Source: Mariniblastus sp. (GTDB taxonomy: Bacteria > Planctomycetota > Planctomycetia > Pirellulales > Pirellulaceae). From it: DNA of 64,000 nucleotides. The stretch covers positions 1-64,000 of the forward strand of contig JAKVBF010000011.1 of NCBI GenBank assembly GCA_022447555.1, in the 5' to 3' direction. Position 1 is the first letter of the stretch. Each line of letters opens with the position of its first letter. Made by a program: the position numbers and the translations under genes. A model generated the notes under the pieces. The model saw nothing but the letters and a program-made list of their open reading frames with translations, searched no databases and was not told where the DNA came from. Below are positions 1 through 64,000 of this stretch, one piece after another.

Positions 1-151
1 TGATTAAAGCATTTCAGTTTCCAGAGATACGAACAGGCTTTTACCCTAATACCTGAAACCGGTTTGCTGAGCTTGAGCAAGGGCACGGTTTCAAAATCCA
101 AAGTCTTTCAAGAGGCTAATGTCCGCGCTGCCAAACGGATCGACAGCTTTC

Positions 152-988
152 TTAGAAAGTCCGGCTTCGCGTGCACCGTATTGTTATGCCACTGCTTCGT
201 CGCGTACGTGTGGCAATGCCAATGATGGTCAAAAAAATAAATGTGGCAGCCGAGGTCGGTTCCGGTATCGCCGTCAGCTTGGCATCGAAGTACGACTTGA
301 TAGCGGGGTCTATTGTGAAACCCTCATCACTAAGCCGTTGGTTCATTGCCAATCGCAGTGAGTTGTGAGCGAAGTAGCGACCAGTGTTGTGTCCCATGTG
401 AATCCAGTCACGTGACAGATCATGCAATGAATCGAACGGACCTATTCCTGCTTCTGTATCTTGCCAAATGGAGTAGAGCCTGTCGTTGGTTTTTGTCGAT
501 CGAATATCTCGACCTGGGTCAATGGCTTGCAACGCGTCGATAAGGTCAGCGATGTACTCTGGACTCGGCCGCATCATGTCATCTGGATTGCCGGCTGCAT
601 AGTCAGTCGGGAACCTGCTGAAACCTGTCCACGCGGGATGAATCACCAACTTTGCAGTGGGTTGCATTACCATCCAGGCAGAAATGACTGACACGTCTTG
701 TGCAAGAGTTGTTCCCGCAAATGGTTGCACGGAAATCCAATCATACTGCTTTGTCGCCAGCGCAGTTGTCCAAGGCAACGAGGACGCAACGCAGTGACCT
801 TCAGGATTGTCGTAAATGAATTGCAGATTCTTGCCGCAAAAGATGTGGTAATCGACATCCCCATCTAAATCGTAAGGCTTCGTGTCCCATGTTAAGCTAT
901 TTCCAATTGTATATATTGTATCACCGAGAACTATGTTTGAACTGAGGATTAACAAAACGAAGGCGACTGACCGGAATGGATAAATCAT
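152..988 (-). CDS. PEP-CTERM sorted SGNH/GDSL-hydrolase-like secreted protein
   Basis: A 278-residue exported protein. An N-terminal signal peptide (about residues 1-22, ending near VLG-DT) is followed by TIGNSLTWD, which resembles block I of SGNH/GDSL hydrolases. A late D...H region (DSLHDLSRDWIHMGH, about residues 184-198) could supply the catalytic Asp/His. Near the C-terminus comes IPEPTSAA, a hydrophobic helix and RTRRSS, the layout of a PEP-CTERM sorting signal recognised by exosortase. The start ATG has AGGA a few bases upstream. Odd point: twelve residues follow the basic cluster, whereas such signals usually end there. The substrate is unknown, and SGNH membership is inferred from short motifs only. 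Confidence 0.75.
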   Translation of the reverse strand: MIYPFRSVAFVLLILSSNIVLGDTIYTIGNSLTWDTKPYDLDGDVDYHIFCGKNLQFIYDNPEGHCVASSLPWTTALATKQYDWISVQPFAGTTLAQDVSVISAWMVMQPTAKLVIHPAWTGFSRFPTDYAAGNPDDMMRPSPEYIADLIDALQAIDPGRDIRSTKTNDRLYSIWQDTEAGIGPFDSLHDLSRDWIHMGHNTGRYFAHNSLRLAMNQRLSDEGFTIDPAIKSYFDAKLTAIPEPTSAATFIFLTIIGIATRTRRSSGITIRCTRSRTF

Positions 989-1238
989 TGATTCCTGCCT
1001 GTAAAATACGAAAGAGTCAGGTGTGGTTTAACTGAAGTTTCTTGCCGAGCAACGTGCAGTCGCATATCTAACACCCTACACAAGAGCCTCTAGGATGGAA
1101 CTGTGTAAAACGTCTTATCAACCAACTTTAAACACAACGATCATAAGACTGTTCGAATTCAAGTTCTCAGATTAAATACATTACCGGACTGCAACGTTCA
1201 TTATCCTTACATTAAAAAATTGGACAGGGAGACGACAG

Positions 1239-2927
1239 TTGAATAACTCTGTAGGTGGATATATCGCTCAAAGGCTCGTTGATTTAGATGTTTCAGATTA
1301 TTTCGCGATTCCTGGCGATTACAACCTGGTACTTCTGGATGAAATCATAAAAGAAAAACAGCTCAATATGATTTGCTGTTGCAACGAATTAAATGCCAGT
1401 TATGCTGCCGATGGTTATGCCAGAGTAAACGGAATAGCAGCTCTGTTTGTGACTTTTGGGGTTGGGGGACTCAGTGCCATCAACGGAATTACAGGTAGCT
1501 ATGCAGAAAATCTACCCGTGTTAATTGTCTCAGGGGCTCCTAATACAAACTCAATAGCTCACCGAGACATTGTTCACCACACCATAGCAACAGAAGATCA
1601 TGGATACGTTCGGAGAATGTTTGCAGAAGTCTGCTGTCATACGGATTGCATCATTTCTCCTGAAAAAGCCCCCATGCAAATAGATACAGCAATTCAACAA
1701 CTTATCTACCACTCCAAACCGGTATATCTCGATATTGCATGTAACATTTCTGCGTTACCAACACCTGAGCTAAATAAGCGACACTTCTACTCTACACTTC
1801 ATTCTGACCAGCTGTCTCTCAATGAGGCCACTAATGCGGTAGCTGAGCGTATTAATGAGTCGGAAAAGCCTGTGATCGTTGTAGGATCTGGATGCCGTAA
1901 CAAAGAAATTGGAGATGCCATCGCCAAACTATCTACTCAAACAGGCATTGCCTTTGCCACCATGCCTGATGCAAAAGGTTTTCTATCTGAGGAACACCCC
2001 AATTATCTCGGGCATTATTGGGGGCCGGTCAGCTCAGAGAATGTCTGTGAACTCGTTGAATCTAGTGACTGCTACATCTTTGTAGGCGCGAATATCAATG
2101 ATTACACAACTTCCGGATACACTACAAATATTTCAAATCAAAATCTCATCAAGATTGATAGATTTTCAACCTCACTTCAAAACAAATTTTTCACGCAGGT
2201 TTTTATAGAAGATTTAATTAAAAATCTGAAAAACAAAGTCAATAAAAATAAATCGGTTATGGATCAATTTGCTCTTTTACAAGGAGAAACCAAGAAGGCA
2301 GTTAACCCAAGCCTTGAAGCTACAGACCGGCCTACAACCAGAGAGTTTATCGTAAAATGCATTCAACATATTTTAACTTCAGACAATCTCCTTCTGGTTG
2401 AAACAGGGGACTCCTGGTTCAATGGTCTAGATATAACGTTACCTCAAGGCTGTCATTTCGAAATTCAAATGCAATATGGATCAATAGGCTGGTCGGTTGG
2501 TGCTTTATTAGGTACCCAAGCAGCACTCGGGGATAAAAGAAGGGCTATTGCATTAATTGGTGATGGTTCATTTCAAATGACTGCCCAAGAGTTATCCACC
2601 ATGATCCGGTATGGTTTGAAGCCCATTATCTTCCTTGTTAATAATGCATCATATGGTATTGAAGTCCAGATTCATGATGGCCCTTACAATGAAATTAATG
2701 ATTGGTCATATGCCCAATTGGTTGAAGTTTTTAGAGGTCAGAATATGGACGCACGATCGGTCTGTGTGACGACTGAAAAGGAACTAAAAAGTGCTGTAGA
2801 AGAAGCAGTCAATACAGATGCGTTATACTTCATAGAAGTGAAAATTGATGCAAATGATTGCAATAAAAAACTGCTTCAGTGGGGTAAATATGTTGCACAT
2901 TACAACTCAAGAAAACCATCAAGCTAA
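1239..2927 (+). CDS. pdc: Pyruvate decarboxylase (thiamine diphosphate-dependent)
   Basis: Non-oxidative decarboxylation of pyruvate to acetaldehyde and CO2, in the cytoplasm with ThDP and Mg2+. The 562 residues collinearly match Zymomonas-type PDC as I remember it. Asp27 (IPGDYN), Glu50 (CCNELN) and the His113-His114 pair fall at the same numbers, and ETGDSWFN, GDGSFQMTAQE (ThDP motif), YGIEV with the catalytic Glu, IHDGPYN and a terminal NSRKP are present. Indolepyruvate decarboxylase is the main alternative, but the C-terminal motifs favour PDC. The start is TTG at 1239, with AGGGAG seven bases upstream. The gene is visibly AT-richer than its neighbours, and its codon use differs (many AAA, ATT, TTA), which suggests transfer. 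It stands alone, with no adjacent alcohol dehydrogenase. Confidence 0.9.
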   Translation: MNNSVGGYIAQRLVDLDVSDYFAIPGDYNLVLLDEIIKEKQLNMICCCNELNASYAADGYARVNGIAALFVTFGVGGLSAINGITGSYAENLPVLIVSGAPNTNSIAHRDIVHHTIATEDHGYVRRMFAEVCCHTDCIISPEKAPMQIDTAIQQLIYHSKPVYLDIACNISALPTPELNKRHFYSTLHSDQLSLNEATNAVAERINESEKPVIVVGSGCRNKEIGDAIAKLSTQTGIAFATMPDAKGFLSEEHPNYLGHYWGPVSSENVCELVESSDCYIFVGANINDYTTSGYTTNISNQNLIKIDRFSTSLQNKFFTQVFIEDLIKNLKNKVNKNKSVMDQFALLQGETKKAVNPSLEATDRPTTREFIVKCIQHILTSDNLLLVETGDSWFNGLDITLPQGCHFEIQMQYGSIGWSVGALLGTQAALGDKRRAIALIGDGSFQMTAQELSTMIRYGLKPIIFLVNNASYGIEVQIHDGPYNEINDWSYAQLVEVFRGQNMDARSVCVTTEKELKSAVEEAVNTDALYFIEVKIDANDCNKKLLQWGKYVAHYNSRKPSS

Positions 2928-2942
2928 TACAAGATAATGCCA

Positions 2943-2969
2943 CGCCCCTCAATTTTTTATTGAGGGGTG
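2943..2969 (+). terminator. Hairpin after pdc, terminator-like
   Basis: A perfect 9-bp inverted repeat (CCCCTCAAT / ATTGAGGGG) with a T5 loop, extended by two weaker pairs, lies 17 bases after the pdc stop. No T-run follows on the plus strand, so it is not a textbook intrinsic terminator. It may mark the transcript end or protect the 3' end. Confidence 0.45.
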
Positions 2970-3220
2970 CATAACCTCATCCGCTTAGATTGGCACACAA
3001 TAGATCTCTTCCAATGCATGTATCAAAACGGGGAAAACCATGCCTACCCACACTGCGTCCGGGCACGCCGTGATCATATCACGTAATTTTCCAAATGTGC
3101 CCTCATATTAGCCACATTAAATCGTCGGCAGAAGATTTGATTACATGAATTCCTTTGGACCGAGGTGAAACGGCTAAAAAGGGATTATCCAATCGCCCAC
3201 CGATAGCCAGATGGTTCCCA

Positions 3221-4648
3221 TTAACCACGATTCAATACGTCTCGATGATACCGATCGATTTCTTGAAGGATCGCTTTGGGCTCATCACCCGCCGTCACCA
3301 GACCGGCACCCGGATATCGAAGATCGTCATCGTCAGACCATTGCCGAAACAAACACCCATGCACATTGGGTCTGGCAATCAACATCGATAAAACGACCTC
3401 AACCAACTCGAGACGCTGCTCATCACTCATCCCGGCACGCATATGATTACCCGCCTTTCCCGCGGACTCTTTGGCAACCCCTGGTTCAACACCTTGAGGA
3501 ATCCGCAGGCAAAAGATGAGCGGTAGGCCAAGCTGGCCCCAAACATCGATCAGATCGATCCATTGCAGCGGGTCCCGAGCCACGGACCCGGCAGGCCAGT
3601 AATCAAGATTAACATCCAGCCCAATGAAGGAAATCGGTAACGCTTGACGCAACAGTGAATCCGCCACCTGCAGGGGATGCATCCCTCCGACCGAGCCCGC
3701 CAGTCTTTCCGCCCAAGGAAAGTCAAAACTCGCAACAATGGGAATTTCAAGTGAGGCGTCCTGTATCACCTGAAAAAGTTCAGTCGTCAGCTGTTGCTGT
3801 TGGGGAAAACTCAACTGTCGGTGGCCAATCCCGTTCAAGCCGCTAACGGCGTGGACCAGAGATGTATGGGATGGAAGGTGGCTCAGTCTTTCCCGGCATT
3901 CACTAAGCAAGTTCTTTTTTCGAGTCTCAAAATCATCCGTCGAATCGCCCGGCCACGTCTGGGCACCAGCGCTGGCATCAAGCAGAGGTCCGACGATCAG
4001 ATTTTTGGGGTCACCGCCCGCCTGGACGGCGGGTGAAACCCAGGGCACTTCGAACAAGTCAAAGCACGATCCCATTTCTGCTGTTTGGCTCACAGGATGC
4101 GAGGCCAGATTGCCGGCTAACCAAAAGGGAGCAAGTTGTTTCTGAGAAACTCGATAAGCTGAAATACTCTCACCAAAAATCCGCGAGAGCTCAAATATGC
4201 AGTCGATGGCGATTTCGATCGACTTCATCGCTGCTTCGTCTTTTTCAAGCGGCTCAACGCTCACCACCGAGGCACTTAAATGACGGGTCGCTTGTGCGAC
4301 CTGCTCCAACAAGGAATCTGCTATCTCTAAACCGCCTTCTCCCCATGTGGATAATTGGTTTCGAAGACGGTTAAGGGTTCCTCTCGCTAATTCAGTCATC
4401 AAATCATAAACTTGTGACGACTCGGGAAGTGTCCCTGTGCAGATGGCCATTTCCCCCCGCGTCTCAAAAGGGTAGGGGATATGAACTTTTCCTGAGTCAT
4501 TTTGATTTCGTGAAATGACGAGAAGCTCTTCCGCTACTTTCACTCGACAGGGCCATGGAATGCCCTCCATACCCACCACATGAATACACGCGGCCCGTGA
4601 TTTATTTAGCTTCCAAAAATCCGGTAACCGAAACCTGTACTCGCCCAT
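3221..4648 (-). CDS. Hypothetical protein, GH10 xylanase-like TIM-barrel (tentative)
   Basis: A 475-residue protein with no signal peptide. The N-terminal ~170 residues (AEELLVISRN, ELARGTLNRLRNQL) look like a helical/carbohydrate-binding region. The C-terminal ~250 residues show barrel-like strands: IPIVASFDFPWAE, ISFIGLDVNLDYWP, LPLIFCLRIP, and a final NVHGCLFRQWSDDDD followed by PGAGLV, which resembles the closing strand of GH10 enzymes. I recall planctomycete homologues annotated as endo-1,4-beta-xylanase, but I cannot name the catalytic glutamates with confidence; IGLDVN has Asp where a Glu nucleophile might be expected. The ATG follows AGGA and an in-frame TAA lies just upstream, so the start is firm. 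It is a single gene. Function inferred only from weak resemblance. Confidence 0.6.
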   Translation of the reverse strand: MGEYRFRLPDFWKLNKSRAACIHVVGMEGIPWPCRVKVAEELLVISRNQNDSGKVHIPYPFETRGEMAICTGTLPESSQVYDLMTELARGTLNRLRNQLSTWGEGGLEIADSLLEQVAQATRHLSASVVSVEPLEKDEAAMKSIEIAIDCIFELSRIFGESISAYRVSQKQLAPFWLAGNLASHPVSQTAEMGSCFDLFEVPWVSPAVQAGGDPKNLIVGPLLDASAGAQTWPGDSTDDFETRKKNLLSECRERLSHLPSHTSLVHAVSGLNGIGHRQLSFPQQQQLTTELFQVIQDASLEIPIVASFDFPWAERLAGSVGGMHPLQVADSLLRQALPISFIGLDVNLDYWPAGSVARDPLQWIDLIDVWGQLGLPLIFCLRIPQGVEPGVAKESAGKAGNHMRAGMSDEQRLELVEVVLSMLIARPNVHGCLFRQWSDDDDLRYPGAGLVTAGDEPKAILQEIDRYHRDVLNRG

Positions 4649-4995
4649 CCGTTATCCTGCGACCGATTCTATTCAAAATGCCGCCAGCCACGCTCCCTTC
4701 ACCCACTCCCCCGGCCAGCTTTTCGAGGGGCCCTTTCCAATTACCGTACCACATTTCCACGCTTCGAGAATCGAAAGACGAAAGAATCAGAATTTTCCGG
4801 TACCCCAATCGAGCCCGGCACTCTAAACATCTCTCAAGGGCAATGGGCCCCTGACTGAGTCAATCAGGTGATCACAATATTGATTTAAAAAAACCGGCTG
4901 TAAATCCAATACCTGAAAGACCTCTGAAACTTACCAACTGAGGTGCCAGGAACCGACGCGCTCGATGGCGTTCTTCGTCCTACCCGCCATAGCAT
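4649..4995. other. Intergenic region, no gene seen
   Basis: Spacer between purC and the TIM-barrel gene, both on the minus strand. A short minus-strand frame (4602-4808) overlaps the start of the downstream gene in another frame and shows no family features. No clear terminator or promoter recognised. Confidence 0.5.
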
Positions 4996-6048
4996 CTAGG
5001 CCAAAGTTTCCAATATCAAGTTTGTTGATTCGATGATCCGCTGATCCCGCGGTCGCAGATCCGGTTCAAAAGCCTTACCCGTTAAGTGCTGTAAACCAGC
5101 GATATAACGCACAGCGATTTCATTGCTTTGTTCGGTTGAAAACTGCATGTTCGTATCCTTGACCATGCCGCGAGCAAATTCTTTTGAAAAGGAGACCGGC
5201 TTGCCGTCTCGCTCTAACACCGATCCATCGTCATTCAATTTCCAAAAACGGGACGAATCCATCGTATACAGCTCATCGGCCGCAACGATTTGATTGGAGG
5301 CATTGATCCCGTGCTCCGTCTTCGTATCGACCAATACCATCCCTTTCTCCCGTAGGTATTGCGACACCATACCGAAGGCCATGATTGAGGCATTACGTAG
5401 ATGATTGTACTGACCTGCAGTGCAAATCTCATTGGCAATCAAAAACGCAGGGTCGATGGTTCGGTCGACTTTCTCTTTGGTCGACGGAGTGTCCATGAGA
5501 TAGGGAAGCTTACCATTTTCACTGAGCGAACTGACCTCAATGTGATGACCGGCGTATTCAAACTCAGACAGCCCGTCTTCTTTTGCTTTTAGCCAATGCT
5601 GAAACAAAGAAGTGGATGTGGAGCTTTGAGCCATGTACATCCGCAACACATTCTCAACCATCAGCAAATTTAGATTCTCTGCCGGAATCACCGTTGAAGA
5701 GGGCAGTAAACCCTCGACTTTGAACTGAGAAGAACCCAGTACATCTTTGACAAGATTAAGCATGTGATCATGGTTTTGCGCCAAAACCTGATCCTTGAAA
5801 GGTATGGCGCCTCGATTGACATCGTGGGTAGAGATACGATTGCCGCGAAACATCAAACGCATCGAAACACCGCACTTTGTTTTCAGGTTGTCGCCAAAAA
5901 CGGAATCCGAGACTTTCCCCTCCAAAACCGTGCTACCGGTCAGTCCCGGCAGATCATTGTCAGCGATGATCTGCTTGATCGTTCTGCCTTCATTTACCCG
6001 CTTCCCATAGTCACTTACAAGGTCTTTGATTTCGGCGTCGGCAAGCAT
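4996..6048 (-). CDS. purC: Phosphoribosylaminoimidazole-succinocarboxamide synthase (SAICAR synthetase)
   Basis: Step of de novo purine synthesis: CAIR + Asp + ATP to SAICAR. The 350-residue product has the family signatures in order: nucleotide-binding EGKVSDSVF (about 43-51), RISTHDVNRGAIPFKDQVL with the conserved SxHDV/IPxK pattern, LVDTKTEHG and DELYTMDSSRFW near residues 240-270. It is longer than the ~240-residue enterobacterial enzyme and closer to the ~300-residue yeast-like type, with the extra length at the C-terminus and in the middle. ATG start with GGAGA nine bases upstream. It stands alone, with no other pur gene nearby. Confidence 0.95.
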   Translation of the reverse strand: MLADAEIKDLVSDYGKRVNEGRTIKQIIADNDLPGLTGSTVLEGKVSDSVFGDNLKTKCGVSMRLMFRGNRISTHDVNRGAIPFKDQVLAQNHDHMLNLVKDVLGSSQFKVEGLLPSSTVIPAENLNLLMVENVLRMYMAQSSTSTSLFQHWLKAKEDGLSEFEYAGHHIEVSSLSENGKLPYLMDTPSTKEKVDRTIDPAFLIANEICTAGQYNHLRNASIMAFGMVSQYLREKGMVLVDTKTEHGINASNQIVAADELYTMDSSRFWKLNDDGSVLERDGKPVSFSKEFARGMVKDTNMQFSTEQSNEIAVRYIAGLQHLTGKAFEPDLRPRDQRIIESTNLILETLA

Positions 6049-6724
6049 CTATGGATTCTCCGGAGGGATAACAGAAGGTATGTCAAAACTCTCTTTGTTG
6101 ACCGAGAGGCTCTACAACGTTCGAGCGAATTTGAAATATAGAAGTCGCGCGCTAAACCGTCAACTATGGCAAAGCCAATGTTCCGCTCACCCGAGCAGAA
6201 TCGGTATGGACCGACTGACAGACATCCCATCCGGTCTGCGACATCGAACTTCCTGCAGACCTGCCAAGTCGCACCCAGTTTATGTCAGTCTGCTTGCTCC
6301 ACGTACAAAGCGAAAGATTGGAGCCATATCACAGGTCTCACCACGGCCAATCCGGTTCGAGCAAATAGTCTTCAAAGCTTCCAATTTTTAAGTCGCACGA
6401 ACGGCCCATCTGGGCCGATAAGATAGGTGACTCACCCTTTTACTTAAGTCGAACCGTTGCGAACCGACAACGCCTCAGCAGACGCCCAAAACCGTTTTTC
6501 GCTCGCCGAGGATGAACCGCCGAACAGAAACGAAATCGCTAGACACGGGGCAGTTAACGGCCCACCCTCACCCGGATCTCGTCGAATTGAATTGGGGGGT
6601 TTTTTATCTCTACCATGCCAATACAATCTCCGGAACGACGAGCGTTAAGCTCGTTTCGAAGCCCAACCCGCCAGCTTCGTCGATATTCTCTACCAAATTG
6701 ACACACTCGGAACTATCGCAAAAC
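6049..6724. other. Divergent intergenic region, no gene supported
   Basis: Lies between the divergent purC and acid phosphatase genes and should hold both promoters. The phosphatase frame is open back to 6512, but the upstream 71 codons have no family character and a signal peptide begins at 6725, so I leave them out. No riboswitch or repeat recognised. Confidence 0.5.
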
Positions 6725-7609
6725 ATGTCTTCCCACAAAGCAAACGCCGGTCTATTTTTCTTAGCTAACTTTTTGTTAATGACCGACTCGTTGATCGGAA
6801 TTGGCCAATCACAGGAAAATACTCACATAACCAACGAGCTTCTCAACGGAACCGTTTGGGTACAAACCGCTTTGGAACATGATATCCTTTGCCGTCAGGC
6901 ATACCAATTAGCAGACATCCGTTTGCAGCAAGCTCTGGAGGATGAGCGATGGACGGCAGCCATCGAACAGACAGCCAATTTTGAAAAGCTGCCGCCAGCC
7001 GTCATTTTGGATGTCGATGAAACGGTCCTTGACAACTCACCTTTCCAAGCAAGACTCGTTTCAGAGAACGTCGAGTTCACCACTGAAAAATGGATTACCT
7101 GGTGCAAGGAATCTCAAGCGGAAGCAATGCCCGGAGCAACGAGATTTATCAAACAAGTCAGCCAGAAGAATATCGCTCTTTTTTTTGTCACCAACCGGGA
7201 CGCATCAGTAAAGGACGCAACCATCGCCAATCTGTCTCGGGCACTCGATATGCCAGTGGCTCCAGAACAGGTCCTCTGCAAAAACGAAAAACCGGAATGG
7301 AAATCAAGTAAAACGGCCCGGCGTAAATACATTGCGCAAACCCACAGAATCGTTCTTTTATTGGGCGATGACTTCAATGACTTCACCTACATTGGCAAAG
7401 TCTCAACGCGACAACGCGTCAAAAAAGGTGAACCCTATAGCCAGTATTTTGGCACCAAATGGATCCAACTTCCGAACCCCCTTTATGGCAACTGGGAAAA
7501 ATCAATTTACGGGTTTAATTATTCCACTCTCCGGGATGAAAAGCTCAAACTAAAATACGAGCTTCTAGAAACGAAGCAGCAGGAACAAAACAAGACTGGA
7601 CGAGACTAA
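6725..7609 (+). CDS. HAD-superfamily acid phosphatase / 5'-nucleotidase, e(P4)-like, exported
   Basis: Phosphomonoesterase of the class B/C (lipoprotein e(P4)-like) group, probably periplasmic. HAD motif I is ILDVDETVLDNSP, with the nucleophile and acid Asp in DVDE; motif II is FFVTNRD; motif IV is LLGDDFNDF. A Lys between motifs II and IV completes the site. Between motifs I and II is FTTEKWITWCKE, typical of the cap of this family. I start at the ATG at 6725 because it opens a signal peptide (about 28 residues); the frame itself extends to 6512. Unlike true e(P4) proteins there is no lipobox Cys, so this copy seems secreted rather than lipidated. The C-terminus is Lys/Glu-rich. Single gene. 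Confidence 0.85.
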   Translation: MSSHKANAGLFFLANFLLMTDSLIGIGQSQENTHITNELLNGTVWVQTALEHDILCRQAYQLADIRLQQALEDERWTAAIEQTANFEKLPPAVILDVDETVLDNSPFQARLVSENVEFTTEKWITWCKESQAEAMPGATRFIKQVSQKNIALFFVTNRDASVKDATIANLSRALDMPVAPEQVLCKNEKPEWKSSKTARRKYIAQTHRIVLLLGDDFNDFTYIGKVSTRQRVKKGEPYSQYFGTKWIQLPNPLYGNWEKSIYGFNYSTLRDEKLKLKYELLETKQQEQNKTGRD

Positions 7610-7716
7610 CGAGGCCGCGGTTAATCGATCGCCCCAGCGGCTCGAGAAACGGGATCAACTTATTTCTGCGTCGCGACTCTCTTGAATCGGCCTAACCCAC
7701 GTTCCCATCGGTCTGA

Positions 7717-9609
7717 CTAGTTATCCGATGGAGCCGGTTTGATTTCGGGCGCCGCCTCAGCCGACACTTCAGAGCCGGTCAATTGACCGAGCATCCTCGC
7801 TCGGATCACGTTCCCGTGGAACTGAGGGCTTTTTTGATCGTTTTCATAAATCCCAATCGCCGTCTCGTATTCCTTGCGTGCCTCATGACAGCGACCCAGT
7901 AAGTAATTAACTCCGCCTTCCCAACGGTTATCGCCCGGTGTCGCACGCAAACGATCTAACCAATTGATGGCGGTCCCAACATTGCCATTATCGACATGGC
8001 ATTCCGCCAAAAAGTATCCTGCATCGCGTCGTACCAACGACATTTGCGCCTGCACGCTTTCGATCCGCTGCCGAAATTCCAATAACGAAGAATCCTCTTC
8101 GTAAATTCCCAACAAACGCTGTAAACCTTGATCAGACCCCAAAGATCGGATCTTGTCATCGTCATACATTAGGGCGTAAAACAACTCAATCGCATTGGCT
8201 TTAGCATCTCCGCGCACAGTCTCGAAGCTACCCGCAAAGTACTTCGCTCGCGCTGTTCGGTACAAGGTAAAATCATTGATGTACGCTTCGTTGGTGAAGT
8301 ACCAAGACAACTTGTTGCGAACCACGTCTTCTTCATTTGCTTTTTTAACAGCCTCGTTAACGGCTTGCCGATAGGCGTGCGTTTCAAAACCAACATTCCA
8401 GGCTTTCATTTTAAGGCCCTCTTTGGAAGGGAGCCGCTTAATCATCTCCGATGGCTGGCTTGTAAGATTCAATGGTTGGTCAGCTGGTAGTTTTGATTCA
8501 AGCAGATGAAAGCGTTTGGCGACCGATTCCGGAGAGACGTAAACCAAACCAACCAAATCATCCAATTGATCGGCCGTCACCCAATACTTGGTGTCGTCTC
8601 TCAACGATTCTTCGGGGGTCAGATCTAACTGAGCCAGCCAATCCGGATTCTTTTTAAGTTCACTCAAGGTAGCCATCTTGACGGGCGTCCCTGCGGGAAT
8701 AGGCAAACCCAAACGCGTATCGAAAAGATAGTACTCACCACCAACTACGACCGCCGGGCACCACAAAGTCTCGACCATTTCACCGTCTTCACCCTTTGAT
8801 TTGGTAGCCAGCATCACGGAATCCAATCCATAAAGTTTCATCATCACCATGAATGTCTTGGCCCGCTCAATATAATCTCCCCGACTGAACATCAAGACTT
8901 GCCACGGAAAGTGCTGATAGCCCGCACCCGGCGTGCCGGATGCTGCCGGGTCTGCGACCTCGGGATTCAAACGCTGCTTCTCGACTTGTTCATCGGACAA
9001 ATCGACCAATTCCGTTAACTGAACATTTCGGGTGACCCAATCAAAAACCTTCGCCGCCGCCGCCAACTGTGTAGCCTGCTCGGCATCCAGTTCTGGGTGA
9101 ATACGCTTCATCACAGCAGCCAGCAAATCTTCTTCCTGTCCCTCTGTCTCGAAGTCCCCAGCTGCAAGTCGGTAAATTTCAAACAGTTTCGGATTGGGCG
9201 TTGCCACAATCCGCTGGGTCAATTGATTCATCCAAGAGGTTTCCTGCAGGTAATAAGCATCTGAGTTGAGATAACTAATTTCCTCGGTGCGTTCGATCAT
9301 GGGAAGCGTCGCGTACTGGTCTATGAGAGATTTGGCGAACGAATCAAGGGTCCATGAGTCGATAGTTTCCTCACTGGCATCGACCTGAGCCCAGCGATTC
9401 AGGCTCGATGACACCTTGTCTTGAAACTGCCCCTGATCGAAACGATTTTCGCTATACACAAACTCCATGGTTCGCGTCAGATCATCTTTCTTTAGTGAGG
9501 ACATCTGAGTGTCCAACATGTCAAGCATGGGATCCGGTGCCGGCTTGCAACCGACTGACAAGATGATTCCCAGTAGAAAAAACGAGACAACAGTAAGTAG
9601 TTTTTTCAT
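7717..9609 (-). CDS. Lipoprotein with transglutaminase-like fold and TPR-like C-terminus
   Basis: Starting at the ATG at 9609, a short signal peptide ends in the lipobox LSVGC, so the mature protein is lipid-anchored. About residues 190-330 resemble a transglutaminase-like domain: AAKVFDWVTRNVQL, HFPWQVLMFSRGDYIERAKTF, and EYYLFDTRLGLPIP. The position where the catalytic Cys is expected is occupied by Asp-Tyr, so enzymatic activity is doubtful. The last ~150 residues (RRDAGYFLAECHVDNG, NYLLGRCHEARKEYETAIGIY) look like TPR helices. It follows kdsA directly: the frame continues to 9651, whose ATG overlaps the kdsA stop as ATGTTTAA, so a coupled start there is possible. A role in the envelope is inferred only. 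Confidence 0.8.
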   Translation of the reverse strand: MKKLLTVVSFFLLGIILSVGCKPAPDPMLDMLDTQMSSLKKDDLTRTMEFVYSENRFDQGQFQDKVSSSLNRWAQVDASEETIDSWTLDSFAKSLIDQYATLPMIERTEEISYLNSDAYYLQETSWMNQLTQRIVATPNPKLFEIYRLAAGDFETEGQEEDLLAAVMKRIHPELDAEQATQLAAAAKVFDWVTRNVQLTELVDLSDEQVEKQRLNPEVADPAASGTPGAGYQHFPWQVLMFSRGDYIERAKTFMVMMKLYGLDSVMLATKSKGEDGEMVETLWCPAVVVGGEYYLFDTRLGLPIPAGTPVKMATLSELKKNPDWLAQLDLTPEESLRDDTKYWVTADQLDDLVGLVYVSPESVAKRFHLLESKLPADQPLNLTSQPSEMIKRLPSKEGLKMKAWNVGFETHAYRQAVNEAVKKANEEDVVRNKLSWYFTNEAYINDFTLYRTARAKYFAGSFETVRGDAKANAIELFYALMYDDDKIRSLGSDQGLQRLLGIYEEDSSLLEFRQRIESVQAQMSLVRRDAGYFLAECHVDNGNVGTAINWLDRLRATPGDNRWEGGVNYLLGRCHEARKEYETAIGIYENDQKSPQFHGNVIRARMLGQLTGSEVSAEAAPEIKPAPSDN

Positions 9610-9643
9610 TTCAGTCCAAGATCCAATTAAAGTTGAAATGCGA

Positions 9644-10471
9644 TTAAACATCGGTCAACGCATTTCGAATGTTTAACAATTGTTCCAATAACGACCGTAC
9701 CTCATCAAGCGGCACCATATTTGGTCCATCGCTTGGCGACTTGAGAGGTTCAGGGTGGGTTTCCAAAAATATCGCGTCACAACCGACCGCTACGGCAGCC
9801 CTTGCGAGCGGGGCCACCATTTCGCGATGACCGCCTGTTTTACCGCCCGCAGCGCTGGGCTGCTGGACCGAGTGAGTCGCATCGTAAACGACGGGTACCC
9901 CCAATTGTTGCATCTCCGGCAATGAACGCATATCGTTGATCAGGTTTCCATACCCAAAAAATGTACCTCGTTCGGTAAGCATGATTTGGTCACAACCTGC
10001 ACCTTCTAGCTTACTGATCACGTGCTTCATGTCCCAAGGCGCCATAAACTGCCCTTTTTTTACGTTCACTGGACGCCCGGTTTCAGCCGCAGCCACCAGC
10101 AGGTCAGTTTGACGTGCCAAAAATGCTGGGATTTGAAGCAATTCACAGACCTCACTCACCGGCTTTGCTTGTTGGGGTAGATGTATGTCCGTTGTGACCG
10201 GAATCGCAAATTTCTCTCTCACCGAGGCCAAAACAGAGAGACCGGATTCAAGTCCTATACCACGATACGAATCAAAGCTCGTTCGGTTCGCTTTGTCGAA
10301 CGAAGCCTTAAAAATAAATGGCAAATTCAAGGAATCACAGGTCGATTTGAGATGATTTGCGATCTGTTCGGCGAGTTCCTGATCCTCCAGAACGCAGGGG
10401 CCAGCAATGACCAACAAGGGCTGGTTCCGCCCGCACTTTAAATCGCCAATTTGTGTAGGGTTTTCAGCCAT
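9644..10471 (-). CDS. kdsA: 3-deoxy-8-phosphooctulonate synthase (KDO-8-P synthase)
   Basis: Condenses PEP with arabinose-5-phosphate for Kdo of lipopolysaccharide, in the cytoplasm. 275 residues, normal length. Diagnostic motifs: [70 protein letters not shown] and FLETHPEP. The Cys in AGPC, with His and Glu/Asp ligands further on, matches the metal-dependent class (E. coli has Asn there). The gene implies that this planctomycete makes Kdo-containing LPS. Its stop overlaps the possible start of the downstream lipoprotein, so the two are probably cotranscribed. Confidence 0.96.
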
Positions 10472-10628
10472 TTCCTCACCGCTCCTTAATCAGCCCCTGC
10501 CAACAAGCCCCCATATTATCCCGTTTCAATCGATTTCCGCGAGTGGGGTCAGGGCCGACTTTAGCAGGCAAGGATGGCTCCTGACAGATCATCCCAAACC
10601 CAAAGCCGATATCACCTCAGTCAGCCAT

Positions 10629-11573
10629 TCAAGCTTGCAAGTCACCATGGGCCTTTAGCCACTTCTTCGGCACCATCACCCGTAATCGCTGGGGAACCAC
10701 TTCAATCGTCAGTGGTAATTGGCCGCCAGGATCCCCATCCACTTGATAGTGACCGGCTCCCTCAGATGTAATGGTCATCGACTTAAATCTAGCAAAACGG
10801 CTTACCGACATACGGTGATGAACCTTGAAAAAACTCGTTAAAAAATAATACAAGCCTGTGATCAAACCACCCGATCGAAAGGTGCAAATGTCTAGCTCCC
10901 CATCGAATGGGCTGGCCCTGTGCGCCAACGATAAATTCATGGCGTAGCGAGGAACATTTTGCACGAACGCCCAGCGCGCCGTTTCCATGCGCCGGTCACC
11001 ATCCATCGTAATGGAAAGTTTTGGATACTCGTATTTCCAAACCGCTCTAAGTATTGGGGTCAGATAGGATAAGTAACTAATATGACCTTTGCGTGTCTTA
11101 TGCAGCTTTCTTACAACTTCGGCATCAAAACCACAACTTGCAACCACTAGAAATAACTGTCCATTGGCCAATCCCGCATCCAACCGAACCGTTTGCCCCG
11201 CTTCTATAATCTCTGCGATCTGTTTTACTTGCCTACCGATCTTTAAATATTTGGCGAACAAGTTGGCCGTTCCCAACGGAAAAATAACCAGCGGTACCGC
11301 CGCCGGTAAACGATTCACTAATAACGCCGCGGTTCCGTCTCCTCCGGCTGCCACCACCGCGCGTAACGCTCCACTTTCTTGCCAAAGACTTGCTTTTTGA
11401 CAAATGGAATCGATGTCGCCCATCAATTCCACTTCATAATCCCTCGCCTCCAGATGTTCTACCAACTGTTCGATCAGAACGCGCCTATCAAACGCACCCG
11501 AATGTGGATTTGCCGCAATGATCACACGCCGAGCGTTAGGATCGGCAATTTCGAGCTGAAATGGATTCTGCAA
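10629..11573 (-). CDS. Diacylglycerol/lipid kinase family protein
   Basis: ATP-dependent lipid kinase of the DgkB/YegS fold. 314 residues. The N-terminus VIIAANPHSG is the phosphate-binding strand, AAGGDGTAALLVNRL carries the GGDGT signature (about residues 78-82), and IFPLGTANLFAKYL is the conserved PLGTxN motif. A C-terminal beta-sandwich ends with YQVDGDPGGQLP, the usual xDGE/D element. No membrane segment. The real substrate (diacylglycerol, a sphingoid base or a phosphatidyl lipid) cannot be decided. Single gene upstream of kdsA, separated by about 160 bases. Confidence 0.88.
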   Translation of the reverse strand: MQNPFQLEIADPNARRVIIAANPHSGAFDRRVLIEQLVEHLEARDYEVELMGDIDSICQKASLWQESGALRAVVAAGGDGTAALLVNRLPAAVPLVIFPLGTANLFAKYLKIGRQVKQIAEIIEAGQTVRLDAGLANGQLFLVVASCGFDAEVVRKLHKTRKGHISYLSYLTPILRAVWKYEYPKLSITMDGDRRMETARWAFVQNVPRYAMNLSLAHRASPFDGELDICTFRSGGLITGLYYFLTSFFKVHHRMSVSRFARFKSMTITSEGAGHYQVDGDPGGQLPLTIEVVPQRLRVMVPKKWLKAHGDLQA

Positions 11574-12076
11574 TGTTCAAACCTGCTCAAGAACAAATGG
11601 CCATGTGGCGAATCGATACAATGTCGCGATTTGATAAAACGCCCCGCATCAACTAAACGTTAGCTTGCTTGCCTTTCGCGGCATAAGACACCGCTCTATT
11701 TTTTTCCTTCTGTGGCACGAACTTTGCTTTAGTGTACACCCGTTCCTCGTGGTTGAGCAGCCCTCCACCGCAAGGAACAATGGTCCGTCACACTGTTTTT
11801 TTCCTCATGATTACCTTGCCCCTGATCACGAGGCCGTCAACAAGTGCTTGACCCCGGTTGCTGGCGGACCACTTCATCATCTATTAAATAGGATTGGCCG
11901 TTCTTTCACCGAAGGGGAGCTGATGCACGCGAGGAAAACGTCACCCAATTTAATTGCTTGTGTTGTCCCACTTTTTTGTAATTCGCAACAAGCCCCGGAT
12001 AGATAAGTTTACTCAGAAGGGGTCTGGGAAGTCTCTGAGTACGCCATCTGTTTGTCCGAGTCACTCAAGCCCCGCT
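11574..12076. other. Intergenic region, no gene seen
   Basis: About 500 bases between the lipid kinase and the alkaline phosphatase (both minus). Short frames here are arginine/histidine-rich without family signals. No RNA gene, repeat or intrinsic terminator recognised. Confidence 0.45.
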
Positions 12077-13873
12077 TTAATCGCCGGAATTGAATTCGTC
12101 GGGGCCCTGACTCCCGGTCAGCACCTGCGGATCATTCAGCACTAGGTAATGACCATGGTCGGCCGTCACGATCACAGCGGTCTCATCCCAGTTGCTCTCT
12201 TGGGAGACCCAGTCCACAACCACTTGGAACGCCGCTTCACCGCTCAAGACAGCACCAATCGAATCGTCAATATTATTTTTATGGTTTGCCCAATCTACAT
12301 CTCCCGCTTCGACCAATAACCAAAACCCTTTTTTATTAGTTTGCAGCACTTCCAGTGACGCACGCGTCATTTCGGCCAAGGTCGGGTTTTCCTCAATATC
12401 TTCGGGCTTGTATCGATCTTGGTGGTTGGTTCCGCGCGTCGGATCAAAACCACCATCGGCTGTCCGAAACGGCAGATGCCCCCGTTTGACACCAAACAGA
12501 CCAAACAGCCGTTTTCCATCCTGAGCTGCCCGCCGAGCGGCCGCAGCCAAAACCTGGCTTCCATCCTCACCCTCGGTTCGGCTGGCCACCACATAACGCC
12601 CTCCATGTTCAACATCAATGCTCTTCAAATCGTTCGAAGCAATCACCTTGTTACCCGGCACATAATTAGCCCCTTGATTCACCCTGTCATCATTGGCGTT
12701 CTCTCCCCAACCCCCTCCGATTAAGACGTCCAACCCTAGCAACGGCTCCTCTTTGTGAGCAATCGATTTCAACCCCACCATGTCCCGAGTCAAATCTTGG
12801 TAGTCGTCTCGGCTCACATTGTTGGCATAGGCACAGGCACATGTTGCGTGGCTGAGCTGTACGCTGGAAACCACCCCGACCGAGAACCCTTGACCCTGTA
12901 CCTGCCGAGCGATTGGAATCACCTGCCGACCATCCACACCAATGTTGACCGATCCATTGAAGGTTTTGATGCCCGAAAACAGACTCGTTGCTGAGGCCGC
13001 CGAGTCGGTAACGACGTGAGGCAAAGCTTTGTATTTTCCAAGCAAGTAAGACGCGCTGACCGATTTTTGCCAGGGGTTCGATCCACCATAAGCCGCTGAA
13101 TAGCCTCCCGCGGTATTATCAGAGCAAACGACTGTCTGAGCGTCCACGTCCGAATTGGCATCACCACTATGAGGACTTGTCACAAACCAACCAAAGTCAT
13201 GCGATGCAACCCGGTAATCCTGAAAAGCCAGTCCCGTTCCAGCACCTTTCGTATAAGTAACTTTTTTACGCTTGTAGACCGCAGCCGCCTGAATCGTCGG
13301 CCAATCCATCCCATCAAAGACAAATATGACGATATGGCGTTTACCAGCGGCAAACGCTTGCTGTTGCAAATGGTAAAGATCGGTCTGATCGAAATAATCT
13401 GCCTTGGGATTAAGTGTTTTCTTTGGCAAAAAACCGTACAACGCCTCAATTCGAGACGCATCACGATAAAGACTATTTTCTCCCTGCCAAGAATCGAGTT
13501 TCATTCCAAAAGAAAATACAGGGATCAAACGATTTGAGTGCGAGGTCCAATCTCCATAGCTTTTCGGTTTTTTACCCCAATGCGCCCACTCAGCAAAATT
13601 CGACTCGGTCGCCTGTAATTGTAGTCGTCGGACATAATCCTCTTCTTTACGATTACCCAAGCGCTCTTGGCTAAAAAGCGAAGGTTGCCCTCCTAATGGA
13701 GCCGCCAATAAAACGGCAAGCAATACAATGATTTTGATTCCCGTTGTCGAGCCCAACCGCCAATCTATTTCCAGAATGAAGGAACGCCTCGGAACGGCCC
13801 GTTTTGTTTTAAAAAACAGGGAGATGTTAGATGTTTCGTTCAGAGAAGATCCATCAACCAATGATCTCACCAT
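12077..13873 (-). CDS. Alkaline phosphatase (PhoA superfamily), exported
   Basis: Metal-dependent phosphomonoesterase. Motifs: VFDGMDWPT (metal Asp), VTDSAASATSLFSG with the Ser nucleophile, SHATCACAYANN, LLVEAGDVDWANH (Glu, Asp and His ligands spaced as in PhoA), and VTADHGHYLV (Asp-His ligands). A hydrophobic export segment (IIVLLAVLLAAPLGG) lies about 45 residues in if the ATG at 13873 is used; a TTG at 13756 would place it at the N-terminus and may be the true start. The ATG overlaps the end of the upstream nitrilase gene by 20 bases. Odd: the protein ends only ~20 residues after ADHGH, and the expected late His of the HTG motif reads LTG. Either a short subfamily or a truncated C-terminus. 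Confidence 0.85.
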   Translation of the reverse strand: MVRSLVDGSSLNETSNISLFFKTKRAVPRRSFILEIDWRLGSTTGIKIIVLLAVLLAAPLGGQPSLFSQERLGNRKEEDYVRRLQLQATESNFAEWAHWGKKPKSYGDWTSHSNRLIPVFSFGMKLDSWQGENSLYRDASRIEALYGFLPKKTLNPKADYFDQTDLYHLQQQAFAAGKRHIVIFVFDGMDWPTIQAAAVYKRKKVTYTKGAGTGLAFQDYRVASHDFGWFVTSPHSGDANSDVDAQTVVCSDNTAGGYSAAYGGSNPWQKSVSASYLLGKYKALPHVVTDSAASATSLFSGIKTFNGSVNIGVDGRQVIPIARQVQGQGFSVGVVSSVQLSHATCACAYANNVSRDDYQDLTRDMVGLKSIAHKEEPLLGLDVLIGGGWGENANDDRVNQGANYVPGNKVIASNDLKSIDVEHGGRYVVASRTEGEDGSQVLAAAARRAAQDGKRLFGLFGVKRGHLPFRTADGGFDPTRGTNHQDRYKPEDIEENPTLAEMTRASLEVLQTNKKGFWLLVEAGDVDWANHKNNIDDSIGAVLSGEAAFQVVVDWVSQESNWDETAVIVTADHGHYLVLNDPQVLTGSQGPDEFNSGD

Positions 13874-14693
13874 ACGCATCGGGGCGCCGATCTCGAAACC
13901 GATGAACTTCATGTTCGCCCGGAATATTGACCAAGTGTTTTTGCCGAGCCAATTCTGGGTTAATGACACCGTACAGAATCTGTTCCTCACGATGATCTGC
14001 GGACGCCAAAACAGCCCCTCGAGGATCACAAATCTTACTCTTCCCAATGAACTGAAAACCTCGTTCGACCCCCACCCGATTTACCGACATGAAGTAGACA
14101 TGATTCTCCAATGCCCGAGCCTGGGGAATCACATCTGCCGTTAATCCCGATGTGGGCGGCCAGTTGGTGGGTAGTGCAATCAAATCTGCCCCCTGCAGTG
14201 CCAAAATCCGAGATGCCTCAGGAAAAGAACTGTCGTAGCAAATATTCATCCCGATGCATCCCAAATTAGTCTCAATGACCTCAAAGGGGCGGTTTCCAGG
14301 GGTAGTAAATCGGTCCACACCGAGGTGGGGAAGGTGGATTTTACGATAGGTCCCGAGAACTCCACCGGAGCCCACCAATGCAAGTGAGTTAAAGACCCGT
14401 CCATCGACCTGCTCGAGAAAACCGACAATAGCCATGGTCTTCAGTTTCCGACAAGCAACCGACAATCGACTGATTGAGGGACCCTCCAATGGCTCAGCAT
14501 ATTCCTGAGCCTCCGCCAGAGAATCAAAACAGTAACCGGTCGTTGAGCATTCAGGAAAAACCGTCAACTGAGCACCTTCCATGGCAGTCTCGTTTAAAAA
14601 ATCAATCAAACGATCCACGTTGGCCGAAATGTCCCCCAAGCGGATGTCCATCTGCACACCGGCAACCTTAAATTTCCCATTCATAAAAACCAC
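13854..14693 (-). CDS. Carbon-nitrogen hydrolase (nitrilase superfamily amidohydrolase)
   Basis: A 279-residue cytoplasmic amidase-type enzyme. The Glu-Lys-Cys triad is visible: Glu in TVFPECSTTGY (about residue 47), Lys in YRKIHLPHLG (about 117), and Cys in MNICYDSSFPE (about 152), followed by LALQGADLIALPTNWP. Normal family length. The C-terminus AYGEIIG overlaps the likely start of the alkaline phosphatase gene downstream, so the two are probably cotranscribed. Its upstream neighbour, the octaheme cytochrome gene, ends five bases before this gene's end of the spacer and could share the operon. The exact amide or nitrile substrate is unknown. Confidence 0.9.
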   Translation of the reverse strand: MVFMNGKFKVAGVQMDIRLGDISANVDRLIDFLNETAMEGAQLTVFPECSTTGYCFDSLAEAQEYAEPLEGPSISRLSVACRKLKTMAIVGFLEQVDGRVFNSLALVGSGGVLGTYRKIHLPHLGVDRFTTPGNRPFEVIETNLGCIGMNICYDSSFPEASRILALQGADLIALPTNWPPTSGLTADVIPQARALENHVYFMSVNRVGVERGFQFIGKSKICDPRGAVLASADHREEQILYGVINPELARQKHLVNIPGEHEVHRFRDRRPDAYGEIIG

Positions 14694-14698
14694 CGCAA

Positions 14699-17203
14699 TT
14701 ATTTCTCTGCTGGCTCGACTGGTTGTGCTTCTAATTCAATCGACAATTCCTTAGCGAGATTTCGAAAGCTAGGATTTTGATCATCGATGGCTAACAATTC
14801 ATTGACAAATTTAACGGCTTGGGAATAGTCTTTTTGTTGTCGATAAAATGTCGCCAATGCCAGCAGGTATTGTGGGACATCGGGGGCTTGCTGATACGCC
14901 GCCATTAAATATTCCTCGGTCTTATCGAGTTCATTTTGGATATAGCAAGACATCGCATAACGGTAAAACAGGGCGTGGGTGTTTGGTAACCCTTTGCTGC
15001 GGCGAATATCGGTCACCAGCAACTCGTGCTCTTGCTGTCGCAATGCCGCTGCCTCTTTTAGACTCGCTTGTATCTGTTGCGTGATTTGTCGCAGCTCCGC
15101 CACCGAAACCTGATTGCCAGATGATCTCATCTGTTGATTCATTTGACGAGCATCGGACTCCAACAACGCGGCCAAGTTGGCGCGAGGCCCGGCAAAATAC
15201 GGATCCAAACGAACGGCTGCACGATAGGCCTCCATGGCCTCTTGACTCTGGTTCAACAACTCGTAGATGCTACCCAACATCAGGTGGTTTCGGGGGCGAT
15301 CATTTTCGAGCAACAACGAATCCCTGTACTCCTGGATGGCTTTTTCAAACGATCGGCGACCATCAGGATTTGACCAGCGATTCCGCAATTCCGAGGGGAT
15401 ACTCGCGGCCACTGCAGCGGCCGTAATCCGGACTCGCCGAAATGGGTGAGCGGTTAGCTCAACGATAATCTCAACCAACGGCTCCAGTTGCTGATTCAAC
15501 TCGGTCGCGGTCGTCGATCGTTGAAGAATCCGTGAAACCTCTGTGTCGATCCTCGCCAATGCTGCACTGACAACCTTGGGATCCTCATCCTGAGTCGCCT
15601 GAACCGCCGTCGCCAAAGATTCGGTTGAGGGCTCTTCGCTCAATTCCTGTAGCGCGGTGGCCCGGAAAATGGCCGGGGCTGTGGAATCCACAGCCAATTG
15701 CATCATGACCTGAGGACTTTCCGGGCTGCCGGATTTGCCTGCAGCCAGTTGTTCGTAGTATTTTGATTTGGGCGGGGCACCAGCGTCTTTACCGTACCAT
15801 TTATCGACTGCATCGAGCATCTGTTGATTGACACGCTCCAACTCACTGGCAACTGAGGGGTTGCCCAGCTCGGCTTGGATCAACCAATCCAAATACTGCT
15901 TGAGCCCCTCTTGATCCGCTGCGTCGAGCTTCGATTTATCGATATGACATCCCGTACACGCGTTCGGCGTACCATATTTAACACTCATATCCGGCCGAGG
16001 TACGCGCAGGCTGTGATCTCTGCGGGAATCTACTTCCATGTAGGTTGTGGACGGCATATGGCATTCTACGCAACTCGCGCCAGGCGTTCCCATTTCGTGA
16101 TGATGGTGATTTACAGAGTCATACTTACCCGCGGGATGTTGATGACAAGACGTGCATAATCGATTGTCATTGTATTTCAATTTCGTGGAATGGGGATCGT
16201 GACAATCAGTGCAACGAATTCCTTTATGAAACATCTTGCTTTGAATGAATGATCCGTAGACGTAATCCTCATCTCGTATCTGGCCATCATCTTGGTAAAT
16301 CTGATCAGATAAAACCTGGCAAGCAAAAAAATTATCAAACCGATCGCCCGCTTGAAATCCATTGCAAACACCGGTTCGACGCGAATGGCAAGGTGCGCAT
16401 GATTCTACTTGGGGTACGTTGCTGACCGTCTTAAGATTAGCCAAACCATAACCACGGTTCTTATCCCAAAAAAACTTCTTGTTTTGTGCCAACTCAACAT
16501 GGACGCTACCCGGACCATGACAGGCTTCACAACTGACATCGATTTCAGAAAATGTTGTGTGATACTGCTGCGTGACCGTGTCGTAATTTCGCTGCAAATC
16601 CGTGCTGTGACATTCGGCGCAAGACGTGTTCCAACGCTGGGTGATCCCGGTCCAATGCAATGGATCATTTGATTCAATTTTCTCATCCACATCGGGTGGC
16701 GTCAGGTAAAACCAACGTTTTTTTTTCGTATCCCAAGACAAACGGAGCACTTGCAATTGACCTATCTCACCCTCTTTGGCTTCTGGGTCAGCGCGTAACT
16801 CAACCATGTATTGTTGTAGTGGCTCAACACCGAAAACGTATTTCACCTCAAAGTCTTGCATCTCTCCATCAGGACCTTCGGTGTTCACCATGAATTTTTC
16901 TCCGTCGCGGAACACCGTTGAAGTGACGCCATAGTGAGGTATTTCTGTTCCGTCAAATTTTGCGAGAACCGTTTCATCACTGGCTAAGTCCATCGCAAGA
17001 TCATGATGGGAACCATGAAAAAGATCCGCCTGTGTTTGATGACATTCAATACAAGACGATCTACCCACGTAAGTGGCCCGAACCTCCTCAGGAATGACGC
17101 GGTTGTAATCCACGTATACGTACCCAGCCACTACCGAAGCGAGGGCAATGATGGCGGTCACCAACCAACGCCAAGCGATTCGCAATTTTTTCGTCTCTTC
17201 CAT
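14699..17203 (-). CDS. Octaheme c-type cytochrome with C-terminal HEAT/TPR region
   Basis: About 834 residues from the ATG at 17203. An N-terminal membrane segment (WRWLVTAIIALASVVAGYVYV) serves as signal anchor. Roughly the first 430 residues carry eight CxxCH heme sites: CIECH, CAECH, CEACH, CAPCH, CTDCH, CTSCH, CVECH and CTGCH. Then come alpha-helical repeats: a HEAT-like stretch (about 520-640) and TPRs (EAMEAYRAAVRLDPYFAGPRANLAALL; EEYLMAAYQQAPDVPQYLLALATFY). This points to a periplasmic electron-transfer protein with a protein-binding scaffold; redox partner and substrate are unknown. The frame stays open to a GTG at 17275, and ATGs exist at 17242 and 17215. The stop lies just upstream of the nitrilase-family gene, so an operon is likely. 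Confidence 0.88.
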   Translation of the reverse strand: MEETKKLRIAWRWLVTAIIALASVVAGYVYVDYNRVIPEEVRATYVGRSSCIECHQTQADLFHGSHHDLAMDLASDETVLAKFDGTEIPHYGVTSTVFRDGEKFMVNTEGPDGEMQDFEVKYVFGVEPLQQYMVELRADPEAKEGEIGQLQVLRLSWDTKKKRWFYLTPPDVDEKIESNDPLHWTGITQRWNTSCAECHSTDLQRNYDTVTQQYHTTFSEIDVSCEACHGPGSVHVELAQNKKFFWDKNRGYGLANLKTVSNVPQVESCAPCHSRRTGVCNGFQAGDRFDNFFACQVLSDQIYQDDGQIRDEDYVYGSFIQSKMFHKGIRCTDCHDPHSTKLKYNDNRLCTSCHQHPAGKYDSVNHHHHEMGTPGASCVECHMPSTTYMEVDSRRDHSLRVPRPDMSVKYGTPNACTGCHIDKSKLDAADQEGLKQYLDWLIQAELGNPSVASELERVNQQMLDAVDKWYGKDAGAPPKSKYYEQLAAGKSGSPESPQVMMQLAVDSTAPAIFRATALQELSEEPSTESLATAVQATQDEDPKVVSAALARIDTEVSRILQRSTTATELNQQLEPLVEIIVELTAHPFRRVRITAAAVAASIPSELRNRWSNPDGRRSFEKAIQEYRDSLLLENDRPRNHLMLGSIYELLNQSQEAMEAYRAAVRLDPYFAGPRANLAALLESDARQMNQQMRSSGNQVSVAELRQITQQIQASLKEAAALRQQEHELLVTDIRRSKGLPNTHALFYRYAMSCYIQNELDKTEEYLMAAYQQAPDVPQYLLALATFYRQQKDYSQAVKFVNELLAIDDQNPSFRNLAKELSIELEAQPVEPAEK

Positions 17204-17710
17204 TCCGCCATTCATTATTTGCACCAACGAGCAAGCTATCATTTCATCGTACTTGTAATGCCATGACTTCTCCACCGCCTATGAGCCATCCAAGCCTCAA
17301 AGGCCCCGGTTTCAATCTCACAATCCTAATGACCCTCCTATCTTAGAACCCGCTAACCGTCGACTCAGATCAATTCAAAAGGTTGCTAAACAAGCAGATA
17401 AAGGAATCAGAGACATCGACTGAGGGCTTGTTGGACACCTCCCCCAAACAGGCTAATTTCAACATCCATCCATCCACTATGGTCAGACACTGCTATCAGC
17501 CTCTTAATCGCAACCGAACGAAAATTACGGTCGTGCCAAACTTTTCCAAACGGTTTGCGTACCTTGTCAAAGAGGGAAAACCACAATCTCCTGAATCCTC
17601 GAGATGCCCCATTTCCTCGAAACCCATGCTAGCTCCAAATACGCCTTGATGATCAATGATTGATCTTGTAATTATTCGGCTCCAAAAAGATTAAAGTTTT
17701 AGGTCAACGG
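17204..17710. other. Divergent intergenic region
   Basis: Separates the cytochrome gene (minus) from the POTRA gene (plus) and should hold both promoters. If the GTG at 17275 is used for the cytochrome the gap shrinks to 435 bases. No gene, repeat or RNA element recognised. Confidence 0.45.
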
Positions 17711-19174
17711 ATGGACCATACCTTGGAAAACCAAAACCGATATCGTCGACAGGCCGATCGCCTTTCATCGAATCTACCAATCATGACATTGCTATTCACC
17801 GCGGCTCTTACCGTCATCAATGGCAGCGCTGGATCGGCGACGACTGTTTACGCTAGCCCGCTCCAATCATTCCAAACTGCTCAACAATTGGCTAATTCGA
17901 AAACGGGGGAACCCGCAGGTCAACAAGTCCTGAAATTGGCGATTACCGGTAATGAAGCCCTTCCTCTGCACGCGATCACCCGAAATATTTCTACTCGAGA
18001 GGGACGCTTTTTTGATCCTGACTTGCTGCAATTTGACGTCGACAAGCTCTGGAGAATGCCGGAGATCAAACGTGTCAACGGGCCTTTCATTCAGGAAACA
18101 CCCGACGGCATCATTGTCACGATTGATGTCGTAGAGAGAAAGGTGATTCGCTCCATCCAATTCATTGGGAATCGTGGCCTTTCCGACCGTGATTTGCGCA
18201 AGCAATCAAGCCTAGAAGAGGGGGCACCGCTTAATCTAAACGCGGTGAGCATGGCCAAAGCCAAAATTGAAGATCACTACAAAGAAAAAGGCTATCCCCG
18301 CACCCAAGTTGAAATCATGGAAGGCGAGGATATTGAGCTTGGTGATGTTATCTTCCTTATCCATGAAGACCAACAACAGAAAATATGGAACGTCAAGTTT
18401 GAAGGGAATGACTTTGTATCGGACGCTCGTCTAAAAACATTGATTCAATCAAAACCGGGAATCCTGAAACTGGTCGGTGGCCTGGCCAAGCGAACGGAAA
18501 TCGACCAAGACATCGTTCGACTTGCCAATTACTACAAGAGTTTTGGGTATTTCAATTGCCGCATCGGGCGTGAACTTGAAGAAAGCAACGATGGTCGCTG
18601 GATGAGCGTTCGCTTCATCATTGATGAGGGACCGAGGTACAAAGTTCGAAATGTATCATTCATTGGACAAGATGCGTACCGAGACGACCAACTCAACAAG
18701 CTTGTCAGTATGAAACCCGATTCAAAAAACATGCCGAACTTCAACGCCAGTAAAATGAATGAAGATGTGGTGGCACTACGGGAATTATACGGATCTGAGG
18801 GTTTTGTTTTCGCCAAGGTCGAAGCGGAACCCAGATTTCTCGAAGAACCGGGAATGCTTGACATGGTTTACAAGATCGATGAAGGCGAACGCTATCGAGT
18901 GGGTCAAATCAACGTACACATCGCCGGCGGGGGAATCACCAAGAAAGAAGTCGTGATCAATCGCCTCTCACTGAAGCCCGGTGACTGGCTTAATTCCAAC
19001 TTATTAAACGCAACTGAGCGAAGACTCGGCGCCTCGCAAATCTTTGCCGGGAGACAGGACCCCGGCGGTGCCAGCGCACCCAAAGTGGTCGTCCGCACCC
19101 CCGAAATGAAAAAACTAGAAGACGTCCGTCGAACGTCCAGAGGTTCGTCGGTAACCGAAACCCGTATGCGATAA
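17711..19174 (+). CDS. POTRA-domain periplasmic protein (BamA/Omp85 N-terminal part as a separate gene)
   Basis: A 487-residue exported protein: signal peptide within the first ~50 residues, then about five POTRA domains. Repeating features are VRSIQFIGNRGLSDRDL, WNVKFEGNDFVSDARL, YKVRNVSFIGQDAYRDDQL and YRVGQINVHIAGG, each followed by the helix-helix-strand pattern (for example YYKSFGYFNCRI, LRELYGSEGFVFAKV). POTRA domains normally precede a 16-strand barrel in the same chain, but here the chain stops after the last POTRA with an Arg-rich tail, and the barrel is encoded two genes downstream. Likely function: periplasmic module of an outer-membrane protein assembly machine, docking to that barrel. 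No clear ribosome binding site. Confidence 0.88.
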   Translation: MDHTLENQNRYRRQADRLSSNLPIMTLLFTAALTVINGSAGSATTVYASPLQSFQTAQQLANSKTGEPAGQQVLKLAITGNEALPLHAITRNISTREGRFFDPDLLQFDVDKLWRMPEIKRVNGPFIQETPDGIIVTIDVVERKVIRSIQFIGNRGLSDRDLRKQSSLEEGAPLNLNAVSMAKAKIEDHYKEKGYPRTQVEIMEGEDIELGDVIFLIHEDQQQKIWNVKFEGNDFVSDARLKTLIQSKPGILKLVGGLAKRTEIDQDIVRLANYYKSFGYFNCRIGRELEESNDGRWMSVRFIIDEGPRYKVRNVSFIGQDAYRDDQLNKLVSMKPDSKNMPNFNASKMNEDVVALRELYGSEGFVFAKVEAEPRFLEEPGMLDMVYKIDEGERYRVGQINVHIAGGGITKKEVVINRLSLKPGDWLNSNLLNATERRLGASQIFAGRQDPGGASAPKVVVRTPEMKKLEDVRRTSRGSSVTETRMR

Positions 19175-19202
19175 CCATCAATGCCCGGAAAGGAATAGAT
19201 AA

Positions 19203-19466
19203 ATGAACCAAACTAACCATTCTCGTCACCTCAGCTGGCTGCATTCCTTTGCCGTAATGATTGTATTTTTAGGAGGCTGCGCATCGGGCCCGTTCAATAA
19301 CGGACTGTTCCGTTTTCCGAGCAACGAAACAGCACCACCGCCCTCAGTCTTAGGTCCCAACGGCACCCTAAATACCAGTGGCCAAATCAACGCCCATGAA
19401 ATAGGTTCCGACGGAACAGCCCCGGACATCATGATCGACACATCTGATTTAGATGAAATTAATTAA
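19203..19466 (+). CDS. Small lipoprotein between POTRA and barrel genes
   Basis: 87 residues. The signal peptide ends in the lipobox FLGGC, so it should be lipidated. The mature part is Pro/Asn/Thr-rich and looks disordered. AAAGGAA lies eight bases before the ATG. The start of the mature protein (CASGPF) echoes that of the next gene product (CLSGPF), which suggests common origin of the two N-termini. It sits 28 bases after the POTRA gene, and its frame overlaps the extended frame of the barrel gene, so the three look like one operon. A partner lipoprotein of the assembly complex is a guess from position. Confidence 0.75.
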   Translation: MNQTNHSRHLSWLHSFAVMIVFLGGCASGPFNNGLFRFPSNETAPPPSVLGPNGTLNTSGQINAHEIGSDGTAPDIMIDTSDLDEIN

Positions 19467-19518
19467 AGCCGCAGAGGCTGCCAGCGATAATTCGAACCGA
19501 TTAAAAATACTGAATCAA

Positions 19519-21153
19519 ATGCCACTCCAAAACAATTATACCTCTCGCTTAATGATGATCGCGATCGTGACTGGCTCACTGTCGTCTACGGGTTGTCTGT
19601 CCGGTCCGTTTCACTCCAAGAACTTTGGAGTTTCTCAGAACAGCCCTGCCATCACACCCCTCCTCACTCCGCCAGAGAATAATCCTTCATTCGATCGGTA
19701 CCTGCCAAAAACCACGACCGAAGACCGCGCTGTAACCAAGACTGCCGAGGGCAAGCAGTTATCTCACAAAGCTTCCACTACCGACCATCAACACATTGGA
19801 CAGACTCATCCAACCAACCCACCTACTAATGATGTGGTTTATCGGGCCCAAAGCCAAGACAGCGGAAACGCTTACGGCATGGGACAAGCCAGCGTCATCC
19901 CCACGCAAGGAGATCCCCAGAGTGGTGTTCAACAAGCCGCCGCACAATACCCCGAGCTGAATACGGCTCCACCGGGCAGTATTTTCAACCCTGGCACCAT
20001 CAACACCGGCGGCCCCAATGAGGCAAACCCTCTGGTCCAGATGGACCCTATGGGTGGCGTGGCCAATTTCCCCAACAATTATGCCGATCTCGATATTTAT
20101 GTTTCCGAAACCCAAACAGGCAAGATCAATTTTGGCGGTGCCTACAATTCCGAAAACGGAATCGTCGGGCAGTTTGTGATCGACGAGCGCAACTTTGACA
20201 TTTGGGCGTTTCCTCGTAATTTCAGACAACTCACCGATGGAAACGCTTGGCGCGGAGCGGGACAAACATTCCGACTCGAGATCGTCCCTGGACGCGAGGT
20301 TCAACGTTATCTGGTCAGCTTTGCGGAGCCGTACCTTTTCAATACCGGTGTTAGTTTTAGCGCGAGTGCCTATCTTTTTGACCGAAATTATTACGACTGG
20401 GACGAGCAACGTTTGGGTGGCCGGCTCGCTCTCGGATATCGCTTGACCCAGGATCTATCTCTTAGCACTGGTCTGCGAATGGAAAACGTGAAGGTCTATG
20501 ACCCGCGACTAGACACCTCACCAGAGCTCAATGACGCTGTTGGTGAAACCGACATGTTCATCGGACACGTAGGCTTAATTCGCGATACAAGAGACCACCC
20601 GTTCATGGCGACCGAAGGTTCTTATTTCTCAATGACTTTCAATCAAGGTTTTGGAGAGTACGACTTTTCCCGAGGTGATTTTGATTTTCGAAAATACATG
20701 TTGATGTACCAGCGCCCCGATGGTTCCGGCCGACATACCGTCACGATGGGCTCTCGCCTTGGCTTCACCGGTTCCCAAACGCCGATCTTTGAAAACTACT
20801 TTGCCGGTGGTTTTTCGACCATGCGTGGTTTTGACTTCCGCGGTGCTTCGCCTGTACAAAACGGTGTCGTGGTCGGTGGTGAATTCCAATGGCTCAACAC
20901 GGTGGAATACATGTTCCCGCTCACCGCCGACGACATGGTCAAAGGGGTTGTATTTTGTGACTTCGGTACCGTCGAAGAAAATATCGAAATCAGTGCCGAC
21001 ACATTCCGCGTCGCGCCCGGTTTTGGATTTCGAGTCCATATGCCGGCCGCTGGTATCGGAGCCCCACTAGCGTTTGACTTCGCGTTTCCAGTTGCCAAAG
21101 CAGCCACCGACCAAGAACAGACTTTCAGCTTCTATCTAGGCGTACTCCGGTAA
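19519..21153 (+). CDS. Omp85-family outer-membrane beta-barrel, predicted lipoprotein, POTRA-less
   Basis: 544 residues from the ATG at 19519, chosen because it gives a signal peptide with lipobox LSSTGC; the frame is open to an ATG at 19453. Around 170 low-complexity Pro/Asn/Gln residues follow the Cys, then a beta-barrel of roughly 350 residues starting at INFGGAYNSENGIVG. The conserved STMRGFDFRGASP is the RGF motif of the inward loop of Omp85 proteins, and LIRDTRDHPFMATEG is the other family hallmark. No POTRA domain is present. The chain ends FYLGVLR, without the terminal aromatic residue usual for outer-membrane barrels. Likely the insertase/translocon barrel that works with the upstream POTRA protein. 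Confidence 0.85.
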   Translation: MPLQNNYTSRLMMIAIVTGSLSSTGCLSGPFHSKNFGVSQNSPAITPLLTPPENNPSFDRYLPKTTTEDRAVTKTAEGKQLSHKASTTDHQHIGQTHPTNPPTNDVVYRAQSQDSGNAYGMGQASVIPTQGDPQSGVQQAAAQYPELNTAPPGSIFNPGTINTGGPNEANPLVQMDPMGGVANFPNNYADLDIYVSETQTGKINFGGAYNSENGIVGQFVIDERNFDIWAFPRNFRQLTDGNAWRGAGQTFRLEIVPGREVQRYLVSFAEPYLFNTGVSFSASAYLFDRNYYDWDEQRLGGRLALGYRLTQDLSLSTGLRMENVKVYDPRLDTSPELNDAVGETDMFIGHVGLIRDTRDHPFMATEGSYFSMTFNQGFGEYDFSRGDFDFRKYMLMYQRPDGSGRHTVTMGSRLGFTGSQTPIFENYFAGGFSTMRGFDFRGASPVQNGVVVGGEFQWLNTVEYMFPLTADDMVKGVVFCDFGTVEENIEISADTFRVAPGFGFRVHMPAAGIGAPLAFDFAFPVAKAATDQEQTFSFYLGVLR

Positions 21154-21253
21154 AACAGAACAGCTCTAGCGAGGCATCGCTCTCCGGTCCGTTTCCTTGG
21201 TTCGGGATGGTTCCCAATCACGCGTTGCAGGCTGCCCCCCTCGGGAAATAATT

Positions 21254-22039
21254 ATGACGCTCTCTGATATCCACGACCCACCAGAAAAAATACAGGCCGT
21301 TGTCGAAGGTCTTCGACAATCAAAAAGCGTCATGGTAATCACTGGTGCCGGCCTCTCCGCCGATTCTGGACTGCCGACGTATCGAGGACTGGGAGGGCTT
21401 TACAATGACAAAACAACCGAAGATGGGCTGGCTATTGAAGAGGCCTTGTCAGGCCCAGTGTTTGCAGAAAAACCGAACATCACTTGGAAGTATCTTCACC
21501 AAATTGAGGCAGCCTGTCGCTGCGCTCGCTTCAACCGGGGTCACCAGGTGCTCGCTGAGATGGAACACCATTTTGATCGGTTCCTAATCTTGACTCAAAA
21601 CATTGACGGATTTCACACTCAAGCCGGTTCGGCCAACGTGATCGAGATACACGGGAACCTTTACACGATCGTCTGTACCGGGTGCCAACACCAATTTTCG
21701 GTGGATGACTACGGCGAGCTCGCCACACCACCGCTCTGCGAGCGGTGTGGGGCGACGTTGCGGCCCCAAGTCGTCTTATTCGAAGAGCGGCTTCCCGAAA
21801 AAGCGATCCAGCAGCTCGACCAAGCGATGCAACGATCATTCGATTCCGTGATCACAATCGGAACCTCAAGCCATTTCCCTTACATTCTGCAACCACTCAT
21901 CCTAGCTCATCAAAATGGGGATTTCACCGTAGAAATCAATCCAACCCAAACCAAAGCTTCCGAGTGGGTCGACGAAAAATTATCGTCACCGGCTGCGGCT
22001 ACCCTGGATCGCATCTGGAGCCAGTTGCAAGAGTCCTGA
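21254..22039 (+). CDS. NAD-dependent protein deacylase, SIR2 family
   Basis: Removes acyl groups from lysine using NAD+. From the ATG at 21254 (preceded by GGGAAA) the product is 261 residues. NAD-binding ITGAGLSADSGLPTYRG, TQNIDGFH, catalytic His in IEIHGNL, and two zinc-binding Cys pairs (CTGC and CERC) are all visible, as is the late GTSSHFPY motif. The frame extends to a TTG at 21197, which I consider unlikely. Targets are not evident from context: an Omp85 barrel gene upstream and a convergent dehydrogenase gene downstream. Confidence 0.92.
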   Translation: MTLSDIHDPPEKIQAVVEGLRQSKSVMVITGAGLSADSGLPTYRGLGGLYNDKTTEDGLAIEEALSGPVFAEKPNITWKYLHQIEAACRCARFNRGHQVLAEMEHHFDRFLILTQNIDGFHTQAGSANVIEIHGNLYTIVCTGCQHQFSVDDYGELATPPLCERCGATLRPQVVLFEERLPEKAIQQLDQAMQRSFDSVITIGTSSHFPYILQPLILAHQNGDFTVEINPTQTKASEWVDEKLSSPAAATLDRIWSQLQES

Positions 22040-22094
22040 ACCGTATTCTCCTACTAAACCGCCTTCGGAAATGAGTGAGAAATACCTGCTATCG

Positions 22095-23141
22095 TTAAAA
22101 TCGAAAAACGGCTTTCAAACAACCCTCTTTTCGATTCGCAAATACGTCATAGGCTCGACCACACTCGTCAATTGAAAATTCGTGTGTCACAAACGGTTCC
22201 AGCTCGAATTCTCCCTTCAGAACCGGAGCCGTCAATTGATCCATATAATGACGGGCAGGACATCGGCCTGTTCGGTAGGTCAAGTTTTTGTCATAAGCCT
22301 GCCCTGGACTGAAGCCAAACTCGGGCGAGCAATGACAACCAATTACCGACATGATTCCTCCAGGCCGGACCGCTTGGTAGGCCAGCTTTTGAGCCGAGGG
22401 AATTCCCACTAGTTCCATTACCGCATCCGCACCTCGATTACCCGTTAGCTCTCGGATTCTTTTCAGCGCAGAAGCATCCGCGTCGAACGCCTCGGCACCC
22501 AATGACTCAGCCATATCACGACGATTCTTTACCGGATCGATCGCGATGATACGCTCGGCCCCGAGATGCCGACATGCCAACACACAAAGCAGTCCAACCG
22601 TGCCACATCCAATCACCACCGAGACGCCTCCCTTGGATACTTCTGCCATCTCGGCGCAGTAAAAACCGGTACTTAAATTATCTCCAAGTAATAATGCCTG
22701 CCGATCGGTGATACCCTCTGGGACGACTTTCAATGTGCCGGCGGCCAACGGAACTCGGACGTACATACTTTGGCAGCCTTGCAGACCCACCCCGTTCTCC
22801 TGCCACCCAAACAGCTGGCCCTGTTCACAACGAGACGTCAAACCTTGACGACAATAGAAACACAAGCCGCAATTGGTCGAAAACGGGGCATACACGCGGT
22901 CGCCCACAGCTAACGAGCCACAATGTGATCCTAGCGATACAATCTCACCTACCATTTCGTGACCCATCACCGTACCCAGATCCAACCCCGACTCGCGTCC
23001 CCAGAAGGGGTGTAAATCGGAACCACACAGACCGGCCATCGAAACACGAACAATGGCATCTCCATCCGTTTCCAACTGGGGATCGGGCAAAATCTCCAAC
23101 GTTACCCGTTCCACGCCATTGAAACACGCGGCTTTCATCAA
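22095..23141 (-). CDS. Zinc-dependent medium-chain alcohol/polyol dehydrogenase
   Basis: 348 residues. Catalytic zinc ligands are seen in GLCGSDLH and GHEMVGEIV. The structural zinc lobe has four Cys (CGLCFYCRQG...RCEQG), and VVIGCGTVGLL is the nucleotide-binding Rossmann motif with Asp at the end of the second strand (IIAIDPVKNR), favouring NAD(H). The sequence is nearest to sorbitol/threonine/galactitol-phosphate-type dehydrogenases; the substrate is undetermined. Two ATGs open the frame, and either may be used. The gene converges with the sirtuin gene. Nothing links it to the pyruvate decarboxylase 20 kb away. Confidence 0.88.
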   Translation of the reverse strand: MMKAACFNGVERVTLEILPDPQLETDGDAIVRVSMAGLCGSDLHPFWGRESGLDLGTVMGHEMVGEIVSLGSHCGSLAVGDRVYAPFSTNCGLCFYCRQGLTSRCEQGQLFGWQENGVGLQGCQSMYVRVPLAAGTLKVVPEGITDRQALLLGDNLSTGFYCAEMAEVSKGGVSVVIGCGTVGLLCVLACRHLGAERIIAIDPVKNRRDMAESLGAEAFDADASALKRIRELTGNRGADAVMELVGIPSAQKLAYQAVRPGGIMSVIGCHCSPEFGFSPGQAYDKNLTYRTGRCPARHYMDQLTAPVLKGEFELEPFVTHEFSIDECGRAYDVFANRKEGCLKAVFRF

Positions 23142-23277
23142 ACACTCTTTTCTAAAACCCGACAGGTTTAGTAAAACGTTCCCCGTGGAAATATCAGCAG
23201 CGGTTCAACTTATACCCTCGGGAATCGTCTGACCAGTAGCTCGCCAACGCTCGGTTGTCTCGTGACGCCGGGGCCAC

Positions 23278-23304
23278 AAAAAAAACCGTCGTGAAAACGA
23301 CGGC
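23278..23304 (-). terminator. Intrinsic terminator of the giant repeat-protein gene
   Basis: On the minus strand a perfect 7-bp stem (CCGTCGT / ACGACGG, four-base loop) is followed directly by eight T. It lies 37 bases after the stop of the repeat-protein gene. Confidence 0.88.
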
Positions 23305-23341
23305 TTTGGATGGCAAATGCCAGGCTGTGACTTGGAACTGA

Positions 23342-26300
23342 CTAGATCAACTCCAGATCGCCAAGCAGGGAAGCCCGCTCGTCATCATCGAGCTGAAAAT
23401 CTTTGTCACTCAAGTCCGAGTCCAACCCGTTCAAGAATTCCATGGCAGAACCGGAAAGCGTCAGATCCGCGTCATTGGCACGCATGAAATCCATTCGGCC
23501 CCCGCCCGAATCGTTACCACCACCGTAAACCGGTGATTCTTGAGCATTGGGGTTAACCCCTGGCAAAGCTTCGATGTTTTCAAAGGCGACATCTTTGCTG
23601 CCGTCGGCAAATTTCCACACCCCTTTCCCGGGTCCTGTCAGGTACAACTGGCGACCGTCCGCAGCGGGATCACCAAGCACGTTCAGGAAATCACCATCGG
23701 CGAGTGGATTGATCAATTCACCAGCCTCAGGAAGGTTACCGTCAACGAACATTCTGACGTTGGAACTTCGTTCCACACTAAAGTAATTCTGCTGATCGGT
23801 CCCATCCAATCGAGAAAACTCGACCGTCGCGAAATGAATCCCTGCAAAGGAGGGACGGGCAAACGATCCCTCGCCAGCCAAATTGGCAATCTCTTGGCCG
23901 TTCATATAGTAGTCATAGGCACCCGTCGCACCGCGATCGTTCGCGTATACCCGATCGGTACCATCACCGCCATTCAATCGCAATTCACCACGTATCCGCC
24001 CAAAATTACCATCGTCAGAAGCTTTGGTGGAACCAACATTAAAGTTGTCATTTCCCTCCTGAGTGTAAACCAGCAATTCAGAACCCGACGTCGTCGAATA
24101 GACATTGACCACATCATTTCCGATGCCGGTATCCAGAATCATGGTGTCGACATCGGCTGTGCGGTGAACGAAGACCAAGTCAAATCCAGAGCGAGTCAAA
24201 ACCTCGACCTCGGGCGCTTTCGAGCCATACACCTGAACGATATCATCATTGTCACCGGTGTCGACTTTCAACGACTCAGTCCGGTGATCGTAAACAACAT
24301 TTTCAGAGGTCCGTGAGACAACCGTCGGGGAAATATTTACCCTGTCGATCACCGAGGAGCCAAAGATACTCAGTTCATCTGTTCCCGTTGTGCCGGAATC
24401 TCGGGCGTCGATATCTCGGACATTCCGGCCTGAGAAATCAATATTGTAGTCGTCTGAGCCTTCACCCCCGTTGATTCGCATTCCGGCATAGGCCACTTCA
24501 GAAACGTCGAACAGGTCGTCTCCCTCTTGGCCCAATGCGGTAATGAACGAGTGCACGACACTATTTTGGAACTGGAAAACATCATTACCTGCATTTCCAT
24601 CGATTCGAATCCCGTCCACACCACGAGCTTCGTCTACCAATATCGTGTCGTTTCCATCACCTAGAATGGCCCTCATGAAGACCATCTGATTGTTTTTCAC
24701 TGTCAAACTATCATCGCCTTCTTTGACATCAACTGTCACGACTTCGATGTTCTCGTCGAAGATCACCTGCTCTTGCGCTAACGCGACTTGTTCGTCGTCA
24801 ATCACGACGTCATCATCGCCTGAGGTGGTCGTCAACAACATTCGGTCCGTGACGCCTGCTGCGCCAGTATCGTCAATAAAGACGTAACGCTGGGTACCAT
24901 TGCCCATTGCGACGCGGTAGATATCGCCACCACCTTCACCGTCGATTTCGATGGTTCCCTCAGTCGCTTTACGGACGGTAAAGACATCAGCGCCGCCGCC
25001 ACCATCAAGGCGAATGGTGTTGGTTGACAACATGCCACGAACATCAAACGTGTCGGCCAGAGTGTTCGATCCGTGTAATTCGATCCCGGCTAAGTCATCC
25101 AGCACCGAGAATCCACCCAACTCGGCCGTATAGTGAATGGTCGCTGGGGCGATTCCAGTCATCTGATCCTCGGTCACCGTCACCTGACGTCCGCCGCCAC
25201 TTCGATTACTAACCACCAAACGGTTCTGGCCCGCACCTCCATCAATAAACAACTCGCCTTGGATGAGGTTCGTATTACCCAAGTTATCTGGAGCATCGGA
25301 GGAGATGTTAAACGTATCATTTCCAAAGCTACCGTAAACATGCAGGACCTTCTGATTGGCCTGTATGGAAAAGGTATCATCGCCGCTGGCGCCATCCAGC
25401 GAGAGTTCTTCAATCCCTGGGTACACAAAATCAATGTGCTGATTGTTAAAGGTCAGGTCATCGTTGCGAAGAACCAGATTATCGTCACCGGCGGTTCCCT
25501 CAGCAAACATCCGGTCGTATTCACTTCCGACGCTATCATGGATTTGCAGCAGACCACTGGTCAGCACCGGCAAAGACAATCGGTAAACGTCGTCGCCCGT
25601 TCCGCCATGAAGATCGACCAAGGCCCGGACGCTATCTTCAACCTGAAAATAATCATCCCCTGCGAATCCGCGAATGACCGTATTGAGATTCGTCGATTCT
25701 ACATAAAACGAGTCGGCTGAATCGGTTCCATGCAACTCTTCAACTTGCAGGAATCGGTGGAGGTTATCGATCTTGCCTTGATGCCCATTGGTAACACGAT
25801 ATTCGTGACCTTCAGAATCGATAATCTTTAATGTGTCGTAACCAGTACCGCCCCGGAATGTCAATCCATCATCGGCATCAATGGGCCCGTTGGTCAAATC
25901 CAGAACGAACGTGTCGTCGCCCCCTTTGGCATCGAGATTCAATATGTTCAAAGAGCCAATCTCAAACGTGTCGGTCGTCACCCCATCAAACTCGACTTCC
26001 ATCCAATTCGGATTGGATGCGTGGCGGCGAACAACAATCGTGTTGTCACCATCGTCACCACGAACGGTGGGATTGATGGCAAACAAGCTTGACTCCGCAA
26101 CCTTAATACTCCAATTGTTGTCGGTATTGGCGTACTGCTGCGACGTCCAGACGCTGAAAGGATCGGTGGGATCAACCATGGTCGAACTGACGCTGCTCCA
26201 CCGATTCACCCCAAACGCATCTTTGCGGTCATAATTACCCAATCCACGCTGCAACCATTGGGAGGGTGTGTCGAACGTGACGTCCGGCGTCCCTTCCAAA

Positions 26301-27454
26301 CCATAGGTTGTGTAACCCAGGCTTACATAAGCACCGGCTTGGAGGGACGGTCCGGTGGCAGTGAACCCAATCGCCGCAATTCCAGTCGGCCCTACGTCGA
26401 TCGAAGGTGCCAAAAAGTCAAATTCGGGATTCGAGATTTCTCCATGGTTCGCAACGGCATTCGTTGCTGCATCAATTTGATACCAGCGGATCGCCGAACT
26501 ACCACCATCGCCCATCACGGTATGAACGGCCCATAAATAACCATCGACCAACTGGACACTTGAGTTAAACGTGGGGGAGACATTTTCAATCGCCTCACCC
26601 GAGGGCTGTCGCGCGTCGGGAGCTGCCGAGTACTCAGGCACAAAAATGGGAATCGGCGTCGAAAGGCTGGGGGCGACGCCATCCAAACCAACCACGTCCG
26701 TTCGCACCAACGTGTTGCCCGCACTGAACGTTCCCAGGCCAATCGCATCGATACTTGTGCTGTCGTCAACGTCGGTCCCGAATTGAATCGAGTTGCCGTA
26801 GAAGGTGGGGTTCAGGTTTTCATACCGAACCATGTTGTACAGGTTAGGAGTCGGGTGAAATAAGTCACCTTTGGGAACTCCGTATACGGCGGTGGAACCC
26901 CCGCCAACCATTTCCGCCGACATGACCATTCCGGATGCATCCACACCCATGGTTAAATTATTTGCCGTTCGTAATCCGTTCGCATCCGCAACGAACTGGA
27001 GACTTTGCCACGAGCCCATTGGATCCGCACTGTCCGACCAGCCGATAAAAATTTCATTCGCCAAACCGGCTCCATCATCGAGGGCGACCGTGAACCAAGT
27101 ATCGGAACCATGATCAAAGACCACCCGGGGGTGAGACATTTCGGTATCGACAGTCGCACCGGCGTTGGTCCAGAACGCATCCAGCGTGACCGATTGCTGC
27201 AGCGCGCCAGCTTTATCAAAAACGGAGACGTTACCATTAATCATCTGTACAAGATGATCTTGCGACATATCGGCAGACGCATTCGGGGTCAAGGATGTCG
27301 TCTCTGCACCCAACGTGGCGGCGGTGAAATTGACACCTACGTCTACAGCCAACAACTGTCGCAGTTCCAGCGGTTGATAATCACAATGTCCGCGACGCGT
27401 TGGACGGGAACGGTTCTGTTTGTCTTTTCGACGACCTGTTCGACGAGAGCTCAT
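23342..27454 (-). CDS. Giant extracellular protein with LEPR-XLL-like motif and acidic calcium-binding-type repeats
   Basis: About 1370 residues from the ATG at 27454, which has GAGG six bases upstream; the frame continues to 27502. An Arg/Lys-rich start is followed by PLELRQLLAVD, like the LEPR-XLL motif at the N-terminus of large planctomycete surface proteins. Residues ~40-450 look like a propeller-type domain (DTWFTVALDDG, EIFIGWSDSADP). The remainder is made of irregular repeats with GGDDTF, GTGDDVY and AGDDYF cores, resembling RTX-like repeats that bind calcium between beta-strands. The tail is strongly acidic, with no PEP-CTERM or LPXTG signal. Likely a secreted or surface structural protein/adhesin. 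No enzymatic motif seen. It has its own terminator. Confidence 0.82.
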   Translation of the reverse strand: MSSRRTGRRKDKQNRSRPTRRGHCDYQPLELRQLLAVDVGVNFTAATLGAETTSLTPNASADMSQDHLVQMINGNVSVFDKAGALQQSVTLDAFWTNAGATVDTEMSHPRVVFDHGSDTWFTVALDDGAGLANEIFIGWSDSADPMGSWQSLQFVADANGLRTANNLTMGVDASGMVMSAEMVGGGSTAVYGVPKGDLFHPTPNLYNMVRYENLNPTFYGNSIQFGTDVDDSTSIDAIGLGTFSAGNTLVRTDVVGLDGVAPSLSTPIPIFVPEYSAAPDARQPSGEAIENVSPTFNSSVQLVDGYLWAVHTVMGDGGSSAIRWYQIDAATNAVANHGEISNPEFDFLAPSIDVGPTGIAAIGFTATGPSLQAGAYVSLGYTTYGLEGTPDVTFDTPSQWLQRGLGNYDRKDAFGVNRWSSVSSTMVDPTDPFSVWTSQQYANTDNNWSIKVAESSLFAINPTVRGDDGDNTIVVRRHASNPNWMEVEFDGVTTDTFEIGSLNILNLDAKGGDDTFVLDLTNGPIDADDGLTFRGGTGYDTLKIIDSEGHEYRVTNGHQGKIDNLHRFLQVEELHGTDSADSFYVESTNLNTVIRGFAGDDYFQVEDSVRALVDLHGGTGDDVYRLSLPVLTSGLLQIHDSVGSEYDRMFAEGTAGDDNLVLRNDDLTFNNQHIDFVYPGIEELSLDGASGDDTFSIQANQKVLHVYGSFGNDTFNISSDAPDNLGNTNLIQGELFIDGGAGQNRLVVSNRSGGGRQVTVTEDQMTGIAPATIHYTAELGGFSVLDDLAGIELHGSNTLADTFDVRGMLSTNTIRLDGGGGADVFTVRKATEGTIEIDGEGGGDIYRVAMGNGTQRYVFIDDTGAAGVTDRMLLTTTSGDDDVVIDDEQVALAQEQVIFDENIEVVTVDVKEGDDSLTVKNNQMVFMRAILGDGNDTILVDEARGVDGIRIDGNAGNDVFQFQNSVVHSFITALGQEGDDLFDVSEVAYAGMRINGGEGSDDYNIDFSGRNVRDIDARDSGTTGTDELSIFGSSVIDRVNISPTVVSRTSENVVYDHRTESLKVDTGDNDDIVQVYGSKAPEVEVLTRSGFDLVFVHRTADVDTMILDTGIGNDVVNVYSTTSGSELLVYTQEGNDNFNVGSTKASDDGNFGRIRGELRLNGGDGTDRVYANDRGATGAYDYYMNGQEIANLAGEGSFARPSFAGIHFATVEFSRLDGTDQQNYFSVERSSNVRMFVDGNLPEAGELINPLADGDFLNVLGDPAADGRQLYLTGPGKGVWKFADGSKDVAFENIEALPGVNPNAQESPVYGGGNDSGGGRMDFMRANDADLTLSGSAMEFLNGLDSDLSDKDFQLDDDERASLLGDLELI

Positions 27455-27815
27455 TCGAAACCTCGGGAAGTGGTAAAAGTCAATGCAATGAAAATGAGGC
27501 AACCCCTGTCATCAGGGGAAATCTATCTTTATGTATGTTAATTGGGAAAACGGGGCTTGGGACCTAAATATGCAGGTATTTCTAGGGGAATCGATCGGAT
27601 TTGGCTCGCGTCAAGGTCGAGAAATGCATTATCTCCGGCAGGACCCTCCTTAAAGGCCCCTGGCAGGGGGCAATCCCCAAGGGATCCCATCCCCACACGG
27701 ACTGGTCCATCGCCCCTACAACCGAACCCGAAACAGCCCGCGCGCAAAAAAAGCGGCGTGAAACACGCCGCTTAATGATTTTTCTATCAGTCGTTTGCCA
27801 TCGAAATGGCTCAGC
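27455..27815. other. Intergenic region with terminator
   Basis: Spacer between the giant-protein gene and the DUF1559 gene (both minus). It contains the terminator at 27746-27773 and presumably the promoter of the giant-protein gene. Nothing else recognised. Confidence 0.5.
27746..27773 (-). terminator. Intrinsic terminator of the DUF1559 gene
   Basis: On the minus strand a perfect 10-bp stem (AAGCGGCGTG / CACGCCGCTT, three-base loop) runs into seven T. It lies about 45 bases after the DUF1559 stop. Confidence 0.88.
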
Positions 27816-28796
27816 TTATTCCAAAGAACCTACAGCCTCTCGGCCATCCATACTCGCATAACCTCTTAAAACATTGAGATCGACAGTTTCTGAAACAAAT
27901 GTTCCTGAACCATCGCACATCACAACCTGAGCTCCGCCCGGATGGTTACTGTGCATCGCTCGGTTGTCACCATCGTCGTGACCTGCGTAGGTGTTAATTC
28001 CATATTGAACCGTGCGAGCTGAATTCATTGAAAACCTAGTTGGCGATGAACCACCGACGTCAGTCAGGCCGTAAGCCCAACCGGATCGAACCGGCACAAA
28101 CCCATTTCCGTCATTCACGTTTGGGTTTGCTGATCGTGATATTTCCCCGAACATTAGCGTGTTTGACAAACCATCGACAATGTCGGCCGAAGTTTTACCA
28201 ACCCTTGCTCCTTTGAACCGCCCGCCAGGATAAAGTTCTTTTGGATCCCCCCCAAAAACACCGTTCTGAGAAATACCTTGCTGTGTGTTGAGGTAACCGT
28301 CTCCGGATACAAAGTAATTCCTGCCCGTTACGCCGACGTAATGAGAGGCCTGACCGCTTCCCGCTTGGGTGGAATTCGCAAGTTCATCTTTCTGAGTTGC
28401 TGATGGACACAAAAATAACTCGATTGAATTGTCACTTAAAATTGCCCGCGGATCTGTTGCCGTGCCAAGATTGCCACTGCCGCGTGCATTGAGGAAAATG
28501 TCGTAGACTGCGGGTTGCTCAACATAAGGAAGAAGATAGCAGTGCAGGCTAAAACCAACCCACGGAAAGGAACCGGCATCACCATCCGAGGCGGCAGGGA
28601 ATCTTTGGTGAGCACTTTGATAATTGAGTGACGCCAACGCCATCTGACGCATATTGTTCAAGCAGCTGGTTCGACGAGCCGCTTCACGGACGGACTGAAC
28701 CGCCGGCAATAGCATGCCGATCAGAATCCCGATGATGGCCATGACGACCAACAATTCAACGAGAGTAAAACCTTTTGATTTTTGACGAGATGTCAT
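27816..28796 (-). CDS. DUF1559 prepilin-type protein
   Basis: 326 residues. The N-terminus KGFTLVELLVVMAIIGILIGMLLPAV is a class III (type IV pilin-like) signal with cleavage after Gly and the conserved Glu at +5. It is followed by REAARRTSCLNNMRQMALASLNYQ, the start of DUF1559, a family strongly expanded in planctomycetes. HSNHPGGAQVVMCDGSGTFVSETV at the C-terminus is the H-x9-DG element of the family. The product should be processed by a prepilin peptidase and inserted in a pseudopilus or surface layer; the precise role is unknown. Strong Shine-Dalgarno (GGAGGG, seven bases before ATG) and its own terminator indicate a single, well-expressed gene. Confidence 0.93.
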   Translation of the reverse strand: MTSRQKSKGFTLVELLVVMAIIGILIGMLLPAVQSVREAARRTSCLNNMRQMALASLNYQSAHQRFPAASDGDAGSFPWVGFSLHCYLLPYVEQPAVYDIFLNARGSGNLGTATDPRAILSDNSIELFLCPSATQKDELANSTQAGSGQASHYVGVTGRNYFVSGDGYLNTQQGISQNGVFGGDPKELYPGGRFKGARVGKTSADIVDGLSNTLMFGEISRSANPNVNDGNGFVPVRSGWAYGLTDVGGSSPTRFSMNSARTVQYGINTYAGHDDGDNRAMHSNHPGGAQVVMCDGSGTFVSETVDLNVLRGYASMDGREAVGSLE

Positions 28797-29221
28797 TGAG
28801 AACCCTCCAGTTCTAGTAACGTGTGTGTTGAGGCAGGAAAAAAAGATTGAGTCGGTGGAGACTGCTTCCGGCTCAATGGTCGGTAACCGGTCGTGCCGCG
28901 TCCCTGCTCGGCCTTAAAACCGATCTGACATTTATATAGTAGCAAACGTCTTTAAAAACGAAAGATAAATCAGGGTATTTAAGGCAGCCTATAGCGGGAT
29001 GGGGGTAATTTCTCACCAATAAAGTGGATAATAAGGGCCGTTATCCCCCTAAATCACCTTTGTTAGGGCGGCACCGACAAAATGTCCCGTTCACTCTTTT
29101 TGAACTAGGCAATTGGTTTTCTGCCGTCCTGCTACCCGTGAGCCGCTCCTAGACGCATGCGGCAAAGGAATAAAATGACTCCTTACCCGCTGCCGGCCCC
29201 GGGACACCCCTTCAATCACCA
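28797..29221. other. Intergenic region upstream of the DUF1559 gene
   Basis: About 425 bases. Expected to hold the DUF1559 promoter. I see no gene, RNA or terminator. Confidence 0.45.
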
Positions 29222-29482
29222 TCACTCGCCCATAAATGGATTCGCCGCTATCTGGAGCACCGCAGTGACGATGATGGCAATGCTATAGACCGTCATCAAC
29301 TGGTTAATCCCCCAATCCTTGCATTTCACCCAGCCAATAATGAAGGCGCCCAACCCGCAGAAAACGAGAGACAAGATCCCTAACAGCGGACTGTCTTCCT
29401 TTTTGAAGGCCGTAAAGACCAACATGATCCAACAAACGAACGAGACGAAACTCGTGATTGAAAGTAACCCAGCCGTAATCAT
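29222..29482 (-). CDS. Small membrane protein, unknown function
   Basis: 86 residues with about three hydrophobic segments: residues ~5-25, ~33-50 and ~62-80. A short charged loop (FKKEDSPL) follows the first, and a cytoplasm-like VKCKDWGIN turn precedes the third. AAGGGAG sits seven bases before the ATG, which strongly supports translation. No family recognised. It is divergent from pdxA. Confidence 0.72.
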   Translation of the reverse strand: MITAGLLSITSFVSFVCWIMLVFTAFKKEDSPLLGILSLVFCGLGAFIIGWVKCKDWGINQLMTVYSIAIIVTAVLQIAANPFMGE

Positions 29483-29685
29483 AACGAACTCCCTTGTAGA
29501 ATGTGAACCGCGGCGGTATCAACTATTACCGCAAGTGTGATGGCCTCTTGATAACCCGATAACCCTTCATCCATTTCGCCATAGCGGCTTGAATCTGACG
29601 AGTAGATGTGAACGATTGTACAGACTGCTCGGTTTGAATTGCAATCCAAGTCAATCACGCGGCAAATGCCACCTATGAATCAATA

Positions 29686-30714
29686 ATGCTCCGATTACCC
29701 ACAATCACGATTACCATGGGCGATCCTGCTGGGATCGGCCCCGAGGTAGCGCTGGCCGCTCTGGCGAATCCCGCCGTACAGAGCGTCTGCCGGCCCGTCT
29801 TGTTGGGAGATGCGAAAATCCTCCGCCGGGTTGCCAGCCAGTGTCAACTCTCTCTACCCGAACGAGTCCTTTCAAAATCAGAATTGACCGCATCTGATTG
29901 GCAATCGATCGATCGTCCCACACTCATTGATTTTGGCAATGTGAATCCGGAAGGCTTCCATCCTGGCCACATCTCGGCAGCAACGGGCCAAGCTAGCTAC
30001 GACTACATTCAGTTCGCGATTGAACTGGCAGTGCAGGGGAGTGTTGATGGTGTCACAACCGGCCCGATTAACAAAGAGGCACTTCGAGCTGCGGGAATCA
30101 ATTTTCCCGGGCACACCGAAATTTTCAGTACCCAAACCGGCAGCCAAAGTAGCTGCATGATGCAATACTCTTCCGAAATAACCTGCAGCTTTGTAACGAC
30201 CCATGTCGGGTACCAACAAGTGACCGGTCTACTGACCGCCCAACGAATCCGAGAAGTCATCGAGCTCAGCGCCGAAGCACTGTCTCGAATCAAAAATATA
30301 GCCCCCGAAAAATTGCAGTTTGTCGTTTGTGGTCTCAACCCGCACGCCGGTGAATCCGGTCTATTCGGTCATGGTGAGGAGGAGAAGATCATCATGCCCG
30401 CCGTCACACAGGCTCGGCAACTGGGCCTGCGGGTCACCGCGCCCTTGCCTCCGGACACCTGCTTTTTACCTGAGCGTCGAAAAACGACCGATTGCTTCAT
30501 TTGCATGTACCACGATCAAGGTCATATCCCACTCAAGGCATTGGCCTTTGACGAAGCCGTCAATACCACGCTTGGATTACCCATCATCCGAACATCGGTC
30601 GACCATGGGACGGCGCTCGATATTGCCTGGCAAGCGATGGCCAAGCCAGCCAGTATGGTTCAAGCGATTCTTTTAGCCGCAGCGCTCGCATCGCAAACCG
30701 CCGCCACCAACTGA
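29686..30714 (+). CDS. pdxA: 4-hydroxythreonine-4-phosphate dehydrogenase
   Basis: NAD-dependent step in the DXP-dependent synthesis of pyridoxal phosphate. 342 residues, normal length. ITMGDPAGIGPE at the N-terminus is the family signature. TTGPINKEAL, FPGHTEIFS, VVCGLNPHAGE and MYHDQGHIPLK with metal-binding His residues follow, and the end has RTSVDHGTALDIAW. The initiating ATG has no strong ribosome binding site. It converges with the semialdehyde dehydrogenase gene. No other pdx gene is nearby. Confidence 0.95.
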   Translation: MLRLPTITITMGDPAGIGPEVALAALANPAVQSVCRPVLLGDAKILRRVASQCQLSLPERVLSKSELTASDWQSIDRPTLIDFGNVNPEGFHPGHISAATGQASYDYIQFAIELAVQGSVDGVTTGPINKEALRAAGINFPGHTEIFSTQTGSQSSCMMQYSSEITCSFVTTHVGYQQVTGLLTAQRIREVIELSAEALSRIKNIAPEKLQFVVCGLNPHAGESGLFGHGEEEKIIMPAVTQARQLGLRVTAPLPPDTCFLPERRKTTDCFICMYHDQGHIPLKALAFDEAVNTTLGLPIIRTSVDHGTALDIAWQAMAKPASMVQAILLAAALASQTAATN

Positions 30715-30778
30715 TTCTGGTAAAACTAGCCGATCACCACTATTCGTCTAACCAGCCCATTAAAGGCTTGCGCCGAGA

Positions 30779-32371
30779 TTATTCCGTAGACTTCGGTGGA
30801 ACGGGTGCCTGGGTCCATACTCCATCGACACTCCGCCAAACCCGAGTCGGATTCTCATCTCTCAACAGATCGGGCAACCGCTCTGGCCGAACGTTATCGT
30901 AGCACTGCAACATCCCAAATCGGATGACCGCCCCAGGCATCCCAACCGCGGTGACGCTCGGATGTCCCGTAGCGGGAAAAGGTCCACCATGATTCATCGC
31001 AGGGCTCACAGCGACTCCTGTCGGCATCTTATCATTCAATAAACGCCCCACTTTTTGACGTAAGACAGGTGCCATTCGGTCATAGGCCACATCGTCTCCA
31101 CCCTGAGTGTCCGAATAAATACAGCCTGTCAGATTCCCTTCGATATGGCTCACCACATCGATCGCCTGATCCACTGAATCGGCAATGACCAAAAGAGAGG
31201 CATTGCCAAATGCCTCGGTCTGCAGTGCCTCGGGAGCGGCCAGGAAATGTTCCGCCGTAACCCGCAACAGAGTATTGCCGTAACTGAATCCCTCTCCACC
31301 ACCCGGTTGACCGCCGCAAAGGACTTCAGCTCCAGCAGCCACGAGCGTCTGCACCGCGGCAGCCAATCCCTCCTGTCCAGAGCGAGAGAAGAGAGTGCCC
31401 ACCGGGGCAGCCTCGAACTGAGTGACCAAGGACTCCACGAACGAGTCCATTTGAGGGCCCCGACAAAGGATCACCAAACCTGGGTTCGTGCAAAACTGCC
31501 CCGTTCCCATCAAGCAGCTGCCGGTAAACTCGCTCGCTATATCGCTAGCCCGCTCGGCGAGGGCACCCGGCAAAATGATTGTTGGATTGACTGATGATAA
31601 CTCAAGATAAATCGGTTTCCCAACGGCATCGGCAGCCCCTTTCAGCTTTAATCCGGCCGAACGCGCACCGGTATAGCCGATCGCAGCCAAACGCGGATCA
31701 CGGGCAAGGCGTTCTCCATCGGCATGATCAATACGATAGACCATCTGCACGATCGCCGGCGGCATCCCTGTCTCGTCGGCCGCTAACTTGGCTTCACGAG
31801 CCAATATTCGGGTCGTTCCCGGATGCATGGAATTAGCCTTGGCAATCACTGGATTACCGGCCGCAATCGCGGCAGCAAAATCTCCGCCTGAAATACTTCC
31901 GAAGGCTAGCGGAAAATTATTCGGCCCGAAAACGGCGACCGGCCCCATCCCAGCTAGGCAGGAACGAATATTGGTTGCCGTATCAATCGTGGGTTGGGCC
32001 CAACTCGACGTACGACAAGCCTCTGCAGCCTGACGCAACTGCCCACATGTTCGGGGTAATTCGCCACCGGCAAGGCGGGTTGGCACCGGCAGGGCCGTCT
32101 CACGATGGGCCATTTCACAAATTTCTTCCGAGCAACCTTCCAAGCGATCTGCAAAGGCTTCTAGAAACAGGGAAATCTGTTCTCGCGGCATCGTTTGCAT
32201 GACGCGGAACGCATCGACGGCGGCATTTAATGCCTCTTCGCAATCGGACCAACGACTGACTGGATAGTGATCTGGCAAAACGTCACCGGCAGCGGGGTCC
32301 GAGGCCTGAAACCAAGCATCGCTATCTGCGTCGCGCCACTGCCCACCTACTAATACCTGATGCTTCGCCAT
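30779..32371 (-). CDS. 2-oxoglutarate semialdehyde (2,5-dioxovalerate) dehydrogenase
   Basis: Oxidises 2-oxoglutarate semialdehyde to 2-oxoglutarate, the last step of hydroxyproline breakdown. From the ATG at 32371 (AGGAA upstream) it has 530 residues. Aldehyde dehydrogenase features: FGPNNFPLAFG (cofactor loop), YTGARSAG, catalytic Glu in YLELSSVNP and catalytic Cys in GTGQFCTNPG; the last motif is typical of the KGSADH subgroup. The frame is open further upstream to 32455 but those residues do not fit the family. The gene is divergent from the three other hydroxyproline genes across ~160 bases that probably hold a shared control region; no regulator gene is adjacent. Substrate is inferred from subgroup and context. 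Confidence 0.9.
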   Translation of the reverse strand: MAKHQVLVGGQWRDADSDAWFQASDPAAGDVLPDHYPVSRWSDCEEALNAAVDAFRVMQTMPREQISLFLEAFADRLEGCSEEICEMAHRETALPVPTRLAGGELPRTCGQLRQAAEACRTSSWAQPTIDTATNIRSCLAGMGPVAVFGPNNFPLAFGSISGGDFAAAIAAGNPVIAKANSMHPGTTRILAREAKLAADETGMPPAIVQMVYRIDHADGERLARDPRLAAIGYTGARSAGLKLKGAADAVGKPIYLELSSVNPTIILPGALAERASDIASEFTGSCLMGTGQFCTNPGLVILCRGPQMDSFVESLVTQFEAAPVGTLFSRSGQEGLAAAVQTLVAAGAEVLCGGQPGGGEGFSYGNTLLRVTAEHFLAAPEALQTEAFGNASLLVIADSVDQAIDVVSHIEGNLTGCIYSDTQGGDDVAYDRMAPVLRQKVGRLLNDKMPTGVAVSPAMNHGGPFPATGHPSVTAVGMPGAVIRFGMLQCYDNVRPERLPDLLRDENPTRVWRSVDGVWTQAPVPPKSTE

Positions 32372-32532
32372 GCTTGTCGTTCCTATTTGGGTTATCTTCT
32401 CTGAGGAATTACTGGTTCGAAAGTTGACTTTTTTCACGAAATGCCATATCGTCACGTTCTCTCAAATCGCGACCTCATTGTCAATTGTCGCCGCCTCTGC
32501 AACACCGCTTAATGGGAAAAGGATCAATCATA

Positions 32533-33438
32533 ATGAACGTCAACTGGCACGGCGTTTTACCGGCAGCGACCACTCAATTCAACGACGACCAGTCGCTGAA
32601 CTTGCCGGCGACCATGAAACATCTCGACGCCATGATCGAAGCGGGAATCCACGGCTTGATCATGCTGGGAACAGTCGGCGAGAACTGCTCGTTGGAATAC
32701 CATGAAAAAATCGAGCTGCTCAAAGCAACGGTGAACCATGTGAATGGACGCATTCCAGTTCTGACTGGGGTGGCAGAATACACCACCGCGTTAGCCTGCC
32801 GATTTGCGGCCGACGCTGAGGCAGCCGGGGTGGACGGTCTCATGGTGTTACCCGCGATGGTTTACAACTCGGACGCTCGAGAGACAGTGGCCCATTTTCG
32901 GGCTGTGGCGGCAGCATCTGATTTGCCAATCATGATTTACAACAACCCAGTATCCTACAAAGTAGACATCAAACCCGAGACGTTCGCCGAGATGGCTGAC
33001 GAGCCAAAATTCGTCGCGATCAAGGAATCGTCCGAGGACGTGCGGCGAATCACGGATATCAAAAACGTGTGTGGCGACCGCTACCTCCTGTTTTCCGGCG
33101 TCGATGATCTGGTCCTGGAAAGTATCATGCTTGGAGCCATCGGATGGGTCTCGGGATTGGTGAATGCCTTTCCGGCAGAAAACCGATTACTTTGGGACTT
33201 GGCAATGGAAGGAAACTACGAAGCCGCCGTCAAAGTCTACCGTTGGTACACGCCGTTACTTCATCTCGACACCCACCCAAAACTGGTACAGTACATCAAG
33301 CTGGCCGTGCAGGAGTGCGGACTGGGAACTGAATTGACCCGCGCACCACGCTTACCGATTATTGGTGAGGAACGCGACAAAGTGTTGAAGATCATCCGGG
33401 ATGGCATCCGGACGCGTCCCGTACCCCAAAACGTCTAA
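32533..33438 (+). CDS. DHDPS-family lyase, probable 1-pyrroline-4-hydroxy-2-carboxylate deaminase
   Basis: 301 residues from the ATG at 32533, preceded by AAAGGATC. The dihydrodipicolinate synthase/N-acetylneuraminate lyase fold is clear: LGTVGENCSLEYHEK, MIYNNPVSY with the conserved Tyr, and the Schiff-base Lys in FVAIKESSED. In hydroxyproline catabolism this family supplies the enzyme that converts pyrroline-4-hydroxy-2-carboxylate to 2-oxoglutarate semialdehyde plus ammonia. The function is assigned from the neighbours: an epimerase and a FAD dehydrogenase follow at once, and the semialdehyde dehydrogenase is divergent. On sequence alone a ketodeoxy-sugar lyase would be possible. Confidence 0.85.
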   Translation: MNVNWHGVLPAATTQFNDDQSLNLPATMKHLDAMIEAGIHGLIMLGTVGENCSLEYHEKIELLKATVNHVNGRIPVLTGVAEYTTALACRFAADAEAAGVDGLMVLPAMVYNSDARETVAHFRAVAAASDLPIMIYNNPVSYKVDIKPETFAEMADEPKFVAIKESSEDVRRITDIKNVCGDRYLLFSGVDDLVLESIMLGAIGWVSGLVNAFPAENRLLWDLAMEGNYEAAVKVYRWYTPLLHLDTHPKLVQYIKLAVQECGLGTELTRAPRLPIIGEERDKVLKIIRDGIRTRPVPQNV

Positions 33439-33463
33439 ACCCAAAAGAAAAGTCGTTAGACTG

Positions 33464-34402
33464 ATGCAACAGATTCGAGTCATCGACTCCCACACGGGCG
33501 GCGAGCCAACCCGAATTATCGTAGAAGGGGGTCCCGACCTCGGTACGGGGTCGATGGCCGAGCGCGCTGAAATCTTTAAGAACGAATTTGATGCAATTCG
33601 AACAGCCGTGGTCTCCGAGCCACGGGGCTCAGATGTCTGGATTGGCGGACTGCTGTGTGAACCTTGCGATTCAAACTGCACCGCGGGAATTATTTTTTTC
33701 AACACGGCGAGTTACCTCGGGATGTGCGGACATGGGACGATCGGTCTGATGGTCACCCTGCAACATTTAGGTCGCATCGCGCCGGGTGAACACTCGCTCG
33801 AAACACCTGTCGGCACGATCCTGACACGACTCGAACCCAACAATCGAGTGACACTAACGAATGTTCCGAGCTACCGATTGTGTGCCAATGTAGAAATTGA
33901 AGTCCCAGGATTTGGTCCCGTCATCGGTGACGTTGCCTGGGGAGGGAATTGGTTTTTCTGCGTCAAAAATCTGGAAGAGGATCTAAGCCTCTCCAACGAA
34001 CCCCATCTCACTCAGTTGACCAAGAGGATTCGAAACAGCCTGCAACAACACCAGATAACGGGCGTTAACGGAGAAATGATCGATCATATTGAGTTATACG
34101 GACCCGCCAGAAAACCCGAGAATCACAGTCGCAATTTTGTACTGACACCGGGCGGTTCCTACGATCGCTCGCCCTGCGGCACGGGAACCAGCGCCAAGCT
34201 CGCTTGTCTGGCGGCAGACGGGTTACTGGAACCCGGAGACAAATGGCGTCAGGAGAGCATCGTTGGAAGTCTCTTCGAATGCTCTTATGAAGCCGATGGA
34301 GAACGGGTGATTCCCACCCTCACCGGCCAAGCTTATATCAGCGCTGAATCGACCTTGATTTTTGACCCGGCCGATCCTTATCGCACGGGGATCGATTCAT
34401 GA
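33464..34402 (+). CDS. 4-hydroxyproline 2-epimerase (proline racemase family)
   Basis: Interconverts trans-4-hydroxy-L-proline and cis-4-hydroxy-D-proline without cofactor. 312 residues from the ATG at 33464. IDSHTGGEPTR opens the protein. Both catalytic Cys are present: GMCGHGTIG in the first half and DRSPCGTGTSAK in the second. The Cys/Cys pair marks an epimerase or racemase rather than the related trans-3-hydroxyproline dehydratase, where one Cys is replaced by Ser or Thr. The stop overlaps the start of the next gene as ATGA, so translation is probably coupled. The frame extends upstream into the previous gene, but those residues do not fit. Confidence 0.92.
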   Translation: MQQIRVIDSHTGGEPTRIIVEGGPDLGTGSMAERAEIFKNEFDAIRTAVVSEPRGSDVWIGGLLCEPCDSNCTAGIIFFNTASYLGMCGHGTIGLMVTLQHLGRIAPGEHSLETPVGTILTRLEPNNRVTLTNVPSYRLCANVEIEVPGFGPVIGDVAWGGNWFFCVKNLEEDLSLSNEPHLTQLTKRIRNSLQQHQITGVNGEMIDHIELYGPARKPENHSRNFVLTPGGSYDRSPCGTGTSAKLACLAADGLLEPGDKWRQESIVGSLFECSYEADGERVIPTLTGQAYISAESTLIFDPADPYRTGIDS

Positions 34403-35661
34403 ACGATCGTCAGGAAACCGTTGTTGTCATCGGTGGCGGCGTGATCGGTACGATGTGCGCTTGGTACCTGCATCGGGCCGGACAGACGGTCACATTAGTC
34501 GACCGCGAGGCCTTTGGAGCAGCGTGCTCCCATGGTAACTGTGGCTATGTCTCTCCTAGTCACATTCTGCCACTTCCCCAACCAGGTGCTATCTCGACTA
34601 CGCTCAAAGCGATGCTGGGAAGGAACTCCCCGCTTTCTATTAAGCCACGTTTTTCTCCAAGTCTCTGGAGCTGGTTGTGGAATTTTTCGCGACGCTGCAA
34701 CCGAGAAGACATGCTTGAGGCGGCTACTGGACGGCACTGTCTTCTTCAATCTTCCAAGCAGCTTTATCAACAGTTGATCTCCGAGCAGAAAATAGATTGT
34801 GAATGGCAGGAACGAGGTATTCTGTTCGTCTTTAACTCGACGTCGGAATTCGAGGAATACACGCATACCAACGAGATGCTATCCGACCGGTTCGGTGTGA
34901 CAGCAACACCCTACGACGGCCAAAAATTGGTCGATCTTGAACCCGCTCTTAAGCCAGGACTTGGAGGCGCTTGGCACTACGAAGGGGATTGCCATCTCAG
35001 ACCGGACAAATTTCTATCACAAATGAGAAAACAACTCGAATCGCGTGGCGTCGAAATTGTTGAGCATTTTTCGGTAAACAATTTTTATTCTGAACAGGGG
35101 AGGGCGCGGGCGGTGAGCGACGGCCAGCGTGTCTTGGAAGCAGATCGATTTGTCGTCGCGACCGGTGCCCTGACGCCATTTCTGAACACGCATTTAGGCT
35201 GCCAAATCCCAATTCAACCAGGCAAGGGGTATTCACTGACGATGCCCCAGCCGAAACGCGGTCCAACTTACCCAATGATTTTTGAAGAGCACCGCGTTGC
35301 CATCACGCCGATGCAATCAAAGTATCGAATTGGGTCAACGATGGAATTTGCTGGATATGACACGAAGATCAACCGGAAACGGTTGCAACTGCTTCGGACT
35401 TCGGCAGCCCATTATCTTCACGAGCCCGAATGCGAGCCGATCGAAGAAGAGTGGTATGGATGGCGACCGATGACATGGGATGGTAAACCGTTTATTGACC
35501 GCAGCCCTGCAATGAAGAATGTCTGGGTGGCAGCAGGCCACAACATGCTAGGGCTGAGCATGGCCACGGGTACCGGAAAATTAATTCAAGAGTTAATGCT
35601 GGAGGAACCACCGCACCTCGACCCGGCGCATTATTCGATTTCTCGAATCAAGAAAAAATGA
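34399..35661 (+). CDS. FAD-dependent D-hydroxyproline dehydrogenase (DadA-like)
   Basis: 420 residues. VVVIGGGVIGTMCAWYLHRAG is the FAD-binding Rossmann motif, followed by Glu/Asp-ended strand TLVDRE. CSHGNCGYVSPSHILPLPQPG, IQPGKGYSLT and the C-terminal WYGWRPMTWDGKPFID...GHNMLGLSMATGTGKLI are DadA/DAO-type motifs. In this operon it should oxidise cis-4-hydroxy-D-proline to pyrroline-4-hydroxy-2-carboxylate, passing electrons to the respiratory chain or O2. It overlaps the epimerase gene by four bases and ends one base before the convergent DUF1501 gene's stop, leaving no room for a separate terminator. Confidence 0.88.
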   Translation: MNDRQETVVVIGGGVIGTMCAWYLHRAGQTVTLVDREAFGAACSHGNCGYVSPSHILPLPQPGAISTTLKAMLGRNSPLSIKPRFSPSLWSWLWNFSRRCNREDMLEAATGRHCLLQSSKQLYQQLISEQKIDCEWQERGILFVFNSTSEFEEYTHTNEMLSDRFGVTATPYDGQKLVDLEPALKPGLGGAWHYEGDCHLRPDKFLSQMRKQLESRGVEIVEHFSVNNFYSEQGRARAVSDGQRVLEADRFVVATGALTPFLNTHLGCQIPIQPGKGYSLTMPQPKRGPTYPMIFEEHRVAITPMQSKYRIGSTMEFAGYDTKINRKRLQLLRTSAAHYLHEPECEPIEEEWYGWRPMTWDGKPFIDRSPAMKNVWVAAGHNMLGLSMATGTGKLIQELMLEEPPHLDPAHYSISRIKKK

Positions 35662-37131
35662 TCAGGCCAGAATCGGCTCAACAACGTGACCGTGAACATC
35701 GGTCAAACGATAACGTCTGCCTTGATGACGATAGGTCAGGCGCTCATGATCGATTCCCAACAAATGCAGAAGGGTGGCCTGAAGATCGTGAACGTGCACA
35801 CCATTTTTAGCAACGTTGTATCCGTACTCATCGGTTTCTCCATAAGAGAACCCTGGTTTGATACCACCGCCAGCCATCCACATCGAATAGCATCGGGGAT
35901 GATGATCGCGTCCAAAGTTATTACCATTAAATACGCCCTGGCAATAATTCGTGCGGCCAAATTCACCCGCCCAAACGACCAAGGTATCCTCGAGCATCCC
36001 GCGCCGTTTTAAGTCTTGTACCAAAGCGGCCGAAGGCTGATCCGTCTCGCGGCACTGTGTCCCAAGGCCACCCGGCAAACCACCATGCTGATCCCATCCC
36101 GGGTGATAGAGCTGGATGAACCGCACGCCGCGCTCAGCCAAGCGACGAGCTAACAGGCAATTGGCGGCAAACGAGCCGGGTTTGGCAACATCGGGCCCGT
36201 ACAGCTCAAGCGTCTCTTTTGATTCACTAGAGACATCGACAACGTCCGGAATCGACGACTGCATTTTAAAAGCTAATTCGTATTGGGCAATTCGGGTTTC
36301 CAGTTGGGGGTCGACTTTGTCGGTCAGCTGTAGCTGATGGAGCTGCTGCAAGGCATCCAGCATACGGTGACGACTTGATGGATTGATGCCTCCCGGATTG
36401 TTCAGATAAAGCACTGGATCTTTTCCAGAGCGGAAACGGACACCTTGATGGCGGGCGGGAAGAAAACCACTACCCCACAAACGGGAAACTAGCGGCTGAC
36501 CTCCCTTACTCTTCGTCACCATCACAACAAAAGAGGGCAGATTCTCATTAGCACTACCCAACCCATAATCCAGCCACGCCCCCATGCTTGGGCGACCTGA
36601 AAACTGAGATCCGGTCTGCATGAATGTCACACCGGGGCCATGATTAATCGCCTCGGTATACATCGATTTCACAACACACATCTCGTCGGCAATCTTGGCC
36701 GTGTAAGGCAAGAGCTCACTAAACCATTGCCCCGACTGACCATGCTGCTGAAATTTAAACGGTGAACCGACCAGAGGTAAACTCGATTGATTCCCGCTCA
36801 TACCAGTCAATCGCTGCCCTTTGCGGATTGAATCCGGCAATTGCTCGCCCTGCACTTTGTTCAGATGCGGTTTGTAATCGAGCAGATCGATTTGAGAAGG
36901 GCCACCACTTTGAAAGAGAAAAATCACCCGCTTCGCTTTGGCCGGGTGATGCAACGCCTTCATCACGCCTCGAGACTTGGAATTCTCATCAACGCCGGTA
37001 GTCCGAGCTAACAACCGACCGCCAAGCATGTCCGACAGTGCCCAGCCTCCCAGACCCATTCCGAACCGACTCAACCAACCGCGCCGCGACATTCCCAAAT
37101 TTGATTCATAACCGGTGCATGTCTGTTTCAT
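35662..37131 (-). CDS. DUF1501 protein (sulfatase-like fold), Tat-type signal
   Basis: 489 residues from the ATG at 37131, with AGGA seven bases upstream; a GTG at 37155 overlaps the preceding gene. SRRGWLSRFGMGLGGWALSDML is a twin-Arg-like export signal. LFQSGGPSQIDLLDYKP, MYTEAINHGPGVTFMQTGSQ, FIQLYHPGWDQHGGL, VVWAGEFGRTNYCQG and GRDHHPRCYSMWMAGGGIK are DUF1501 hallmarks, with metal-ligand-like Asp/His residues of the alkaline phosphatase superfamily. DUF1501 genes typically accompany a PSD1/DUF1553 cytochrome gene, as here (seven-base gap). Biochemical role unknown; sulfated polysaccharide handling is an inference from general context. Confidence 0.92.
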   Translation of the reverse strand: MKQTCTGYESNLGMSRRGWLSRFGMGLGGWALSDMLGGRLLARTTGVDENSKSRGVMKALHHPAKAKRVIFLFQSGGPSQIDLLDYKPHLNKVQGEQLPDSIRKGQRLTGMSGNQSSLPLVGSPFKFQQHGQSGQWFSELLPYTAKIADEMCVVKSMYTEAINHGPGVTFMQTGSQFSGRPSMGAWLDYGLGSANENLPSFVVMVTKSKGGQPLVSRLWGSGFLPARHQGVRFRSGKDPVLYLNNPGGINPSSRHRMLDALQQLHQLQLTDKVDPQLETRIAQYELAFKMQSSIPDVVDVSSESKETLELYGPDVAKPGSFAANCLLARRLAERGVRFIQLYHPGWDQHGGLPGGLGTQCRETDQPSAALVQDLKRRGMLEDTLVVWAGEFGRTNYCQGVFNGNNFGRDHHPRCYSMWMAGGGIKPGFSYGETDEYGYNVAKNGVHVHDLQATLLHLLGIDHERLTYRHQGRRYRLTDVHGHVVEPILA

Positions 37132-37138
37132 CTGATTC

Positions 37139-40100
37139 CTAACGCTTTGTGACACATTCGTCGTGATTGATCAATGTATTTGCCACACTCGACCAAGCCG
37201 CCAACAAAGGGAGATCTTGCGGCGGTTGATCCTTCGGCTCAGGGCCCGAACGACCCACCAACTCACCATCCAGATACATGCGAATTCTTCCATCCTTAGT
37301 ATTCACCGCGCAAACAACATGAGACCAACGCCCCGCTTGCGGAGAGCGACTTCCCATGACTTGGATCCCGCCAACGAAAAATCGCAAGCCTTGATGTAAA
37401 TCCAGAAAAACACCGTCGCCCGTACCTGGGGTGACCTTATCCCAAATTCGCCCACGGCCAATCTGATCGGGGTGAAGCCATGCCTCTAGGGTGAAGCCAT
37501 CGGGAAATACGAGTTTTGATGTCTTTGGAAAGACGACATGATCATCGACCCACGGAGAGGGCAAACCTTCTACCTTCTGAAACGTGTCTGGGATTTGATT
37601 TGATATGCGAGCTGTCGATCCAATGGAAACGTTTTCCCTAGGCCCCGCTTCCGCCAATTGTCGAATTTGGTCAGCATTCAGCTCACTGGCAAACAATTGG
37701 GCTCGACCAAACTTCCCCGCCAACGCCTCATCTCCATTGGGGGTCACACCGAGTCGGAAGTCGTGAGTATTCATCTCCATTTGTATTTTGGCTGATGCTC
37801 CATAATCGCCAAACTTCCCTTGCGAAAGATACTCTCTGGCCGCATCCGGATCCGCCTTGAAATAATCCAATTGCGAGAGGAATAGTTTTTGTATGATCGT
37901 CACTTCTACTTCGGTGGGTCGGCGACTGGTCAATATACGAAACATATCAACGGCGACTTCCTCAGAATGATCGTCCCCATGTTGCTCGATGAGTCGGTAG
38001 CTCAAAGCCCGAGCTGCCTCAACGAATTGCGGACCATTTAACATCGCCAATGCCTGTAATGGTGATGAGGTTCGTTCTCTTTTCACACGGCAAACATCCC
38101 GTTTGGCTGCGTCGAGCGCCATCATCACAGGAGCTGGCCCTGTCCGTTTCCAATAAGTATATAAAGAGCGACGATAAAGACCTTCCCCCGAATCGGGACT
38201 CGACGGTTTAAACGATGCAGCCAACTCATAAGGTTTGGCTGGTGCGCCACCCAACTTATCCACCATCAAACCGCTACTGGACAACACACTATCTCTTAAC
38301 ATCTCGGCGGGCAAACGGTAGGAGGGGGCTCGCGCCAACCACTTATTTTCCGGATCACGCTCTAACAGATCGGCGGTCACTTCGCTCGACTGACGGTAGG
38401 CGGTGGACATCACCATCTGCTTAAGCAACCGCTTCAAGTTCCAACCATTGGAAACAAAATCGTTGGCGAGCCAATCGAGCAAGTCCGGATGCGTCGGCGG
38501 CAAACCTTGCCGCCCAAAATCTTCGGGGGTTTGGACAATGCCTGCCCCAAAGATCAACTGCCAGTAATGATTCACGGCCACCCGCGCCGTTAGCGGATGC
38601 TGGGGATCGGTCAACCAACGAGCCAAACCAAGCCGATTTCGCGGTAGCTCGGAATCCATCTCAGGCAAGACCGAAGGGGTCGCTGCCGATACCTGCTGCT
38701 GAGGATGACTGTAAAGTCCCCGCTCTAGGACATGCGTCGGTCGTGGCTGAGGCATTTCCCGCATGACCATAATTTCCTTGACCCCATCCAAAGTAGCGCA
38801 ATACTGTTTCCGCGCCTGCAGTAATTGGCCACGATAGGCAGCGAAATCCTCCGACCTGTTTTTCCGAAGATGTTGAGCGATCGTCTCTGCCTGTTTTGGT
38901 GTCAACACGGAGTCGGTGGCCAGACGTTGCCATTTATTTTTTAGCGATACGCTACCCTGTGCGAGAGCCACTTCCAAATCGGACAATTGCCGGTCGTAAA
39001 CACGGAACTGTGAAACCTGTCCACCCGTAAATCCACGATCGCGAAACCGTTCACCGATTGCTAGATTGTCTCCACCACCTCCGGTAATATTTTTGGTGAG
39101 GTGGTCCCTGACAATATCTAGCTCAGCCCGCTGGCCGTCGACAAAAATAGCAAGTCCCTCGGCGGACATACTACCATCATAGACGACCGAAACATTGACC
39201 CACTGGTTGACGGGGACAGGCTCCTTTGTTTTGACCCGTATCGCATTTCCCGGCCAAAAGTGAATCAACGACGCACTTAACTTTCCATCTTCCAACAGCA
39301 GTTGATAGCCGCGACTGCCGGCATCGGTCCAAGCGCGAGAGCGGTGGAAAATGACGGCACGCTCTTTGACGTCGGGAGTCTGCAGTGACAGACTGATCGA
39401 GAACGGCTGATAACGCCTAAAGTTACCCGTCTTTAAGACAACCGCGTCATCGCCTGTTAACTTCACTGCCGGATTACCCTCCGCATCCTTGGTTTGCGCA
39501 TTGCGGCCATTGACGCTCGAAAAATCGACGCTTTCGATTGGCTCTCTTCCCACCAACTCGAGAGCCTGTCGAATCGTGGCGGGAGATTTTAAATCAAACG
39601 ATTCTTCCGGCCTTTTTGCCTCGGCTTCTTGCGTCGCTTGTTTTAGACGAATCAAGGCTTGTTTCTGTTCCTCGTTTAAAAGCTGCAGCGTGGGAGTTGG
39701 AATCGAACCCGTAAAGAATGAATACAAACCCGACTCATCGATGTTGTTGAAAAAAGAGAAGAGTTGATAGTACTCTTTTTGAGTAACGGGATCGAACTTA
39801 TGGTCGTGACATCGAGCACATTCCATCGTCAATCCTAAAAACGCAGTCGCAAATGTTTGAGTGCGATCAGCAACATACTCAACGCGGAATTCTTCTTCGA
39901 CACTTCCCCCCTCCACCTTTTGTGGATGCAATCGCCCAAAGGTGGTCGCCAAAATCTGGTCATCCGTCGCATCGGGCAACAAGTCACCCGCAATCTGTTC
40001 AACCATGAACTGGTCGTAAGCTAGGTTCTTGTTAAAGGCACGAATCACCCAATCACGCCAAGGCCAGACGAAACGGTCACGATCGACCTGATACCCATAC

Positions 40101-40840
40101 GTATCGCTGTATCGTGCCACATCTAACCAATCTGAGGCCATGCGCTGACCATAATGATCCGACTTCATGAGACGATCGACAATCCGCTCGTAAGCATTCG
40201 GTGACTCATCTGCCAAGAAAGCATCTATTTCAGCCAGCGTTGGTGGCAAACCGGTTAGATCAAAGGTCACCCTTCGAATCAGTTTTGCTCGATCGGCCAC
40301 CGGAGAAAACTGCAACCGTTCAGCATGTAGTTTTCTCATGAGGAATTGATCGATTTCATTTCCAAACATCTGATCCGAATTCACTACCGGGGGCAGAACC
40401 AAAGCACGCGGTTCAAAGGACCAGTGCTTCTTCCATGGCGCACCTTGTTGAATCCAAGCCTTTATTAATTCCCGTTCACTCGGTGTCACCTGCAATTTGG
40501 AATCAGGCGGTGGCATCACCAAGTCAGGATCTTCGCTGATCAAACGCGACCATAGCTCACTACTTGCTGGATCACCCGGTAGCACAACCTGCAATGCCCC
40601 GTCCCGCTCGTCCAGTCGCAAATCAGCCATTCGCGCCTGTTCATCGGGGCCATGACAGTGATAACACCGATCCGACAGAATTGGCTTGATCTGTTTGTCG
40701 AAATCAATCAGCGAAGCCTCTTGGCCAATGGCGGACCATTGAAGACTGGCAACCAAGACGAAAAGGGATAGCAACGGCAAAAGGGGACGGGCCGAGCGCA
40801 CCTGCCAGCTACTAACTCTTTCAACATTCGCCCAGCCCAT
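37139..40840 (-). CDS. PSD1-type cytochrome c / DUF1549 / LamG / DUF1553 protein with second LamG-like insertion
   Basis: About 1233 residues from the ATG at 40840 (GGAA upstream), which gives a clean signal peptide; the frame opens at a TTG at 40903. Order: planctomycete cytochrome c domain with CYHCHGPDEQARMADLRLD; DUF1549 (IRRVTFDLTGLPPTLAEIDAF, then a second CARCHDHKFDP heme site); a LamG-like domain (about 450-640, FVDGQRAELD, IGERFRDRGFTG); DUF1553 (PRNRLGLARWLTDP, RVAVNHYWQLIFG, SPLQALAMLNGPQF); a second LamG-like domain (LEAWLHPDQIGRGRIWDK, IRMYLDGELVGRSG); and a short end (LLAAWSSVANTLINHDECVTKR) that reads as the usual last helix of DUF1553. Periplasmic, probably partner of the DUF1501 protein. 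Confidence 0.92.
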   Translation of the reverse strand: MGWANVERVSSWQVRSARPLLPLLSLFVLVASLQWSAIGQEASLIDFDKQIKPILSDRCYHCHGPDEQARMADLRLDERDGALQVVLPGDPASSELWSRLISEDPDLVMPPPDSKLQVTPSERELIKAWIQQGAPWKKHWSFEPRALVLPPVVNSDQMFGNEIDQFLMRKLHAERLQFSPVADRAKLIRRVTFDLTGLPPTLAEIDAFLADESPNAYERIVDRLMKSDHYGQRMASDWLDVARYSDTYGYQVDRDRFVWPWRDWVIRAFNKNLAYDQFMVEQIAGDLLPDATDDQILATTFGRLHPQKVEGGSVEEEFRVEYVADRTQTFATAFLGLTMECARCHDHKFDPVTQKEYYQLFSFFNNIDESGLYSFFTGSIPTPTLQLLNEEQKQALIRLKQATQEAEAKRPEESFDLKSPATIRQALELVGREPIESVDFSSVNGRNAQTKDAEGNPAVKLTGDDAVVLKTGNFRRYQPFSISLSLQTPDVKERAVIFHRSRAWTDAGSRGYQLLLEDGKLSASLIHFWPGNAIRVKTKEPVPVNQWVNVSVVYDGSMSAEGLAIFVDGQRAELDIVRDHLTKNITGGGGDNLAIGERFRDRGFTGGQVSQFRVYDRQLSDLEVALAQGSVSLKNKWQRLATDSVLTPKQAETIAQHLRKNRSEDFAAYRGQLLQARKQYCATLDGVKEIMVMREMPQPRPTHVLERGLYSHPQQQVSAATPSVLPEMDSELPRNRLGLARWLTDPQHPLTARVAVNHYWQLIFGAGIVQTPEDFGRQGLPPTHPDLLDWLANDFVSNGWNLKRLLKQMVMSTAYRQSSEVTADLLERDPENKWLARAPSYRLPAEMLRDSVLSSSGLMVDKLGGAPAKPYELAASFKPSSPDSGEGLYRRSLYTYWKRTGPAPVMMALDAAKRDVCRVKRERTSSPLQALAMLNGPQFVEAARALSYRLIEQHGDDHSEEVAVDMFRILTSRRPTEVEVTIIQKLFLSQLDYFKADPDAAREYLSQGKFGDYGASAKIQMEMNTHDFRLGVTPNGDEALAGKFGRAQLFASELNADQIRQLAEAGPRENVSIGSTARISNQIPDTFQKVEGLPSPWVDDHVVFPKTSKLVFPDGFTLEAWLHPDQIGRGRIWDKVTPGTGDGVFLDLHQGLRFFVGGIQVMGSRSPQAGRWSHVVCAVNTKDGRIRMYLDGELVGRSGPEPKDQPPQDLPLLAAWSSVANTLINHDECVTKR

Positions 40841-41002
40841 GAGTGTTTCCGCGATCTTCGATAAAATGAATTCGAACTCTTTAATTATCGCCTGCATACT
40901 CAACTTGTCGAGATACTAACACAATTTGCCAGAAGACTAACGAGTAATAAAAAGGCTCCAAATCGGAGAAAAATCAAGCTCTCTGTTCTAACCCTCGGCG
41001 GA

Positions 41003-42589
41003 TCATAACGACTTTCCACTTCGATCATCGTACTGCACTCGTAAATCGGCCAATTGACGTTTCAATTGCTTCACCAAATCGGTTGAGGCCATGTCCGAAT
41101 ACCTGTTGCTCATTTCACCCGGATCTTCTTGCAGATCGTACAACTCCCAAAAGTCATGTTCGTAAAAATAGATCAACTTATAACGGGCCGTCCGAACTCC
41201 GTAATGCTTAGCCACCAAATGAGATGTGCGACCCGTTGGCTCCTCCATTTGATAGTGATAATAAACAGCCTCGCGCCAACGCAGAGACTGTTGTTCTTTC
41301 AAGATCGGCACCAAGCTACGACCATGCATAGCCTCCTTCGGCTCCAGACCCGCTATCTCCAACAATGTTGGGGCAATATCAATATTTTGAACCAACTGAT
41401 CGGCAACAGACTCGCCCTCGGTCACTCCAGGCCAGTGGATAATCAACGGCGTTTTCAAACTCTCTTCATACATCCAACGTTTGTCGTACCATCCATGATC
41501 CCCAAGGAAAAATCCTTGGTCAGAAGAATAGATAAAGACTGTATTTTTATCCAATCCTCTTTCGGCCAAGAAGTCACGCACCTGGGCAACACTTTCGTCG
41601 ATGCCATCCACGCAGCGAAGATAATTCTTGATGTACCGCTGGTAATTCCAACGGGTTTGTTCCTCACCCGATAATTCGGAGCTCGCCCATGCCTGATTGC
41701 GAGGCTTGTAGGCGGCGTCCCAACGGGCCCGCTGTGATGCGGTCATTTGAGACAATTGATTGGCGGCCGCTTTATCCAAAATCCCGTTGCCCGTGACGGG
41801 TAATTTAAGGTCATACGCCGGGAACAGATCTCGTGACACTCTCATTTGGGCGGTCGAAGCTCCAGGATTACGCCCCGCGTAATCATCAAACAAAGAAGTA
41901 GGTTCTGGAATATCTTGCTCGGCGTACCGAGCCAAGTGGCGCTCAGCCGGCGCCCACGTGCGGTGGACGGCAGAATGGGAAATCCAAATCAAAAACGGCG
42001 ATTTTTGTTGACGCGCTTCATCAATCCATTCCAAAGATTGTTTCGTAATCACGTCCGTAACGTGCCCCTCGGATGTCACTCGTCCGGACGGGGTTTCAAA
42101 ACCTGAGTTATAATAACCACCCCGTTTAATGGCCCAGTGATCAAAACCGTTCGGTTTTGTGGGTATATGCCACTTGCCAATCATTGCCGTTTGATACCCC
42201 GCCCTCTGGAGGGCCTTGGCAAACGTGGGAAGTTCGTCCCGAAACGGTGTATTATTTGCCGTCATGCCATTGGCATGTGAATGCAAGCCCGTCAAAAGCG
42301 TCGCTCGGGCCGGACCGCAAATTGAATTGGCAACAAAACTGTGGCTGAACCTCATCCCATCCCGCGCCAGCTGGTCAATGGCAGGCGTCCGATTGATGGA
42401 GGAGCCATAGGCACTGATGGCATGTTCCGCATGATCATCGCTGTAAAGGATCACAATGTTCGGGCGATCAGTATCACAATCCTCTGCGGCTTGGGAGTCA
42501 TCACAAAAAAGCCCCACTCCTAAAAACCAACCTAGAAAGATCATGACGATCACAGTCCCCCAATGAGTATGAATCTGACAGATCATCAT
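41003..42589 (-). CDS. Sulfatase (formylglycine-dependent, type I)
   Basis: Hydrolyses sulfate esters, probably from a polysaccharide, after export. 528 residues with an N-terminal signal peptide (ending near SQA-AED). NIVILYSDDHAEH carries metal-binding Asp residues. NSICGPARATLLTG has the C-x-P-x-R motif for Cys to formylglycine conversion. IGKWHIPTKP and the late IYSSDQGFFLGDHGWYDKRW complete the active site. The ATG is doubled, with AAAGG just upstream. The substrate is unknown; the overall motifs resemble N-sulfoglucosamine/heparan-type or choline-sulfatase-like branches. It is monocistronic, in front of the DUF1501/PSD1 pair on the same strand. Confidence 0.93.
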   Translation of the reverse strand: MMICQIHTHWGTVIVMIFLGWFLGVGLFCDDSQAAEDCDTDRPNIVILYSDDHAEHAISAYGSSINRTPAIDQLARDGMRFSHSFVANSICGPARATLLTGLHSHANGMTANNTPFRDELPTFAKALQRAGYQTAMIGKWHIPTKPNGFDHWAIKRGGYYNSGFETPSGRVTSEGHVTDVITKQSLEWIDEARQQKSPFLIWISHSAVHRTWAPAERHLARYAEQDIPEPTSLFDDYAGRNPGASTAQMRVSRDLFPAYDLKLPVTGNGILDKAAANQLSQMTASQRARWDAAYKPRNQAWASSELSGEEQTRWNYQRYIKNYLRCVDGIDESVAQVRDFLAERGLDKNTVFIYSSDQGFFLGDHGWYDKRWMYEESLKTPLIIHWPGVTEGESVADQLVQNIDIAPTLLEIAGLEPKEAMHGRSLVPILKEQQSLRWREAVYYHYQMEEPTGRTSHLVAKHYGVRTARYKLIYFYEHDFWELYDLQEDPGEMSNRYSDMASTDLVKQLKRQLADLRVQYDDRSGKSL

Positions 42590-42996
42590 GTACCTTTTTT
42601 AAAAATGGACGATGGCATTACAGAATAATGAGTGCTGGTTGAAACCTACTACTGACGCGTCAGCAACCTGAAAAAGGAGAGTGTGAAAAATTATCGAGAA
42701 CCTTATCGATGATACGGGCGTCACGATCCTGATTTAGAATGTACCCCATGTGTGTCGTTCCATGATGCCAAGGCACACGATGAAGTCAACGGCCCAAAAG
42801 GCTCGGCGCGAGACGCTGAGCTCTGAAAATGGCTGCAGCTTCCCGTAAAATGGCGGCAAACTCCCTTTGCACATAAGCGTTGGGGATTTGTCCAAAAAAT
42901 GAAACCATAACGACCGTTGCCAGAACGAAGCCTCCCGGTTAAAACCGAAAGCTCGCTTGCGTCCCCCCACTTGCTACCAACAGGCAACTCACCGAG
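42590..42996. other. Divergent intergenic region with a 12-bp palindrome
   Basis: Between the sulfatase (minus) and the DUF5658 gene (plus), so promoters of both are expected. A perfect palindrome CTGACGCGTCAG lies at 42652-42663, 63 bases upstream of the sulfatase start, where an operator could sit. No gene recognised. Confidence 0.4.
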
Positions 42997-43365
42997 ATGA
43001 ACTATCCCGAAATGCCACCCGAGCAAAAAGGGCTTTTCCTAACTCGCTCTCTGCCACTCGAAACAGAAACGTGCGTCTTCATTCTCGTCAACGCTCTCGA
43101 TCTGTTCATGACCTACATACTGCTAAAAAATGGCAATTTTGTTGAATCGAATGGACTGGCCAACTCAATCCTTGAAAACTTTGACTATCGAGGGGTGGTC
43201 TACTTCAAATTTGGGGTCGTGGGGGTGGTGGTGATCGTAGCTCAAATAATGGCCATTCGCCGAGTCAACGCGGCTCGCCGCCTTCTTAACATTGGTTCTC
43301 TGGTCGTGTTTGGTGTCGTCCTTTACAGCACATTCCTGCTATTCCGATATGGCAACATTCTCTGA
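42997..43365 (+). CDS. DUF5658-like membrane protein
   Basis: 122 residues with three or four hydrophobic segments. The pattern NALDLFMTYILLKNG...FVESNGLANSIL followed by VVYFKFGVVGVVVIVAQIMA and ARRLLNIGSLVVFGVVLYS matches the DUF5658 family as I know it: a small inner-membrane protein of unknown role, common in planctomycetes. No obvious ribosome binding site. It sits between two minus-strand sulfatase genes and may be unrelated to them. Confidence 0.78.
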   Translation: MNYPEMPPEQKGLFLTRSLPLETETCVFILVNALDLFMTYILLKNGNFVESNGLANSILENFDYRGVVYFKFGVVGVVVIVAQIMAIRRVNAARRLLNIGSLVVFGVVLYSTFLLFRYGNIL

Positions 43366-43400
43366 ACCCTTCGATTTCAAAAACTTACCTTAGAGCCTCC

Positions 43401-44831
43401 TCAACGAACGACCATCGTTTTTTGGACCGGATACCAACCTTCGATCTTTTCCATCAAGCGTTGGACCACACTCGGATGAAGCTCTGCAATGTTTTGTCGC
43501 TCCAAAGGATCTTCGTCTAGGCGAAATAGTTGAGGGACCGCCACATGAGCTTGTCGGACTATTTTGGATCCACCCTGGAGATCATCGCGGTAGCTGACAA
43601 TTAACTTCCAGTTTCCGTCAATGCACCAACGATTGAGCAGCGAAGATTCAGGATTTTCCAGCTGTTGTATATCGTGCCCAAAAGCCTCTCCAAACAATGT
43701 TTGTCGGGGAATCCGCTCACCCGATTCAAGATATGGCAACAAGTTAATCCCCGGTAAATCTTCTATTTGAGGCGCGGCAGCCGCTGACAAAATGGTTGGG
43801 TAAATGTCCAAGCTCGACACTAATTCCGTGCGGTCTTGAGGCTGAATCTTCCCAGGCCAATTGAACATGATGGGTGTTCGGACTCCACCATCATAGGGAG
43901 AACGCTTGGTACGAGGAGCGTAGGGCGCGTTCCAATTGTTGGGCGCGTTGCTTCCTTTGACCGTAGACACCCAGCCATTATCACAAACGTAAACGATCAT
44001 CGTATTGGCTCGCAATTTCTTTTGCTCGAGCAAACTAATTAATTCGCCGCACGACTCATCAAACCAAGTGCACATCGCGGCGTACTTTTTGATCGGCGAA
44101 GGAAGTTCCTTGTCGGCGTACTTCGCCAATAACCGCTTGGGAGGGTTGTGAGGCGTGTGGGGTAGGAAGGGTGCATACCAGAGGAAGAATTGTTTTTTTT
44201 CAGCCACCGCCTCGTCCAAAAAATCTTCGATCGGTTGCATCCCCTTGCGACCGATGGTCAAGCCAAGGTCCCCGTGTCTACCCCGGGGCGTATTACCCAA
44301 CCCCAAAGTCATACCATGCGTAAATCCACCCCGTTTGAAATGACCTTCCCACCATTTACCCGATTGGTGGCTGAGATACCCCAGGTTCCCGAGGACTTTG
44401 GGAATCGTCTGAAAACGGTCCAAGTTGGCGATGACCTGCTCTTTGAGCTGGCGGGCATTAGCCGGGCCCCCCTTGCGAACCAGCGGATCGTTCCCGCAAG
44501 TCCGATGTTCGGAGGCATATCTTCCCGTGATCAGGGTCATCAACGATGCGCGGCATAGGGCGGTGGGAACGTAACCGTGCCGAAACAGAGCACTCTGCCG
44601 GGCGAGCTGATCTAAATTAGGCGTTTCGATCAGCGGGTGCTCCATAAAACCGTAATCGGACCAACGTTGGTCGTCCGAGATGATCAGGACGACATTCGGT
44701 CGATTGTGAAGGACTCCGACCGAGTCCGAATGATCGTTCCCGTTGACAGCACTTGAAAGGCCTGCAAACCAGAAAACCAAGCAACCGACCGTCCAACGCA
44801 ACCAACTCCGCATCTTTTTTTGGCACATCAT
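43401..44831 (-). CDS. Sulfatase-family protein with non-canonical formylglycine motif
   Basis: 476 residues with a signal peptide of about 30 residues. NVVLIISDDQRWSDYG is the metal-binding start and MIVYVCDNGWVST the late Asp-Asn motif. At the place of the C-x-P/A-S-R signature the sequence is PTALCRASLMTLITG: the Cys and Ser are present, but the Arg at position five is Leu. I recall similar LCRxSL sequences in planctomycete sulfatases, so this may be a subgroup rather than a defect. Whether the Cys becomes formylglycine is uncertain. AAGGA precedes the doubled ATG. It lies 102 bases downstream of the next sulfatase gene, on the same strand. Confidence 0.88.
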   Translation of the reverse strand: MMCQKKMRSWLRWTVGCLVFWFAGLSSAVNGNDHSDSVGVLHNRPNVVLIISDDQRWSDYGFMEHPLIETPNLDQLARQSALFRHGYVPTALCRASLMTLITGRYASEHRTCGNDPLVRKGGPANARQLKEQVIANLDRFQTIPKVLGNLGYLSHQSGKWWEGHFKRGGFTHGMTLGLGNTPRGRHGDLGLTIGRKGMQPIEDFLDEAVAEKKQFFLWYAPFLPHTPHNPPKRLLAKYADKELPSPIKKYAAMCTWFDESCGELISLLEQKKLRANTMIVYVCDNGWVSTVKGSNAPNNWNAPYAPRTKRSPYDGGVRTPIMFNWPGKIQPQDRTELVSSLDIYPTILSAAAAPQIEDLPGINLLPYLESGERIPRQTLFGEAFGHDIQQLENPESSLLNRWCIDGNWKLIVSYRDDLQGGSKIVRQAHVAVPQLFRLDEDPLERQNIAELHPSVVQRLMEKIEGWYPVQKTMVVR

Positions 44832-44933
44832 GAAATATCCTTCTACCTATCGTTCAAGCACAGTCTCGGCAAGCCGCACATTCCGCCGCACATTCCGCCG
44901 CCCGTTCCGTCCCTGCAGCCACCGAAAACCACT

Positions 44934-46325
44934 TCAATGTTGAGCCGGTTGGGCCGTCGCCCCACGGGCGACCTCTATTATCCAATTCTCCAAAGCCTTT
45001 TGCATTTGTCTCGCCCGTTCAGGATACTGATCGGCCACGTTCGCCTTTTCACCCAAATCGTGAGAGAGGTCAAACAGTTGGACCTCGCCCTGATTGGACT
45101 TCCCTAGGACCAGCTTCCATGTCCCATCACGCATCGCCCGCCCATTCCAGAACAACTGCCGGTTACCCAGCGATTGGCGGTCGAACAGGACCGGGGAAAG
45201 ATCGACACCATCCAAGTTCAGGCAAGCCTGATCATCGTATCCAACAATCGAAAGGAGTGTCGGCATGACATCGAGGCTGATGGCTAGGGCGTCGGTCTGT
45301 TGACGAGGCTCAATGCGAGACGGCCACCAAGCGATCGCCGGAACGCGATGCCCACCCTCGTAGTTACTCCCTTTCCGGCCGCGCAACGGCCCCGCAGAAC
45401 CGGCCGCCGGTCCATTGTCAGAAAAGAAAAGAACCATTGTCCGATCAGCAATACCGCACGTTTCAATTTTCGCCAGAATCTCGCCCACACCTTCGTCCAA
45501 AGCTTTCACCATCTTAGCGAAAACAACCGTGTTATTTTTGCCTGCCATCAGATCCTTGCGGGCATTGGGCCCACGTATCGGTGCATCCAGAGGCCCTTGC
45601 CAAGGCGAATGAACCGCCTGGTGGGCCACGTACAGACAAAACGGTCGAGCCTTGTTCCTATCGATAAAATCGATCGCGTTCTTCGTAACGAGGTGCGTGA
45701 CATAGCCATTCTTAACCCGTCCGCTGGGGCCGGGATCCCTTTGATCTTCGAGTACGCGACCCTTCCACCAGTCAAATTTCTCCATCCGGTCATAATGGGA
45801 CGTGTAATCGATGTTGCCACTGACATAGCCACGGAATTCATCGAATCCATGTTCCAGAGGGTTGAAGTATACATCGTAACCGAGGTGCCATTTTCCAAAG
45901 ACACCCGTTTGATAGCCGGCTTGCTTCAGGCATTCGGCAAAGGTCGTTTCGTTACGACCGAGCCCAAAGAAATGATCGGCCACTTTCGGGTCAGCGTTGA
46001 TCACCCCCGGGATGCCGGCTCGCTGTTGGTACCGTCCCGTCAATAGCCCGGCCCGTGTCGGGCTGCAAACATTCCCACTTGAGTGAAAGTCTGTAAACCG
46101 CAATCCCTCCGAGGCCATCCGATCCAAATGGGGGGTCGGCGCTCGAAAATAATCCCCATAACAACTCAGATCTCCGTAACCCAGATCATCGGCCAGGATG
46201 ACCACAAAATTCGGCGGTGAGTCAACCGGCGCGGCTTCCTGACAGGCCGTTACCCCCGAGGCGAGTGCGAGTACCAGACCCGGTAACAGAACCATGAATA
46301 GCGATAATCTTCTGCAGAGAGTCAT
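44934..46325 (-). CDS. Arylsulfatase A-like sulfatase
   Basis: 463 residues from the ATG at 46325, which overlaps the stop of the preceding DUF1080 gene as TGATG, so translation is probably coupled; a TTG at 46328 is the outer limit. The signal peptide ends near VTACQEA. NFVVILADDLGYGDLSCYG, canonical NVCSPTRAGLLTGRY (C-S-P-T-R), FGKWHLGYD and MVLFFSDNGPAAG show a complete formylglycine sulfatase of the arylsulfatase A / N-acetylgalactosamine-6-sulfatase type. Substrate unknown. The coupled DUF1080 protein suggests joint action on a sulfated glycan. Confidence 0.95.
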   Translation of the reverse strand: MTLCRRLSLFMVLLPGLVLALASGVTACQEAAPVDSPPNFVVILADDLGYGDLSCYGDYFRAPTPHLDRMASEGLRFTDFHSSGNVCSPTRAGLLTGRYQQRAGIPGVINADPKVADHFFGLGRNETTFAECLKQAGYQTGVFGKWHLGYDVYFNPLEHGFDEFRGYVSGNIDYTSHYDRMEKFDWWKGRVLEDQRDPGPSGRVKNGYVTHLVTKNAIDFIDRNKARPFCLYVAHQAVHSPWQGPLDAPIRGPNARKDLMAGKNNTVVFAKMVKALDEGVGEILAKIETCGIADRTMVLFFSDNGPAAGSAGPLRGRKGSNYEGGHRVPAIAWWPSRIEPRQQTDALAISLDVMPTLLSIVGYDDQACLNLDGVDLSPVLFDRQSLGNRQLFWNGRAMRDGTWKLVLGKSNQGEVQLFDLSHDLGEKANVADQYPERARQMQKALENWIIEVARGATAQPAQH

Positions 46326-46942
46326 CAATCAGCAAACAACTTATATTTAAGGCCCTTGTACATCACCTTACTGTCTGGATCGTGAGCCTGCAGGGCAAAG
46401 GTACCGCTAGACAACTGACGATTGGGCCGGTCTAGGCCCTCAGGTTCGGTGTAATCGGAAACGATCTTTCCGTTGATTTTCACGACAATATGCTTTCCCT
46501 TAACAATGATTTCGTAATCAAACCACTCGTTGTCCTTCACCGGTGCTTTAAAGTTATCTTTAACGTTGTATAAGCCGCCCGTTTTCTTAGGATCTTTCTG
46601 CGTATTATTTACCTGCGCTTCATAACCTTTGTTAGGCCAACCCGAATCCAAATATTGGGTATGGAAATAAATCCCGGAATTGGCTTTGGGAAGGGTCATG
46701 ACTTTGGCTTTAAAATGAAAATTTTTGAAATCGGCCTTGCCGTCAGGACCGATAAAAAAAGCATGTGCTCGCGGCCCGTGAGTCACTAACGCACCCTTTT
46801 CCACATAAACGGAATCCTTGTTTTCATTGACCCGCCAACCGGTGAGATCTTTTCCATTAAACATCGAAACCCAATCATCCTGTGCCATGCTGATGGACGA
46901 AATGAGAACGCAAACGACCAGGGAAACAACAATTGACTTCAT
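46325..46942 (-). CDS. DUF1080 protein (concanavalin-like, glycoside-processing family)
   Basis: 205 residues from the ATG at 46942; the signal peptide ends at SMAQDD. WVSMFNGKDLTGWRV is the invariant DUF1080 start, and SGIYFHTQYLDSGWPNKGYEAQVNN, NEWFDYEIIVKGKHIVVKINGKIVSDY and the terminal beta-strand follow. Members have a jelly-roll fold, and the family is linked to 3-keto-disaccharide hydrolysis, but individual functions vary. TGATG overlap with the sulfatase gene indicates an operon. The outer frame limit at 47038 gives a poor N-terminus. Confidence 0.92.
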   Translation of the reverse strand: MKSIVVSLVVCVLISSISMAQDDWVSMFNGKDLTGWRVNENKDSVYVEKGALVTHGPRAHAFFIGPDGKADFKNFHFKAKVMTLPKANSGIYFHTQYLDSGWPNKGYEAQVNNTQKDPKKTGGLYNVKDNFKAPVKDNEWFDYEIIVKGKHIVVKINGKIVSDYTEPEGLDRPNRQLSSGTFALQAHDPDSKVMYKGLKYKLFAD

Positions 46943-47066
46943 GTTTATCTTTCTAAAAACAACTTTCATTGACCTTGTTGCCCTTGAGGGCTGGGACCTT
47001 AATTGTAGCGGAACAAACCAACCAGTGCTGCGACCCAAGGTACCAATTCAGAACGGATCGGACATG

Positions 47067-47097
47067 AAAAAAGACATGCCCGTGAGGGCATGTCTTT
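47067..47097 (-). terminator. Intrinsic terminator of the Cys-rich repeat gene
   Basis: On the minus strand a perfect 12-bp stem (AAAGACATGCCC / GGGCATGTCTTT, four-base loop) runs into a T6 tract. It lies downstream of the in-frame continuation stop of the Cys-rich gene. Confidence 0.88.
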
Positions 47098-47225
47098 CTT
47101 TACGTACTTAATTTGGTTACCGAATCGGTAATCTAGCTACAGTATTCGGCAGATCGAAGCTTAGCAAGGCTAAAACGCTTGCGGCGAGGCTTGAAAGGAT
47201 CGTCACAGGCGGTTTCTTCAGCTGG

Positions 47226-47726
47226 CTATTCCGTTTCGCAGCACTCGCTACGACGCTGGAACATCTTGCTGAACAATTTGCACTTAGGAGCACAAGGATC
47301 ATCACAGCATACTTCTTCAGCTGGCTCTTCTGTTTCGCAGCACTGGTTACGACGCTGGAACATCTTGCTGAACAATTTGCACTTAGGAGCACAAGGATCA
47401 TCACAGCATACTTCTTCAGCTGGCTCTTCTGTTTCGCAGCACTGGCTACGACGCTGGAACATCTTGCTGAACAATTTGCACTTAGGAGCACAAGGATCAT
47501 CACAAGCAGTTTCTTCAGCCACTTCAGCTTCACAGCAGCTATCTTTTCGATCAAACAAACGACATCGAGTCTTAAAAACCCTTGTCATGACGGAAGTGCC
47601 GCAACAGTCAGTAGCGGCTACAGCTCCATCGGCGGGAGATGCTTCACTAGCAGCTTCTTGTGCCATCAGGCTACTGCAGCAAAAGATCAAGGCGACGGAA
47701 AAGGTGAGTGCGACAACATTCTTCAT
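47226..47726 (-). CDS. Secreted Cys-rich tandem-repeat protein
   Basis: 166 residues from the ATG at 47726 (GGAGAA upstream). The signal peptide ends at SLMAQEA. The mature part begins with a degenerate unit (CRLFDRKDSCCEAEVAEETACDDPC), then three nearly identical 33-residue units, each with CDDPCAPKCKLFSKMFQRR and a CCETE element. Cys spacing suggests metal binding or dense disulphide bonding; no known family. The TAG stop at 47226-47228 replaces the GAG of the repeat, and the frame then continues for 30 repeat-like codons (PAEETACDDPFKPRRKRF and on) to a TAG at 47133. So the original protein was probably longer. It has its own terminator. Confidence 0.82.
   Translation of the reverse strand: MKNVVALTFSVALIFCCSSLMAQEAASEASPADGAVAATDCCGTSVMTRVFKTRCRLFDRKDSCCEAEVAEETACDDPCAPKCKLFSKMFQRRSQCCETEEPAEEVCCDDPCAPKCKLFSKMFQRRNQCCETEEPAEEVCCDDPCAPKCKLFSKMFQRRSECCETE
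47239..47535 (-). repeat. Three tandem 99-bp coding repeats
   Basis: Units begin at 47239, 47338 and 47437 on the plus strand, exactly 99 bp apart. The first two are nearly identical; the third diverges toward its end. They encode the 33-residue Cys-rich units, and near-identity at the DNA level points to recent duplication or gene conversion. Confidence 0.9.
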
Positions 47727-48102
47727 TTGGGTTTTCTCCAACAATACTTCAAAGGTGTGGGTCAAAATGATTTCATTACTTAAATCAAAATTACTAACCT
47801 ATCTTCCCAAGTCAACAACGCAGGGCCTGTATTTAACCCAAAATAACAAGATAGTTTCGGATTCTGACTCCCAATAGCGGTTTTACCCCACCCTTACGAG
47901 CCGAGTCTAAGGCTGATGCCCGCGGAAAACGGCCATCGATCCAAAAAAATTACCCGCCAAAAACCACCAAGAACCTCAAAACACGATGTTTCATCAACAT
48001 GCCGCCGCGCTCACTCAACGAAAGGCCGTCGAATGGCGTTTATAACCCACAAGTCGCTGCGGAACTCAGCCGAAGCACACCAATGGGAGGCCGGTTCAAC
48101 TC
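47727..48102. other. Intergenic region, no gene seen
   Basis: Between the Cys-rich gene and the antiporter gene (both minus). It should contain the Cys-rich promoter. Plus-strand frames here have no family character. Confidence 0.45.
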
Positions 48103-49335
48103 CTATCGGTCACCCGCTTTGGAAGTTGTCAGTTTCAACCACCGAGCACAGGGAACCAATGTCGAACCTTGGACCGAGATCGAAAGGATGACAATAAAAA
48201 AGATGATATTAAAAATCTCATTGGATTTTTCTAACCCATAGGCGGACGGAAAGGTCGCCAAGACAATCGGCACCGAACCGCGCAAGCCCACCCATGAAAT
48301 GTATGAGATTTCATTTCTCTTCATCTTCAGAGGACTCAAACAGACAAAGACACTAATCGGCCGCGCCACAAACATCAGAAAGAAAGCCATCGCGGTGCCA
48401 ACCCAAACGATGGAAACTAAATGGGACGGGAAAACCAACAGACCCAAAACAATGAACATGGAAATTTGCGCCAACCAGCTTAACCCATCGTGAAATTCCA
48501 CAACCGAATTACGATTACATTTCAAACGATTCCCAATCACGACCCCGGCAACATAAACGCTAAGAAAACCATTTCCATCCAACACTCCCGCCAGCCCAAA
48601 AGAAATAAATCCAAGTGACAAAATAAAAATAGGGTATATACCCGGAGCTCCAAATCTCAGACGACTGACCATCGCCGCACCTGCTAGACCAATCAAGCTG
48701 CCAACCGCCACGCCCACCAACAACTGCTGGGCCAAGTTTAAGAGGACAAATCCACCAGCCCCTTCCGCGCCCGTCATGATCCCCAACAAGGTGGTCGTCA
48801 ACAGCACAGCCATGGGGTCATTACTGCCCGACTCAAATTCTAGCAAGGAACGAATTTTCATCGTCGGCTGGATTGCCGAAGATCTAAAAACGGAAAAGAC
48901 CGCTGCCGCGTCGGTCGACGACACAATAGCCGCCAACAACAACCCCTCCATAAACGAAAAGCCGCCGGATCCTATATCAAATTTCGAGAACGTTCCTAAA
49001 ACGAACCAAGTGAACAGGCCTAGCAAAAGAGTCGTAATCAACACACCCACAGTTGAAAGTAAGACTCCGGGAATTAAAACAGGACGAACCGTTTTCCAAT
49101 CGGTATCTAGGCCCCCCGCAAAGAGAATGATCAACAGCGCCAGCTCACCAATATTCCTGGCGAGTTCCGCCGAATCAAAGCTGATTTTGCCAATCCCCTC
49201 CGAACCGGCAAGCATGCCGACAAGCAGAAACAAAAGCAGCGACGGGACACCAACTCGCTCGGCAAGTTTGCTGGCCATGACACCGACGAGTAGCAAGACG
49301 CCAGCAACCAAAACTAACGGGTCAATGGGCAACAT
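48103..49335 (-). CDS. Cation/H+ antiporter (NhaP2/KefB-like), membrane domain only
   Basis: 410 residues, about 12 membrane segments. SLLLFLLVGMLAGSEGIG, LALLIILFAGGLDTD, AAIVSSTDAAAVFSVFR, LLEFESGSNDPMAVLLT (the conserved acidic transport site) and LRGSVPIVLATFP are characteristic of NhaP2-type potassium/proton antiporters. Known NhaP2 proteins are ~550-580 residues with C-terminal TrkA-C regulatory domains. This one stops after the membrane part. A CBS-domain protein encoded 57 bases upstream, on the same strand, could supply nucleotide regulation in trans. The transported ion is an inference. Confidence 0.9.
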   Translation of the reverse strand: MLPIDPLVLVAGVLLLVGVMASKLAERVGVPSLLLFLLVGMLAGSEGIGKISFDSAELARNIGELALLIILFAGGLDTDWKTVRPVLIPGVLLSTVGVLITTLLLGLFTWFVLGTFSKFDIGSGGFSFMEGLLLAAIVSSTDAAAVFSVFRSSAIQPTMKIRSLLEFESGSNDPMAVLLTTTLLGIMTGAEGAGGFVLLNLAQQLLVGVAVGSLIGLAGAAMVSRLRFGAPGIYPIFILSLGFISFGLAGVLDGNGFLSVYVAGVVIGNRLKCNRNSVVEFHDGLSWLAQISMFIVLGLLVFPSHLVSIVWVGTAMAFFLMFVARPISVFVCLSPLKMKRNEISYISWVGLRGSVPIVLATFPSAYGLEKSNEIFNIIFFIVILSISVQGSTLVPCARWLKLTTSKAGDR

Positions 49336-49392
49336 GAATAAGGAACACAGGATAACAATCGGGCTGGATCAATGCGCAGAACACAGGATGAC

Positions 49393-50226
49393 TTAAAACG
49401 CATTCTGCAACATATTCTCAAGATTCGCGGAAAGTTCAACCACCGCGTCCCAATCATTTTCGATGATATCCTGAGAATGCGCCAGATCATTTCTCAATCG
49501 CTCGATTTTCTTGCCCGCGTCCTCCACCATACGACGTGAGTCAAACCGTGTCTGGCTGCGCAAGGCTTCATTGCGAGCGATAATCTGGCACTTATCCGAA
49601 AACTGAAGGCAATCCACCAATTTGACTTTTTGATTCCGTCGGTCGCGTTCCCTCTGTAATATCTCCGCCTTTTCCACGCGTGCATCGGAAAGATACTGGG
49701 TCCAACTTTCTACATCCAACCCGGCATTGATCATATTGGTCATCCGCATCTCTATCATGGTAATCATACCAAACAACCACATTCGAACCGGTGGTTTTTG
49801 CAGATCCGTTCGAGTCACAATCCCACCCACATGTCCGAATACAGAGACAAAGAGCCGCGGCTGGTTTTTTAATTTGGCAATCACCTCTACGAGGGGTGTC
49901 GAAGTTTGGATAACCTGATCTGAACCGAATGACCGGGTGAAAGAATGGCAGTCAACCGTCTCTTTGTCGACTGCGTTGGCTTCGACATACCCCACAACAT
50001 GGCCGTGCTCTCGAACCCCGATCACCTCTAATTGATGAGCAGTCATGAAATCAGCGATCCACGCCCCTGACTCAGAAGAGTCACACGAAACCAAAGACTC
50101 TGTAATATCGTGCGCTGAAAAACCGCTACGGAAAATATTTTTTAGACCGTTTAATGATGATTGGCTAAACCGCAACAGATTCTCTCCTCTGAATGAGTGC
50201 CGGATGAAGGACAGGAATTCGTTCAA
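49393..50226 (-). CDS. CBS-domain protein with HEPN-like C-terminus
   Basis: 277 residues, cytoplasmic. About residues 55-165 form a CBS pair (VIGVREHGHVVGYVEANAV, VSVFGHVGGIVTRTDL), expected to bind adenine nucleotides. The rest is helical and ends with IERLRNDLAHSQDIIENDW: Arg245-Asn...His250 is the R-N-x3-H motif of HEPN domains, many of which are ribonucleases. The start codon is TTG with GGGAG unusually far (about 14 bases) upstream. It precedes the antiporter gene by 57 bases on the same strand. Possible roles: nucleotide-gated regulator of the antiporter, or nucleotide-sensing RNase. The HEPN assignment rests on this motif and helical context only. Confidence 0.75.
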   Translation of the reverse strand: MNEFLSFIRHSFRGENLLRFSQSSLNGLKNIFRSGFSAHDITESLVSCDSSESGAWIADFMTAHQLEVIGVREHGHVVGYVEANAVDKETVDCHSFTRSFGSDQVIQTSTPLVEVIAKLKNQPRLFVSVFGHVGGIVTRTDLQKPPVRMWLFGMITMIEMRMTNMINAGLDVESWTQYLSDARVEKAEILQRERDRRNQKVKLVDCLQFSDKCQIIARNEALRSQTRFDSRRMVEDAGKKIERLRNDLAHSQDIIENDWDAVVELSANLENMLQNAF

Positions 50227-50371
50227 TTAAAAAATGATTCTCCCTCATTTCAATGCATAACGCACAGATTTGCAATTGTAGAACCGCAGCCCCTTTTCAG
50301 CCGAATATTTGGAGCCATCCTGAATTCAACATCACGAGTGTCCTGAACATCGTATTGCAGTCAACTCGATC

Positions 50372-51508
50372 TCATTTCCATCGCCAAGGGCGAGAGTCGA
50401 CCGGGCTTTTTGCAAACCGACCGTCGGCCGGAGACTCGCTGATCTGGAATTCAGCCCATACCGGTAAGTGATCAGAAACCCTCAGCGCTTGTTCCCTCGA
50501 GAGTTCAAAAATCGACCCAAAGTCGAAGACGCCCCAACGCCCTGTGAACTCACTCGTACGAGGGTGCTGAAAAATAATATTATCATAGGCTTTGGTTTGT
50601 CGAGTATTCGTCTTAACCCCGCTCCTCACGACCCAATGAATGCCCGGAATATTGTCAAACTCGCCCATCTGCTTTTCACTCGCGTTCAGATCTCCTAATA
50701 AAATCACATCGTCTTCATCGGACCGAGCTGCCTGCATGACTTGAAATACATCTGCCAAAGCCTTGATCTCTTCTGGCACTTCGTCGGGATCGGTATGCGC
50801 ATTGACTAACCAAAACGTGAACGCTCGATCGGGACGACTGGTACGCGGTCGAAATCGCGCAACGAACGGTTCGCGATGCAGTCCATCGCCTGGATCACCA
50901 ATGGTGCCGACGGAGGTTGGATCATACTCCACGCGTTGACTATCAAACACAAAGGCATACTGCTCCGTGCTCACACTGCGGCCGAGCCGAGGTCCAATAA
51001 GGAAATCGTAGCGGCTGCCGTCTGAATTAAGCATCGCAACCAGTCTGGGTAGGACGTCGTCTTCCTTAGCTCGAATTTCCTGAATCGCCACAATGTCAAA
51101 TTGACGAATGGTTTGGACAATGATCGGCATCACGTCTGTCTTGGCCAGTTTGCTTTTACCGAGCACCTGTATATTAAACGATGCAATCAGCAGCTTATCG
51201 ACGGGCCGACGAGTCGCTGCGAGTTGAGCGGGGACACCTCGGTTCACACCAAATCCGAGGGACCAACTTTGACGATCAATCCCTTCTAATGATTGAGTGG
51301 CATTCGCTTCGTTATCCGCGTGTGACTTGGCTGCCCAATCATTGACCGTTGAACGCAAGGTCTTTGCAAGCGGGCCGATGAGCGGAATTCCGAGCATGGA
51401 ATACCCTCCGACGGCGATGACCACCACCAAGATGCATAGCACCGGACTGAAGATACTCTTCTTTGGACCCGATCGCGAGCGACTGTTACCCGATTTCTTC
51501 TTGGCCAC
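50372..51508 (-). CDS. Endonuclease/exonuclease/phosphatase-family protein, membrane-anchored
   Basis: 378 residues. A basic N-terminus and one membrane helix (IFSPVLCILVVVIAVGGYSML, about 19-40) anchor it, then a DNase I-like domain: IASFNIQVLG, VAIQEIRA with the metal-binding Glu, WLVNAHTDPDEV, VILLGDLNASE and VSDHLPVWAEF with the catalytic Asp-His. GTG start with GGGAGGG seven bases upstream. Substrate (DNA, RNA, inositol phosphate or sphingomyelin) is not resolvable; domain location outside or inside depends on the helix topology, and the positive N-terminus suggests outside. Single gene. Confidence 0.88.
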   Translation of the reverse strand: MAKKKSGNSRSRSGPKKSIFSPVLCILVVVIAVGGYSMLGIPLIGPLAKTLRSTVNDWAAKSHADNEANATQSLEGIDRQSWSLGFGVNRGVPAQLAATRRPVDKLLIASFNIQVLGKSKLAKTDVMPIIVQTIRQFDIVAIQEIRAKEDDVLPRLVAMLNSDGSRYDFLIGPRLGRSVSTEQYAFVFDSQRVEYDPTSVGTIGDPGDGLHREPFVARFRPRTSRPDRAFTFWLVNAHTDPDEVPEEIKALADVFQVMQAARSDEDDVILLGDLNASEKQMGEFDNIPGIHWVVRSGVKTNTRQTKAYDNIIFQHPRTSEFTGRWGVFDFGSIFELSREQALRVSDHLPVWAEFQISESPADGRFAKSPVDSRPWRWK

Positions 51509-51838
51509 CTATGGCCCTCCCTGACATGACGTTCCCCAAACATCCGGTCTGAGGCAGCAGCAAATGTTACTCTATTTTGGGCGAGCACAACAACGCCCAA
51601 CTCACCAGCAAAGGTCCACCATTTCATGAAACAAACAGTTACTTTGCTCATTCACATCGAGGAGTAGGTCTACATCGCTTACCGCCAAACCACTTCGAGA
51701 CGCCGCGAGCTAGCAGACTCAGGGGCTCGCACATTGGGAACCACGCGTTTGCCGGAGCCAGCCGCCGCGGCTTCCGCTTTCAACGCAAAGAAAAGAAGGA
51801 CGGCGGTAAAGAGGGAGCCCTTTTAAGAGACTCTAAAA
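51509..51838. other. Intergenic region, no gene supported
   Basis: A plus-strand frame (51577-51873) runs into the antisense of the tRNA and ends GLTGFEPATF, a common spurious translation of a tRNA complement. Nothing else recognised. Confidence 0.55.
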
Positions 51839-51913
51839 TCGGGCTGACAGGATTCGAACCTGCGACCTTTTGACCCCCAGTCAAACGCGCTAGCCAAACT
51901 GCGCCACAGCCCG
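51839..51913 (-). tRNA. tRNA-Pro (anticodon GGG)
   Basis: Reading the minus strand: acceptor arm CGGGCTG pairs with CAGCCCG, the D-arm contains GGCGCAGTTTGGCTAGCGC, the anticodon stem is TTTGA/TCAAA with the loop CTGGGGG (anticodon GGG), and the T-arm is GCAGGTTCGAATCCTGT. Discriminator A; CCA is not encoded. 75 bases without a long variable arm. Confidence 0.95.
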
Positions 51914-52146
51914 TTCCAATCCGTTTGTCCAAATGGACGCGAGGATGGTGAGGCTTGATTCTAACATTGCCTCGTTATTGCACAAGTTCCCCGCACACTA
52001 GTTCCCCGCGCGCGAGCTCCCTTTAGAATCGCGGAGCGAAATTTCTACTCCCTGTAACACTGCCCCGACAAATCGCTCCGACGGTCAGCCGCTCGTTTGG
52101 GCCAGAACCTTGATGAAACGAATCACGAATCGAGTACAATTCTGTT

Positions 52147-52434
52147 ATGGATCCAACTGACAAAGACGACAGCGAACCACCCAAAGAGTGGCATGTTTAT
52201 CTGTTGCGCTGCGCCGACAACTCACTCTACACCGGGATCACCAACGATTTGCAGCGTCGTGTAGAGCAGCACAATGCAGGAACAGCGGCTCGCTACACTC
52301 GCTCCAGAGGTCCAGTGACACTGGTCTATGAAGAAACCGCCGAATGTCGCAGCTCCGCCTTAAAGCGAGAATACGCAATCAAACAACTGACGCGTCGCCA
52401 AAAACAGCAATTGATTAATAACCGACAAGATTGA
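52147..52434 (+). CDS. GIY-YIG domain protein (UPF0213/YhbQ-like)
   Basis: 95 residues. HVYLLRCADNSLYTGITNDLQRRVEQHNAG is a GIY-YIG core (VYLL...YTGIT), followed by TRSRGPVTLVYEE and AECRSSALKREYAIKQLTRRQK, with Arg and Glu at the expected active-site places. The single-domain form is typical of YhbQ proteins, whose role is unclear, perhaps DNA processing. A Lys-rich end. Converges with the parvulin gene. Confidence 0.9.
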   Translation: MDPTDKDDSEPPKEWHVYLLRCADNSLYTGITNDLQRRVEQHNAGTAARYTRSRGPVTLVYEETAECRSSALKREYAIKQLTRRQKQQLINNRQD

Positions 52435-52435
52435 T

Positions 52436-52460
52436 GGGTTTCCGTCTGCCCGGAAAACCC
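52436..52460. terminator. Imperfect hairpin between convergent genes
   Basis: GGGTTTCC pairs with GGAAAACCC (one extra A) around an eight-base loop, between the stops of the GIY-YIG and parvulin genes. No T-run follows on either strand, so a terminator role is only possible. Confidence 0.3.
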
Positions 52461-52472
52461 TTGATGTTCGGT

Positions 52473-52754
52473 TTAGTCCTCACGACTAGTCACCTCAATC
52501 AAGTGATAACCAAATTGGGTCTTCACCGGACCCAGTACCTTGTTGAGGTCACCCGTGAAGACGACCTCATCAAATTCTGGAACCATTTGCCCGCGGCCAA
52601 AGGATCCTAAACTTCCGCCCTGAGCACCCGAGGGACAAGCCGAGAATTCGGCTGCAACTTTGGCAAAATCTTGGCCACCTTCAATCTGAGCTTTCAAATC
52701 CATACACACTTCTTCTGTTTCAACCAAGATGTGACGCGCTGATGCTGTTGCCAT
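52473..52754 (-). CDS. Parvulin-type peptidyl-prolyl isomerase, single domain
   Basis: 93 residues, the same length as E. coli PpiC. ARHILVETEEVCMDLKAQI opens the rotamase domain; FAKVAAEFSACPSGAQGGSLGSFGRGQMVPEFDEVVF and TQFGYHLIEV complete it. No signal peptide, so it is cytoplasmic. Cis/trans isomerisation of prolyl bonds in substrate proteins is the expected role. Confidence 0.93.
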   Translation of the reverse strand: MATASARHILVETEEVCMDLKAQIEGGQDFAKVAAEFSACPSGAQGGSLGSFGRGQMVPEFDEVVFTGDLNKVLGPVKTQFGYHLIEVTSRED

Positions 52755-52921
52755 AATAAGCCTCTGATTAATGAAATTTTCAAGTGTAGTTCGGTCATGC
52801 CGAAATCAAATTGTATCCAAATCTAACGCCTCTATAAGTGCTTTAAGAATCAAAGCCAGAAGCAATTTAGGCCGACCTATAGCCAAGGTACCTCAACTCG
52901 GCTTCTTCCGCCACAAATCCT

Positions 52922-55087
52922 TTAAGAGTGAATCGACACTTCACCTGCACTGGAGACAAATGCGACCCGCCTCAAGCCGCCGCCGAACTGTTTGATATGA
53001 CGGATGAAATCTGACTCGCGTCCCTCATCAGCGACTTCAAAACCCAAGAAGACAATTGCTGCATTTTTCGAAGTTTCCTGAATGATACTTGCCGGATCGG
53101 AACCCACATAAACCTCACACGTCGCATTGATTCTGGATGACTCTGTTAAGGACTTCAAATGCTGAAGCACATCCGCCCTCCCAGCCTCGGACTCAATCAC
53201 GCGCATTAAACGAATGTTTCGCCCCCGCCAGCTTGTATTATTCCGAAGCAAATGCGCCAAGATCAGCATCAACTCTCCGTTTTTCTCACCTCTCCACCAA
53301 ACATCGATCGTCCCGGCTGGCACGTACCACGGGTCGATGACCGTATCGGCCAAACGCATCACGACGATGCTGCGCCCGAGGTTGGCTATCGTTCTCAGGT
53401 TGGCGGAAAAAATATCGGTTCGGTTATTACCACTTGGCCAACCAATTAAGACCGTATTGGGTCTCAACGCCCCCAAACCATGACACTGAACCAACGACTC
53501 AACCCCGTCAGCTAGAGTGGGTGATACGATAACGGCTGGAAAGGCCTCGAGCGATTGCTCCCGAATGAAGTTCCTCATCAACCTTTCCTGATTCGTGCGA
53601 CGTTCAATCCGCTGATCGACATCTCCCTCAATCACATGACCAATCGCAAGAATTCCATTGCCCGATGTAAACCAATTGCCGAAGATCGCCAGGCGTGGCC
53701 GGGCACTGCTGGCGCCACTTAAGGCCAAGATAATGGGCCGCCAATTTTTTGGATGGTAAAACTGTTTTTCCAACTTAAGCAGATTTTTGCGAGTTCGCTC
53801 AAACAACAATCCACTATTAACGTCCCCCCAACGAGCCTCAACCTGCTTTTGAGCGATGAATGTATAAATGATTCCCATGACCAAGACGGATGCAAGTGCC
53901 CACAGCGAATCAATTAAAATCATGACTCCGAAGCAACCCAGAGCCCCGAGCAGTGAAAGGGTCCAATGTGAAAATTGAAATCGAGGACGATAACTCGGGT
54001 TCTTAGTGATCCCTTCATAAAACGTGGCCAGATTTAACAGCCCATACGTGATCATGAAGGCCATCGTGATTAGGGGAGCAACGGTGTTAAGATCAGCTGT
54101 GAGGATAAAAACTTGGGCAATTATAAACGAAAGGACGATAGCCCTTCGAGGCTCATTGGTCGGTCCGCTACCTTTGGAAAAAAACTTAATCCTGGGAAAT
54201 ATTTCGTCCTTGCTGAGCGCTTGCAGGATTCTCGGAGCGCCCATCATACTAGCGAGTGCTGAAGAGAGTGTCGCAGCAAAGACACCAGCAGTAATCAAAA
54301 AGGGCCAGATCGCAATCTCGGAAATCACCATGTTGTTATCAACCAACGCCTGATGAGAACTGGAACCACCCATCAAGACCGCTTGGCTTAAGTAGACCAC
54401 CGCTGTGACCAGAACCGCTGCAATCGTGCCGCGAGGAATCGACTTGGAAGGGTCACGCAAATCCCCCGACATATTGGCTCCCGCCATAATCCCCGTCACC
54501 GCGGGAAAGAACAGGGCGAACATCGTGTACAGGCTTTCGTCCCCTTCGTAGTGAGCGCCCCAGTTAGCGGAGAGCAACTCAAAATCGAAGGCCTCGAAGG
54601 CACCAATATAAAAGGAAAGCAGACTCAAACCTAAAATGGCTAGAATGAAGTACTGAATCCGAATGGCCCAACCTGCCCCCAAATAGACACAGATGAAAAC
54701 GAGTGCATTGGTCACGGTTCCCGCCAAAACAATGGGAATACCTGAGAGTTTGTTAAAGACTTCTGAGAAACCAATCACATAGAGCGATACCGAAATTGCT
54801 TGGGCAAAAAAGAAGACGATTCCGATCGCACCACCAAATTCGGCGCCCAAGCTTCGACTGATCAAAAAGTAGGCGCCACCCCCTTCAACTCGGGTGTTCG
54901 TCGCAATGGCTGACAAACTAAAACTTGTCAGCAATGTAATCACTTTAGAAACGGCAACGATTAGCAGTGCGTAGAACACACCCGCGTTTCCCACGACGTA
55001 ACCAAATCGCAAGAACATAATCACGCCTAAGATCGTTAGCGTGCAAGGTGTAAAGACGCCTCCCAACGTTCCGAATCCTAACGACAT
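52922..55087 (-). CDS. APC-superfamily transporter, SLC12 (cation-chloride cotransporter)-like
   Basis: About 721 residues from the ATG at 55087. FGTLGGVFTPCTLTILGVIMFLRFGYVVG is the hallmark first helix of SLC12-like carriers, with NTRVEGGGAYFLISRSLG and FFPAVTGIMAGANMSGDL further on. About twelve membrane segments occupy residues ~1-440; the remaining ~280 residues form a soluble domain (RLAIFGNWFTSGNG, TVLIGWPSGN, RSIVVMRLADT), like the cytoplasmic end of NKCC/KCC proteins. The frame stays open to a GTG at 55276, but that extension has no ribosome binding site and does not fit the family, so the true start is uncertain within that stretch. Ion specificity unknown. Confidence 0.85.
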   Translation of the reverse strand: MSLGFGTLGGVFTPCTLTILGVIMFLRFGYVVGNAGVFYALLIVAVSKVITLLTSFSLSAIATNTRVEGGGAYFLISRSLGAEFGGAIGIVFFFAQAISVSLYVIGFSEVFNKLSGIPIVLAGTVTNALVFICVYLGAGWAIRIQYFILAILGLSLLSFYIGAFEAFDFELLSANWGAHYEGDESLYTMFALFFPAVTGIMAGANMSGDLRDPSKSIPRGTIAAVLVTAVVYLSQAVLMGGSSSHQALVDNNMVISEIAIWPFLITAGVFAATLSSALASMMGAPRILQALSKDEIFPRIKFFSKGSGPTNEPRRAIVLSFIIAQVFILTADLNTVAPLITMAFMITYGLLNLATFYEGITKNPSYRPRFQFSHWTLSLLGALGCFGVMILIDSLWALASVLVMGIIYTFIAQKQVEARWGDVNSGLLFERTRKNLLKLEKQFYHPKNWRPIILALSGASSARPRLAIFGNWFTSGNGILAIGHVIEGDVDQRIERRTNQERLMRNFIREQSLEAFPAVIVSPTLADGVESLVQCHGLGALRPNTVLIGWPSGNNRTDIFSANLRTIANLGRSIVVMRLADTVIDPWYVPAGTIDVWWRGEKNGELMLILAHLLRNNTSWRGRNIRLMRVIESEAGRADVLQHLKSLTESSRINATCEVYVGSDPASIIQETSKNAAIVFLGFEVADEGRESDFIRHIKQFGGGLRRVAFVSSAGEVSIHS

Positions 55088-55337
55088 GCCGTTTGAGGAG
55101 TTCGATTTATTAATCCGTGAATCCAAGATGATTGTGGTGGGCCGAGAGTGTGTTTTGGCAAATGTCAAAATGACAAAGCCTCGAATTATAACAAGCAAAA
55201 CCGCGGATCCATACTGACCGTATTTCCTGACACCGCCCAAAACCTCGGTTTCTAGGCATGGTTCCAGTTTTTTCACGTTTTGGTATCAATTGTAATCGTT
55301 GAATCTCTCTATTTTCTTGCATTGAAAACCTGCCACG

Positions 55338-56264
55338 ATGGAAAATCATTTTGCCGACCGTCTGATTACGGCCATAAAAACAAAACAAACGCCCCTCGTG
55401 GTTGGTCTCGACCCAAGGTGGGAGCGACTTCCCTCATCCCTGACTGGAAAAATTGACCCCGCCGATTTTAAAACCAAAGCAATGGCGTACCAACGTTTCT
55501 GTTGTGACATCATAGATGCCGTTGTCGGAATCGTGCCCGCGGTCAAACCACAGGCTGCCTTTTTTGAGCACCTTGGCCCCGGCGGAATGACGGCTCTTGC
55601 CAACGTGGTGGAACACGCTCATAAAAACGGCCTCATCGTCATTATGGACGCCAAGCGGGGCGATATAGGATCAACCGCTGAGGCATATGCATCCGCGTTT
55701 CTGGGGGTCAAACCGGCAAGCGTTTGGGGCTGTGATTCATTAACGATCAACCCCTACCTAGGTGATGACAGCCTACAACCGTTCGTTACGCAATGTCGGG
55801 CAACCGGAGCGGGTATTTTCGTTCTCGTAAAAACTTCAAATCCTGGCAGTCAAACGCTACAGGAGCTGTCTACCGATTCCAACAAACCGATTTACCAACA
55901 CGTCGCTGAAATGGTTCAGCAACTCACAGCGGAGGATCTCGGCGAGTTCGGCTATGGATCGATCGGAGCCGTGGTGGGTGCGACTTATCCACAACAACTG
56001 AGTGAGCTGAGAAGCCTGATGCCCAATTCCATTTTCTTGGTCCCCGGGTTGGGTGCTCAGGGAGGAACGGCTGCCGATGTCGCCGGAGGTTTTGATGATC
56101 AGGGACTGGGAGCCGTCATCAACAGTTCCCGCGCAATAATCTTTGCCTATCAGCGAGAAGAATACGAGGCCGTGGATGACTGGCAAACTGCGGTTGAATA
56201 CGCAACACGAGACACTGTCGAACAACTGGCAACCCATACTTCGGCGGGAAAACTTCGTGGCTGA
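55338..56264 (+). CDS. pyrF: Orotidine 5'-phosphate decarboxylase (group 2)
   Basis: Last step of UMP synthesis. 308 residues. VVGLDPRWERLP, AVKPQAAFFEHLGPGG, catalytic IMDAKRGDIGSTAEAYA (the group 2 signature with Lys-Asp elements), LTINPYLGDDSLQPF, FVLVKTSNPG, GAVVGATYP, and FLVPGLGAQGG with the phosphate-binding loop are all present. Longer than the ~230-residue group 1 enzyme, as expected for group 2. No clear Shine-Dalgarno. Not in an operon with other pyr genes; converges with the thioredoxin-like gene. Confidence 0.95.
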   Translation: MENHFADRLITAIKTKQTPLVVGLDPRWERLPSSLTGKIDPADFKTKAMAYQRFCCDIIDAVVGIVPAVKPQAAFFEHLGPGGMTALANVVEHAHKNGLIVIMDAKRGDIGSTAEAYASAFLGVKPASVWGCDSLTINPYLGDDSLQPFVTQCRATGAGIFVLVKTSNPGSQTLQELSTDSNKPIYQHVAEMVQQLTAEDLGEFGYGSIGAVVGATYPQQLSELRSLMPNSIFLVPGLGAQGGTAADVAGGFDDQGLGAVINSSRAIIFAYQREEYEAVDDWQTAVEYATRDTVEQLATHTSAGKLRG

Positions 56265-56333
56265 CCCGGTGCCCTAAAAGGCTGTTCCATTAAAAGCAGG
56301 CCCCAAGCTTCATCCCATTGCAGGACGTTTGGT

Positions 56334-57731
56334 TCAGTCCCGCTTTTTAATTTCCTCACCAATCATGTCTTTGGTTTCCCGGCTTAATTTGTTCCAAGCC
56401 ACCCGTGTTTCTGTCCCATCGGTTTGCCAAATCACTACCGATCGGCCATCCAACGCAATGAATGTTCCTTGAATCGAGTGCGCCCCACTTGAATCGAGAA
56501 ACTGTTGAGGTGTGTCAAAAGAGAAAGCGATTTCCTTTTTCGCAATTCGCCCCAGGCCATCCGCCTTTAAACGTTGATTAGCAACATAGCGTTGGGCATC
56601 AAGTCCCAAGCGATCCCAGGGAATTTGCAATGTTTTACCTGATTCGGTCTCCAGAGCCACTTGCCCATCTTGAAAGCCGATATACGAACCCATCATTCGG
56701 TGCTCACCGGTCGAGTCCACAAATTCTCGAACTTGTGGCTTTGGCTCAGCGCCGCCGGTAACTCCCGCATTTTCAGCCTCTTGAACCAAACCGGCTATCA
56801 CTTTATCCAAATCAAAGCCTTCGGCAAACGGAGAACGGTGCCGAATGATTCCTCGGTGGTCGACGAGCAAAATGGTAGGGAATGCGTTGACACGAAAGGC
56901 GCCTACAATCGGTCCACCTTTACCGTCAAACCAAGATCGCCAGTTCAGATTGTTATCTCGGACCGCTTTTTTCGCCGTCTGTATCTCATCATCATTGTTA
57001 ACGCCCAATAAAACAAATGGGCGTCCACTATATTCATTAACGAGCGACCGCTCGTGACCATACATGGCCCGGCAAGGAGGTCACCAATCACCCCAAAAAT
57101 CGATCATCATGACTTTGCCGCGGTAATCGTCTAACGTAAAGTCTTCGCCGTCAAAATCGCGCCCTTCAATGTCACGAATTTCACTCCCAACAAAGGTCCC
57201 GGGCGGAGCATGGCTTCTCTCATGACCCGGCTGCTTAGGAGCGGACGGAGGCCTTCCCGCATCAACAGGTTCAGGGGCAGGGCTTTGGGCCGGTTGCCCT
57301 ATATCTGCAGTCTCTATCCCGGGCTGGTTCGACGTACTGGAATCACCACCAACCATTTCCGGTTGGTCTGGGCGGCTAGAATCGCCGCCACCTTGTGGCG
57401 TTTGATTTGGGCGCCCCAACTGACGGCCCGAATCCGCTACACGATCGCGCCCTGAATTGACCGGCGGTGAAGGATTCGTACCCCGACCCGACGATGGCTT
57501 CCCCGCCTGTGGTTGCGTGGAGGGGTCACGCGTCTCATCAACGACATCCGGACCGGGAACAAATCGCCGTTGCTCAGACGAGCTGTCCATCGGATCCGCA
57601 GGTGCTGAGTCCACATCCCTGTTTTTGTCCGCGACCGTTTCCGGCTCGCGCTGACAGCCCGCGAGCGTCAAAAGTAAACCGGCCGTAATTAAACAGAACT
57701 TGGCAAAACAATCAAACCAATGCGAACCCAT
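56334..57731 (-). CDS. Candidate selenoprotein: TlpA/thioredoxin-like lipoprotein with U-P-P-C motif and two SHD1 domains
   Basis: Read through one TGA, the product has 465 residues. ATG at 57731 (GGGGGAC upstream) starts a signal peptide with lipobox LTLAGC (Cys26). Residues ~27-170 are a Pro/Gly/Asp-rich linker. A TlpA-type thioredoxin domain follows: DDYRGKVMMIDFWGDW, then TGA (57081-57083, codon 217), then P-P-C-R-A-MYGHERSLV, and cis-Pro motif NAFPTILLVD. The TGA stands exactly where the first Cys of CxxC belongs, and the frame is open for 248 more codons, ending in two SHD1-like domains (REFVDSTGEHRMMGSY; QFLDSSGAHSIQGTF). Selenocysteine insertion is the favoured reading. A Cys-to-stop mutation or sequencing error is the alternative. 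Likely a lipid-anchored thiol/selenol oxidoreductase. Confidence 0.75.
57025..57067 (-). promoter_or_regulatory. Candidate bacterial SECIS stem-loop
   Basis: Downstream of the TGA at 57081-57083. The apical part is a perfect 6-bp stem ACGAGC/GCUCGU with loop GGUC (57040-57055); the loop begins 31 bases after the UGA. A lower stem CCAUGUAU with AUAU-A-GUGG (one bulged A) can form below an internal loop. A competing hairpin (57056-57069, loop UGUA, 16 bases after UGA) also fits. Loop G residues and spacing are compatible with bacterial SECIS elements as I know them. Not computed. Confidence 0.5.
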
Positions 57732-58100
57732 GTTGTCCCCCACAAAAAGTTACAGACACCAAAATTGTAATGCAAAAAAATGTGATTCCAAACAAATACT
57801 TTTCTGCTCGATCATTCCTTGCAAATGCGAAGCAACCTAACGTGAGTTCCTTCTCTTCTTGAACCTTTGGGGTGAAAACCTCGGAACGAAAAAGGATATG
57901 AACCGATGCTCTAAAATAGACTTTTTAAAAGCGTTTGTTATTAAGAACGTCGGTTGAGTAAACCAATCGTGATTGAATTGAACATTGTTGACCCAATGAA
58001 TAGGACGGCAAACCCGTAACGCTGGATCATTTCCATCTGTGGTGGTGTATGGCTCCATCTTTTAAACAGAGCTCCAGCCTAAGACATCAATCACCCGATT
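57732..58100. other. Intergenic region, no gene seen
   Basis: Between the B12-binding protein gene and the thioredoxin-like gene, both minus. AT-rich near 57740-57800, where the thioredoxin-like promoter would sit. No RNA gene or terminator recognised. Confidence 0.45.
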
Positions 58101-59150
58101 TCATGACACCAACCGATGCCCGGTCTCAATCGATTCTGATATCGAGGTCGAAAATCCATCGGCTCCCATTTGACGCCAAATATTTGGAGATCCCGAGAAA
58201 GCCATCCCGCCCACCATGATTTTACAATCCCGCTCCTGTCGAATCCTTTCAATCGTATCCCGAACCGATTTGAGCTGAACGGTAAGCGCTGCCGAAACAA
58301 GCAGTAGATCTGCTTCAAACGTACCGACCGCCATCGCAATATCCTCAGCGGGTGTGTCTCCACCCAGACAGACGGCTCGCCAACCAGCCAGGTCGAAAAA
58401 ATCGGAAACAGCCCGCACCCCAATGTCATGAATGTTTCCCGACACCGCTGCCGACACAACCGTCCTCCCATTCTTTGGCTGGCGTTCACTAAGGTAGTTC
58501 AAGACGCCCATCGCTCGGATGGTTGTGGCCGTAACATAATGCTCTTCGGAAATGGAAAGATCGCCGAGATGCCACATCCTGCCAACCTCTTGCTGCGCAG
58601 CCAGCAAGACGTTTTCATAAATTGCTAGGACCGGCATTCCCTCTTGAAGTGCCTGAACCACCAGTTCAATAGCCGATTGGCCATCTCCTTCGAGTATCAT
58701 CGTGATGTAATTCAATGACATACGAGAGGTCTTGGAATCCGGCTTTAATTCTTCCGGGCCGTCAGAAGTGGTTTCGAGCGATTCGAGAGCCAAACTAATG
58801 TAGTCAACAGGCTCTTGCCGACAGGACTCCGGCAACTCTTCAAAAAGCACGTCACTCAAACAAATCAGACTCTGACGCAGGACTTCGATCGGCACCTGAC
58901 GCGATTGAAAGGCACTTTGAGCCCAATCGATCTGCGCCGAAAACAGATTTGGCTCTCCCTCGCCAATGGCCGCAGCCAATTCAGCAATCCGCTGACGATA
59001 ATGATCCTTCCAGTCCGTAAATGCCGAATCGCCGAATATCTCTTTAATGCCAAAGGGAGACTCCAGAAGGCGATTTGCGGCATAGGCTGCGTAAGCTGAA
59101 TCGCTCGCCGTCAAAATGGCCGCAGCCATAAGATTTCCGTGCATGGTCAT
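58101..59150 (-). CDS. Cobalamin (B12)-binding domain protein, possible sensor
   Basis: About 349 residues from the ATG at 59150 (the frame opens at 59210; an ATG at 59144 is also possible). An N-terminal ~150 residue helical region without known motif precedes a B12-binding four-helix cap (WHLGDLSISEEHYVTATTIRAMG, with the E/H pattern) and a Rossmann-like B12 domain: VSGNIHDIGVRAVSDFF, WRAVCLGGDTPAEDIA, ADLLLVSAALTVQ, IMVGGMAF. The cobalt-binding His is in place, but the canonical D-x-H-x-x-G reads N-I-H-D-I-G. No DNA-binding or methyltransferase domain is fused, so it may be a CarH-like or corrinoid-type sensor acting through a partner. No partner gene is adjacent. Confidence 0.82.
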   Translation of the reverse strand: MTMHGNLMAAAILTASDSAYAAYAANRLLESPFGIKEIFGDSAFTDWKDHYRQRIAELAAAIGEGEPNLFSAQIDWAQSAFQSRQVPIEVLRQSLICLSDVLFEELPESCRQEPVDYISLALESLETTSDGPEELKPDSKTSRMSLNYITMILEGDGQSAIELVVQALQEGMPVLAIYENVLLAAQQEVGRMWHLGDLSISEEHYVTATTIRAMGVLNYLSERQPKNGRTVVSAAVSGNIHDIGVRAVSDFFDLAGWRAVCLGGDTPAEDIAMAVGTFEADLLLVSAALTVQLKSVRDTIERIRQERDCKIMVGGMAFSGSPNIWRQMGADGFSTSISESIETGHRLVS

Positions 59151-59498
59151 TCGACAAAAAAACAAACGGATTGATTCGCTACACCTATACAGTCTAGCCA
59201 TGGCCCACACGTCTCCTCAAGTACTCCCTCCGCTTTCTGTCTGCGTTGCATCTCTCCATGGCCGACGCTGACGCCAAGCAATCGTAGGGAATCCTTGGCA
59301 ACGCCTCAAACTCAATCCGTTCTTGACTTTTTGCCGCAATTAAAAAGGTCCATGAAATCAAAGACTAGGCTGCGCACCCGTTTTATCGGATGCAAAATCC
59401 AGCAATCGCCCTCAAGAACCACAACAAACTTGAACAAACAGCATGGCATCTGATAACATTCTCGCTGGTAAAGAACTCAAACATGAGGAAATTCGTTC
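59151..59498. other. Divergent intergenic region
   Basis: Between the B12-binding protein gene (minus) and the xylulokinase gene (plus); promoters of both are expected here. No repeat, riboswitch or RNA gene recognised. Confidence 0.45.
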
Positions 59499-61049
59499 AT
59501 GACGACCGCAGGCTATATTGGAATTGACGCTGGAACACAAGGATTGTCCATTCTCTTTACGGACCAACAAATGAATGTATTGGCCACGGGTTCTGCCGAC
59601 TACGAAATGGTTCCGAATTTACCTGAAGGTTGCTACGAGCAGCAGCCTGAAGAATGGGAAAACGCTTTAATTGCTGCAGCTCGCGATCTACGGGCATCGC
59701 TGGTCGAAAATAACATACAGTTTGAGGTTCTTGCGATTGGGATCTCCGGTCAGATGCATGGCGAAGTCTTAACGGATGCAAATGGAAAGCCACTCGGCCC
59801 CGTGCGCCTGTGGTGCGATGCTCGCAACGAGGCTGAGGGGCATGAACTCACCGAACAACTCGGTACCAAGATGCCAAAACGGATTACGGCAGCCCGGTGG
59901 CTTTGGACCATTCGTGAGCGCCCAGAAATTGCGCGCGCTGCGGCCCACCTAACCACACCAGGCGGCTGGCTTGCTTTTCGACTGACCGGAGAATGGAATC
60001 TAGGAATTGGAGATGCCGCAGGGATGTTCCCCATTGATCAAGAAACGCTGAACTACGATGCCAAGCTGCTTGAGAAATATGACGCGATCGTCGCAGATGA
60101 TACGGTGAGGCCCTTATCCGAGTTACTCCCAAACGTTCGATTGGCGGGAGAAGAGAGTGGCCGCTTGAATCCCTCTGGTGCAAAGTTACTTAATTTACCA
60201 GAAGGGACGCTGGTTGCAGCGGCCGAGGGTGATCAGCCGTGTTCCTTAGCAGGCTCCTTAATCGGAGAAGCGGGAATGGTATCGGTCAGTTTCGGGACTT
60301 CGGTTTGTGCTAATTCGGTCGGAGACCGTCCGTTTCAAGGAGTCAGTCCTGCCGTCGATCATTTCTGCGCTGCTGACGGAAAACCGATCAATATGGTTTG
60401 GCTTCGCAATGGCACGACTTTCATGAACACACTGGTCGAAATGTTTGGCAAAGCGTCTGGCATGGAACGAGCGGCCGCCTTTCAATCCATCATGCCTCAA
60501 GCTATGGACGCGGCCCCGAACTGCGGCGGTTTGCTGGCCATCCCCTTCATGGACGACGAACCGGGGCTGGGCGTCCAGCGCGGTGGAACGGCAACCTTGA
60601 TCGGCTTGGATCCTGACAGTGCGAGCCCGGGCAACGCTGTTAAAGCCGGTCTGCTGGCAACGATGTTTAACCTGAAACTCGGCAGTGAAACCCTCGACAC
60701 CCAAGGTTTCCCAAGAACCGAAATGGTATTGGCAGGTGGGCTGACACAGACACCGAGCACCGGACAAATCTTGGCAGACGTCTTTAACGTTGAAGTGCGA
60801 CTGCTACACAGCGCGACAGAGGGCTCTGCTTGGGGCGCGGCCTTACTCGCCGGCTACCTTCAAAAGACCTCCGAAGGTGGAGCGGGAGACTGGCCTCAAT
60901 TCCTCGCAACTCACGCCGGCACATCAGGCACTCGATTCGTACCCAACCCAAAAGCGGTCACCGAATACAACGCGGTCTACGCACGTTACCAACGATTGCT
61001 GGCAGAAAACGAGCGACTTGCCAGCAGTATAAACGGGACGAATGAATAA
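59499..61049 (+). CDS. xylB: Xylulokinase (FGGY carbohydrate kinase)
   Basis: Phosphorylates D-xylulose with ATP before the pentose phosphate pathway. 516 residues, normal length. YIGIDAGTQGLSILF is the phosphate-1 motif, AIGISGQMHGEVL with the QMHG typical of xylulokinases, VRLWCDARNEAE, VSVSFGTSVCANS, and EMVLAGGLTQTPSTGQILADVF near the C-terminus. GAGG lies ten bases before the ATG. No xylose isomerase gene is adjacent. Another pentulose or polyol kinase of the family cannot be excluded. Confidence 0.9.
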   Translation: MTTAGYIGIDAGTQGLSILFTDQQMNVLATGSADYEMVPNLPEGCYEQQPEEWENALIAAARDLRASLVENNIQFEVLAIGISGQMHGEVLTDANGKPLGPVRLWCDARNEAEGHELTEQLGTKMPKRITAARWLWTIRERPEIARAAAHLTTPGGWLAFRLTGEWNLGIGDAAGMFPIDQETLNYDAKLLEKYDAIVADDTVRPLSELLPNVRLAGEESGRLNPSGAKLLNLPEGTLVAAAEGDQPCSLAGSLIGEAGMVSVSFGTSVCANSVGDRPFQGVSPAVDHFCAADGKPINMVWLRNGTTFMNTLVEMFGKASGMERAAAFQSIMPQAMDAAPNCGGLLAIPFMDDEPGLGVQRGGTATLIGLDPDSASPGNAVKAGLLATMFNLKLGSETLDTQGFPRTEMVLAGGLTQTPSTGQILADVFNVEVRLLHSATEGSAWGAALLAGYLQKTSEGGAGDWPQFLATHAGTSGTRFVPNPKAVTEYNAVYARYQRLLAENERLASSINGTNE

Positions 61050-61074
61050 AAAAAGATTCCGGGGCGCCGAGTCT

Positions 61075-62343
61075 TTAAACTTCCAACTGCTTGACCGATT
61101 CCGCAAAACGCTTTCGCCATCGCGTGTGGTAAAGGATTTGAAGGAAGGCCGTAAGCAGCGCACACAAAATGAAGACTCGATTCGAGGGGATACCAAGGTG
61201 TCGAATTCCAAGGAATAACAAATTCCCTATGATGATCCCGACAAACGAACCGCAGTTCCAGAGCCCCAATACTTGGCCCCGTTCTTCCACGCTCGAGAGG
61301 TGTTGAACCATCGTTTGAAGCGGCACCATCACAAAGCCGCAAGTGAACCCTCCGACGGCGAGCAGAATGGCCACCCACACCACATTGGCAGGAATCAAAC
61401 CCAAGGCCAAAAACGCAGCCGCTGTAACCGCCGTTCCAATGGGCAACAATTCCGGCCGTATATGGTGCCCGCTAATTCGACCGGCCACGTAATCACCCAC
61501 CCCCGTCGAAATACCGAGAAGCGCCATTAACAGGGAGGTTTGAAAATAGGTTATATCAAGCAGATTTTTGTAGTCTGGTAAAATCAGAACCGCGATACCG
61601 GCGATGATCATATAAAAAAAGGACCAGCCGACGATCACGGTCTTAAGCGTGGTTCCTCGCAACTGTTGCCAAGTCTGTATATAACCCTCGAACAACCGAT
61701 AACGGATCTTCAGTTTTGGATTTTGAGCCGGAACCGTGGGGATTCCATGGGAGGCTGCCGCTCCAAGTACTCCTACCAGTAAAATCACTGCTCCGGGTAA
61801 CCAAAGCAACGGCGTCACATCCGGATTCGCTAACTTGTCAGGTGCGTAGGCGCTGTACAAAGGGCCGCCTACGGCACAGCCTAAAATAATGGCGATGTAC
61901 GTAAACATATTGATGGTGCCGTTGGCCCGACTCAGTTTTTCCTTGGGAATAATTTCCGGTAAAATACCGAATTTGGACGGCGAAAAAAACGTGCTCTGAA
62001 CGGCAATAATCACTAACGCAAAAAGAACGAGCCACAGGTTGGTTAGCCATAATCCGAACATGGCGATCAAGGCGATAAGAATCTCTGACCACTTAGAGAG
62101 AATGCTAACTCTCTGCTTGCTGTACTTATCGGAATACTGGCCTGCAAATCCAGATAATAAAACGAATGGTATCGCCAAACACAATGACGCCCAAGCCTGC
62201 CCTCCTGGGCCCAGCTGGTCTGCCCAAACCCCGCCTACTGCCAGACCATAAATCAAAACCTGTTTCAGAATATTGTCATTCGCAGCACCCAAGAACTGAG
62301 TCGCATTTAAAAAGTAAAAACCGCGTTGGCGAGAATTCATCAT
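61075..62343 (-). CDS. MFS transporter, LplT-like (lysophospholipid flippase type)
   Basis: About 422 residues from the first of two ATGs at 62343, with GGGAGCAGG upstream. Twelve membrane segments. FLNATQFLGAANDNILKQVLIYG at the start and STFFSPSKFGILPEIIPKEKLSRANG in the centre match the LplT branch as I know it; SGFAGQYSDKYSKQRV is the usual MFS loop 2-3 motif. In other bacteria LplT is often fused to or next to an acyltransferase/AMP ligase (Aas), which is absent here. Substrate thus inferred. Converges with xylB. Confidence 0.87.
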   Translation of the reverse strand: MMNSRQRGFYFLNATQFLGAANDNILKQVLIYGLAVGGVWADQLGPGGQAWASLCLAIPFVLLSGFAGQYSDKYSKQRVSILSKWSEILIALIAMFGLWLTNLWLVLFALVIIAVQSTFFSPSKFGILPEIIPKEKLSRANGTINMFTYIAIILGCAVGGPLYSAYAPDKLANPDVTPLLWLPGAVILLVGVLGAAASHGIPTVPAQNPKLKIRYRLFEGYIQTWQQLRGTTLKTVIVGWSFFYMIIAGIAVLILPDYKNLLDITYFQTSLLMALLGISTGVGDYVAGRISGHHIRPELLPIGTAVTAAAFLALGLIPANVVWVAILLAVGGFTCGFVMVPLQTMVQHLSSVEERGQVLGLWNCGSFVGIIIGNLLFLGIRHLGIPSNRVFILCALLTAFLQILYHTRWRKRFAESVKQLEV

Positions 62344-62721
62344 GCAACCTGCTCCCAATTAAATCCGCAAAAATGATTTTCGGCAAAAAATAAAATGAGT
62401 TTTGACCAAGAGTTGAGAGGTTTCTAACAAAAGCCCAAACGCCTATCTGATCATTGCGAAATATTCATGGAAAACGTGCCACGCAAATTACCAAAATCCT
62501 CGAACCATATTTCTAACGCCTCGTTAGAACGGCAAACTGACACGAGCCATCGAGCAAGCCATTACCAAAAGGCGTTCACGATAGGTTTTCAGTCCTTCAA
62601 AATGCTCGTTTCAGACGGACTGAATCTACCAAACACTTATAAACCTGTCATTGCCATTCTAGATTAAGGGCAGAAATCCGATGGCTTCCAGTGCTTGGGA
62701 TAAGAGCTTTGCTCCTCTCAT
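62344..62721. other. Intergenic region, no gene seen
   Basis: Divergent spacer between the MFS gene and a small plus-strand gene. AT-rich stretch near 62380-62420. A 66-codon plus frame (62467-62667) shows no recognisable features and is not called. Confidence 0.45.
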
Positions 62722-63090
62722 ATGGAAGGTACGTGGTTTACCGAGCGAAATAGACTGCAGTTTTCTAAAATCTCCGGAGCACGTCACACACGCATGTCTC
62801 GAACATCCTTTCGCCGACGTGTCCCCCACCCAACTAACGAATTAATCATCGAACCGATCAATTACAAGTTCGGAAGTTTTGACGAAATTGAATCCAAAAA
62901 ACTCGGGGTCAATCAAAATGACTCCATCGTGATCCCAGTGACCGGCGATCTGTCACGGTTTGTCGAGGGGGGAACCGGAAAAATGGAAGCTCACTCAATC
63001 GATCGCAAGGTGCTGCGGAAATACTGGCAACCATCGGTCGGTATTGTCGATAGGGATTGGGTCCACTTTAGTCTCAAAATCGTGTATTAA
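62722..63090 (+). CDS. Small basic hypothetical protein
   Basis: Up to 122 residues; an internal ATG at 62794 would give 98. The segment RRVPHPTNELIIEPINYKFGSFDEIESKKLGV and a YWQPSVGIVDRDWVHFSLKIVY end suggest a compact beta-rich domain, but I recognise no family. Support for a real gene is mainly the strong plus-strand terminator 33 bases after the stop. It has no signal peptide and no membrane segment. Function unknown. Confidence 0.5.
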   Translation: MEGTWFTERNRLQFSKISGARHTRMSRTSFRRRVPHPTNELIIEPINYKFGSFDEIESKKLGVNQNDSIVIPVTGDLSRFVEGGTGKMEAHSIDRKVLRKYWQPSVGIVDRDWVHFSLKIVY

Positions 63091-63122
63091 AATTCCCCTT
63101 ATTGAACAACCTGAGTCACCCC

Positions 63123-63150
63123 AAGCCCGAATTTTCATTCGGGCTTTTTT
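63123..63150 (+). terminator. Intrinsic terminator of the small hypothetical gene
   Basis: Perfect 9-bp stem AAGCCCGAA / TTCGGGCTT with a short loop and a T-run ending at 63150 on the plus strand. Confidence 0.85.
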
Positions 63151-63418
63151 CGTCCATTTAAAATCTTTTAAGTAAACCCATACCACTGAGATGCCATTTC
63201 TACCTCCAATCAAATCAATTCCACCAATCCTAACGGATATCGAAAGTGGTAATTGAGTCCGCGCCATTAAATTCCGATAGGAGAGGTTAGATAGTGCTGC
63301 GCTCGGGCAGCACCCAAAGGGAAGATACACAACCTAGATAATCTTTTCCGGTTCGGCAGACCTTCCGGTTACTAAAACGCAGGATTCAGTGACGCATTTT
63401 AAAAGGATTTACTAGTTG
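63151..63418. other. Upstream region of the last gene, with a 7-bp hairpin
   Basis: Contains GTGCTGC / GCAGCAC (63294-63313, six-base loop) about 105 bases before the next start codon. It has no T-run, so it is not an intrinsic terminator; it could be part of a 5' leader. No gene seen. Confidence 0.4.
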
Positions 63419-64000
63419 ATGCCTCGACTTGTTTTCACCGCTGGCTTAGGCCTTGTTTGCCTCCTGTCTTTGACAACGGAGGCTCATAGTTTTCAGGATC
63501 CGGAAGAGAAACTGACCGAAGAATCAATTGCTGAAAACTCTCAACTTGATTCGAGGAAAACCACGCCAGCCATTCAGGTCAAAGCCACTGTCGGGAAAAC
63601 CACCGCGAAACCCGTTCTCACACCCGAAATGATTGTGAGGCGAGATAAAATCGAGCACTGTCTGGCGAGCTATTATCCCGCTCACGTCAACGCAGATATT
63701 TTACGACCGTGGAGTATTATGCATGGACTTATCGCATTTGGGCAGGACACGCTCATTTTAACTGGTGATAAACGGATCGATGCGGTGGACTATCTGTGCG
63801 CCAACGGTCGTGGCAACGATCGGAGAATTTTGCATGTCAAAAATGGTAAGCTGCAAGCCCGCAAAGGCGATGGCTATCAGGGGCATCACGGACAATTATT
63901 GTCGATGTTTGCCCAATCCAATGTACCCATTGATCATCCAATCGAAGTCGATGGCCAGTCGTTTACCGTTGCCGATCTCGTCGAATTGGAAAAGAAGAGT
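63419..64000 (+). CDS. Secreted hypothetical protein, cut by the window end
   Basis: The ATG at 63419 is preceded by AAAGGA. The first ~25 residues form a signal peptide (MPRLVFTAGLGLVCLLSL, cleavage near EAHS). A Thr/Lys-rich linker follows, then a conserved-looking domain with HCLASYYPAHVNADILRPW, SIMHGLIAFGQDT, YLCANGRGNDRRILHV, KGDGYQGHHGQLLSMFAQS and DHPIEVDGQSFTVADLVE. I have the impression of similar planctomycete secreted proteins of unknown function, but I cannot name a family. 194 codons are in the window with no stop. Confidence 0.78.
   Translation, partial: MPRLVFTAGLGLVCLLSLTTEAHSFQDPEEKLTEESIAENSQLDSRKTTPAIQVKATVGKTTAKPVLTPEMIVRRDKIEHCLASYYPAHVNADILRPWSIMHGLIAFGQDTLILTGDKRIDAVDYLCANGRGNDRRILHVKNGKLQARKGDGYQGHHGQLLSMFAQSNVPIDHPIEVDGQSFTVADLVELEKKS

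Follow-up and report, generated by a model that had tools for sequence, protein, structure and literature searches.

A probable selenocysteine-containing TlpA/ResA-like lipoprotein of Mariniblastus sp. and the conserved hairpin downstream of its in-frame UGA

The window gene and its predicted product

The DNA analysed here, a stretch of 64,000 nucleotides from Mariniblastus sp. hereafter called the window, contains on its minus strand a frame of 466 codons with a single internal stop, a TGA at codon 217. This TGA lies immediately 3' of a Trp codon and forms the first position of a U-x-x-C motif (W-U-P-P-C), the whole active site reading F-W-G-D-W-U-P-P-C-R-A-M-Y. The frame then continues with P-P-C-R-A and remains open for 248 sense codons in all, as had been stated in the first-pass annotation, before it ends at a second TGA. 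The latter was taken as a true stop because the hairpin sequence described below is absent downstream of it. A GGGGGA run was seen by eye 5' of the ATG. The gene adjoins an orotidine-phosphate-decarboxylase-like gene, which from its sequence is probably pyrF, and in two named Mariniblastus MAGs pyrF is likewise located close to the window gene's relatives. The features of the locus are listed in Table 1.

Table 1. Features of the window gene and its neighbour (positions in the window)
Feature	Position	Strand	Basis
Whole gene, predicted selenocysteine-containing TlpA/ResA-like lipoprotein, 465 residues, Sec217	56334..57731	-	read-through frame
Predicted signal peptide, lipobox LTLAGC, predicted lipidated Cys26	57654..57731	-	by eye from the translation
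Pro/Ser/Gln/Gly-rich linker, no Pfam match	57192..57653	-	translation and Pfam scan
Thioredoxin-fold domain (AhpC-TSA/Redoxin/Thioredoxin_8; ResA/TlpA/DsbE-like), active site GDW-U-P-P-C	56838..57191	-	Pfam, NCBIfam, PDB sequence, predicted fold
In-frame TGA, probably read as selenocysteine (U217)	57081..57083	-	frame and column alignment
Putative SECIS hairpin ACGAGC-GGUC-GCUCGU, 25 nt after UGA, under the H-E-R-S-L-V codons	57040..57055	-	cross-paralogue comparison
SHD1 domain 1	56577..56738	-	PF03983 score
SHD1 domain 2, divergent	56361..56498	-	score of the copy alone; repeated fold elements in the model
Terminal TGA, taken as true stop	56334..56336	-	no hairpin sequence after it
Orotidine-phosphate-decarboxylase-like gene (pyrF by sequence)	55338..56264	+	

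A Pfam scan of the read-through frame matched AhpC-TSA/Redoxin, with the best stretch at residues 181-298 (AhpC-TSA, 61.9 bits). In a 16-row alignment of the thioredoxin domain (A1), C42 (the column of the U), C45 and P110 are invariant, and Pfam, this alignment and the predicted fold concur in an AhpC-TSA/Redoxin fold with a [CU]xxC motif and P110 as the invariant candidate cis-Pro. The structure predicted for residues 176-465 from a 16-row alignment had a mean pLDDT of 87 and a pTM of 0.62. Of the two SHD1 domains annotated earlier, the first, at residues 332-385, is well supported (41.1 bits against a PF03983 gathering score of 23.7). The second stands less firmly: scored alone it reaches 19 bits, below the Pfam cut-off, and a joint scan of the C-terminal 141 residues gave the two SHD1 stretches at a lax E <= 1; the predicted model of this part shows a run of four strands and one helix twice.

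The TGA column in homologues and the selenocysteine machinery

A search with the read-through protein gave matches in at least 59 of 60 genomes at E <= 1e-10, the own genome counted. A further 100 stretches were fetched, and the thioredoxin domains of all loci from L023 on were aligned, giving 150 alignments. The codon in the U column was TGA in 83 of them, TGC in 47, TGT in 18 and another codon in 2, so that the column pairs TGA with 65 cysteine codons. The in-frame TGA at the position of the attacking Cys, as first annotated, is therefore not a chance occurrence. No further stop was present in the aligned domain of 80 of the 83 TGA rows, and the remaining 3 have a second TGA; one locus, L050, has two TGAs within its thioredoxin domain. 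Thirteen rows were removed because they matched another row exactly along 66 nt, some being one gene under two locus identifiers and others genes of different species that are alike over this length, which left 71 TGA rows, 64 Cys rows and 2 others. The TGA is retained in the orthologues of the window gene from other species (L024, L025, L026, L027 and L028), and by the tally of fetched loci a TGA gene is present in at least 29 of the 60 near genomes.

At E <= 0.001 the own genome gave 23 matches to AhpC-TSA, and each of eight among them carries one TGA. In six of these genes the TGA is at the U column, and in two it belongs to a U-P-P-F motif. The latter two, L072 (G000:C4:168834-169220) and L076 (G000:C3:108978-109367), are deiodinase-like: the protein of one matches iodothyronine deiodinase in Pfam (2e-33), the other being classed by its motif alone. 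No GGUC hairpin was seen at an equal spacing after the TGA of either gene.

Selection on the frame past the UGA was estimated over 178-247 codons. The dN/dS ratios of window-gene orthologues were 0.164 (L027/L028) and 0.039 (L024/L025), and those of four sister-group pairs were 0.024, 0.045, 0.065 and 0.073. The frame after the UGA is under purifying selection in these relatives (0.02-0.16 in six pairs, none of which includes the window gene itself), and no sign of decay was found in them. Of the ten pairs, the four that included the window gene (L064) gave no ratio as dS was saturated; their protein identities were 53-68%.

The source genome (4.19 Mb, 62 contigs, 97.5% complete) was searched for the components of selenocysteine insertion, and all four were found above their cut-offs. 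The tRNA-Sec match scored 68.6 bits (gathering score 47), and ARAGORN likewise called a tRNA-SeC with anticodon tca; SelA, SelB and SelD scored 569, 357.9 and 273.2 bits. SelD (L020, G000:C3:79091-79999; 304 profile positions matched) sits in an open frame of 733 codons and may therefore be fused to another domain. In 14 named control genomes, matches over cut-off were obtained for tRNA-Sec in 5, SelB in 2, SelA in 1 and SelD in 2. The tRNA-Sec model, unspecific near its cut-off, is thus not decisive alone, whereas tRNA-Sec, SelA, SelB and SelD are so jointly. A tRNA-Sec scan of 20 genomes gave 12 passes, five at 65-70 bits and the rest at 47-52 bits; the latter were taken for other tRNAs. One genome (G029) has a tRNA-Sec match of 65.8 bits and no SelA over the cut-off.

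A conserved hairpin 25 nucleotides downstream of the UGA

When the 71 sequences downstream of the TGA were listed, a 16-nt hairpin became apparent, which in the window gene begins 25 nt past the UGA. At a constant distance from the codon, 65 of the 71 non-redundant TGA rows have a stem of 4 bp or more capped by a GGUC or AGUU loop, compared with 1 of the 64 Cys rows; this loop rule was fixed only after the TGA rows had been inspected. The exact 12-mer GAGCGGTCGCTC occurs in 55 TGA rows and 1 Cys row. The six TGA rows that fail the rule have GGAC loops (4), a GGGC loop (1) or a weaker stem (1), and across all 71 the loop letters are GGUC in 63, GGAC in 4, AGUU in 3 and GGGC in 1. Each stem pair forms in 65 to 71 of the TGA rows versus 12 to 36 of the Cys rows. 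The stem varies little (7 rows have G-U for A-U, a few other pairs occur singly, and 6 rows have an A-G mismatch at the fifth pair), and with covariation so scant the case for the hairpin rests on conservation. The codons beneath it are frozen: GAG in 64 of 64, CGG in 68 of 68, TCG in 63 of 63 and CTC in 68 of 71 instances, these codons having shares of 0.32, 0.17, 0.18 and 0.20 in the remainder of those domains. In the genus, H-E-Q-E-L, spelled by varying codons, occupies this position in eight of 12 related Cys paralogues, so that the protein sequence here seems to be set by the RNA element.

According to a 2026 review (PMC13188914), the bSECIS model asks for G at loop positions 1-2, a spacing of 16-37 nt, a loop of 3-9 nt, a stem of 4-16 bp and at most -7.5 kcal/mol, and the 16-nt hairpin conforms to the model on all of these points. 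Folded alone, its 16 nt gave -7.9 kcal/mol. When the UGA and 54 nt were folded whole, the hairpin was in the minimum-energy fold of 28 of the 71 TGA genes, the window gene not being among them, with a median inner-pair probability of 0.06; once the 12 nt directly 3' of the UGA were omitted, it was in the best fold of 62 of the 71, the window gene included. A ribosome at the UGA would cover approximately the first 12 nt downstream, which could explain the return of the hairpin, as an argument and not as a test. The 54 nt of the window gene have no unusual folding stability (z -0.41), and an Rfam scan gave two matches, both below the gathering score, and nothing useful. Single-sequence folding was uninformative, and the hairpin emerged from the comparison across paralogues.

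The single Cys row with the hairpin, L080 of genome G026, has an unchanged core and a TGC codon. By sequence it reads as the orthologue of L056 (own genome) and L079 (G010), which both have Sec, and it pairs with L079 in the tree. It has W-G-H-W-C-R-P-C where the Sec genes have W-G-D-W-U-P-P-C, and its genome retains SelA. These features point to a recent Sec-to-Cys switch in which the hairpin would not yet have faded. Asp occupies the position two residues before the U column in 62 of 71 Sec rows, against 5 of the 64 with Cys. In a tree of 130 of the 135 rows, built on 131 columns and with many unresolved forks, just 3 independent pairs for this coupling were available on starred branches, with a sign-test p of 0.25, and another 28 Sec rows taken from the phylum include 9 with Y, F, H or N at the position; the coupling of Asp(-2) with Sec is a tendency only. 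The tree also places L078, a very distant Cys row (end branch 4.14), beside the window gene, which is very probably an artefact.

The pattern of UGA, 27 nt and GAGCGGTCGCTC was then used for counts in the genus and the phylum, which miss variants as the pattern demanded the exact core. Within the genus, 18 of the 28 genomes have it, at 55 sites in all, against 0 sites for the reversed-pattern control, and the other 10 lack it in its exact form. In the phylum sample it occurs at 117 sites in 73 of 392 genomes, the control giving 8 sites in 7 genomes. Upon translation, 109 sites have UxxC, 4 have UxxU and 4 have neither; the last may be chance matches. The 113 UxxC or UxxU sites fall in 69 of the 392 genomes and in 24 family codes. 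The UxxU sites (in G168, G364, G123 and G378) would be double-Sec motifs (TGA-x-x-TGA), which with the same hairpin core are also found in L137 and L140.

SelA was detected in 65 of these 69 pattern genomes versus 181 of the 323 others (Fisher, p 1.2e-10), at a threshold of E <= 1e-40 that lets in 7 genomes below the curated cut-off. The pattern genomes lacking it are G209, G231, G270 and G322. Among the 60 near genomes the association was not significant, SelA over the cut-off being present in 23 of 29 genomes with TGA genes versus 18 of 31 (p 0.10). Three of the six near TGA genomes without such a SelA match (G002, G003 and G018) have tRNA-Sec matches of 67-70 bits, two (G021 and G023) have SelA fragments, and one that is 80% complete (G004) has neither a tRNA-Sec nor a SelA fragment. 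Another near genome, G020, has a tRNA-Sec of 70.1 bits and SelA yet no match to the window protein at E <= 1e-10; its selenoproteins must therefore be others.

Proposed decoding of the UGA and comparison with known systems

The window gene thus very probably encodes a selenocysteine-containing TlpA/ResA-like protein, a predicted lipoprotein, the UGA at codon 217 being decoded as Sec by means of the downstream hairpin. That the UGA is read as selenocysteine had been suggested at first annotation, and the suggestion has gained support from the Sec machinery, the Sec/Cys column and the selection in relatives, to which the SECIS-like hairpin is now added. The competing suggestion made at the same time, a dying or recently broken gene in which TGC or TGT became TGA and the frame is decaying, has the merit that one substitution would give an identical local picture in a single genome. 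It is contradicted by the TGA kept in the five orthologues of other species, by purifying selection past the UGA among those orthologues (two pairs) and by the conserved hairpin at fixed spacing; a decayed gene was accordingly rejected as highly improbable. An error of sequencing or assembly at codon 217 might be suspected in a draft of 62 contigs, but TGA stands in the same column in at least 29 of 60 genomes and in five more paralogues of the own genome, which leaves this explanation with a negligible probability.

Equally negligible is a genome-wide reassignment of TGA, for example to Trp, by which the codon would be an ordinary one. The frame would indeed be open under such a code, but the window gene itself terminates in TGA, as do 11 of the 30 open stretches of at least 300 codons in the window (a mechanical count that may include stretches which are not genes), and homologues have Cys, not Trp, at this residue. 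UGA decoding competes with termination, and inefficient decoding might yield, besides the full selenoprotein, a short exported product of 216 residues that has a separate function. Export of the N-terminal lipoprotein and linker portion by itself is conceivable; however, the short form would be without a complete domain because the TGA sits mid-fold, and we regard such a mixed output as unlikely.

For the selenoprotein, the following mechanism is proposed. SelB carrying Sec-tRNA-Sec would bind the hairpin that begins 25 nt past the UGA, and at position 217 the ribosome would then insert Sec rather than terminate. The product would be a TlpA/ResA-type thiol/selenol-disulfide oxidoreductase, exported and anchored in the membrane through its lipobox, with a pair of SHD1 domains at its C-terminus. 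Within U-P-P-C, Sec217 would attack and Cys220 resolve, and in the lipidated protein the two would work as a pair in redox reactions at the surface of the membrane; our best guess for its role is the reduction of disulfides or peroxides at the outer face of the cytoplasmic membrane. More broadly, the hairpin of the Planctomycetota may have become locked into one gene family, a proposal to which we give even chances: SelB would read an almost invariant 16-nt element, the RNA would dictate H-E-R-S-L-V beside the active site, and duplicates that keep Sec would be bound to those residues. After a loss of Sec to Cys, the hairpin would linger, as in L080, and Asp(-2) would tend to change to His, which could tune the Cys, whose thiol is less acidic than the selenol it replaces.

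A gene caller unaware of Sec would split the window gene or call it broken, and the same miscalling threatens the five paralogues in the own genome and many genes of the phylum. The UGA with the hairpin core is a simple DNA pattern for finding such selenoproteins. Moreover, one 12-nt core at one spacing in 69 of 392 genomes and 24 family codes constitutes a natural series for tests of SelB-SECIS recognition.

The GGUC of the E. coli fdhF SECIS is the loop bound by SelB. The SECIS region, its letters matched to fdhF, shares GGUC with the window gene, a likeness compared at GGUC alone, but in fdhF it starts 18 nt past the UGA versus 31 nt in the window gene. The nearest solved proteins by sequence are thioredoxin-family proteins, ResA, TlpA and DsbE. 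For the predicted fold, the best PDB match was the thiol-disulfide oxidoreductase 4nmu (ResA by name; E 7e-12), and other ResA, CcmG and TlpA structures were among the best 50 matches, with approximately 140 residues covered. ResA, TlpA and DsbE/CcmG are thus among the best matches by profile, PDB sequence and predicted fold (4nmu ResA, 1jfu TlpA, 2b1k CcmG), but they carry Cys where the window protein would have Sec, and the fold matches stop short of the SHD1 tail. The NCBIfam models for ResA, TlpA and DsbE gave 56.9, 39.1 and 35.2 bits against cut-offs of 170, 230 and 123.15; the window protein is therefore like ResA/TlpA and not shown to be either.

Neither the window protein nor the domains of three relatives reached the cut-off of any NCBIfam selenoprotein model. 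Among these models, NF041054 ('ResA-like WAxxUGC motif-containing protein') is ResA-like as is the window protein, and a Sec protein by its name, but it has a UGC motif instead of UPPC, and the window protein scores 15.4 bits against its cut-off of 300. In the literature searched, which left most subscription papers outside, no paper was found that joins a selenoprotein with Mariniblastus, or SHD1 with Planctomycetes and thioredoxin; among papers on selenocysteine and Planctomycetota, none concerned such a protein, judged by title. Sec use has been described in two seaweed planctomycetes (PMC4807772), and members of the window gene's family may figure in the selenoprotein table S9 of that paper.

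UxxC selenoproteins of the TlpA-like (cd02966) and Redoxin families are listed in a table of the 2026 review (PMC13188914), and a UxxC 'thiol-disulfide isomerase-like protein' is part of the Sargasso Sea set (PMC1088965). As far as the available portions of these sources extend, they have in common with the window protein the thioredoxin fold, an attacking Sec and a Cys three residues on, but their entries mention neither a lipobox-linker-TlpA-SHD1-SHD1 architecture nor a hairpin of near-invariant sequence, nor families of paralogues in Planctomycetota. The window gene thus appears to belong to a known kind of selenoprotein, and the near-invariant shared SECIS together with the TlpA-SHD1-SHD1 architecture appears to be new.
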